DNA from: Phycisphaerales bacterium
GTDB taxonomy: Bacteria; Planctomycetota; Phycisphaerae; SM23-33
NCBI GenBank assembly: GCA_018644725.1
Contig: JABGPZ010000028.1
Span: 1-36,800 of the forward strand
DNA: 36,800 nucleotides
Reading direction: 5' to 3'
The notes beneath the pieces are model-generated. The model was not told the DNA's origin, searched no databases, and worked only from the letters and a program-made list of their open reading frames with translations. A program made the translations under genes and the position numbers. Shown here in pieces: positions 1-36,800 of this stretch. Each line of letters opens with the position of its first letter. Position 1 is the first letter of the stretch.

Positions 1-14
1 GGATAGCCTCGCAC

Positions 15-40
15 TCTAACGTCGCACGTGTCACGTTAGA
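15..40. repeat. Inverted repeat at window edge
   Basis: The 8-base arms TCTAACGT (15-22) and ACGTTAGA (33-40) are perfect reverse complements around a 10-base loop. No T-run follows on either side, so it is not a typical intrinsic terminator. It may be a protein-binding palindrome or the end of an upstream transcription unit that lies outside the window. Confidence 0.4.
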
Positions 41-78
41 GACTTGAATCCGCCTGTGAAAAAAATTATTTATTTCTC

Positions 79-107
79 TTTACAGAACGTCTCTCTTGTG
101 TTAAAAG
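79..107 (+). promoter_or_regulatory. Possible sigma-70 promoter of the RRM gene
   Basis: TTTACA (79-84), a 17-base spacer and TAAAAG (102-107) resemble a housekeeping promoter. It would start transcription near 114 and give a leader of about 130 nt ahead of the RNA-binding protein. The -10 element matches only in part, so the assignment is tentative. Confidence 0.4.
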
Positions 108-169
108 TCTCACTCGTGCATGGCAGAGTGCTGTGTGCGGATCAGATGATACGGTTCGGAGACTGTTGC

Positions 170-231
170 CCGTAGCGAGACAGCCCCATCTACCGTGACG
201 ACTGACTGACGATACTAAACTCTCGCTACGG
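170..231 (+). promoter_or_regulatory. Leader stem covering the RRM gene's ribosome binding site
   Basis: CCGTAGCGAGA (170-180) and TCTCGCTACGG (221-231) form a perfect 11-bp inverted repeat with a 40-nt loop. The last two bases of the 3' arm are the first GG of the Shine-Dalgarno GGAGG (230-234), which sits just before the ATG at 243. In RNA this would pair part of the ribosome binding site. An RNA thermoswitch or an autoregulatory site bound by the RRM protein itself is inferred; only the base pairing is seen. Confidence 0.6.
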
Positions 232-242
232 AGGCAAGAACT

Positions 243-533
243 ATGGAAAACGGAAAAAAATTGTATGTTGGCAACCTGAGCTATGGCGTTGAAGCTGGCG
301 ATCTGCAAGAGATGTTCTCGCAGTTCGGCACCGTCGAATCTGCAGTGGTCATCACCGACCGCCAGACCGGCCGCAGCAAAGGATTCGGCTTTGTCGAATT
401 CGCAACCGACGCAGAAGCTGCAGCAGCAGTCGAAGGCCTCAACGGCCAGGAAAACGGCGGCCGCGTGCTGACCGTGAACGTCGCTCGTCCCCGCGAAGAG
501 CGTCCCCGTCGTAGCTTCGGCGACCGCTACTAA
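243..533 (+). CDS. RRM-type RNA-binding protein
   Basis: A 96-residue protein made of a single RNA recognition motif. The RNP2 motif LYVGNL lies near residues 7-12 and RNP1 KGFGFVEF near residues 46-53, both with the aromatic residues that stack on RNA bases. A short Arg-rich tail (RPREERPRR) follows. Small single-RRM proteins of this kind occur in cyanobacteria, proteobacteria and PVC bacteria and are often cold-induced RNA chaperones; that role is inferred here. The ATG follows GGAGG with 8 nt spacing. The gene appears monocistronic, with a structured leader before it and a strong terminator after it. Confidence 0.93.
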   Translation: MENGKKLYVGNLSYGVEAGDLQEMFSQFGTVESAVVITDRQTGRSKGFGFVEFATDAEAAAAVEGLNGQENGGRVLTVNVARPREERPRRSFGDRY

Positions 534-553
534 GCCGACAATCGATACGATCG

Positions 554-588
554 ATAAAAAAACCCACTGCTTGCAGTGGGTTTTTTTT
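554..588 (+). terminator. Intrinsic terminator after the RRM gene
   Basis: CCCACTGC (563-570) and GCAGTGGG (573-580) form a perfect 8-bp stem with a 2-nt gap, followed by eight T. An A-run lies on the other flank, so the structure could also stop the convergent HAD gene that ends at 623. Confidence 0.93.
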
Positions 589-622
589 ATGCGCACCGCA
601 AAGGCGTGCAATGTCGGTCAAA

Positions 623-1300
623 TTATCCGCTCAGGGCGGAGAGGTCGTCGAGGGTCAGTTCGGTGAGGTTCGCAACGACACGGTCGGCCATCGTCAACTC
701 GTCCTTGGCATAGCTCGTCGCCAGCGCACAGGTTTTCATCCCCGCACCAATGGCGGACTGGAGCCCGACGGGGGAGTCTTCGATCGCGACACACTGGGCG
801 GGGTCGAGATCGCTCCCGAGGATTTCACTAAGGCGAGCAATGGCTAGGCGATAGCTCTCGGGGTCGGGTTTGGACTTCTCAACGTCGTCGGCCCCGACGA
901 TGGTCCGCACACGCGGGAGAATCTCCAGCGCCCGGCAGGCGACTTCCACTTCGATCCGCAGCGCGCCCGAGCAAATTGCCACAGGAATGCCCGCGTCGCT
1001 GGCGGCGACGAGCATTTCGACCGTGCCGGGAATGGTCTCGGTCGCGGTGGCGAGGAGGTGTTGGACGATTTGCGTCTTGGCCTCGATCAGCTCGGGGATG
1101 CTCACGGTGGCAAGGTCGACCCCCGCATCGGTGAGAATCGCCGCAAAGCCCTCGCGGTCGTCAAACCCGAGGTAGTCGGCGCAATAGGTGTCCCACGAAA
1201 AATCGACGCCCAACGGCGCGATGCTCTGGCGGAAGGCCTCAAAGTGGATCGGCTCGGAGTCCATCACGACTCCGTCAAAATCAAAAATCAATGCTTGCAT
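623..1300 (-). CDS. HAD-superfamily phosphatase (beta-phosphoglucomutase-like)
   Basis: A 225-residue haloacid dehalogenase-type hydrolase. Motif I FDFDGVVMD is at the N-terminus (Asp7 nucleophile, Asp9 acid/base), motif II is CSG, motif III lies in KSKPDP, and motif IV is IEDSPVG. The cap between motifs I and II is helical, as in the beta-phosphoglucomutase/phosphoglycolate phosphatase group. The likely substrate is a small sugar phosphate or phosphoglycolate, but it cannot be fixed from sequence. The ATG at 1300 was chosen because AGAGGA precedes it. The reading frame is open farther upstream to a TTG at 1354, but that stretch is the duplicated tail of the maturase gene. It is the last gene of the minus-strand cluster and is 72 bp from the maturase stop. 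Confidence 0.88.
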   Translation of the reverse strand: MQALIFDFDGVVMDSEPIHFEAFRQSIAPLGVDFSWDTYCADYLGFDDREGFAAILTDAGVDLATVSIPELIEAKTQIVQHLLATATETIPGTVEMLVAASDAGIPVAICSGALRIEVEVACRALEILPRVRTIVGADDVEKSKPDPESYRLAIARLSEILGSDLDPAQCVAIEDSPVGLQSAIGAGMKTCALATSYAKDELTMADRVVANLTELTLDDLSALSG

Positions 1301-1323
1301 GAAAATTCCTCTATTGCTTTGCC

Positions 1324-1406
1324 TCGGTATCGTTCTTCCCGCAACATTTTTCAATGCGAGTTCGGAAAGATGCTATTTTTTGTCGGTATCGTTCTTCCCG
1401 CAGCAT
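1324..1406. repeat. 24-bp direct repeat: duplicated 3' tail of the maturase gene
   Basis: Positions 1324-1347 and 1383-1406 share 23 of 24 bases. The right copy encodes the CCGKNDT end of the maturase SEC-C motif. The left copy lies past the stop codon and, in a shifted frame, encodes CCGKNDTEAKQ and then a stop. It looks like a short duplicated gene end inside the spacer before the HAD gene. Confidence 0.8.
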
Positions 1407-2656
1407 CTCTTGTACTTCAATCCGCTGCCGCAGGGGCAGGGCCGGTTGCGGCTGGGCTCGACGGTGGTGTTGGCGGCCTGTTGGACGGCTTTGGCGGGCT
1501 TGAGGTTCATCAGCTCTGCGGCCGTGGGCGGGGTCTGTCCGCGCTTGAGATAGGGCACCATTTGCTCGAGAACGGGCACGGCCTTTTCGAAGAATCGCTT
1601 GAGGCCGACGCAGAAATGATTGTAGCGCGCCGAGTCGGTTCCGATTTCCGGCCGATGGTGTTTGGGGCAGCCACCCGAGCAATATTGGACGTACTCACAG
1701 CTTTTGCAAACGTCGGGCAACTCGGTCTTGAGCTTGGCAAATTCGTCGAGCTTGGGCGCTTGGACGAGTTGGCGCAATGGCGTTTCGAGGATGTTGCCGA
1801 CCTTCCACTCGGGGAACACGAAGTGGTCGCAGGCGTAGAGGTCGCCGTTGGGTTCGAGGATGTGCGCGTTGGCGCAGCGCTTGGAATAGCAGCACAGCGT
1901 CGCGCGGCCATTGAGCATGGTGTGGAGGACCGAGTCGATCAGGCGCTCGCTGATCCCGCCGACGTCGCGCGTGGCCCACAGTTCGAACGTTTCGCAGAGG
2001 AAGTCGCCATACTGTTCGCCCGTGCACGAAAAATCGGTCGGCGTACCATCGGGGTGGCGTTCGAGGATTGGGATGAACTGGACGTACTCGATTCCGCGAT
2101 TGGCGAAGTAGCGATAGATCTCGCCCGCGTGGGGCGCGTTCTGGCTGTTGAGGGTGATCAGGACGTTGAATTCTACCCCGTGTTCGCGGCAGAGCTCTAC
2201 GCCGTTCCAGGCACGGTGGAAGCTCCCCTCGCCGTTGTGGTCGAGGCGGAAGTGGTCGTGCCATTGCGGCGGGCCATCGAGGCTGATTCCGACGAGGAAG
2301 TTGTTTTCCTTGAGGAACTTGCACCATTCCGGCGTGAGGGTCGTGCCGTTGGTTTGCAGCGCGTTGTTGATTTGCTGGGTGGGGCGCTTGTACTTGTTTT
2401 GAAATTCGACAGCGGCTCGGAAAAAGTCGAGTCCTGCGAGGGTCGGTTCGCCGCCTTGCCAGCCAAATTCAACGTGGAAGGGTTGGCATTTGATGTACTG
2501 CTTGGTGTAGCTTTCGAGGACCTCGAGGGTCATGGGCTTGATGTCGCCGCCGTAGAGAAGGTCGGGCTTGTGAAGATAGTAGCAATATTCGCAGGCGAGG
2601 TTGCAGCGTCCACTGACGGGCTTGCACATAATTTGAAACGGGTGAAGCAGTGCCAT
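1373..2656 (-). CDS. Anaerobic sulfatase-maturating radical SAM enzyme with C-terminal SEC-C motif
   Basis: A 427-residue anSME that would convert the active-site Cys (or Ser) of sulfatases to formylglycine in the cytoplasm without oxygen. The radical-SAM cluster cysteines are C18-x3-C22-x2-C25, followed by a GGEPTL motif near 68-73. The SPASM region has Cys255, 261, 276, 317, 320, 326, 330 and 349 for two auxiliary clusters, and Asp277, whose equivalent is the catalytic base in the characterised clostridial enzyme. After a ~50-residue linker comes a SEC-C zinc motif (C407, C409, C418, C419), an addition to the family's usual length of about 370-400 residues. It starts 8 bp after the SpoIIE-type gene stops, so the two are probably co-transcribed. 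Its likely clients are the four Cys-type sulfatases elsewhere in the window. Confidence 0.93.
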   Translation of the reverse strand: MALLHPFQIMCKPVSGRCNLACEYCYYLHKPDLLYGGDIKPMTLEVLESYTKQYIKCQPFHVEFGWQGGEPTLAGLDFFRAAVEFQNKYKRPTQQINNALQTNGTTLTPEWCKFLKENNFLVGISLDGPPQWHDHFRLDHNGEGSFHRAWNGVELCREHGVEFNVLITLNSQNAPHAGEIYRYFANRGIEYVQFIPILERHPDGTPTDFSCTGEQYGDFLCETFELWATRDVGGISERLIDSVLHTMLNGRATLCCYSKRCANAHILEPNGDLYACDHFVFPEWKVGNILETPLRQLVQAPKLDEFAKLKTELPDVCKSCEYVQYCSGGCPKHHRPEIGTDSARYNHFCVGLKRFFEKAVPVLEQMVPYLKRGQTPPTAAELMNLKPAKAVQQAANTTVEPSRNRPCPCGSGLKYKRCCGKNDTDKK

Positions 2657-2664
2657 GAAATTCC

Positions 2665-5600
2665 TTAAGACTTGAGGGGGACGGGGTTGAATTCGATTTT
2701 TCGGCGGATGTGGATGTTGTTCGCGCCATCAGTGCGAGTGGAATAGTCCACGATATCGACGCACCGGCTGATGAGGTACAGCCCGAGTTTGGGCTCGGAC
2801 TTGTCGAGGGCGGGGCTTTTGACGGTGGGCGGCGAGAAGGGAGGGCCCCAGTGCGTCAAGGAAATTTCCAGCCAATCGTTGGCATAGGAGACGCGGATAT
2901 GGATTGGTTGTCCCTTGCGGTTTTGATAGGCGTGGCGGATGATGTTGACGATGGCCTCGTCGGTCGCAAGGAGAATCTCTGGCAACAGGTCCCGCACGGC
3001 CTCGCCACCGAAAAGGTCAAGGATTCGAGATTCGACGAAGCTCCGGATTTCGGGAAGATTGTCCGGCTCGGAGGTCGTTGCCAGCAGGTTGGGCGACTGC
3101 TCGTTGATCTCGCCAATTCGGAAGATCAGGCAGGTCCGGTCGTCGATGTGCTGGTTGTCCCCGTTGCAGAACTGGTGCAGTTCCTCATTGAGCGCGTCGA
3201 GAATCCCATCGCTGTGAAGGTGGTGGTGGGCAAGGAGGAACTGTTCGAGCCGTTCAAAGCCATAGAACTCGCCCTCGGGGCTGAGGGTTTCGGTCACGCC
3301 ATCGCTACATTGGAGCAGGATGTCGCCGGGTTCGATTGGGATGGTGACCTGCTCGTACTCCACCAGGGATGCAAAGCCCAGAGGCATTTGTTCACAGGTA
3401 ACCGGCTCGCATTTTCCCGTGCGTGCGCGATAGAGCAGCGGCGGCAGGTGCCCGCAGTTGACGATCGAAGCCACACCGCGTACGAGGTCGATGCGGGTGT
3501 AGCAGAACGTGATGAAGCGCTCGATGGCGAACAGGCGCGGGCTCATGGCCTTGTGATAGCCCTTGACGATCTCGCGTGGGGTGGGGAGAGTTGCTGCTCC
3601 CTGAGTCAGCTCGGCGACGGTCTGGATGAGTTCGATTTTGGCGGCCGCCCCCAGGAGCGCCGCGGGGATCCCGCTTCCCATCACGTCGGCCAGCGCAATG
3701 TCAACGCACTGGCGGGAATGGGCGTGGATGTCGTAGAAGTCGCCGTTGATGGCCTTGCTGGGCTGGGCGAGGACGACGGCGTCGACCCCGTCGATGCCCG
3801 CAGGGACGCCACGGAAGAGCAGTTGCTGTTGGATGGTCGAGCCAAGTTGAAGTTCGCTTTGGCGCGACGTTTCGATGTCGGTTTCCAGCTTGCGTTGGCG
3901 GGTGATGTCCACCGCGATGCAACTGTACAGGACTCCCTCTTCGCTGAATTCAACCGGCGTGCCGTGAATCAGCAGGCACAGAGGTTCGTTTTTGGGCGTG
4001 ATGACCTGCAGGGACAGCTCGATGGGAGATTGGTCTTCCATCGAATCGCGCAGGCAGTTTTTCCAGTGCAGATAGGCATCGGTGTTTTCTTTGCGGTTGG
4101 ACTGGCGAAGTTCCTCGAAGAAGGAGTTCGACTCGAAGCCGTACGCGTGCATCCCATCGGAGATGTAGGCGATGTTTCCGCTGTGGTCGGGGTGCTGGAG
4201 CCACTGGAACAGGGTGACCGGCGAGGAGGTGACAATGCCCTCGAGGCGCTGGCGGGTGCGGCGGAGTTCGAGCTCGTTTTTTTTGCGTTCGGTGATGTCC
4301 AGAGACGCAAGGCGATACCCGCCGAATTCGCCATCGTTGCGGAAGAAGGGGACGCCCGAGAGGTCGAACCAGCGCGGCCAGTCGTGCCCCGGCAAGACCC
4401 ACTGCTGTTCGCGGTGTTTGAACGCCCGCGGTTGGGCGAGGTGGCTGGTCCAGAATTCTTTGTCGGCCTGGAGCTGAGAGGGCGCGGAAAAATCCAGCGG
4501 CGAGAGGGTTTTCATTTCCTGTGCGGGGACTCCCGCAAGCTCGCAGAAGCTTTCGTCTTCGCTGGTAAACGTGCCGTTGGCATCAATTTCGCAGACGTGT
4601 TCACTGACGGCCGCAAGCAGGTCGTGGAAGCGTTGCTCACTTTGGGACAGGGCTTGGCGGAAAAGCGTTTCCTCGGTGATGTCGCGTGTGAGACCAATGA
4701 TTTTCAGCGCTTTGCCCGAGGGCGTGCGCTCGGCGATGCCGCAGGCAGTCTCCAGCCAAATCTCACCCTTGGTGGGGTGGATATACCGGTATGTGAATTT
4801 CTGATGTTTAACATTCCCATCAATGCATTCGTAGATGGCAACCCAGATCGGGTCATGGTCGTCGGGATGAATGCGACTGTCCCAGAACTCGCTTACGGTG
4901 TTGGGGGAATAGTCTTCGGGCGGAATTCCGAGGATGTCGCGTGCGGGTATGGAGAGCTTGAGGTCGTTTGTCTCAGGATTCCAATCCCACATGCCAGCCT
5001 GGGACGCTTCAATGGCAAGTTGAAGCCGTTCATTTTCGATCCGGGATTGCTCCTGGAGCATTTTTTCTTTGGTGATGTCGATGTTGAACCCCGAGAGGCG
5101 CGTGGCGTTGCCCTCGGTGTCACACTCCGAGACAAACGCGGTGGACAAAATCCATATCGCGCATCCGTCTTTACGGCGCGCGAGATATTCCACGCGGGCG
5201 CTTGCGACTTTTCCCTCGACCAGAGAGCGGGTCAATTCCTCAATCTGAAGGACGTCACGCCGAGAAAGAATACCGGAAAAGTCTTCGAGGGTTTTCATTT
5301 CGTTAGCGCTCAGCCCCAGAAGCTCGTGGCAGTTTTGATCCCAATCGAGTTCGCCGGTTTGCAGATTCTGTTCCCAGGTTCCAATTTTGGTGTGATGGAG
5401 AAGCATGTCGAGCTTTTGGACCTCGACGGGCAGATGCGACTCATGGAGTATCGTCGGCGCCATGGTGTACACAACGGGTTTCCGGCGAGAAAAGATCATA
5501 TACAAAATGGGCGTCCACAGGCACAACAGGATTACCGCTTCTATGATGGCTGCAAGTATCGAGGGTAGCTTGAGGTTGGAGAAAAGTTCATGCAGAAACA

Positions 5601-5724
5601 GATTTGCAGCGAGGACCGTCAGTGCTGCGCCCACAATGCCTACAATCAGATACAACCGTTGGGAGGATGCGCGAGGCAACTCTCCTGGGGGCGTTGTTGT
5701 CGGGTTGGGCTGAGGTTGTGTCAT
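2665..5724 (-). CDS. Membrane-bound multi-PAS SpoIIE-type PP2C phosphatase with C-terminal HATPase
   Basis: A 1019-residue signalling protein. Two membrane segments (about 24-46 and 54-78) precede four PAS-like domains between about 105 and 620; several end in the DITxxK/R linker typical of PAS-PAC units. A SpoIIE/PP2C domain follows (about 650-860) with NGDFYD, LADVMGSG, NCGHLPPLL and CSDGVTE motifs that carry the metal-binding aspartates. The last ~130 residues are an RsbW-like histidine-kinase-type ATPase with the N-box DEAIVNIIRHAY. Such proteins switch anti-sigma/anti-anti-sigma partners by dephosphorylation and phosphorylation, but no STAS partner is seen in this window. The ATG at 5724 has GGAGG before it. 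Tight linkage to the maturase suggests a shared response to redox, oxygen or nutrient conditions; that is inference. Confidence 0.92.
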   Translation of the reverse strand: MTQPQPNPTTTPPGELPRASSQRLYLIVGIVGAALTVLAANLFLHELFSNLKLPSILAAIIEAVILLCLWTPILYMIFSRRKPVVYTMAPTILHESHLPVEVQKLDMLLHHTKIGTWEQNLQTGELDWDQNCHELLGLSANEMKTLEDFSGILSRRDVLQIEELTRSLVEGKVASARVEYLARRKDGCAIWILSTAFVSECDTEGNATRLSGFNIDITKEKMLQEQSRIENERLQLAIEASQAGMWDWNPETNDLKLSIPARDILGIPPEDYSPNTVSEFWDSRIHPDDHDPIWVAIYECIDGNVKHQKFTYRYIHPTKGEIWLETACGIAERTPSGKALKIIGLTRDITEETLFRQALSQSEQRFHDLLAAVSEHVCEIDANGTFTSEDESFCELAGVPAQEMKTLSPLDFSAPSQLQADKEFWTSHLAQPRAFKHREQQWVLPGHDWPRWFDLSGVPFFRNDGEFGGYRLASLDITERKKNELELRRTRQRLEGIVTSSPVTLFQWLQHPDHSGNIAYISDGMHAYGFESNSFFEELRQSNRKENTDAYLHWKNCLRDSMEDQSPIELSLQVITPKNEPLCLLIHGTPVEFSEEGVLYSCIAVDITRQRKLETDIETSRQSELQLGSTIQQQLLFRGVPAGIDGVDAVVLAQPSKAINGDFYDIHAHSRQCVDIALADVMGSGIPAALLGAAAKIELIQTVAELTQGAATLPTPREIVKGYHKAMSPRLFAIERFITFCYTRIDLVRGVASIVNCGHLPPLLYRARTGKCEPVTCEQMPLGFASLVEYEQVTIPIEPGDILLQCSDGVTETLSPEGEFYGFERLEQFLLAHHHLHSDGILDALNEELHQFCNGDNQHIDDRTCLIFRIGEINEQSPNLLATTSEPDNLPEIRSFVESRILDLFGGEAVRDLLPEILLATDEAIVNIIRHAYQNRKGQPIHIRVSYANDWLEISLTHWGPPFSPPTVKSPALDKSEPKLGLYLISRCVDIVDYSTRTDGANNIHIRRKIEFNPVPLKS

Positions 5725-5862
5725 GGATCCTCCATACAGGATGGCGAACGTGTGCCGGATTATATCACAAAGCAGAGAAACGTATCTATATTTTTTGAGT
5801 GAAATTGTCTACAATCATTCACCCCGCCTGATGCGGGAAAACGAACAACAAAGGAGAGTTTC

Positions 5863-7092
5863 GTGAATCAACTGCCCCATATCCATACCTTGTCCAATGG
5901 CATGGTCGTTTTGCTTCAGCCGATGGAGGACGTGTCCAGCTGCGCGGTGTGCATGGCGCTGCCCGCGGGGTCCAGCAGCGAGAGCGACGCGATCGCCGGG
6001 AGCGGTGTGGAGGCCTCGGAGTGGATGTTCCGTGGCGCGGGCGGACGCGATATTCGCGAACTCAATGACGCGCTGGATTCGATGGGTGTGCAGCACAACG
6101 AAAACGTCGCCGCCGAGGCGATGCTCTTCAGTGCGTCGCTGCTGGGGCGAACTCTTGAACCGACGTTGGGGATCTTGGCCGATCTCGTTCGCCGCCCGAC
6201 GCTGGCAGAGGAGACGTTTGAGCCTTGTCGCGAGTTGATTCTTCAGGACCTCGAAGCGCTCGAAGACGAACCCAACCGCAAGGCGACGACGCGATTGCGC
6301 GCGACGCACTTTCCTCATCCGCTCGGACGATTGAGTCTCGGCACGGCCGAGTCGCTTGCGGCGTTGACGCCGGCGGGCGTGCGAGACCATTTGGCCAGTC
6401 GGGTTTGCCCGGCGGGGACGATTCTCTCGATTGCCGGAGCGGTGGATGTGCCCAAGACCGTCGCGATGGTCGAGGCCTGCTTTGGAGATTGGGACGCGCC
6501 CGTTCCCGCCGAGATCGCGCTTTCGCCCGCGATGGGCGGCGTGCATCACATCGAGAAAGACACCGCCCAGACGCACATCGCCCTCGCGCATGCAGCCGTC
6601 GCGCCGAGTCACGAATCCTATTATGCCGCGCGCCTGGGTGCGGCCGTGCTCAGCCAGGGCATGGGCAGCCGCCTGTTTACCGAAGTGCGCGAAAAGCGCG
6701 GCCTGTGCTATCACGTCTCGACGAACTATGCCGCGTATCGCAGCTGCGGCGCGATGGTGACGTATGCCGGCACGCGGCCGGACCAAGCACAGCAGACCCT
6801 CGACGTGATTATCGCCGAACTCCAGCGCCTCGGCGAGGGGATTGGCGAGGACGAACTGGGACGCGCCAAAACGCAGATCCGCAGTGCGCTGGTGATGCAA
6901 GGTCAGTCGACTGCCGCGCGGGCAGCGGCGATCCGTAGCGACTGGTTCAATCTCGGCCGTGCGCGAAGCCTCGCCGAAATCACCGACGCCGTTCTCGCCG
7001 TCACCACCGAAGAGATCCTTGCGTATTGGAAGGCTTGCCCACCAGCGAACTTCACTGCCGTCTTCCTCGGCCAAGACAAACTCACGCTGTAA
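5863..7092 (+). CDS. M16-family metallopeptidase homologue lacking the zinc motif
   Basis: A 409-residue protein with the two-domain M16B (pitrilysin / processing-peptidase) fold. The C-terminal half carries the conserved REKRGLCYHV segment, whose Arg/Tyr pair helps substrate binding in active members. The N-terminal half has VEASE (residues 49-53) where active enzymes have HxxEH, just before WMFRG, which matches the family's usual MLFKG. Both zinc histidines and the catalytic Glu are therefore missing. No signal peptide is visible. Start GTG 5863 is preceded by AAGGAG. In known systems, inactive M16 chains pair with active ones (mitochondrial MPP alpha, PqqF/G-type pairs), but no active partner is encoded nearby. 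Confidence 0.87.
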   Translation: MNQLPHIHTLSNGMVVLLQPMEDVSSCAVCMALPAGSSSESDAIAGSGVEASEWMFRGAGGRDIRELNDALDSMGVQHNENVAAEAMLFSASLLGRTLEPTLGILADLVRRPTLAEETFEPCRELILQDLEALEDEPNRKATTRLRATHFPHPLGRLSLGTAESLAALTPAGVRDHLASRVCPAGTILSIAGAVDVPKTVAMVEACFGDWDAPVPAEIALSPAMGGVHHIEKDTAQTHIALAHAAVAPSHESYYAARLGAAVLSQGMGSRLFTEVREKRGLCYHVSTNYAAYRSCGAMVTYAGTRPDQAQQTLDVIIAELQRLGEGIGEDELGRAKTQIRSALVMQGQSTAARAAAIRSDWFNLGRARSLAEITDAVLAVTTEEILAYWKACPPANFTAVFLGQDKLTL

Positions 7093-7136
7093 TACAATAG
7101 TGTGAAAATGGCGTACTGCTCTCTTGCACGAAAGGG

Positions 7137-8438
7137 ATGGATATGAATAAGGTATCGAAATCGAATTTAACATGGTTCGAAAGCGAGGTCCCGACCCTGA
7201 TCGAACAGGGATGCGTCGAGCCGTCGACGGCGGAAGGGATGTTGTCGCATTTCCGCGCACGCTTGGACGATGGCGCTGCCGCGCGGACGGTGTTTGTGAC
7301 GATCATTTCTGCGCTCGGCGGGGTCTTTCTCATGGCGGGGATCATCCTGCTGCTCGGGCACAATTGGGACATGCTACCCAAGGCCGTTCGACTGGGCTGT
7401 AGCACCGCGCCGCTGGTGATTGCGCAGCTGCTTGGCGCGTATGTGCTGTGGAAGGCCAAGGGGGTCGCCTGGCGGGAACCGGTCGCGACGGCGATGCCGA
7501 TTGCGCTCTTGGCGGCGATTGCGCTGGTCGCACAGGTCTATCAGATTACGGGCGACGGGCGGACGACGTTTCTTGTTACAGCCACGCTGACGCTGCCGGT
7601 GATCTACCTCTTTCGCAGTGTCGGTGCGTTCGTGGTCTACATGACGCTGATGACGGTGTTCGGGTTTGCGTGCCTGGATTTACGGGATCCGTCGGCGTCT
7701 CAAGTAGCACCCTATTGGTTGTTGTGGCTGGGCGCGCTGCCGTTCGTCTTTCTGCGACTTCGTCGCGGCGGCGTGGCGACCTATGGCGGATATTGGATAC
7801 GCGTCGCGGTGGGCATTGCGCTGATGTTCGGGCTGGGGCTTGGCTTTGGGTTCGAACATCTCGATAGCGACAGCATTATACTTCTCTTCGCGCTTCTGTT
7901 TTGTGCGCTCTATTCGCTCGGGCGGTTTGCCGGCGAAGGCGAATGCCATCCGCGCTTGCGTGTGTGGTTGATGATGGGCCAAATTGTGCCGGTGATTTGC
8001 CTTGCGATCAGTGTTGTTGAAATGCACCCGCCCAGCTGGGAGGTGGGTGAGCTCATTGTGATGACCTTGTTCTGCAGCATGTGTGGCGCGGTTTGGCTGG
8101 CGGGACTTTTGCATGCCAGGCGCTTGGGCGATATCGAGTGGGGCATCAATAGCAGCGTCTTTTTGTTGGTGCTGATTGCCATGGTCGTTCCGCATTTTGC
8201 CCTCTTTGGGCTACTGGCTCTCGGCGGATTCCATCTCGCGCGCGGCGTGGGAACAATGTCGTTTGCCCAAATGAATTGGGGCGTGGTGCTGGTCGCAACG
8301 GGGCTGGTCATTGAGGTGTTCAACTACGACGTCGATTTTGTCGTGCGCGGGTTGATTCTGATTTTGATCGGCCTGGGATTTTTTGCGATGAATGGCTTGA
8401 TGCTCAAACGTGTCCGTTCTGAGAAAGGAGCGTTGTAA
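7137..8438 (+). CDS. DUF2157 integral membrane protein
   Basis: A 433-residue protein with a soluble N-terminal segment of about 55 residues, then roughly ten to twelve hydrophobic segments to the end. The order (a short helical head, then a GGVFLMAGIILLLGHNWD-type first membrane segment) matches DUF2157 proteins, whose function is unknown. The next gene encodes a GDYXXLXY protein, a frequent partner of DUF2157, and starts 1 bp after this stop, so the two form an operon. ATG 7137 and ATG 7143 are both possible starts. Confidence 0.82.
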   Translation: MDMNKVSKSNLTWFESEVPTLIEQGCVEPSTAEGMLSHFRARLDDGAAARTVFVTIISALGGVFLMAGIILLLGHNWDMLPKAVRLGCSTAPLVIAQLLGAYVLWKAKGVAWREPVATAMPIALLAAIALVAQVYQITGDGRTTFLVTATLTLPVIYLFRSVGAFVVYMTLMTVFGFACLDLRDPSASQVAPYWLLWLGALPFVFLRLRRGGVATYGGYWIRVAVGIALMFGLGLGFGFEHLDSDSIILLFALLFCALYSLGRFAGEGECHPRLRVWLMMGQIVPVICLAISVVEMHPPSWEVGELIVMTLFCSMCGAVWLAGLLHARRLGDIEWGINSSVFLLVLIAMVVPHFALFGLLALGGFHLARGVGTMSFAQMNWGVVLVATGLVIEVFNYDVDFVVRGLILILIGLGFFAMNGLMLKRVRSEKGAL

Positions 8439-8439
8439 T

Positions 8440-9000
8440 ATGAAACGCAATCGAAGAATTTCACTTCTCCTGTTTGTGGTGGTGTCGGCGGTGATGCTCA
8501 CTGTGCCGGGGATGATGATCTACAACAGTGTCCGAGCAGAAATGGTCGGAGAAGAATTTAAGTTTCGCATCGCGCCGCGCGATCCGGTTGACTTTTTACG
8601 CGGGCGATATCTGCGGCTGAACGTCCAGCCCGAGCAGGCCAAAGCGGGGCCTGGATTTGCAGATGGCCGTGGTTCGGGTCTCGGCTTTGCGACGCTGGAA
8701 ACCGATGACGAAGGCTATGCCGCAGTGACGCTGGTCACTCTCGCGCCGCCAAAGGAGAAGCCTTACGTTCGTGTCGAAACCAGATCTTGGTATCGAACGG
8801 ATGACAGTGAGATCTCGATCAATTTTCCATTTTCGCGCTACTACATGAACGAGAATAAGGCCCGTGTGGCCGAGACGTGGTTGGTCAAACATGGCGCGGA
8901 CAAAACCATCCATGTGACGGTTCGCGTACACAATGGCTATGCAGCCGTCGTGGGACTCTATGTCGACGGCAAGCCGATTGAAGAGGTCATCGTGGAATAG
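8440..9000 (+). CDS. GDYXXLXY-family membrane-anchored protein
   Basis: A 186-residue protein with one N-terminal membrane segment (about residues 5-30) and an extracytoplasmic domain. FLRGRYLRLN near residues 55-64 is a variant of the family signature (usually GDYXXLXY), with the Asp of the motif replaced. ATG 8440 is chosen because GGAG is 6-10 nt upstream, inside the end of the DUF2157 gene. Function is unknown; the family usually travels with DUF2157, as here. Confidence 0.8.
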   Translation: MKRNRRISLLLFVVVSAVMLTVPGMMIYNSVRAEMVGEEFKFRIAPRDPVDFLRGRYLRLNVQPEQAKAGPGFADGRGSGLGFATLETDDEGYAAVTLVTLAPPKEKPYVRVETRSWYRTDDSEISINFPFSRYYMNENKARVAETWLVKHGADKTIHVTVRVHNGYAAVVGLYVDGKPIEEVIVE

Positions 9001-9079
9001 AGAGAGCCCGCCGCACGGTTTCGTTGCGAGTGTGCTCGTTTTCTCTATCTGTTCCCTGCTTTCTGCAAACTGACGCTGT

Positions 9080-9106
9080 AAAAAAGGGCACCCACAAGGG
9101 GTGCCC
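9080..9106 (-). terminator. Terminator of the aconitase gene, made from a widespread palindromic repeat
   Basis: GGGCACCC (9086-9093) and GGGTGCCC (9099-9106) form a perfect 8-bp stem. On the minus strand it is followed by six T (9085-9080), giving a good intrinsic terminator for the aconitase gene that ends at 9183. The plus-strand reading gives KKGTHKGCPYN, a peptide string often seen in spurious ORFs of many genomes because this palindrome is dispersed widely. Confidence 0.8.
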
Positions 9107-9182
9107 CTACAATCGAGAGTCTTTTTTACATGTTCACGCCTGTCCTCTCGCCTGCGAGAGGTCAGGATACGTGGGTTCCCAT

Positions 9183-11267
9183 TTACGCGTTTTGCTTGGT
9201 GTAGTTCAGCAGACCGCCGGCGGTCAAGATTTCGCGTTGGCGCGGGGCAAGGTTCACGATGCACTCGAAGGACGTGCCCTTGGTTTTGTTCTGGACGGTC
9301 ACCGTTTCGCCGGAGGCAATGGCGGCCGCGAGACCTGCGATTTCGAGCTGGTCGGTTTGCTCAATCGCGTCATAGTCGGCGGCGCTGGCGAACGTCAGCG
9401 GCAGGATCGCAAAGTTCACAAGGTTGGCTTGGTGGATGCGCTCGATGGCCTTGGCGATCACCACGCGCACGCCGAGGTACATCGGACAGAGCGCGGCGTG
9501 TTCGCGGCTGGAGCCTTGGCCGTAGCTGTCGCCCGCGACGATGATCGACGCTTTGCCGTCGGCCTTGAGCGCGAGGCAGCGTTCCGCGAAGGTCGGCTGG
9601 CCCTCGGCATCGAAGCAGTTGAACACAGACTTGGCATATTCCGGCACGTTTGAGCGATACTTCAGCAGCGCGCCGGCGGGCATGATGTGGTCGGTGGTGA
9701 TCTTGTCGCCACAGTGCAGCGCGACTTCGCCGGTAAGCGTGTCGGGCAGGACGTCGCCCGCGGGGGGCTTGACGATGGTGCTGCCACGGATGATTTCGAC
9801 TTGTGCGGCGGCGGTTTCGTCCAGCGGCGCGTCGAGCATGTTGTCGTCGATGTCGAACGCGGCGGGGAGGGGGATGTTCGGGCAGTCAATCCCGAGGGTG
9901 CGCGGGTCGGTGACTTCGCCGGTGAGCGCGGCCGCGACGGCCATCTCTGGCGAGACCAGGTAGACCATGTCGCCCGTCGTGCCGGTGCGCGAGGCAAAGT
10001 TGCGGTTGACGGTACGCAGCGAGACGGTGTTCTCGGCGGGGCTGAAGCCCTGACCGATGCACGGCCCGCACGCACTTTCGAGGATGCGCGCGCCTGCGCC
10101 CACGAGCGCGGCGAGTGCGCCGTTGTTGCTGAGCATCGTGAGGACTTGCTTGCTGCCGGGCGCGATACCCAACTCGACGGTCGGGTGGACGGTGCGGCCA
10201 CGGAGGGTTTCCGCGACGATCATCAAATCCTGGAAGCTCGAATTCGTGCACGAGCCAATGAGGACCTGCGACACTTTTTTGCCCGCGATTTCGGACAGTT
10301 CGCGAACGTTGTCGGGGCTGGGGCTGCCGGCCGCCAGCGGGGCCAGCGCGTCGAGGTCGATCACGACGTGGCCGAATGTGACGGCGACGATGCCATCGGC
10401 GTTGGCTTCGCCGATGGTGACATCGGTGCAGCATTCCTGGATGTTGGCGATGGTGGTCGCGTCGGTTTCGACGTGGAGCTTCTTCGTGATCGGGCCATAA
10501 CTCGCGCCAGCATCTGCGGTAAGCGAGCGGAAGCTGTCTTCGCGCCCTTGGGCGGCGAGGAATGCGCGGGTCTGCTCGTCGGCCGGGAAGACGCTGGTCG
10601 TCACGCCGAGTTCCGCGCCCATGTTTGTCACGGTCGCGCGGGCAGGTGCGGGTAGCGAGGCCAGGCCGTCGCCGAAATATTCAACCATGCAGCCGACGTT
10701 GCCGCGCGTGGTGAGGACCGAGAGAAGTTTGAGGATGATGTCTTTGGGAGCGACCCACGGCTGGAGAGCGCCCTTCAATTCCACGCCGATGACCTGCGGG
10801 CAGGTGAGGTAGAACGCGCCGCCGCCCATGGCGACCGCAACGTCCAGGCCGCCCGCGCCCATGGCGATCATGCCCATGCCGCCGCCGGTGGGGGTGTGGC
10901 TGTCCGAGCCGAGCAGCGTCTTGCCGGGTGCGCCGAAGCGTTCGAGGTGGACCTGGTGGCAAATGCCGTTACCGGGTCGGCTGAAGGAGACGCCTTTGGC
11001 GGCTGCGACCGACTGGAGATAGAGGTGGTCGTTGTGGTTTTCCGGCCCGAATTGCGCCATGTTGTGATCGACGTAACTCACGGACGCTTCAGTCTTAACG
11101 CGCGGGATGTCCATCGCTTCCAGAAGGAGATAGCTCGTGGTCCCCGTTGCGTCCTGGGTGAGGGTTTGGTCGATGCGAATTCCGATTTCGTTGCCAACGG
11201 CATAGTCGCCATCGACGAGGTGTTCGCGGAGGATTTTTTCCACAAGGGTTTTCGGCGCGTCAGTCAT
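9183..11267 (-). CDS. Aconitate hydratase
   Basis: A 694-residue aconitase-family enzyme for citrate/isocitrate interconversion in the TCA cycle. It has VDHNMAQFG and NHNDH near the N-terminus, the first cluster cysteine in IGSCTNSS and the other two in ACGPCIGQG, which together bind the [4Fe-4S] cluster. The C-terminal swivel domain contains GDSYGQGSSREHAAL, with the substrate-binding Ser-Arg. The layout fits the bacterial ~640-760-residue aconitases rather than the split LeuC/LeuD type. The frame stays open upstream to 11693 but runs into the divergent gene and has no family similarity; ATG 11267 with GGAG 12-15 nt upstream gives the expected N-terminus. Confidence 0.94.
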   Translation of the reverse strand: MTDAPKTLVEKILREHLVDGDYAVGNEIGIRIDQTLTQDATGTTSYLLLEAMDIPRVKTEASVSYVDHNMAQFGPENHNDHLYLQSVAAAKGVSFSRPGNGICHQVHLERFGAPGKTLLGSDSHTPTGGGMGMIAMGAGGLDVAVAMGGGAFYLTCPQVIGVELKGALQPWVAPKDIILKLLSVLTTRGNVGCMVEYFGDGLASLPAPARATVTNMGAELGVTTSVFPADEQTRAFLAAQGREDSFRSLTADAGASYGPITKKLHVETDATTIANIQECCTDVTIGEANADGIVAVTFGHVVIDLDALAPLAAGSPSPDNVRELSEIAGKKVSQVLIGSCTNSSFQDLMIVAETLRGRTVHPTVELGIAPGSKQVLTMLSNNGALAALVGAGARILESACGPCIGQGFSPAENTVSLRTVNRNFASRTGTTGDMVYLVSPEMAVAAALTGEVTDPRTLGIDCPNIPLPAAFDIDDNMLDAPLDETAAAQVEIIRGSTIVKPPAGDVLPDTLTGEVALHCGDKITTDHIMPAGALLKYRSNVPEYAKSVFNCFDAEGQPTFAERCLALKADGKASIIVAGDSYGQGSSREHAALCPMYLGVRVVIAKAIERIHQANLVNFAILPLTFASAADYDAIEQTDQLEIAGLAAAIASGETVTVQNKTKGTSFECIVNLAPRQREILTAGGLLNYTKQNA

Positions 11268-11497
11268 GTTTATGAAGTCTCCAAAGAAGTGGGTGTCGAA
11301 TCGATAAAGCGTCCTTTTTCGGCGGGCCACTATAGCAGAAAAGGCCCAAAAACACAAGCCCAGAGATGCTTCGCCGCAAGTGGGAAAGGGTAATTTGGAA
11401 TGGCAATTTGGTCTGTCTGGGGATATACTCTTCGGCCAAGCTTTTTTATGAGCACACGAGGCAGACTGATCCAGGCAGTGAAAGGATAAGGATGATA

Positions 11498-12754
11498 ATG
11501 CGAATGAATCGACTGGCCCTGATGGGCGCTGGACTGATGATTGTGGTGGGCTGTATTGCCGTGGCAACTCCCAAGCCCGCGGCCGTGAAACTTCAGCCGG
11601 GCGAGCTTGCGCCAATTGCGGAAAAAACATGGCACGTCCTGCGTAGCGGTCTGGATCGTAGCTACAAGAAGTTCTCCGCTGGCGGCATGGCACGGGTGGT
11701 GTTCCTCGGCGGTTCGATCACGCAGAATCCCGGCTGGCAGAACAAGGTCGCGGCCTATCTCAAGGCGCGCTTCCCGAAGACGAAATTCGACATCATCAAC
11801 GCGGGCATCGGCTCGACGGGGTCCACGCCGGGTGCGTTCCGCTTTGAGAATGACGCGCTGAAGAATGGCAAGATCGATCTGCTCTTCGAAGAGGCCGCCG
11901 TCAACGATAATCACAATGGCCGCACACAAACCGAGCGCGTCCGCGGCATGGAGGGCATCGTCCGCCACGCCTACACCGCAAACCCCGAGTGCGACGTCGT
12001 CGTGATGCACTTTGCCGAGCCGGGCAAGACCGCCAGCTATGCCAAGGGCAAAACGCCCGACGTGATCGTCGCGCACGACAAGGTCACCGCGCACTACAAC
12101 GTGCCGACGCTGAATCTCGCGCGGGAAGTGTTCGATCGCCTTGAGGCCAAGCAGTTTGACTGGGCGAAGGACTTTCGCAATTTGCACCCTTCACCGTTCG
12201 GGCAGACGCTGTATTATCACGCGATCCGGCGGATGTTGGAGGACGCGTGGGGCACGCCTGAAGCGCCCAAGCCCGTCCCCGCAAACATTGCTTCCCGGCC
12301 GTTGCCGAAGACGATGCTCGATCCCCAGAGCTATACCAAGGGCAAATTCGTGCCACTTTCGGCCTCGACGAAACTCAACGGCTTCACCATCGTGCCGAAG
12401 TGGAAAGCGCCCCGCGGCGGAAAGCATCGCAGTGGCTTCGTCGACGTGCCATTTCTCTCGGCGACCAAGCCCGGCAGCAGCTTTTCGCTGGAATTCACAG
12501 GCCGAGCGATTGGGTTCTTCATGGTTTGCGGCCCGGACGCGGGAATTATCGAATATCGCATCGACGGCGGCGAGTGGAAAAGTCGCAACAGTTTCACCCG
12601 CTGGAGCAGGGGGCTGAACATTCCCTGGGCACTGATTCTCGATGCGGATCTCAAGGCGGGCAAACATGTTCTGGACGTCCGTCTCAGTGCAAAAAAAGGC
12701 AAACAATCCAAAGGGACGGCCTTGCATATCCGCAATTTTCTCGTCAATGGGTGA
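11498..12754 (+). CDS. Lipoprotein SGNH/GDSL-family hydrolase
   Basis: A ~418-residue secreted esterase-type protein. The signal peptide ends in the lipobox VVGC (Cys19), so it is probably membrane-anchored. Block I is FLGGSIT with Ser73 as the nucleophile, a GIGSTGS stretch follows, and NLHPSPFG (about residue 230) holds the block V His. A further ~150-residue beta-rich domain follows the catalytic part. SGNH enzymes of this kind often deacetylate polysaccharides, which would suit the glycan-related genes nearby; the substrate is not known. ATGs at 11492, 11498 and 11504 are all in frame; 11498 has the best spacing to AAGGAT/AAGG. The promoter lies between this gene and the divergent aconitase. 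Confidence 0.85.
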   Translation: MRMNRLALMGAGLMIVVGCIAVATPKPAAVKLQPGELAPIAEKTWHVLRSGLDRSYKKFSAGGMARVVFLGGSITQNPGWQNKVAAYLKARFPKTKFDIINAGIGSTGSTPGAFRFENDALKNGKIDLLFEEAAVNDNHNGRTQTERVRGMEGIVRHAYTANPECDVVVMHFAEPGKTASYAKGKTPDVIVAHDKVTAHYNVPTLNLAREVFDRLEAKQFDWAKDFRNLHPSPFGQTLYYHAIRRMLEDAWGTPEAPKPVPANIASRPLPKTMLDPQSYTKGKFVPLSASTKLNGFTIVPKWKAPRGGKHRSGFVDVPFLSATKPGSSFSLEFTGRAIGFFMVCGPDAGIIEYRIDGGEWKSRNSFTRWSRGLNIPWALILDADLKAGKHVLDVRLSAKKGKQSKGTALHIRNFLVNG

Positions 12755-12861
12755 TCCGCGTGGCGAAAAACGAAAAATAGTGGCAGAATTGGTTGTAGTT
12801 GGCCGATAAAAATGATACTATGGAGCTGGTTAAAGCTATACAAATTGGAGCACTTCAGCAG

Positions 12862-13449
12862 ATGATCGACGCACGGACAACCCGAGTCCTTGGCTGCCTC
12901 GTGGCCGCAATGACGTTGGGAGCCCTGTTCTTGATGGCTATCGAGCAGGCCCCCTCGCGGTTGTCGTCTGCCACGATGACCCCGTCGTTATTGCCCGAAA
13001 ACGCGGTCGAGGCATCGGTGGTCGGCGATCATTGCGTGGATTTGTCCAAGTTGTGGGAGCGTGTGGTGGTTCACACGTCGCGTGGCGGAAATGACCCGCT
13101 TCCGCTTCGATGCCACTTCATTATCCGTCGCAGTCCCGATGCCAACGGCCAATGGGTCGACCGCACGCGGCTGTGGCAGCTTCAAGAACCCGGCCAGCAC
13201 CTCTACATGCCCGGCGTTGGCTTTAATACCGCCAGCATTGGCATTTGCGTGATGGGCGACCCGAAGACCGAAACCGTCAGTCCCAAGCAGTTCGAGGCCC
13301 TGGTGGCGCTCGTTCGTCAGCTTCAGCATGAGGTGAAGATTTCCGCATCCGGCGTTTCGCTTCGCAACGAGTTGCCAGGTGGCATGGGAATGATGCGAAC
13401 GTTCCCCGCCGAAGCATTTGAGGCGCGCCTGTTGCGACAGGACCGATAA
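12862..13449 (+). CDS. Membrane-anchored PGRP/Amidase_2-like protein, apparently degenerate
   Basis: A ~195-residue protein with an N-terminal membrane segment, then a domain resembling N-acetylmuramoyl-L-alanine amidases of the PGRP fold. WERVVVHTS holds the first zinc His, CHFIIRR matches the usual YHFLI strand, and FNTASIGICVMGD matches the family's N..SIGI..IG segment. The second zinc His (usually in an xHRD motif near the end) is replaced by SLRNEL, and the final Cys/Asp ligand is not seen, so hydrolase activity is doubtful. Start ATG 12862 has GGAG 11 nt upstream; earlier in-frame starts (ATG 12820, TTG 12799) have weaker signals. A terminator follows directly. Confidence 0.62.
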   Translation: MIDARTTRVLGCLVAAMTLGALFLMAIEQAPSRLSSATMTPSLLPENAVEASVVGDHCVDLSKLWERVVVHTSRGGNDPLPLRCHFIIRRSPDANGQWVDRTRLWQLQEPGQHLYMPGVGFNTASIGICVMGDPKTETVSPKQFEALVALVRQLQHEVKISASGVSLRNELPGGMGMMRTFPAEAFEARLLRQDR

Positions 13450-13468
13450 AATAGACCACAACAAACCC

Positions 13469-13494
13469 AAGCAAGCTTCACGCTTGCTTTTTTT
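13469..13494 (+). terminator. Intrinsic terminator after the amidase-like gene
   Basis: AAGCAAGC (13469-13476) pairs perfectly with GCTTGCTT (13482-13489) across a 5-nt loop, followed by a T-run. It separates the amidase-like gene from the long GreA gene. Confidence 0.92.
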
Positions 13495-13545
13495 GTCGAA
13501 CAATAAATTCAGGCCACTTTGCTGGCCATCGAAAGGATCGCACGA

Positions 13546-15711
13546 ATGGACGTACGTCAGATCAAACAATGGATTGAACTTGGCCACATCAACCGCGTAG
13601 AAGAAGCCTGGTTGGAACTCTCGACCGCGCCCCAGCCTCCCGCCGAAGTGCGCGAGGTCCTCGGCATGCTCGTCGAGGCAGGAATCTCCGAAGAGGCTCA
13701 GACCCTCGCGGGCGTGATGCTCGACGCGCAAGCCTCTCTGGAGGGCCCCGCAAAGCTCGCACTGGCGTCAAGCATTCTGTTGGCGCTGCCGAAGAATGAA
13801 GCCTTCCGCAAGGCCGTGGTGGAGATCTACCCGAGCGTCCACGGCGACAAGCCCAACTTTGACGTGATCTGGGCGGCGGCGGGACTCGACGGCACCCAGT
13901 CGCCGCGCCGAGCGCTGCGGACGCTGGAGATTTGCCTCGCCGTGGAAGACGGCGTGTACATGGGCAATCGGTTTGAATACAGCGACGTGATTCGCGTCGA
14001 GCGCCTTGGCGCGCTGGGGGACTATGAAATCCGCAGCCGCGAAGGGACGCGCGAAATCGACCCGAAGAAACTCGCTGACGAATACGACGTTCTGGGCAAT
14101 AACGATTTTCGCAAACTCTGCCGCGACAAAGAGGCATTTGCGACGTTGATGACGAAAAAGCCGGGCGAGGTGTTGATCTCGCTGGTGATTTCGCGCGGCG
14201 GCAAGACGACCTCCGACAAGGTCAAAGAAACGCTCATCCCGAAATATCTCGAACAGGCAGCCTGGACGAAGTGGTGGACCCGCGCACGTACCTCCGCGCG
14301 GAAAAATCCCTCGATCAGCCTCGAAGGGCGCGATCCGATTTTCATCGAACTGAACACGACCGTCGTGACGCTGGAAGAAGAATTCGCCGATAAGTTTGCT
14401 GCGGCCTATCACCCCGCCGACCGCGTGCGCGTGTTGAACGCGTATCTCCGCGAGTGCAAGGCCCGCAAGCAAGAGCCTTCCGCCACACAGATTGACGACG
14501 TGCTTTCGACGCTGGTGCAGATGGCCAAGCGTTGGAAAGTCTCCAACCCCACCGACTCGCTCGAGGCGGTTGCTGGTGCGGCCGCTGCGGCGAAGCTCAC
14601 CAAACGCGAGTTGCCCGAGGGACTGCTGACGATGGACGAAATTCTTGCCTCGGCGGCCTATCCCGCAGAGGTCGTTGCCGAATTGGGCCAGCCCAACTAT
14701 TGGCCGATGGCGATTGACGCGATCCACAACCGCGCCGATGCAGCCGATATCTTCGAGAAGCTTCTCCTCGTCGCTCCCGCATCCCAACTCGAACGCGTTG
14801 TGAGCGAACTGGTCGCCCTCGATCGCGGCGAATTGGTCGATCAAACTCTCGAACAGGCACTCTCCACGCCGCACCAACTGGTGAACGTGTTGCTGTGGGC
14901 CTATTGCCGCAAAGAAGAACGCACCGGCGGTCCGGACCACCTGACGATGTTGCTGCGCTTGCTGCAAGTCGCCAACGAGGTCGATCAGCTCGAAGAGCGT
15001 CCCGCCGCGGAACGCAAGGCCGTCAAGGCCGACATCCGCAAGGCCATCGCGGCCGAGGGAATGCGCCGCTACACCGAAGTTCTCACCACCGTCGATTCGC
15101 ACATGGCGGCTGTGATCAAGACATCCGTGGATCGGTCGAGTGCCCTGGGCCTGACGCTCAAGGACAAGATGATCGAACTCATCCGCGAACACCACTACAC
15201 GCTGTTCGTGAAGAAGAAAGTCAGCCCGTGGCTCGAAGAGGGCGTGATTTGGGCGACCGAAGGCTCGCTCCAGGCCCAGCACGAAGAAGTCCAGCGCATC
15301 AAGGACGTGGACATGCCGATCAACGCCAAGCAGATCGGCGAAGCGGCCGAAGCGGGCGACCTGCGCGAAAACGCCGACTGGCAAGCCGCCATCGAAGAGC
15401 GAGACATGCTCGTCGCGCGCGTACGCAAAATCAATGCTGAGATCAACATGGCACGCGTGATCACCGCCGGTGACGTGCCGGAAGATCACGTCGGCATCGG
15501 CAGCCGCGTTACGCTGGTTTGCCCCGATGGCACAGAACGCAAAGTCGGCTTCCTCGGCGAGTGGGATTCCAAGCCGGACGAAAATGTCTACAGCTACACC
15601 ACGGGCCTCGGCAAAGCTCTTATGGGCAAAGTCGTCGGCGCTACGGTCGCCCTCGAGCTCGATGGCCTGTCTGGCGAATTCACCGTCAAGGCCCTCGGGT
15701 CGACCCTGTAA
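13546..15711 (+). CDS. greA: Long GreA/GreB-type transcription elongation factor
   Basis: A 721-residue protein. The last ~160 residues are a complete Gre factor: the coiled-coil with the tip EAGDLRENADWQAA, whose acidic Asp/Glu stimulate transcript cleavage by RNA polymerase, and then the C-terminal FKBP-like domain (about residues 640-720). The first ~550 residues are helical, Ala/Glu-rich and probably a repeat-type scaffold, with no enzyme motif seen. Canonical GreA is ~158 residues; Chlamydiae encode a GreA of about 715 residues with the Gre part at the end, and this is the best phylogenetic marker in the window. ATG 13546 follows AAAGGAT; an upstream TTG at 13519 is rejected. Confidence 0.88.
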   Translation: MDVRQIKQWIELGHINRVEEAWLELSTAPQPPAEVREVLGMLVEAGISEEAQTLAGVMLDAQASLEGPAKLALASSILLALPKNEAFRKAVVEIYPSVHGDKPNFDVIWAAAGLDGTQSPRRALRTLEICLAVEDGVYMGNRFEYSDVIRVERLGALGDYEIRSREGTREIDPKKLADEYDVLGNNDFRKLCRDKEAFATLMTKKPGEVLISLVISRGGKTTSDKVKETLIPKYLEQAAWTKWWTRARTSARKNPSISLEGRDPIFIELNTTVVTLEEEFADKFAAAYHPADRVRVLNAYLRECKARKQEPSATQIDDVLSTLVQMAKRWKVSNPTDSLEAVAGAAAAAKLTKRELPEGLLTMDEILASAAYPAEVVAELGQPNYWPMAIDAIHNRADAADIFEKLLLVAPASQLERVVSELVALDRGELVDQTLEQALSTPHQLVNVLLWAYCRKEERTGGPDHLTMLLRLLQVANEVDQLEERPAAERKAVKADIRKAIAAEGMRRYTEVLTTVDSHMAAVIKTSVDRSSALGLTLKDKMIELIREHHYTLFVKKKVSPWLEEGVIWATEGSLQAQHEEVQRIKDVDMPINAKQIGEAAEAGDLRENADWQAAIEERDMLVARVRKINAEINMARVITAGDVPEDHVGIGSRVTLVCPDGTERKVGFLGEWDSKPDENVYSYTTGLGKALMGKVVGATVALELDGLSGEFTVKALGSTL

Positions 15712-15745
15712 CCGCGCGGACCCCGCGCGAGCGGAAGGAACAATC

Positions 15746-16375
15746 ATGATGCTTCGCGTTACGATGATCGTGGGTCTGGCCTTGCTTCTGGGCGGATGTG
15801 CCGAGCAGCAGGCCATGGACTATGCCAAAGAGTTGGTCGAGACCAAAGCCGACTTGGCGTTGCCTGACGCCAACGGTCTTACGCCGATCCAAGGTGCCAT
15901 TGCCGGGGGCTATCCCGAGGCCATGGTCTATCTGTTGGACAATGGCGTGGATGTCAATCAACGCGGCCTCAATGACCTGACACCGCTTCACGCGGCGGCG
16001 GCATTTGAACGTCCCGAAATCGCCAAGACCCTCCTCAAGCGCGGCGCGGCCGTGTCGCTGCTGAGCAAGTCCCAGGGCTATACTCCGCTGCATCTCGCGG
16101 CGCGAAGTGGCAACCCGAAGATGATCGAATTGCTCCTCCAGGCGGGCGCGGACATCAACGCCAGTTCTCTCTATGAGCAGACACCGCTGACTCTGGGAGC
16201 CTCTCAGGGGCATATGGATGTGGTGCGATTGTTGCTTACCCACAAGGCGAATGTCAATCCGCCCGTCACCCAGCCATATGATTCGCCACTGGATGCGGCG
16301 CTGCGCGGGGAGCATTCTTCGATTGCCAAACTCCTTCGTGAACACGGCGGGAAACTCGTTTCGTTTGAGGAGTAG
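15746..16375 (+). CDS. Ankyrin-repeat lipoprotein
   Basis: A 209-residue protein with a lipoprotein signal (lipobox LGGC, Cys about residue 18) and about five ankyrin repeats, recognisable by TPIQGAI, TPLHAAA, TPLHLAA, TPLTLGA and SPLDAAL at ~33-residue spacing. It probably sits in the periplasm, anchored to a membrane, as a protein-binding module. ATG 15746 is preceded by GGAAGGAA; the longer frame to 15470 overlaps greA and lacks support. It is 34 bp after greA and 3 bp before the E1-like gene, so the three may be co-transcribed. Confidence 0.88.
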   Translation: MMLRVTMIVGLALLLGGCAEQQAMDYAKELVETKADLALPDANGLTPIQGAIAGGYPEAMVYLLDNGVDVNQRGLNDLTPLHAAAAFERPEIAKTLLKRGAAVSLLSKSQGYTPLHLAARSGNPKMIELLLQAGADINASSLYEQTPLTLGASQGHMDVVRLLLTHKANVNPPVTQPYDSPLDAALRGEHSSIAKLLREHGGKLVSFEE

Positions 16376-16378
16376 CCC

Positions 16379-17131
16379 GTGACTGAACGGTTTGCACGAA
16401 TGGAACGGATGGTCGGGCCCGACGCGATGGCGAACCTTGCGGCCTCGCGTGTCACCATCGTTGGCATGGGCGCGGTGGGGGGCTATTGCCTCGAAGCGCT
16501 CGCGCGCAGTGGCGTGGGACAGTTTCGTCTCGTCGATCACGACGTCGTGGGCCGGAGCAATATCAATCGTCAATTGCTGGCGCTGGAGTCGACACTTGGG
16601 CAGGACAAAGTCCAGCTCGCCGCCGCGCGAGTGCGGGACATCAATCCCGCTTGCACAGTCGAGCCGTTGGACATGTTCTGCACCGACGATACGCTCGAGA
16701 CCATTCTCGCCGGTGAGGCGGACATTGTGGTCGATGCGATTGATTCACTCATTCCCAAGGTTACGCTGCTGGCAGGGTGTCTGGAACGGTCCCAGCGGGT
16801 GATTTCGTCGATGGGTGCCGCTCTGCGAACCGATCCGACGAAGATCCATGTGGGATGCTTGTCCCGTACGCGCTGTTGCCCGCTCGCGCGAGTGGTTCGG
16901 AAGTTTTTACGCCGCCGGGGGATGGGGTGCGAACTGCCGTGCGTCTATTCCACCGAGGTGATGGCCGAGCGCCCCGAGGGGGCGATTGCGCCGCTGGAAG
17001 AGAGCGACGATTTGGTTCGAGGCCGCCGGCGAAGAATCATGGGGAGCCTGCCAACACTGACCGGGATCTTTGGGCTGACCCTCGCGCATAGCGTCCTTGA
17101 GCTGCTTCTGGAGGGAAAATGGAAGCGATAG
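16379..17131 (+). CDS. tcdA: TcdA-like E1/ThiF-family enzyme (tRNA cyclic t6A dehydratase type)
   Basis: A 250-residue member of the ThiF/MoeB/HesA family. The ATP-binding loop GMGAVGGYCLEALARSGVG is near residues 30-48, the Rossmann acidic residue is in LVDHDVV, and SNINRQ follows, as in all E1-like adenylating enzymes. The DAIDS motif, the SSMGAALRTDPTKI stretch and PLARVVRKFLR are characteristic of TcdA (CsdL/YgdL), which cyclises the t6A37 modification of ANN-decoding tRNAs. A tRNA-Thr gene lies just downstream; it is a possible substrate, but the linkage may be chance. The start is GTG 16379, 3 bp after the ankyrin gene's stop, with GAGGAG inside that gene's end as ribosome binding site. 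Confidence 0.85.
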   Translation: MTERFARMERMVGPDAMANLAASRVTIVGMGAVGGYCLEALARSGVGQFRLVDHDVVGRSNINRQLLALESTLGQDKVQLAAARVRDINPACTVEPLDMFCTDDTLETILAGEADIVVDAIDSLIPKVTLLAGCLERSQRVISSMGAALRTDPTKIHVGCLSRTRCCPLARVVRKFLRRRGMGCELPCVYSTEVMAERPEGAIAPLEESDDLVRGRRRRIMGSLPTLTGIFGLTLAHSVLELLLEGKWKR

Positions 17132-17153
17132 GCCTCTCAGAGCAAAAAAAACC

Positions 17154-17182
17154 TTGACCTGATGGCCCCTAGAAGGTATATT
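17154..17182 (+). promoter_or_regulatory. Sigma-70 promoter of tRNA-Thr
   Basis: TTGACC (17154-17159), exactly 17 bp, then TATATT (17177-17182). This is a near-consensus promoter starting transcription about 5-10 nt before the mature tRNA end. Confidence 0.85.
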
Positions 17183-17192
17183 TTCCGCCCGC

Positions 17193-17264
17193 GCCGACGT
17201 AGCTCAACGGTAGAGCACAGCTTTCGTAAAGCTGAGGTTATGAGTTCAAATCTCATCGTCGGCT
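17193..17264 (+). tRNA. tRNA-Thr (anticodon CGT)
   Basis: A full cloverleaf can be drawn. Acceptor GCCGACG (17193-17199) pairs with CGTCGGC (17257-17263). D-stem GCTC/GAGC, anticodon stem CAGCT/AGCTG with loop TTCGTAA (anticodon CGT at 17225-17227), and T-stem ATGAG/CTCAT with loop TTCAAAT are all perfect. The discriminator base is T, and CCA is not encoded. It reads ACG codons. Confidence 0.97.
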
Positions 17265-17285
17265 TATATAGATCTCTCTTTTCGC

Positions 17286-17291
17286 TATAAT
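17286..17291 (+). promoter_or_regulatory. -10 element for the nahK-like gene
   Basis: A consensus TATAAT lies 38 bp before the ATG at 17330 and 22 bp after the tRNA end. A matching -35 is not clear, so the kinase may also be read from the tRNA promoter. Confidence 0.45.
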
Positions 17292-17329
17292 GGACGAACA
17301 ATCAAGCCCCTTGGGGCGGGAGACAAATC

Positions 17330-18430
17330 ATGAAAATAGACGCGTTAAAACCAATCTTCGATCTGTTCCAGATTGAAGGGACAGCCACCGTGGCCGACGA
17401 CTATGGCTCGGGCCATATCAATGACACCTATCGTGTCCATGTCGATACACCCGAGGGCGAAGCGCTCTATATTCTTCAGCGCATCAACCACCTGATTTTC
17501 ACCCAGCCGGTGGAACTGATGGACAATGTCCAACGCGTGACCGCGCATGTCGCCCAAAAAATTCTTGCTCGTGGTGGCGATCCGCTCCGTGAAACCTTGA
17601 CGCTGGTGCCGACCCGTGAGGGCGAAAACTATGCTCTCGTTGGCGAGAATTACTGGCGCGTGTATCTCTTTGTGTCCGGCGCGACGGGCTATGACATGAT
17701 CGAAGACGAACGTCACGTTACTGCCGCGGCCAAGGCGTTTGCCCAGTTCCAGAAGGACGTGGCCGACATGCCCGCCCCGCGCCTGCACGAAACCATTCCC
17801 GGTTTCGGTGATACCGGCTGGCGCTTTGAGCAGTTTGAACAAGCCCTCGCCGCCGACGTTGCTGGTCGCGCGAAAGAGTGCCAGGCGGAAATCGATTTTT
17901 GCCTCGCTCGCAAAGCGGACGCCAACGTGCTGATGAACCTGCTGCGTGAAAAGAAAATTCCCGAACGCATCACCCACTATGACACGAAGATCAACAACGT
18001 GCTGATCGACGACGCGACGGGCAAGGGCCTGTGCGTAATCGACCTCGACACGGTCATGCCGGGCGTTGCGATGTACGACTTCGGTGATTCGGTTCGCACC
18101 GCGACGGCACTGGGTGCCGAAGACGAAACCGACCTCTCCAAGGTGGGCTTCAGCCTCGAACGCTTCGAGCTTCTCGCCGAGGGCTATCTTTCGGTCGCGA
18201 AGGAATTCCTCACCGACATCGAAATCGATCACCTCGCATTCGCCGCGAAGATCGTCGCGTTCACGATTGGCCTGCGCTTCATCGCCGACCACCTCGCAGG
18301 CGATGTCTACTTCAAGACCCACCGCGAGAACCAAAACCTCGACCGCTGCCGCACGCAGCTCAAAACGGTCGCGGACATGGAAGCGCGCTTCGACGAAATG
18401 AAAACCATCGTCGATAAATATCGCGCATAA
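17330..18430 (+). CDS. nahK: N-acetylhexosamine 1-kinase homologue
   Basis: A 366-residue APH/choline-kinase-fold enzyme that should phosphorylate the anomeric carbon of GlcNAc or GalNAc with ATP. YGSGHINDTY near residues 24-33, LQRIN, the catalytic loop HYDTKINNV (catalytic Asp, metal-binding Asn) and the DLDTVMPG metal motif follow the bifidobacterial NahK sequence closely, and the length is the same. In bifidobacteria NahK opens the lacto-N-biose/galacto-N-biose pathway for mucin and milk glycans. Here it is convergent with two sulfatases, which supports a role after desulfation and hydrolysis of amino-sugar glycans. The phosphorylase and uridylyltransferase partners are not in this window. 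ATG 17330 follows GGCGGGAG. Confidence 0.84.
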   Translation: MKIDALKPIFDLFQIEGTATVADDYGSGHINDTYRVHVDTPEGEALYILQRINHLIFTQPVELMDNVQRVTAHVAQKILARGGDPLRETLTLVPTREGENYALVGENYWRVYLFVSGATGYDMIEDERHVTAAAKAFAQFQKDVADMPAPRLHETIPGFGDTGWRFEQFEQALAADVAGRAKECQAEIDFCLARKADANVLMNLLREKKIPERITHYDTKINNVLIDDATGKGLCVIDLDTVMPGVAMYDFGDSVRTATALGAEDETDLSKVGFSLERFELLAEGYLSVAKEFLTDIEIDHLAFAAKIVAFTIGLRFIADHLAGDVYFKTHRENQNLDRCRTQLKTVADMEARFDEMKTIVDKYRA

Positions 18431-18450
18431 GCAATCTCCGACAAACCACT

Positions 18451-18486
18451 AAAAAGCCCGAAGAGATTCGATCTCCTCGGGCTTTT
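18451..18486. terminator. Bidirectional intrinsic terminator
   Basis: AAGCCCGA-a-GAGAT pairs with ATCTC-c-TCGGGCTT around a TCG loop, with A-runs on one side and T-runs on the other. It serves the kinase gene (plus) and the sulfatase gene ending at 18509 (minus). Confidence 0.92.
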
Positions 18487-18508
18487 CTATGAATTGACGT
18501 AGTCGGTT

Positions 18509-20140
18509 TTATTTCACGGCTGGGCCGGTGGTGTCTTTGTATTGCATGCGCAGTTGGACCAGTTCGCTCTTGAGTCGTTCGACGACAGAAGCGTTCTCGG
18601 GCTTGGCGTAGACGTTTTTGATTTCGTTGGGGTCGGCCTTGGTGTCGAAGAGTTGCCATTCGCCGCCTGTGGGGCGGGCAGAGGGCGTGTAGAATTGGAT
18701 GAGTTTGTAGCGTCCATCGCTCACGCCATAGTGAGCGCTCACGCCGTGGCCGCCATGTTGGTAGTAGTGATAGTACATCGATTTGCGCCAGTCGTCGGGC
18801 GTTTTGCCCTTCATCAGCGGCACGAGTGATCGGCCTTGGCATGCGCCGCTGGCTTCGGCACCGGCGAGCTCGCAGAACGTCTGGGCGTAGTCGAGATTCT
18901 GGATGAGGTCGGTGTTGACCTGGCCGGGCTTGATCTTGCCCTTCCACATCGCCATGAACGGCATGCGGAACGATTCTTCGTACATCCAGCGCTTGTCGAA
19001 CCAGCCGTGCTCGCCGAGGTAGAAGCCCTGGTCGGAGCTGTAGATCACGATGGTGTTGTCCATGAGGTCGTTGTCTTTGAGGTAGGTCAGCACACGGCCG
19101 ACGTTGTCGTCGACGGATTTGACGGACGCCAGGAAGAGCTTGGCATAGCGCTGGAATTTCCATTCCACCAGAGCCTTGCCCTTGAGCTTGGCCTTGCGGA
19201 ACGCGTCGTTCTTGGGGTCCATGATTTTCGCCCAGGCTTTGTATTGCTCGGGGTTCAGGCGGGCGAGGGCAGCCTTGCCGCCCTTGGCTTTCTTGATGCC
19301 GCTCCGAGCCGTCGGCAACACATACAGGTCACTTGTCAGCCGCATGTGCTTGTCGATGCCCAAGGCGTGTTTGGAGGCCACTTTGCGGGTGCTGTAATCG
19401 TCAAAGAGGGTCTCGGGCATGGGTACTTCGACGTCGTCGAGGAGGTCGAGATATTTCAGGTCCGGCTTCCAGTTGCGGTGGGGGGCCTTGGGCTGCATCA
19501 TCAGCATGAAGGGCTTGGACTTGTCGCGTTTCTTGTCCAGCCAGTCCAGCGACAGGTCGCCGACGATATTCGTGTTGTAGCCTTGGACGACGCGGGTTTT
19601 GTAGCCCCTGGGGCTGGCCGGGTCGGCGGTCTTGAAGTCGGGATTGTAGTAGCTGCCCTGGCCGGGAACGATGTCCCAATAGTCATAGCCCACCGGGTTG
19701 GACCCGAGGTGCCACTTGCCGATGACGGCGGTTTGATAGCCTGCTTTTTGCAGTGCCTTGGGGAAGGTCCACTGCTTGGAGTTGAACCGGGGGGAGCCAC
19801 TGTTGACGGTAAATCCGTTTTTGTGGCTGTGGCGGCCGGACTGGATCACCGCGCGGCTGGGCCCGCAGATCGAGTTCGTGCAGTAGCTGCGCTCAAAGAG
19901 CATCCCGCGCTTGGCGATCGAGTCGATGTTCGGCGTGATGTTGTTTTTCTGGACGAATTCCTGGAGGTAGCTCTCGTAGGCACCGATGCAGGAGATGGCG
20001 TGATCGTCGGAAAAGATAAAGACGATGTTCGGCCGGTCGGATTTGGGGTTTGGCTCGGCGGAGAGAAGGCTGCCAGCCGTCGTCGCGGCGGCGGCCGAGA
20101 TCGATGCGTTGCGGAGGAAGGTGCGGCGATTCATGCTCAT
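18509..20140 (-). CDS. Tat-exported Cys-type sulfatase, copy A of a tandem pair
   Basis: A 543-residue S1-family sulfatase. MNRRTFLRNA followed by an Ala-rich hydrophobic stretch is a twin-arginine signal. Metal-binding DD lies at 45-46 after FIFS, and the formylglycine motif is C92-G-P-S-R96. GKWHLG and KAPHRNW carry further conserved metal and sulfate contacts. The overall pattern (ICGPSRA, DYWDIVPGQGSYYNPDF) resembles sulfatases annotated as N-acetylglucosamine-6-sulfatase or mucin-desulfating, but the substrate is not proven. It shares 48 of its first 50 residues with the next sulfatase upstream. It ends at a bidirectional terminator opposite the HexNAc kinase gene and is likely read in one transcript with copy B. 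Confidence 0.93.
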   Translation of the reverse strand: MSMNRRTFLRNASISAAAATTAGSLLSAEPNPKSDRPNIVFIFSDDHAISCIGAYESYLQEFVQKNNITPNIDSIAKRGMLFERSYCTNSICGPSRAVIQSGRHSHKNGFTVNSGSPRFNSKQWTFPKALQKAGYQTAVIGKWHLGSNPVGYDYWDIVPGQGSYYNPDFKTADPASPRGYKTRVVQGYNTNIVGDLSLDWLDKKRDKSKPFMLMMQPKAPHRNWKPDLKYLDLLDDVEVPMPETLFDDYSTRKVASKHALGIDKHMRLTSDLYVLPTARSGIKKAKGGKAALARLNPEQYKAWAKIMDPKNDAFRKAKLKGKALVEWKFQRYAKLFLASVKSVDDNVGRVLTYLKDNDLMDNTIVIYSSDQGFYLGEHGWFDKRWMYEESFRMPFMAMWKGKIKPGQVNTDLIQNLDYAQTFCELAGAEASGACQGRSLVPLMKGKTPDDWRKSMYYHYYQHGGHGVSAHYGVSDGRYKLIQFYTPSARPTGGEWQLFDTKADPNEIKNVYAKPENASVVERLKSELVQLRMQYKDTTGPAVK

Positions 20141-20272
20141 GCGAGGCTCCTTGTGAGGGGGCAGGGGCGTGTGTCTGAATGTAGAACGGCCCGAAGGGAT
20201 TTTCTGAATTTTCGATTTTCTGATTTTCTGAAAAATCGTCCGGACAGTATGATAAACGTGTCAGAAGGCCTG

Positions 20273-21952
20273 TTATTTCAGTTTCGGGCCAGTGTTGTCT
20301 TTGTATTGCTTGCGCAGTTTGACCAGCTCGCCCTTGAGGCGTTCGACGACCTTGGCGTAGTTCGGATCGTTGTAGGCGTTGTGCATCTCGTTGGGATCGG
20401 CCTTGATGTCGAAGAGTTGCCATTCGCCTTTTGCGGGGGGCTTGGTGGGCGAGTCGAGCTTGCCGGGCTTGGCGGGGATGTAGAACCGGATGAGCTTGTG
20501 GCGCCCGTCGGTGACGCCATAGTGGGTCGTCACGCCGTGGCAGGCCATGTGCTCGTAGTAGTGATAGTACATCGATTTGCGCCAGTCGGCGGGCGTGTTG
20601 CCCTTCATCAGCGGTACGATCGATCGGCCTTGGCATGTGTTGCTGGCTTTGGCGCCGGCGAGCTCGCAGAACGTCTGGGCGTAGTCGAGATTCTGGATGA
20701 GGTCGGTGTTGACCTGGTCGGGCTTGATCTTGTCTTTCCACATTGCGATGAACGGCATGCGGAACGATTCTTCGTACATCCAGCGCTTGTCAAACCAGCC
20801 GTGTTCGCCGAGATAGAAGCCCTGGTCGGCGCTGTACATGACGATGGTGTTTTCCATCAGATCGTTCTTTTTGAGATAGTTCAGCACACGGCCAACGTTG
20901 TCATCGACAGATTTGATGCAGGCGAGGAAGAGCTTGGCGTAGCGTTGGAATTTCCATTTCGCCAGGGCCTTGCCGGTGAGGTTGGCTTTGTGGAAGGCTT
21001 CGTTCTTGGGCACCATCACCTTGTCCCAGGCTTTGGCCTGAGCGGGAGTGAGGCGGCCGAGGGCCCCCTTTGTCTTGCCGCCCTTTTTGCCCTTGGCGCC
21101 TTTGGCAGCGCCCGCAAAGGCGGGAGGGCCAACAAACAAATCGCTACTCATTCTCATGTGTTTGTCGACGCCCATTCGGTGGATTTTCGCGACGTCGCGC
21201 CCTTCGTAGTCGTCGAAGAAGGTCTCGGGCATGGGCACTTCGACATCATCGAGGAGGTCGAGATATTTCAGGTCCGGCTTCCAGTTGCGGTGGGGGGCCT
21301 TGGGCTGCATCATCAGCATGAAGGGCTTGGATTTGTCGCGTTTCTTGTCGAGCCAGTTCAGCGACAGGTCGCCGACGATGTTGGTGTTGTAGCCGGGGAC
21401 TTTGCGGGCTTTGTAGCCCTTGGGCTTGGACGGGTCGGCGGTTTTGAAGTCGGGATTGTAGTAGCTGCCCTGGCCGGGGACGACGTCCCAATAGTCATAG
21501 CCTTGCGGGTTCGAGCCGAGGTGCCACTTGCCGATGATCGCGGTTTGGTAGCCCGCTTTTTGCAGCGCCTTGGGGAAGGTCCATTGGCTTCCGTTAAATT
21601 TCTGGCCGAAGGCGTTCGCGATGTAGCCGTTGAGGTGGCTGTGACGGCCGGTCTGAATCACCGCGCGCGAAGGCCCGCAGATCGAGTTCGTGCAGTAGCT
21701 GCGCTCAAAGAGCATCCCGTTCTTGGCGATCGAGTCGATGTGCGGCGTGATGTTCTGCTCTTGGACGAATTCCTGCAGGAAGCTCTTGTACGCGCCGATG
21801 CAGGAGACGGCGTGATCGTCGGAAAAGATAAAGACGATATTCGGCCGGTCGGATTTGGGGTTTGGCTCGGCGTTGAGGAGGCTGCCAGCAGTCGTCGCGG
21901 CGGCGGCCGAGATCGATGCGTTGCGGAGGAAGGTGCGGCGATTCATGCTCAT
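20273..21952 (-). CDS. Tat-exported Cys-type sulfatase, copy B of a tandem pair
   Basis: A 559-residue paralogue of copy A with the same twin-arginine signal, DD at 45-46 and C92-G-P-S-R96. The two differ mostly in a loop near residues 240-270, where this copy has an Ala/Gly/Lys-rich insertion (GAAKGAKGKKGGK), and near residue 480, where it has a short insertion (PGKLDSPTK). These loops lie outside the core motifs and could alter substrate range. The leader DNA before the ATG is almost identical to that of copy A. It is the upstream gene of the minus-strand pair, and its promoter must lie in 21953-22179, shared with the divergent gene at 22180. Confidence 0.93.
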   Translation of the reverse strand: MSMNRRTFLRNASISAAAATTAGSLLNAEPNPKSDRPNIVFIFSDDHAVSCIGAYKSFLQEFVQEQNITPHIDSIAKNGMLFERSYCTNSICGPSRAVIQTGRHSHLNGYIANAFGQKFNGSQWTFPKALQKAGYQTAIIGKWHLGSNPQGYDYWDVVPGQGSYYNPDFKTADPSKPKGYKARKVPGYNTNIVGDLSLNWLDKKRDKSKPFMLMMQPKAPHRNWKPDLKYLDLLDDVEVPMPETFFDDYEGRDVAKIHRMGVDKHMRMSSDLFVGPPAFAGAAKGAKGKKGGKTKGALGRLTPAQAKAWDKVMVPKNEAFHKANLTGKALAKWKFQRYAKLFLACIKSVDDNVGRVLNYLKKNDLMENTIVMYSADQGFYLGEHGWFDKRWMYEESFRMPFIAMWKDKIKPDQVNTDLIQNLDYAQTFCELAGAKASNTCQGRSIVPLMKGNTPADWRKSMYYHYYEHMACHGVTTHYGVTDGRHKLIRFYIPAKPGKLDSPTKPPAKGEWQLFDIKADPNEMHNAYNDPNYAKVVERLKGELVKLRKQYKDNTGPKLK

Positions 21953-22056
21953 GTGAGGCTCCTTGTGAGGGGGCAGGTCTGCGTGGAATATAGAAACCGC
22001 CCGGGAATGTTCCGAAAATCACCCCAGACAGTCTGATAAACGTGATTCACGGTCTA

Positions 22057-22074
22057 CTATTGCAGTTTCGAGCC
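22057..22074 (-). pseudogene. 3' end remnant of a third sulfatase copy
   Basis: The minus strand reads GGC TCG AAA CTG CAA TAG, matching the end of sulfatase B (GGC CCG AAA CTG AAA TAA), and is followed by the same downstream sequence (TGATAAACGTG on the plus strand). Beyond 22074 the similarity stops abruptly in AT-rich sequence, the likely deletion junction. Confidence 0.7.
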
Positions 22075-22179
22075 TATAAAATCTCAAATTGATATGCCCT
22101 CTTTTTTATTTCATCCATTGCGCCGGTACGCTACAATCATCGGGCAATCCGAGACTGTTGAATTCATGAGGAGACCTCG

Positions 22180-23433
22180 ATGAAACAATTGCTGTTGATC
22201 CTGATGGTGGCTGGTTCCCTTGCCGGGTCCGTGTGGGGTGTGGCCGAGCCTGCCGCCAAGGCTCCCGAGCCCGCCAAAGCGCCCGAGCCCGCCAAGGCTC
22301 CCGAGGCCGCCAAGGTACCCGCCGCGCCCAAGATAGGAAACGTCCCCGTCGATAATGGAGTGGCACAGTTTTCGTGTCGCGGGGAAACCCGCATGTATGA
22401 GTACCGGATCTATCTGCCCAAAGGCTACAGCGCCAAAGAGAACGCGGCGCGGACCTATCCGATGATTCTGATCTCGACGCTCGAAGGGGATGCGGACATG
22501 AAGCCCGTCGCCAAGTGGGTGGAGACGAATCAGTGGATCGTGGTGATGTTCGTGGGCGACCGCGAGGGCCCACGGCGGTTGGTGACGGAACACTTTTCGG
22601 CGGTGATTCGCGACAGTTTGATGCGGTTTCGGATTAACAAGAACATGCTTGTGGCGATGGGCTTCGGCGAGGCTGCACGCAAAAGCGCACAATTTGTCAG
22701 CGAGAACAAAGGGATCAATGCGGTGATTCAGTCGGGCGCGGTTTCGGCCGCCAATTCGCTGGCCCGCGGGCGGAAGGTGATGCTCGGGACGATCATCGGC
22801 GTCGATGACGTTCGGTTTACGCGCTTGACGTCGACAATTAAGAAATTCCCGCAGGCCTATTTGAATTTGCAATACCAGGCGACCGGGCACGAACCCGCCA
22901 CGCCTGAGGCCGCCGGAGCGGTGCTGGACTGGATTCAGGAAGGATTTTACCTTTCGTTTCCCGCGAAGCCTGCTGCGGCCGAGGCGCTGTGCAAGCAGTA
23001 TGATGCGCGCTATGCGGTCGTCAAAACCGCCTGCGAGAAAATCGCCATTCGGGAGTTTCAGAAAAAGCTTCTGTTCAAGCACAAGCTCACTCGAACGCTT
23101 CCGCAGCGCGAGCGCCTTAAGGGGATTGATGCCGACTTGCGGACGTTGAAAAAAGACCGTTCCATCATCCGGGAACTTGCCGCACGCAAGGCGTTTGGCA
23201 CCCTTCACCTCAAGGCCGGATTGGCCTTGGCGAGCTTCGCGACCAAGGAGATGGCCGACAGCAAAGACGCGGACCGATATGGTGTCGATCTGCCCGATCC
23301 CGAGAAGAAAGAAGCCGTTTTCAAGGGGATGAGGAAAGCGTATGAGGCGATGATCAAAAAGTATGACGGGACCTGCGCGGCCATTGCGGCCAAGGCAGAA
23401 CTCAAGATGTTCCTCACCGCCCACGACGTGTAG
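22180..23433 (+). CDS. Secreted alpha/beta-hydrolase-like protein without a visible nucleophile
   Basis: A 417-residue protein with a signal peptide (about 1-20) and a low-complexity linker of three APEPAK-type repeats (residues ~24-46). The next part, with YRIYLPKGYS, YPMILIS and a WIVVMF strand, resembles PHB-depolymerase/esterase D-like secreted hydrolases. At the nucleophile elbow, where GxSxG is expected, the sequence reads GFGEAA (about residue 163), so the Ser is absent. The C-terminal ~150 residues are helical and Lys-rich with no recognised domain. ATG 22180 has GAGGAG upstream. It is probably a binding or structural protein, not an esterase. Confidence 0.65.
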   Translation: MKQLLLILMVAGSLAGSVWGVAEPAAKAPEPAKAPEPAKAPEAAKVPAAPKIGNVPVDNGVAQFSCRGETRMYEYRIYLPKGYSAKENAARTYPMILISTLEGDADMKPVAKWVETNQWIVVMFVGDREGPRRLVTEHFSAVIRDSLMRFRINKNMLVAMGFGEAARKSAQFVSENKGINAVIQSGAVSAANSLARGRKVMLGTIIGVDDVRFTRLTSTIKKFPQAYLNLQYQATGHEPATPEAAGAVLDWIQEGFYLSFPAKPAAAEALCKQYDARYAVVKTACEKIAIREFQKKLLFKHKLTRTLPQRERLKGIDADLRTLKKDRSIIRELAARKAFGTLHLKAGLALASFATKEMADSKDADRYGVDLPDPEKKEAVFKGMRKAYEAMIKKYDGTCAAIAAKAELKMFLTAHDV

Positions 23434-23566
23434 CGTCGGGGCAAGTGTGCGAACGGGTGGTCGCGGGACTGTTTTTTTGTTGCGCGAAGGGGCGAGTGGA
23501 GTACTGTTTGTACGGATGGAAGCCAGTCCTCACGCCTCGGATCTCTCCGCCCGCAGCGATGCGGTT

Positions 23567-23890
23567 CTAGCCGAGCATGTCGCCGAGGCCGCCGAGATCC
23601 ATGCCGCCGGTGAGTTCTTTCATGGCCTCTTCGGCCGCTTTGGCCGCTTGGTCCTGAGCCGCTTCGACGGTCGCAATCACCAGCTCGGCGACGCCTTCGG
23701 GCCCTTTGAACATGGCATCGGGCGAAATCACCAGATCGGTGAGCTTGAGCTTGCCGTTGACCGTCGCGCGAACCGCGCCGCCCTCGGCTTCGCCAATGTA
23801 CACGCTCTGGCCAAGTTTGGCCTTCATCTCGGGAAGCTTGGTTTTCATCTCGCTGGCGAGCTTCATCATTTTTCCAATATCACCAAACAT
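23567..23890 (-). CDS. YbaB/EbfC-family nucleoid-associated protein
   Basis: A 107-residue DNA-binding protein. Family features are the N-terminal MKLASEMK helix, the GGAVRATVNGKLKLTDLVISPD strand pair (split here by an Ala-rich turn), and a C-terminal helix rich in Ala/Glu ending in a Gly/Met-rich tail (GGMDLGGLGDMLG). The family forms tweezer-like dimers that bind DNA and is often next to dnaX and recR, which are absent here. ATG 23890 follows AAGGAG. Gene and strand are well supported. Confidence 0.9.
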   Translation of the reverse strand: MFGDIGKMMKLASEMKTKLPEMKAKLGQSVYIGEAEGGAVRATVNGKLKLTDLVISPDAMFKGPEGVAELVIATVEAAQDQAAKAAEEAMKELTGGMDLGGLGDMLG

Positions 23891-23967
23891 GGGAATCTCC
23901 TTGCTGGGGTTGATTGTGTGAGGCAGACAGGGTAGCGACTGACGGGCAAAAAGTCAATATCCCGGTT

Positions 23968-24753
23968 CTAGAACAGGTCGGTGGTCTCGTCGCTAGCGGT
24001 AGAGCGGAGAGTGCTGAGCTGGTCGCGCAGGCGGGCGGCGTCTTCGTAGCGCTCTTCGTCGATGGCGGTGTTGAGTTTCTGCATGAGTTTCTCGGTCGGG
24101 TCGACGGGGATTTTCTCACGAATCTCACTGGCGAGCTCGTCAAGAATCACCCACTCGCCGCACTCGCTCACTTCGTCGTCATCGCCGGCTACCGCGTCAT
24201 AGAGTTGCGCGATGGCGGTTTTGCCCGCCTCGACGACTTCGATTGCTTCGCGGTAGCGCTCATAGCCCATTTCCAGATTTGCTCTCGCGCGGGTATTCAT
24301 CATGATCACATACGGCCGATAGCCTTCGAGGACGAAGCGGTCGTCGCTGGTGCGGGCATAGCGGTTGATCAGGTCGAACAGGCGCAGGTTGCGTGCGGTG
24401 TCGCGCGCGACGGAGGCATAGTCTTCCAGGACGAACGTCGCGAGGTAGCGATGATAGTACATCATGCCTTCTTCGCGCAACAGGCGGCAGTCGACCTCGC
24501 TGAGGCGGAAGGGCTCGTTCGGGCCGTGAAGCTCGAAGTGGCGCTTGAGGCGATGCTCGTGGTAGTCCAGCAAACTCTCGAACCCGTGGGGACGTTTCCC
24601 GTCGGGGCGGCCTTTGGCCTCCATCTGCAACAGGCCGAGGTCCAGACGCATCTGGATCTTCTCTTCGCCGTCTTTGCCGATGATGCGGCGGCAGTTCACT
24701 TCGCCAGGCCGGTGGGGCCAGTCGTCCAAAATGGTTCGAATATCAAGACTCAT
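23968..24753 (-). CDS. UVR-motif protein of unknown function
   Basis: A 261-residue cytoplasmic protein. The final ~40 residues contain the UvrB/UvrC (UVR) helical hairpin motif: KLMQKLNTAIDEERYEDAARLRDQL. The rest is helical with many Arg/Tyr/Glu and no CxxC zinc sites, so it is not McsA. UVR motifs mediate protein-protein contacts in UvrB, UvrC, McsA and Clp proteins. Start ATG 24753 fits the end of similarity to the upstream gene, but no strong Shine-Dalgarno precedes it. It is 41 bp downstream of the HlyD-type gene and likely co-transcribed. Confidence 0.75.
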   Translation of the reverse strand: MSLDIRTILDDWPHRPGEVNCRRIIGKDGEEKIQMRLDLGLLQMEAKGRPDGKRPHGFESLLDYHEHRLKRHFELHGPNEPFRLSEVDCRLLREEGMMYYHRYLATFVLEDYASVARDTARNLRLFDLINRYARTSDDRFVLEGYRPYVIMMNTRARANLEMGYERYREAIEVVEAGKTAIAQLYDAVAGDDDEVSECGEWVILDELASEIREKIPVDPTEKLMQKLNTAIDEERYEDAARLRDQLSTLRSTASDETTDLF

Positions 24754-24794
24754 ACTACCATAATACGCGATAGGGAAGGAAAACTCAAATGGCC

Positions 24795-26339
24795 TCAGGA
24801 CGTCGGTGCCGGACGGCGATTTCCGGCGGGGCGAGTCGCTCGGGCTTTGGTCTTGGGTTTGCCCTTGATGGTCGGGAGGGAAAATCCCTTGGGCAGCGAA
24901 AGCATCAGCTCGTCGCCTTCGGAAACGCCACCGAGGATTTGCACGTTGGTGTCGTTGATCTTGCCAATTTGGACTTCCACGGCCTTGGGCCCTTGGGGGG
25001 TGTTTTTGACGCACCAGCGACGCGAGCCGCGCGTAAAGATCGCCGCGATTGGCGCGAGAAGAACATTGCGAAGCCGGTCTGCTTCGACGGTGACATTGGC
25101 CGTGCCGCCCGGGCGAAGGCCTTCGAGATCCTGATTGGGGTTGAACTCGACGAGGACGTTGAAAATTTTCACGCCCGGGTTTCGCCAGGCATCCTCACTA
25201 CTGGGGAGCGTGTCGATCTTGATGACCTTGCCGGTGAACGTTGCCTTGGGGCGCGCGCCGACGCGGATGATCGCCTTCTGGTCGAGGCCGACACGGCGGA
25301 TCATTGATTCGTAGACGCGGAATCGCACCCGTAATGTTGTGATGTCGGGGATGACCATGATGCGCTGCTTGGGTCTGATGGCCGCGCCGATTTCGACGTC
25401 GATTTGTTCACTGCGGTGGCGGCTTCGGCCGGTGTCATAGCTCACCAGTCCGTCCGACTCGGCATAGACGACCAGCTTGGTCGCTTCGTCCTCGAGTTCC
25501 AGGAGACGCTCGGCGATTCGTTCGAGGTTTTCATCGGCGGTGGTCTTGTTGGACGTGGAAATGCGGACCTGGGTTCGCTGTTCGACTTCGGCCCCTTCGA
25601 GGGCCATTTTCGCGTCGACAATGGCGCTTTTGCGTTTTCGAATTTCCTGGGGTTTGTCAAAGTCTTCCAGGAGTTTCAAGTCCGAATTGGTTTTCTGGAG
25701 GTCGAATTCCAGCTGTTGAACGCTGATGCGGTCGGCCTTGATTTCGTTTTCGCTGTAGGGACTCTGGAGGCTTTTGTCGGCATTGACCTTGAGCTTGAAG
25801 GCGAGTTTTTCCTTGGCCTGGAGGAGGCGCTGTTCGGCGAGGGCGATGCGACTCTTGAATTCCTGGCGCTTGAGCGGAAGCTGGCCCTCGGTATACTTTT
25901 TGAGATTCTCATTCGCGGTATGGAGTGCCTCAGTGGCCTTGTTGACCTTGTGGGCCTGCACTTTGGTAACATGGGCAAGGCTCTCGGATGCTTCCAGGGC
26001 CTTGTTGCCCGCATTGGTTTTGTTGGTCGTGACCTCCTCGATTTTGTCGGTCAATTCGCGGGACTCGAAGACGACGATTTTTTGGCCCTTCGTGACCTCG
26101 GCACCCTCGGCGACGAGTTCCCGAATCACGGCGGTGCGGTGGGTATCATTGGAGATGCTGTTGTATTGCGCGGCACGCAATTCCCCATCTCCGCGTACCC
26201 GCACGACCAGGTCGCCGCGAGAAATTTGTGTGCTGGCCACTTCAGAGGTTGTGTCTTCGGTGGTGCCGTCGGAGAAATACAGCCACGCCCCCACGCCCGC
26301 AGCGCAGAGAATCAGAATGAGAATCCATTTTTGTTTCAT
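24795..26339 (-). CDS. HlyD-type membrane fusion protein
   Basis: A 514-residue periplasmic adaptor with one N-terminal membrane segment (residues 5-22). A lipoyl-like half motif (LVAEGAEVTKGQKIVVFES, about 80-98) is followed by a long coiled-coil hairpin (about 100-290), the second lipoyl half and a beta-barrel (IRVGARPKATFTGKVIKIDTL region, about 360-450). The Arg/Pro-rich C-terminal tail is unusual. Such adaptors join an inner-membrane ABC or RND transporter to an outer-membrane channel, but no transporter gene is present here. No strong ribosome binding site is seen before ATG 26339. Confidence 0.85.
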   Translation of the reverse strand: MKQKWILILILCAAGVGAWLYFSDGTTEDTTSEVASTQISRGDLVVRVRGDGELRAAQYNSISNDTHRTAVIRELVAEGAEVTKGQKIVVFESRELTDKIEEVTTNKTNAGNKALEASESLAHVTKVQAHKVNKATEALHTANENLKKYTEGQLPLKRQEFKSRIALAEQRLLQAKEKLAFKLKVNADKSLQSPYSENEIKADRISVQQLEFDLQKTNSDLKLLEDFDKPQEIRKRKSAIVDAKMALEGAEVEQRTQVRISTSNKTTADENLERIAERLLELEDEATKLVVYAESDGLVSYDTGRSRHRSEQIDVEIGAAIRPKQRIMVIPDITTLRVRFRVYESMIRRVGLDQKAIIRVGARPKATFTGKVIKIDTLPSSEDAWRNPGVKIFNVLVEFNPNQDLEGLRPGGTANVTVEADRLRNVLLAPIAAIFTRGSRRWCVKNTPQGPKAVEVQIGKINDTNVQILGGVSEGDELMLSLPKGFSLPTIKGKPKTKARATRPAGNRRPAPTS

Positions 26340-26389
26340 ACGTCACATCATGCCATAATCGAAGCGAATCTGCAAGGGGAGGGGGCGTA

Positions 26390-26405
26390 AAAACACACGT
26401 GTTTT
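26390..26405. promoter_or_regulatory. Palindromic operator-like site between divergent genes
   Basis: AAAACAC (390-396) and GTGTTTT (399-405) are perfect inverted 7-mers around two bases. The site lies 51 bp from the HlyD-type start and ~150 bp from the lipoprotein start, next to an AT-rich stretch (TTATTATAAA). Confidence 0.4.
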
Positions 26406-26419
26406 ATTATAAATGGCTG

Positions 26420-26447
26420 TTGCATTTGATCGGAAATGGCCCATAAT
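26420..26447 (+). promoter_or_regulatory. Possible promoter of the SMP-30-like lipoprotein gene
   Basis: TTGCAT (26420-26425), 16 bp, then CATAAT (26442-26447). It would give a ~105-nt leader ahead of the ATG at 26558. Tentative. Confidence 0.35.
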
Positions 26448-26557
26448 CGTATTCTTGAACTATGGAAACAATGAGAGCCGTCGTCTCGTGAAGCGCGACG
26501 TTGAATTTCAACTTTTCCGTGCGACAAACTACTCGATCTCTTTGAAAGGAGACAACG

Positions 26558-27730
26558 ATGAAACGTGCAATGTTGACCGTTCTGCTGGCTGGTATGATGC
26601 TTTCGACAGGGTGTGCCAAGTCCAAGGCGAAGCCCGAAGCACTCAAGGCTGGCGAAACCAAGGCCTTTTCGATTCTTCCTGATTGGTGCCCGAACCCTGA
26701 TGGCGTGACCGTGGATAAAAACGATCCCACGATCATGTATCTCAACAGCCCGAACTTTGTGCCCAACGACAAAGACGAGCAGAAGTGCGGCCCGGATCAG
26801 AAGAAGAAAACCCGCGCGGTGTTGTGCAAAGTGGACCCCGAGGGCAACGTGACCAAGCTGTGGGACTACACGGCCCACCCCGTCACCGGCTGGTCTGGCC
26901 CGATGGCGCTTGATCAAGGCTCTGACGGGAATCTTTACATCGCCGACAACCAATACTTCTACGCCAAGAACAACCAGTCGCGCGTTCTGCGCATTGTCAT
27001 GGAAAACGGCAAGGCCATCCGCGAAGAAGTCGTCGCGACGGGCCTGAAGCTGTCCAACGCGGTCATGATCAAAGACGACAAGGTCTACATTTCCGATACG
27101 TTCTTTGACGTGAACAACAAAGAGGGCAACCATCTCAGCGGGATCTACTGCTTTGATATCAAGGAACTTGACGCGGCCAAGCCCGTCGCCGTCAAGCCGT
27201 TCAAAAGCGAAACCGACCACGACTCGCACCTGGTCTGCACGCTGAATACCCGCCCGCGTAGCCGCGGCGACATCGCCGGCGCCGATGGCATTGCCTTCGA
27301 CAAGCAAGGCCTCATGTACTGTGGCGCGTTCGGCGATGGCCGAATCTGGCAGTTCACCCTCGATGCAGCAGGCAAGAAGGCAGTCAGCTCGAAGGTTCTC
27401 ATCGACGACAAAGACACCCAATGCTGTGATGGCATGCGCCTCGATCCCGAGAAGAACATCATCTATTTCTGTGACTCGCAGGGCAACGCCATCAAGGCCT
27501 TCACGCCGTCTGGCCAGCTCTGGACGGTCGCACAGAACGGCGACAACGACGGCTCGACGGGCCTTGACCAACCGGCCGAAGTCATCATCTTCGCCGGCCA
27601 GATCGTCGCCGTGAACTTCGACTTCAGCTTCCCCGGCCTGACCAACACCGGCAACGATAAACCCTACTCGTTGACCGCCATGGGCCTCGAAGCCGCACGC
27701 GCAGGCATGCCCAAACCCGCCGCGAAGTAA
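26558..27730 (+). CDS. SMP-30/gluconolactonase-like beta-propeller lipoprotein
   Basis: A 390-residue lipoprotein with signal peptide and lipobox STGC (Cys19). The mature part has repeated strand patterns (GPMALDQGSDGNLYIADN, LSNAVMIKDDKVYISDT, GADGIAFDKQGLMYCGAF, CCDGMRLDPEKNIIYFCDS) that give the blades of a six-bladed propeller of the SMP-30/gluconolactonase type. The family includes calcium-dependent lactonases, but specific catalytic residues cannot be assigned here. Several Cys residues are unusual for this fold and may form disulphides. ATG 26558 follows AAAGGAG. A bidirectional terminator follows. Confidence 0.78.
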   Translation: MKRAMLTVLLAGMMLSTGCAKSKAKPEALKAGETKAFSILPDWCPNPDGVTVDKNDPTIMYLNSPNFVPNDKDEQKCGPDQKKKTRAVLCKVDPEGNVTKLWDYTAHPVTGWSGPMALDQGSDGNLYIADNQYFYAKNNQSRVLRIVMENGKAIREEVVATGLKLSNAVMIKDDKVYISDTFFDVNNKEGNHLSGIYCFDIKELDAAKPVAVKPFKSETDHDSHLVCTLNTRPRSRGDIAGADGIAFDKQGLMYCGAFGDGRIWQFTLDAAGKKAVSSKVLIDDKDTQCCDGMRLDPEKNIIYFCDSQGNAIKAFTPSGQLWTVAQNGDNDGSTGLDQPAEVIIFAGQIVAVNFDFSFPGLTNTGNDKPYSLTAMGLEAARAGMPKPAAK

Positions 27731-27744
27731 ACCGACGGAACCTA

Positions 27745-27779
27745 CAAAAAAACACCCGGCCAATGGTCGGGTGTTTTTG
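27745..27779. terminator. Bidirectional intrinsic terminator
   Basis: AACACCCG (27751-27758) pairs with CGGGTGTT (27768-27775), extended by GCC/GGT, with A-run before and T-run after. It ends the lipoprotein gene (plus) and lies 6 bp from the end of the YoeB-type gene (minus). Confidence 0.9.
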
Positions 27780-27784
27780 TATAG

Positions 27785-28051
27785 CTACTCGTAATGGGTC
27801 CACATGCGAAGGATTTTGACAGTATGTTCTTCTTCGAGGACTTGGTACACCAGCCGGTGTTGGATGTTGATTCGACGGGAAATCGCGCCAGCCAAATTCC
27901 CAACCAATCGTTCCAGCGGCGGAGGAGTTCGAAATGGGTCCTCCCGAAGAAGGGCAAGAAGTTTTTCCGCCTTGGGGCGCAGGTTGGAGGAGGACAATTT
28001 TTTTGCGTCCTTCTGCGCCTGCTTCGTGAAAACAATTTGCCAGGCTACCAT
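27785..28051 (-). CDS. Txe/YoeB-family mRNA-interferase toxin
   Basis: An 88-residue RelE-fold toxin that would cleave mRNA on the ribosome. Conserved features are GNLAGAISRRINIQHRLVY, with the catalytic Arg region, and the C-terminal His86-Tyr87 (THYE), the pair used by YoeB. Its start overlaps the stop of the antitoxin gene by a few bases, the usual order antitoxin then toxin with coupled translation. Confidence 0.88.
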   Translation of the reverse strand: MVAWQIVFTKQAQKDAKKLSSSNLRPKAEKLLALLREDPFRTPPPLERLVGNLAGAISRRINIQHRLVYQVLEEEHTVKILRMWTHYE

Positions 28052-28287
28052 CCGGGGTCCTCTTCACATTCCTCTACGGGGCTTTGCATGCCTTTGATGA
28101 TGCTTTTCGTCATTCCAGGGATTGAGTTCAGGAAGAGTGTTTCCGAAATGGCCATCCAATCCTCTTCCGACAGGAGAATTCCCGTGCCGCGTTTGCCGGT
28201 GATGCGAACGGGTTCATGGGACTCCTGCACTTCGTCCACGAGGCGGTAGAGGTCTTTTCGGGCTTGTGTTACTGTAAGAGAGGTCAT
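28045..28287 (-). CDS. Phd/YefM-family antitoxin
   Basis: An 80-residue protein with the YefM N-terminal DNA-binding domain (LTVTQARKDLYRLVDEV, then PVRITGKRGTGILLSEEDWMAI), followed by a flexible acidic C-terminus that would bind the toxin. The ATG at 28287 follows AAGGAT; an upstream extension to 28338 crosses the operator and is rejected. It pairs with the YoeB-type toxin directly downstream. Confidence 0.87.
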   Translation of the reverse strand: MTSLTVTQARKDLYRLVDEVQESHEPVRITGKRGTGILLSEEDWMAISETLFLNSIPGMTKSIIKGMQSPVEECEEDPGW

Positions 28288-28299
28288 GGGATATCCTTC

Positions 28300-28317
28300 C
28301 GTACGCAATATCGTACG
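28300..28317. promoter_or_regulatory. YefM-type operator with two GTAC-centred boxes
   Basis: Two CGTACG hexamers (28300-28305 and 28312-28317) are centred 12 bp apart just before the antitoxin ATG. In E. coli yefM-yoeB the operator uses TGTACA cores with the same 12-bp centre-to-centre spacing, so this is likely the autoregulatory site for the antitoxin-toxin complex. Confidence 0.7.
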
Positions 28318-28350
28318 CTGTCGATCTCCATTTGTCAAATGAATCTCTTT

Positions 28351-29748
28351 CTATTTTTTGGCGGGCTTTTTCTTGCGGGGCTTGCGGGTCGGTTTTGGGG
28401 TCTCGGTGACGGAGCCTTTGGACCGCAGCTTGAGGGCCTTGGCGGGCATGGAGTCCAGTGCGGCCTGGAGTTTATCCTTCGCGGCCTGGGCGGCGGAGGA
28501 AAGCGTCTTGCCTGCGAGGTCGTTTTTCTGCAGCGGGTCTTTGGCCGTGTTGTAGAACTCCCCTGTGCGGAAGAGTTTGTACTCGCCGTCGTGGGCGAAG
28601 ATGTGCTCCTTGCCACTTCGCGTTGGGCGCGGGTTGTAGTAGCAGAAGTACCAATCGCGGGGGTTGCCTTTTTCGCCGCGCAGTTGCGGCAAGAAGCTTC
28701 GGCCGTCGAAGGGAATGTCTTTGGGCATCGTCGCGCCGCCGATTTCTGCCAGCGTCGGGTAGACGTCGGAGAAGTCGATCAAATCGGTGCAGGGCTTGCC
28801 CTTGGCGATCGTGCCCGGCCAATAGGCCACGAACGGGACGTGGTTGCCATATTCGTGAACTGAGGCTTTTCCGCCCATGACGAGTTTGCCATTCATCATC
28901 GACTTGATGTAGCTGGCTGTGCCGTTGTCGCCCGTGAAAATGATCAGCGTGTTCTCGGCGATGCCGAGTTGTTCGGCGTGGTCGATGAACTTGCCGACGA
29001 TCTTGTCAGCGTAGGCGAGCATGTCGGAGAAATTCTTTTGTTTGTCTGTGCTCTTGCGGTTCTTGCTGTCGGGCGTGGGGAGCATCGGCGCGTGGGTGAG
29101 GACCATCGGGTAGTAGAGGAAGAACGGTTTGTCCTTGTTGGCGGTCATGAAGTCCATGCCGAACTTCGCGAAGATATCCGGCCCGTAGACGTCCTTGCCA
29201 TAGGTCTTCATTTTGCCATTCGTGTTGATCTTGGGGTTCCAGAATCGCAGGCCCCGCTTGTGGATTTGCCAGAGGCAGTAGGTCTCGAAGCCGGAATCCT
29301 TGGGGTGCATGCCGGTGGATTCGATCCCCTTGGGGTAGCCCTCCGAGCCGTAGAGCTGCCACTTGCCGCAGATGGCGGTTTTGTAGCCCGCGGAGTGCAT
29401 CAGGTGGCCGGTGGTTTTTTCTTCGGTCCCGAGGATGCTGAAGGCCTGATAGTTGCGGATGTTGCTCTGGCCGGTCATGATCTTCACGCGCGTGGGCGTA
29501 CAGACGGGCTGGGAGTAGGCCTTGGTGAACTTCATCCCCTCGGCCGCCATTTTGTTGATGCGCGGGGTCTTGTGACTCGTGCCGCCATAGCATTCCACCG
29601 CTTCGTGCCCAAGGTCATCGGCCATGATCAGCACGACGTTGGGTTGTTTCTTGGTGGGTGTGGCGCGAAGCACGCTCGGCGCGGCCACAGCGGCGGCCGC
29701 AAACGAGGAATATTTCAGCAATTGACGACGGGAGATGGAGTGGGTCAT
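28351..29748 (-). CDS. Tat-exported Cys-type sulfatase
   Basis: A 465-residue S1-family sulfatase. The signal SISRRQLLKYSS with an Ala-rich core is a twin-arginine type. Metal ligands DD are at 44-45 (IMADDLG), and the formylglycine motif is C83-T-P-T-R87. CGKWQLYG takes the place of the usual GKWHLG, so a conserved His contact is replaced by Gln. The tail is Lys-rich (PTRKPRKKKPAKK). It is only distantly related to the tandem pair at 18.5-22 kb. Substrate unknown. It follows the next sulfatase upstream by 51 bp and probably shares its transcript. Confidence 0.9.
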   Translation of the reverse strand: MTHSISRRQLLKYSSFAAAAVAAPSVLRATPTKKQPNVVLIMADDLGHEAVECYGGTSHKTPRINKMAAEGMKFTKAYSQPVCTPTRVKIMTGQSNIRNYQAFSILGTEEKTTGHLMHSAGYKTAICGKWQLYGSEGYPKGIESTGMHPKDSGFETYCLWQIHKRGLRFWNPKINTNGKMKTYGKDVYGPDIFAKFGMDFMTANKDKPFFLYYPMVLTHAPMLPTPDSKNRKSTDKQKNFSDMLAYADKIVGKFIDHAEQLGIAENTLIIFTGDNGTASYIKSMMNGKLVMGGKASVHEYGNHVPFVAYWPGTIAKGKPCTDLIDFSDVYPTLAEIGGATMPKDIPFDGRSFLPQLRGEKGNPRDWYFCYYNPRPTRSGKEHIFAHDGEYKLFRTGEFYNTAKDPLQKNDLAGKTLSSAAQAAKDKLQAALDSMPAKALKLRSKGSVTETPKPTRKPRKKKPAKK

Positions 29749-29799
29749 GATGTGTATCCTTGTTTCTGCTTTTCGTTTTCTGCAGTTGCCAGTTTGTCG

Positions 29800-31350
29800 T
29801 TATTTGTAGTCTTCGCCTTTGTTGCTGCGGGTGCAGCTGGCTTGGAAGTCGGTGAAGGTTTTGGTCATCGCCTTGACGCGGTCGCGGTTCTTGGCGGCGA
29901 GGTCTTTGGTTTCGCCGGGGTCGTTGGCGATGTTGTAGAGTTCCCACTTGGGCGCTTTGGGTTTTGCTTCGCCTTTGGTTTTTTTGGATTTCTTGGTTTT
30001 GGCTTTGATGATTTTCCAGTCGTTGTCAATCATCGCCGCCTTGCCTGCGCTTTGGAAGCCGATGGGCGCGTGGGTCGTTTTCGTTCCGGTGACGATGGGC
30101 AGAAGGTCTTCGCCGTCATAGGGTCGCTTGTCGACGTCCTTGAGCGTATGGCCGAGCGCGGCGAGGACGGTGGGGAAATAGTCGCTCGTCGAGCAGGGCG
30201 TGGTGACGACGGTGGGGGTCTTGAGTTTCGCCGGCCAGACCATCAGGCCCGGTACGCGCACGCCGCCTTCTTCGAGCATGCGCTTGCGGCCTTTGAGTTG
30301 GATTGTCTTCCCGTCGGCGATGCGCTGTGCGCGGCCGGGGGACTTGTCGGTGCCTTCGGGGCCATTGTCGCTGCAATAGAAGAGCATTGTGTTGTCCGCG
30401 ATGCCGAGGGTGGCGAGCTCTTTGCGGAGTCGGCCGACCTGGTCGTCGATGGCGGTGATGCAGCCATAGAAGTTGCGGTGGAAATCGTCCTTGGCCTTGG
30501 GATACATCGCATAGTGCTTCGGCCCGGCGATCACGGGCAGGTGCGGCGCGTGGAACCAGCAGATCGTGAAGAAGGGTTGTTTCTTCTTCACGGCCGCGGT
30601 GATGAATTTCAGCGCGTGGTCCATAATCAGCTTCGAGTCGCAGCCCTTGAGGTCTTTGTCGGCAACGACCTGGTCTTGGCCGGTGAAATAGTGCGTGCCG
30701 TAATGTTCGGTGTCGTCGCCGTCTTTGAGCGCGTTCCAGCCGTTGTGGAGCGACGTCTTGGTCAACTTGGTAGGCTTGAGCATGGGATCCCACGTGGGGA
30801 CTTTCGACTCGGAGCTGAAGCAGACATCGAAGCCGTTGACCCATGGCGGGGAGAAGTTTTTCGTGTCGCCGATCTTGCCGCGGTTGGCGTCTTTGATTTT
30901 CGTAGTGAGCGTTCCGAGGTGCCACTTGCCGAAGTGGCCGGTGGTGTAGCCTTTGGGCTTGAGCGCGTCGGCGAGGGTGATTTCCTCTTTTTTCATGTGG
31001 CCGGTGTTGGCGTAGGGGATGCCATAGCGGTAGGGGTGGCGGCCTGTGATGGCGCTGCCACGCGTGGGGCTGCACACCGGAGCGGCGGCGTAGAACCGGT
31101 CAAAGCGAACGCCTTCGGCGGCCATTGCGTCGAGGCTCGGCGTCTTGATCATCGGGTGGCCGTTATAGCCCACATCGCCCCAGCCCTGGTCGTCGGCCAT
31201 CATCAGAATGATGTTCGGCTGGTCGGCTTGGGCGTCGCCCGCGCAACCGCCGCAGTGGGCGAGGAGCGAATCGGGGCGCAAGAGCGTTGCCGCCGCGCCG
31301 AGGCCAAGGGTTCCGAGCAATGTTCGCCGTGAAATTTCGCGTTGGGTCAT
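29800..31350 (-). CDS. Tat-exported Cys-type sulfatase
   Basis: A 516-residue S1-family sulfatase. The signal ISRRTLLGTLGLGAAA is twin-arginine type. Metal-binding DD is at 53-54 (MMADDQGWGD), C93-S-P-T-R97 is the formylglycine motif, and the family's His-Lys motifs include FGKWHLG. The general pattern (DDQGWGDVGYNG, PVCSPTRGSA) is that of arylsulfatase A-like and GalNAc-6-sulfatase-like enzymes, a broad class; the substrate is not fixed. ATG 31350 follows AGGAG. It is the first gene of a sulfatase pair with the 28351-29748 gene. A Lys-rich stretch (KTKKSKKTKGEAKPK) interrupts the C-terminal domain. Confidence 0.91.
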   Translation of the reverse strand: MTQREISRRTLLGTLGLGAAATLLRPDSLLAHCGGCAGDAQADQPNIILMMADDQGWGDVGYNGHPMIKTPSLDAMAAEGVRFDRFYAAAPVCSPTRGSAITGRHPYRYGIPYANTGHMKKEEITLADALKPKGYTTGHFGKWHLGTLTTKIKDANRGKIGDTKNFSPPWVNGFDVCFSSESKVPTWDPMLKPTKLTKTSLHNGWNALKDGDDTEHYGTHYFTGQDQVVADKDLKGCDSKLIMDHALKFITAAVKKKQPFFTICWFHAPHLPVIAGPKHYAMYPKAKDDFHRNFYGCITAIDDQVGRLRKELATLGIADNTMLFYCSDNGPEGTDKSPGRAQRIADGKTIQLKGRKRMLEEGGVRVPGLMVWPAKLKTPTVVTTPCSTSDYFPTVLAALGHTLKDVDKRPYDGEDLLPIVTGTKTTHAPIGFQSAGKAAMIDNDWKIIKAKTKKSKKTKGEAKPKAPKWELYNIANDPGETKDLAAKNRDRVKAMTKTFTDFQASCTRSNKGEDYK

Positions 31351-31483
31351 CTCTACTCCTATGAGAAAGGTGATTTTGTGATTTGAGGGGCCGAGTGTAC
31401 GGTATCGCCCGAGTCTCGTCTACGGTTAAAAACGGAATTCAACCCTGTTTCTTGCACTTTTCGTCGTCGCAGAGCGGAAGAAT

Positions 31484-31558
31484 TCAGGACGGGGGATCGG
31501 CTGGGGATTCTTCTTCCAGTAGACCCGGATAGAGCTGATCTGTGCAGACAGGTCGGTG
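31484..31558 (-). pseudogene. In-frame duplicated tail after the zinc-ribbon gene
   Basis: Straight after the TAG stop of the zinc-ribbon gene the same frame continues for 24 codons to a TGA (31484-31486) and reads RPVCTDQLYPGLLEE..., resembling the gene's true end ECTNRLYPDL. The DNA shares CTCTATCCGG exactly. This looks like a decayed duplicate of the gene's 3' end. Confidence 0.5.
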
Positions 31559-32386
31559 CTATTTGGATTGGAGGTCCGGATAGAGCCGGTTGGTACACTC
31601 GGGGCAGATCCCGTGGCTGAAATTACTGGTTTTGTCTTTGGAGTCCAAGTCGTCGATGGCTTGCCATTTTCCGTTTTGGGTCCGAACACGCTTGCACACC
31701 GAACAGATCGGAATTGACGGCCCGGGGGGCTGGTAGGACAGCGGGGTCGGCATCGGGAGCTTGGTGTTTTTCTTCGCAGGCGCGGCGGCGGATGGGCGGC
31801 TTGGTGCGGTTGCGGGTGCGGGCTGCGGTGTTGACGTCAGCGGCGGGACGTCGCTCCCCAGTACGAGAATGACGATGATCAGCAGAATGGTGATTCCCGC
31901 CGCGAGGAGAAGATTGACAATGAGATTCAGGATCAACCGCGCAGGGGTTTGGCCAGCGTCTCGCGCGGGCGCAAGTGCCTCGACCTGAATGGTCTGCGTG
32001 GGAGCAATGGCGGGCCTGGGCGCGGCGGGGTTGCGGCGGAGCGTTGCATAATGACTGCGGGGCATGGTTACGATGACATTGCCCGAAGGGTCGGTGAGGT
32101 AGACGTTCTGGCGGTGAAGTTCCTGTTCACTTTGCGACAGCCCAGCCGTGGGATAGGACCGAAGAGCGACCGGCGCACCGTTGGGCAGGTGCAGGCTGGG
32201 TTGGCTCTGAATTGGCGGGGCGGGTTGCGGCGCGGCGAGGGTCACAAGGGCAGGGCCCGACGGGGCGGTGGTGTGGGCGGGCAACGTGGACCACTCGACG
32301 TAAAAACTGCTGCCACACACAAGGAGCGCGCCCAGGAAAAGCAGGAGCGTTGTGAGGATCAGAAATTTTGTCTTGTGTTGCGTCAT
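31559..32386 (-). CDS. Membrane protein ending in a signalling-type zinc ribbon
   Basis: A 275-residue protein. It has an N-terminal membrane segment (about 10-32), a Pro/Ala/Gln-rich extracytoplasmic part, a second membrane segment (about 152-178), a Pro/Ala linker and then a C-terminal zinc ribbon (C228-x2-C231 ... SHGIC261-x2-C264 ... LYP). This ribbon is usually the tail of PAS/response-regulator or histidine kinase proteins, where it reads C-x2-C-K-x-I-R-D ... FSHGICPEC. Here it is attached to no kinase or receiver, so it may couple a membrane sensor to a partner. ATG 32386, 22 bp after hldD. Confidence 0.75.
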   Translation of the reverse strand: MTQHKTKFLILTTLLLFLGALLVCGSSFYVEWSTLPAHTTAPSGPALVTLAAPQPAPPIQSQPSLHLPNGAPVALRSYPTAGLSQSEQELHRQNVYLTDPSGNVIVTMPRSHYATLRRNPAAPRPAIAPTQTIQVEALAPARDAGQTPARLILNLIVNLLLAAGITILLIIVILVLGSDVPPLTSTPQPAPATAPSRPSAAAPAKKNTKLPMPTPLSYQPPGPSIPICSVCKRVRTQNGKWQAIDDLDSKDKTSNFSHGICPECTNRLYPDLQSK

Positions 32387-32408
32387 TGCCGGGGTCCGGG
32401 AAGGAAAG

Positions 32409-33392
32409 TTATTGTTTCGAAAGCCAGTTCACGTATTCCGTTACGCCCGATTCCAAACTGTGTCTGGCAATAGTGTATCCCGCCGATTCGATTTTGTCCA
32501 TCTTCGCTTCGGTAAAATATTGATATTTTCCGCGCAAATCTTCGGGCATGGGGAAGTAGGAAATGTTGGGTTCGAGGCCCATCGCAGCGAAGGTGGCCTC
32601 GGCGAGTGCCTGGAATGGCCGTGCCGTGCCACTGCCCGCATTGAACACTCCGTTGGGTGCCGTTTCGCTCGCGGCGTGGAACAGCATGTGCAATGTCATG
32701 TTCACCACGTCCTCGACATAGACAAAATCGCGCATCTGCCCGCCGTGGGAATAGTCGTCACGGTGGGACTCGAACAGGCGGACCTGCCCGGTTTCGCGAA
32801 TCTGATTGAAGGCGTGGAAGACGACGCTGGCCATGCGCCCTTTATGGCTTTCGCGCGGGCCGTAGACGTTGAAAAATTTCATGCCCGCCCAGCGCGGCGG
32901 TGTCGCGGTTTGCTCCAGCGCCCAAAGGTCGAAGTTGTGCTTGCTCCAGCCGTACAGGTTCAGCGGCTGATAGACCGACGGGTCGCATTGATCGTCATAG
33001 CCCGCGTCGCCGTCGCCATAGGTCGCCGCGGATGAGGCGTAGACAAACGGGCGCTGGTTCGCGGTCGCCCAGTTCCACAGCGTCCGCGTGTATTCGAAAT
33101 TGTTCGCGGTGATGAACTCTTCGTCGCTCTGGGTCGTGTCGCTGCACGCGCCCATGTGGACAATCGATTCGACGCGGTCGGAGTTGGCCTCCAGCCAGGC
33201 GGGGAACTCCGCGACCTCTACGCGCTCGGTAACGTCCAGCTCGTCCAGCCACGCCGGGTCGTTTTTCATGTCGTGGCTGGGCCCGGGCGGGGCAAAAAAG
33301 TCGACGGCCACAATATCGCCATAGCCGCGGCGGTTGAGTTCCGCGACGACGTTGGCTCCGATAAATCCGGCTGCTCCGGTGACTGCAATCAT
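32409..33392 (-). CDS. hldD: ADP-L-glycero-D-manno-heptose 6-epimerase
   Basis: A 327-residue extended short-chain dehydrogenase for the last step of ADP-heptose synthesis for lipopolysaccharide core. The NAD(P)-binding TGAAGFIG is at residues 5-12, GACSDTT and YASSAATYG follow, the catalytic YGWSK Tyr/Lys is near residues 168-172, and FNVYGPRESHKGRMASV and FVYVEDV are typical of HldD. Length matches the family (~310-330). The gene implies a heptose-containing outer membrane, so a Gram-negative envelope. GAAGGA lies before the ATG at 33392. Confidence 0.94.
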   Translation of the reverse strand: MIAVTGAAGFIGANVVAELNRRGYGDIVAVDFFAPPGPSHDMKNDPAWLDELDVTERVEVAEFPAWLEANSDRVESIVHMGACSDTTQSDEEFITANNFEYTRTLWNWATANQRPFVYASSAATYGDGDAGYDDQCDPSVYQPLNLYGWSKHNFDLWALEQTATPPRWAGMKFFNVYGPRESHKGRMASVVFHAFNQIRETGQVRLFESHRDDYSHGGQMRDFVYVEDVVNMTLHMLFHAASETAPNGVFNAGSGTARPFQALAEATFAAMGLEPNISYFPMPEDLRGKYQYFTEAKMDKIESAGYTIARHSLESGVTEYVNWLSKQ

Positions 33393-33489
33393 GAGAAGTC
33401 CTTCATGCTGGGGTTCGATTCGAGCCTTTTATTATATCAACTCTTGGTGAAGGGGGGAAGACTTCACCTTGTTTCCGTTGCCTGGTGGG

Positions 33490-33909
33490 TCAAGATTCTT
33501 CTTGTAGGGCAAGAAACTCTTCGGGGGTGAAAATGGGAATCTCGCTCTTGGAAAAATCACGCGGATTGCGTGTTACAATGCAATTGGCCCGGCCGTGAAC
33601 GGCGGAATAGTATTGCAGCGCATCTTCAAAGTCACCCCAGCCGGAATCAATTGCCAGATTGGCCACCGATGTGGGCGCGTCCACCAACTCGACGACGCTC
33701 CGAAGAATTTGGATTGCCCGTAGCGCCTTTTTGGGTGAAGCATGGCCTTGGAGAATGTAATGGGTTGTCCCCAGCGAGAGAACGCTGAACAGGCCTGTCA
33801 ATTCGCCGTGCTCAATTTGTGAGTAGATTTCTGCCGAGGCGGCGTAATGTGGGTCGCGTTGTGCGAAAATATCGAGAATCACATTGATGTCTAAAAAGAT
33901 GCGGTTCAT
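33490..33909 (-). CDS. PIN-domain toxin (VapC-like)
   Basis: A 139-residue PIN ribonuclease. Acidic residues are in FLDINVILD (Asp7), in GDFEDALQY (the DxxxA stretch of PIN_3-type proteins) and in TRNPRDF, the usual TxDxxxF position. It would cut RNA when freed from the antitoxin encoded 2 bp upstream. Start ATG 33909. Confidence 0.82.
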   Translation of the reverse strand: MNRIFLDINVILDIFAQRDPHYAASAEIYSQIEHGELTGLFSVLSLGTTHYILQGHASPKKALRAIQILRSVVELVDAPTSVANLAIDSGWGDFEDALQYYSAVHGRANCIVTRNPRDFSKSEIPIFTPEEFLALQEES

Positions 33910-33911
33910 CG

Positions 33912-34166
33912 CTATAGCCCATATTTCTTGGCGAGTGCCTCGCGGCGCAAGTCGTCATAGGACTGGTTTTCGCCCAGTGAGATGATCCCCGAAATTTCAT
34001 TCAATGTCGAGGGACGCTTCGGCGTGGATGTGGTCTTCTGTCGGGCCTTGAGTCCGTGAATGAATCGCGAAAACATCGCAGAGACACTGGTGTTGTGCTC
34101 TTGTGCGTAGGATTTGGCGGTCTGGATATCGGCCGGGGCGGCAGTCAATGTCAGCTTGGTCATCAT
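33912..34166 (-). CDS. DUF6364-like antitoxin
   Basis: An 84-residue protein whose KLTLTAAPADIQTAKSYAQE start and following VSAMFSRFI segment resemble the ribbon-helix-helix antitoxins now called DUF6364, partners of PIN toxins. The C-terminal half (LNEISGIISLG ... REALAKKYGL) would wrap the toxin. ATG at 34166 or 34163, both after AAGGAG. It is transcribed with the PIN gene, which starts 2 bp later. Confidence 0.77.
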   Translation of the reverse strand: MMTKLTLTAAPADIQTAKSYAQEHNTSVSAMFSRFIHGLKARQKTTSTPKRPSTLNEISGIISLGENQSYDDLRREALAKKYGL

Positions 34167-34198
34167 GGGAAACTCCTTGAGTACGTGTCTTTCATAGA

Positions 34199-34227
34199 AT
34201 TATACGTCCTCTGCTGACATCCAGCAA
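34199..34227 (-). promoter_or_regulatory. Promoter of the DUF6364/PIN operon
   Basis: On the minus strand TTGCTG (34227-34222), 17 bp, then consensus TATAAT (34204-34199), 33 bp before the antitoxin ATG. Confidence 0.65.
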
Positions 34228-34312
34228 GAAGAAATTGAAAAAGAGTTCTTCAGTTTCGTGTTCCATGGGCGCAGGAGCGGGCTGGGGGGTTTCAAATATC
34301 GCAAGGATTGTA

Positions 34313-34318
34313 TATACT
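34313..34318 (+). promoter_or_regulatory. -10 element of the DUF1015 gene
   Basis: TATACT (34313-34318) lies 46 bp before the ATG at 34364. A weak TTTCAA at 34290-34295 has 17-bp spacing. Confidence 0.4.
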
Positions 34319-34363
34319 GATTGGCCCTGACATGAATTCCACTCTTCTTGAAGGAGACCGATT

Positions 34364-35632
34364 ATGAAAATTCGCCCATTTTGCGGCTGGCACTACCCCG
34401 CCGGTGACGTGTCCAATGTAATTGCCCCGCCGTATGACATTCTTGACCAAGAGCAGAAAGACGCCCTTGAGGCCAAGAGTGAGAACAACATTGTCACGAT
34501 TGACCTGCCGTTTATGCCCCCCAAGGCGCTCGGGCCCGAAGAGGTCTACATCGCGGCCGCCAAGCGACTCGTCGAGTGGCAGGCGGCTGGTGTTCTCGTG
34601 CAAGACGATGCCCCGGCGATGTATTGCTATGAGCAGACCTACACCTGGGCTGGCCAAACCTATACGCGCCGCGCGATTCTTGCAGGCGTGTTTGCGACGG
34701 CCCTCGGCGAAGACGTGATTCCCCACGAGCACACCTTCGACGGCCCCAAGGCCGACCGCCTGATGCTGACGCAGACCACCGGCACACAGATGTCGCCGAT
34801 CTTCGGGTTCTATGACGATCCGTCGAAATGCTATGACACGCTCCGCGCGGCAGCACCGGCCGAGCCGACGATCACTGGCGAAATGGATGATGTCAAAGAG
34901 GCCCTGTGGGTCGTGACCGACGAGGCCGCCATCGTGACCGTCCAGGCCGCCCTCGCCGAGACTCCCGCCTACATCGCCGACGGCCACCACCGCTATTCCA
35001 CGGCCATGAACCACGCCAAAGCCCTGCGCGAAGCGGGCGAAATCGACGCAGAGCACGAAGCGAACTACGTCATGTTCTGCCTCGTCGCACGCGACGACCC
35101 CGGCCTGTTGGTCCTGCCGACCCACCGCGTACTCTGCGGCCTGACCGACGGATTCAGCATCGACTCGCTGATCGGAACCCTCGACGGCTTCGAGGTCCAA
35201 AAACTCGCACCCGGGACCGACTTTACCGACGCTGACGAAGTGTTGAGCGCAATTGGCCCCGCGACCATCGCGCTGCTGATCGGCGACGACGCATGGGCGC
35301 TGACGCTGGTCGACCCCCAGCAGATGCTCACCGCCGCGCCCGACGAATGTGACGCGTGGCGCAACCTTGACGTGGCGATCCTCCACACGTTGCTGATCGA
35401 AAAGGCCATCGGAGAATTCCAGGGCCCCGACTTCGACATCATCTATACGCCCGATGGAAGCAAGGCCAAATCGCTGGCCACCTCCGGCGTGGCCAACGCG
35501 GCGCTGGTCCTCCAGGGCACGCCCGTGGGCGCGGTCGAGGCCGTCGCCGACGCCGGCGCATCCATGCCCCACAAAAGCACCTACTTCTACCCGAAGCTCG
35601 CGACCGGCATGATCCTCAAGCCGATCCAGTAA
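34364..35632 (+). CDS. DUF1015-family protein
   Basis: A 422-residue cytoplasmic protein. The start IRPFCGWHY...VIAPPYDIL, the HEHTF segment near residue 125, IADGHHRYSTAM near residue 205 and FCLVARDDPGLLVLPTHR near residue 240 are the conserved blocks of DUF1015. The full length is normal for the family, which occurs across bacteria and archaea. No function is claimed here. ATG follows AAGGAGA. A strong terminator follows. Confidence 0.88.
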   Translation: MKIRPFCGWHYPAGDVSNVIAPPYDILDQEQKDALEAKSENNIVTIDLPFMPPKALGPEEVYIAAAKRLVEWQAAGVLVQDDAPAMYCYEQTYTWAGQTYTRRAILAGVFATALGEDVIPHEHTFDGPKADRLMLTQTTGTQMSPIFGFYDDPSKCYDTLRAAAPAEPTITGEMDDVKEALWVVTDEAAIVTVQAALAETPAYIADGHHRYSTAMNHAKALREAGEIDAEHEANYVMFCLVARDDPGLLVLPTHRVLCGLTDGFSIDSLIGTLDGFEVQKLAPGTDFTDADEVLSAIGPATIALLIGDDAWALTLVDPQQMLTAAPDECDAWRNLDVAILHTLLIEKAIGEFQGPDFDIIYTPDGSKAKSLATSGVANAALVLQGTPVGAVEAVADAGASMPHKSTYFYPKLATGMILKPIQ

Positions 35633-35659
35633 ACGGGAATGACCGGACAGTTCACGAAG

Positions 35660-35700
35660 GTGGGCGTTGTATTAAAACGATACAACGCTCACTTTTTTTT
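35660..35700 (+). terminator. Intrinsic terminator after the DUF1015 gene
   Basis: Positions 35660-35672 and 35680-35692 form a 13-bp stem with one G-T pair, around a 7-nt loop, followed by eight T. Confidence 0.93.
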
Positions 35701-35731
35701 AAGGGGCGAATGGGCCGAATGACGCGACAAT

Positions 35732-36442
35732 TTACTCTTCGTCAAAGATCGGCAGAAGGAATTCGCTTTTGAAGTCCCTCCCGGGCAGGTCGGCGCGGAG
35801 TGTCAGGCGCCATGCATATTTCCATTGGCCTGTGAGGACGGTGTTGCTTTTTCCGTTCTCGTTGGGGAGGGGGATCTCCAGCGGCATCGGCAGGGGGATC
35901 ACGCCGTCGGGAAAATTCTCGGCATCGATGGTCCATTCGCTGCGGTACTGTTCGATGTTGACGGCTTCGGGTGCATTGCGATAGCAGCCGATCTTCGGCT
36001 GATCCCAGACGAGGACCTGCGCGATGTACTGCAGGGTGACCTCGGTTTTCTTGCTGGCGGCCAGGCCTCGACGGCAGTGGAGTTTGCCGCGGAGAAGCTC
36101 TCCGGGTTGATAGCGGTCTTGCTCGAGTTCCAAGCGAGTTGGCGAAAATTTCAATGCCCGAACCAGCTCTTCCAGACCGACGAAGACCAAAATTGCGCCG
36201 AGAATCAGCAGGCTCCAGTCGGCAATGCCCGCGAGTTTGCCCATCGCCATCCCCGTCGCCAGCGCTCCGCCCAAGAGGCAATAGGCCAGCGCCGCCGGCA
36301 GCTTCCGCCTCAGCGGGGGCTTGTCCAATTCCTCGACCCACCCATTGTGCCACAGGCGGGCGAGGTGGTTTTGCTGGGGAAAGTGCTTCACACCAAACAA
36401 TTGGCGTTCGAGGTCCAGTTCGGATTTGTTTATTTCTTCCAT
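35732..36442 (-). CDS. Membrane protein with beta-rich C-terminal domain, function unknown
   Basis: A 236-residue protein not matched to a named family. A soluble ~45-residue head precedes two membrane segments (about 49-68 and 74-93), and a ~140-residue beta-rich domain follows. The latter begins LELEQDRYQPGELLRGKLHC, where a PGE...G-L pattern is typical of arrestin-like or DUF-type beta-sandwich domains, and ends SEFLLPIFDEE. Such domains have been seen beside two-transmembrane segments in other membrane proteins, but no function can be given. Convergent with the DUF1015 gene. Confidence 0.6.
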   Translation of the reverse strand: MEEINKSELDLERQLFGVKHFPQQNHLARLWHNGWVEELDKPPLRRKLPAALAYCLLGGALATGMAMGKLAGIADWSLLILGAILVFVGLEELVRALKFSPTRLELEQDRYQPGELLRGKLHCRRGLAASKKTEVTLQYIAQVLVWDQPKIGCYRNAPEAVNIEQYRSEWTIDAENFPDGVIPLPMPLEIPLPNENGKSNTVLTGQWKYAWRLTLRADLPGRDFKSEFLLPIFDEE

Positions 36443-36641
36443 GGCGATACTCTAGCGCCAGGGCGTAGCAAATGCAACTGGGGTTTGGAGATATGGCCTG
36501 GGGTCGGAGTGAAAAATGAAGAAATATGATATAAATGGTACTGATAAGAAGTAAAAAACTAATCAAAATTAATGGAAAACATGATATTTCGCGCTAACAA
36601 TGAAATGATAACTCTTGGAGCAATTCAGGAAGGAGATCATT

Positions 36642-36752
36642 ATGACTCATGAATTGACTGTGCGTGAAATCGTTCAAGTGGTGTTGGAGGGTGGAACCCG
36701 AAGGGCGGAAGACGTGATTGTTGGCTATCACTACACCGCATTGGCCAGGTAG
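36642..36752 (+). CDS. 36-codon small ORF with strong Shine-Dalgarno
   Basis: ATG (36642) to TAG (36750-36752) encodes 36 residues starting MTHELTVREIVQVVLEGG and ending YHYTALAR. AGGAAGGAG (36627-36635) is a very strong ribosome binding site at good spacing. No family is recognised. The first half is likely helical. It may be a true small protein or the front part of a gene broken by an early stop. Confidence 0.4.
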   Translation: MTHELTVREIVQVVLEGGTRRAEDVIVGYHYTALAR

Positions 36753-36800
36753 TGTAAATTTGTTTCTGTAAATTCGGGATTGTTTGGCGCGGGAGTCTCT

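Follow-up and report, generated by a model that had tools for sequence, protein, structure and literature searches.

The RRM gene and its transcription unit

The window, the whole stretch of 36,800 nucleotides analyzed here, has close to its beginning a gene for a 96-amino acid single-RRM protein (243..533, forward strand). The product had been called an RRM protein in the preliminary description, and a match to PF00076 (E = 7e-24) agrees with that assignment. No other protein of its type was found in the genome. The gene stands alone in its transcription unit, which is closed by an intrinsic terminator of its own, a 15-bp stem followed by a U-run (556..587, forward strand; repeat search and fold). 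On the upstream side, a possible promoter can be read by eye at 79..107 of the same strand: TTTACA-N17-TAAAAG, its second hexamer preceded by TG. RNA from this promoter would possibly start near 113-115 and include the whole of the leader hairpin described below. A simple consensus scan reported no promoter upstream of the hairpin, nor did it report the candidate at 79-107. A separate, perfect 9-bp hairpin (CTCTAACGT/ACGTTAGAG, -13.2 kcal/mol, z-score -4.3) occupies positions 14-42, at the contig start and upstream of the presumed promoter; no clear U-run follows it.

A hairpin over the ribosome binding site

The leader of the RRM gene contains a perfect 11-bp inverted repeat, with CCGTAGCGAGA at 170-180, TCTCGCTACGG at 221-231, and 40 nt between the arms. 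This repeat had been pointed out earlier, and its arms are exactly where they had been placed and are perfectly complementary. The 3' arm had also been said to run into the GGAGG of the RRM gene, which is indeed the case, with a stem longer than first described. In the predicted fold, U166-C169 pair with G234-A237 beyond a 2-nt bulge, for a total of about 15 bp (166-180 with 221-237), and because the stem continues past the bulge in this way nearly all of the GGAGG lies inside it. The 5' arm (166..180, +) is then UUGC plus CCGUAGCGAGA, that is, the perfect repeat with the predicted extension 166-169/234-237. The 40-nt loop (181..220, +) is predicted to be weakly structured, and could possibly serve as a binding platform for a trans-acting factor. 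The 3' arm (221..237, +), as judged from the repeat and from pairing probabilities, passes through the ribosome binding site, the GGAGG at 230..234 (+), 8 nt before the ATG. The GGAGG bases predicted to be in pairs are G230, G231/G233 and G234. With the downstream gene's ribosome binding site included in its stem, the element is a candidate Shine-Dalgarno-sequestering leader hairpin. No known RNA family was recognized in the leader region with Rfam 15, and the leader is present once in the genome, so that it is not a member of a repeat family.

The hairpin over the ribosome binding site exceeds chance. In 3000 shuffles of the sequence upstream of the site, the site itself being kept in place, the longest inverted repeat over it was 10 bp, and 11 bp was never reached. 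Among 73 genes of the same genome with recognizable binding sites (253 kb in twenty contig stretches, window included), the longest such repeat is 7 bp and none reaches 11 bp. The window's repeat is also the longest over a ribosome binding site among the RRM leaders compared, and it is the sole perfect inverted repeat of at least 11 bp with a 10-100 nt loop in the 36.8-kb window. Fold z-scores are -3.1 to -3.5 for 160-245 and 166-237; the stability of the whole leader (108-260) is not unusual (z-score -0.9).

Opening the site is calculated to cost 9.4 kcal/mol at 20 °C. For the 73 genes of the genome the maximum is 9.4 and the median 3.7 kcal/mol, and among the RRM leaders measured the window ranks second. 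The five GGAGG bases have a mean pairing probability of 0.61, because two of them alternate in a moving bulge; on this cruder measure 41% of the 73 genes are equally high. The masking of the ribosome binding site that had been proposed is thus supported by sequence and by folding, with an opening cost equal to that of the tightest of the genome's 73 genes. Translational control through a masked binding site is the best reading of the hairpin.

RRM genes of related genomes

Relatives were searched in 38 genomes of the order, a sample of 397 of the class and a sample of 392 of the phylum, none of them of the same genus. The closest RRM proteins in the order and class genomes are 60-70% identical to that of the window, with 70% the best in the class. 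No closer relative suited to a covariation test was detected in the order (38), class (397) or phylum (392) genomes, in a scan of genome contigs or in viral contigs, and the hairpin is absent from all leaders of relatives compared. Its arms do not vary independently in the relatives, which lack them and instead have a structured leader of another, conserved kind. A 155-kb contig from a viral collection (IMGVR_UViG_3300001398_000002) encodes at 1001-1261 of locus L180 an RRM protein 53% identical to that of the window.

In a tree of the RRM proteins the window protein falls outside a 56-row clade of proteins starting with MGKK (support 93/94), in a single alignment of 95 columns in which many forks are unresolved. 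The window gene may have branched off early or been acquired, and each of these histories would explain why it lacks the pseudoknot found in its relatives.

Most of the MGKK-starting RRM genes of relatives share this other leader, a hairpin plus an H-type pseudoknot. A 4-7-bp hairpin comes first, and after it follow CTTTC, 4-6 nt, approximately GACCC, GAAAG, an A-rich segment, GGGTC, GCCC (conserved) and an AGGAG that is left free. One helix is formed by CTTTC and GAAAG; the other, formed by GACCC and GGGTC, crosses it. The pseudoknot ends about 26-28 nt before the start codon and leaves the ribosome binding site outside. Examples of the element, about 57 nt long and represented here by a covariance model, R1, are L056:482-538(-), L097:1800-1855(-), L054:517-572(+), L004:1800-1856(-) and L133:1501-1558(+). 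A GCCC(A) stretch is conserved about 5-10 nt after the last pseudoknot arm, before the ribosome binding site and independent of changes in the upstream hairpin; it is possibly a single-stranded protein site.

The covariation of the pseudoknot leader is strong. In the seed alignment of 15 leaders, 89.8% of cells pair. In 70 leaders aligned by covariance model, a fit made to the hairpin and the GACCC/GGGTC helix (and favoring both) and not to CTTTC/GAAAG, 93.5% are paired compared with 84.3% in shuffles, and none of 500 shuffles matches the observed value. Changes on both sides occur in 12 of the 17 pairs of these 70 leaders (92 cells observed, 18.8 expected), and pairing drops to 57-67% if the partner is slid by one column. 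If downstream parts are swapped among genomes, the median score of the second helix falls from 16 to 11.5. The CTTTC/GAAAG helix is nearly invariant, and its exceptions are compensated. For example, L015 has CCTTC/GAAGG, and the leaders of two more distant relatives can be read as CTTCC/GGAAG (L168) and CTTTT/AAAAG (L164).

Model R1 matches in 58 of 150 genomes of the class (E ≤ 0.01) and in six of 294 genomes of the phylum sample (E ≤ 0.001), one of the six being of the same class. In all 30 loci fetched for the strongest matches an RRM gene is directly downstream. Rfam 15 has no match at the position of the element in twenty pseudoknot-bearing loci, and the element is not mentioned in the largely open-access literature searched, in which motif surveys were covered by their articles alone. 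This pseudoknot leader of RRM genes is apparently undescribed so far. Two copies in one genome, 0.7-1.4 kb apart, have also been seen, perhaps with tandem RRM genes: L149 has them at 1501-1558 and at 2249-2305 (-), and contig C4 of genome G089 near 36.3 and 37.7 kb.

The element was not found in the window or its genome. Model R1 gives no match in window positions 1-700 up to E = 10, and no convincing copy in the genome, where the best match (E = 0.071) has no RRM gene beside it; a degenerate copy was likewise not detected by the R1 search. A pseudoknot of the window's own leader in the crossing order of the relatives (150-155 with 192-197) is no better than chance (p = 0.52). Since the hairpin occurs in no relative and the pseudoknot is absent from the window's genome, the window has a lineage-specific masking hairpin where its relatives have a pseudoknot.

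Leaders of other types occur as well. Two family members without the pseudoknot, L024 (genome G012) and L063 (genome G030), have no R1 match and a leader stem of their own, GCAGTCTC/GAGACTGC. It has 8 bp and a 20-nt loop, lies within the last 110 nt before the RRM gene, and may be accompanied by a crossing GGGT/(A,G)CCC pairing. The L063 leader also keeps its ribosome binding site tightly closed (13.3 kcal/mol). RRM genes of the MTNI type, a different subgroup, are preceded in L011, L023, L058 and L060 (family f7) by a conserved leader stretch around TCACAATCTGATCGGTCGCC...TGGAGT.

A proposed translational lock and its possible key

It is an even call whether the hairpin of the leader (166-237) locks translation of the RRM gene, with the binding site masked and a trans-acting key, likeliest the RRM protein itself, setting its state. 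The RNA would start upstream of 166, and the hairpin would form once the 3' arm is made, keeping initiation low. Opening the masked site would cost a calculated 6-9 kcal/mol. A trans-acting factor, most likely the RRM protein, could then shift the balance. By binding the 40-nt loop or its flanks the protein would reinforce the closed form, a negative feedback.

Such feedback by the RRM protein on its own leader is plausible by analogy. Three observations favor it: the structured leaders found close before the start of RRM genes in relatives, the RbpB binding site present in the rbpB mRNA of Bacteroides thetaiotaomicron (PMC11697453), and the recognition of the Chlorobi-RRM motif (RF01697), graded a probable cis-regulator, as a candidate leader (PMC2864571). 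With the relatives' conserved structured leader immediately upstream of the start, control by leader RNA looks general for this type of gene. Counting against the lock are the lack of a relative with the hairpin, the mean GGAGG pairing of 0.61 and the ordinary stability of the full leader.

The main threat to the lock is the RNA start, the sole pointer to an upstream start being the promoter candidate read by eye. With an RNA start or a cut downstream of 180, the 5' arm would be lost, the hairpin would have no role in translation, and the repeat would reflect chance or a feature of the DNA. Either a weak -10-like GATACT at 211-216 or RNase III cleavage of the stem could bring this about. The empty upstream promoter scan fits such a start, as does the lack of conservation of the hairpin in relatives; moreover, under a full lock a protein of a usually abundant type would be scarce unless the site were opened. 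However, GATACT is read without a matching -35, and the repeat lands exactly on the ribosome binding site, with none of the 3000 shuffles as long. We consider a downstream start improbable. A key other than the RRM protein, for example a small RNA, an RNA helicase or another protein that frees the site under a condition such as cold, is likewise unlikely. The long loop and very stable stem would suit a switch of this activated kind, and cold induction is known for cyanobacterial RRM genes (PMC9333190), but no complementary small RNA or factor was identified, and Rfam, at E up to 5, recognized no specific element in the loop.

Temperature control of the hairpin, which had also been suggested, does not hold up in the calculations. 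For leaders that begin at 108, 115 and 150, the predicted pairing of the binding site is nearly constant over eleven temperatures between 5 and 70 °C, and the opening energy drops only from about 8 to about 5 kcal/mol; these are model energies and not measurements, and by them the site does not open within the physiological range. An RNA thermometer, a hairpin that melts or rearranges with temperature to switch the gene on, is very unlikely because calculated pairing is so flat and the opening energy falls so little. In its favor, ROSE and fourU elements likewise hold the binding site in a stem, and a link to cold is possible for RRM proteins of this type. The one ROSE-like match, ROSE_2 at 20.3 bits (gathering threshold 65), is at 530-595 on the terminator, outside the leader. 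In the proposed lock, melting by heat or cold would not be the switch.

A broader and doubtful reading would join the two kinds of leader. The hairpin-plus-pseudoknot leaders just ahead of the ribosome binding site would be an undescribed RNA family, bound by the RRM protein, that controls the RRM genes of the class and of parts of the phylum, and the lineage of the window would have swapped in an unrelated masking hairpin, so that two RNA devices would serve the same feedback.

Comparison with known systems

Outside cyanobacteria and Bacteroides, little is known of how bacteria control RRM-type RNA-binding proteins. The window hairpin offers a candidate translational lock that can be tested. 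A stronger lead is the pseudoknot of the relatives, which is about 57 nt long, has full covariation support, is tied to one gene family and is not in Rfam 15; its binding partner may be the RRM protein encoded downstream. Hairpins over ribosome binding sites are already known as a kind, of which the window provides one instance; greater novelty lies with the conserved pseudoknot.

Leaders of ribosomal proteins include autoregulated Shine-Dalgarno-sequestering leaders of RNA-binding proteins. The window resembles them in that a stem covers the ribosome binding site immediately ahead of a gene for an RNA-binding protein; it differs in that its hairpin is known from one genome and its ligand is putative. 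The Chlorobi-RRM motif is associated with bacterial RRM genes, and the window hairpin is, like it, a candidate cis-regulatory structured RNA tied to such genes. RF01697 itself has no match in the window at the gathering threshold, in positions 1-700 at E up to 5, or in the leaders of relatives. In cyanobacteria, rbp genes have conserved boxes in the 5'-UTR (PMC9333190). ROSE, fourU and cspA-type thermometers share with the window a structured 5' leader able to mask the ribosome binding site, whereas the predicted pairing of the window is insensitive to temperature. The R1 leader, too, is structured and lies shortly before the start of an RRM gene, one homologous to that of the window. There, a conserved hairpin and H-type pseudoknot leave the ribosome binding site outside, whereas in the window a hairpin is placed over it.
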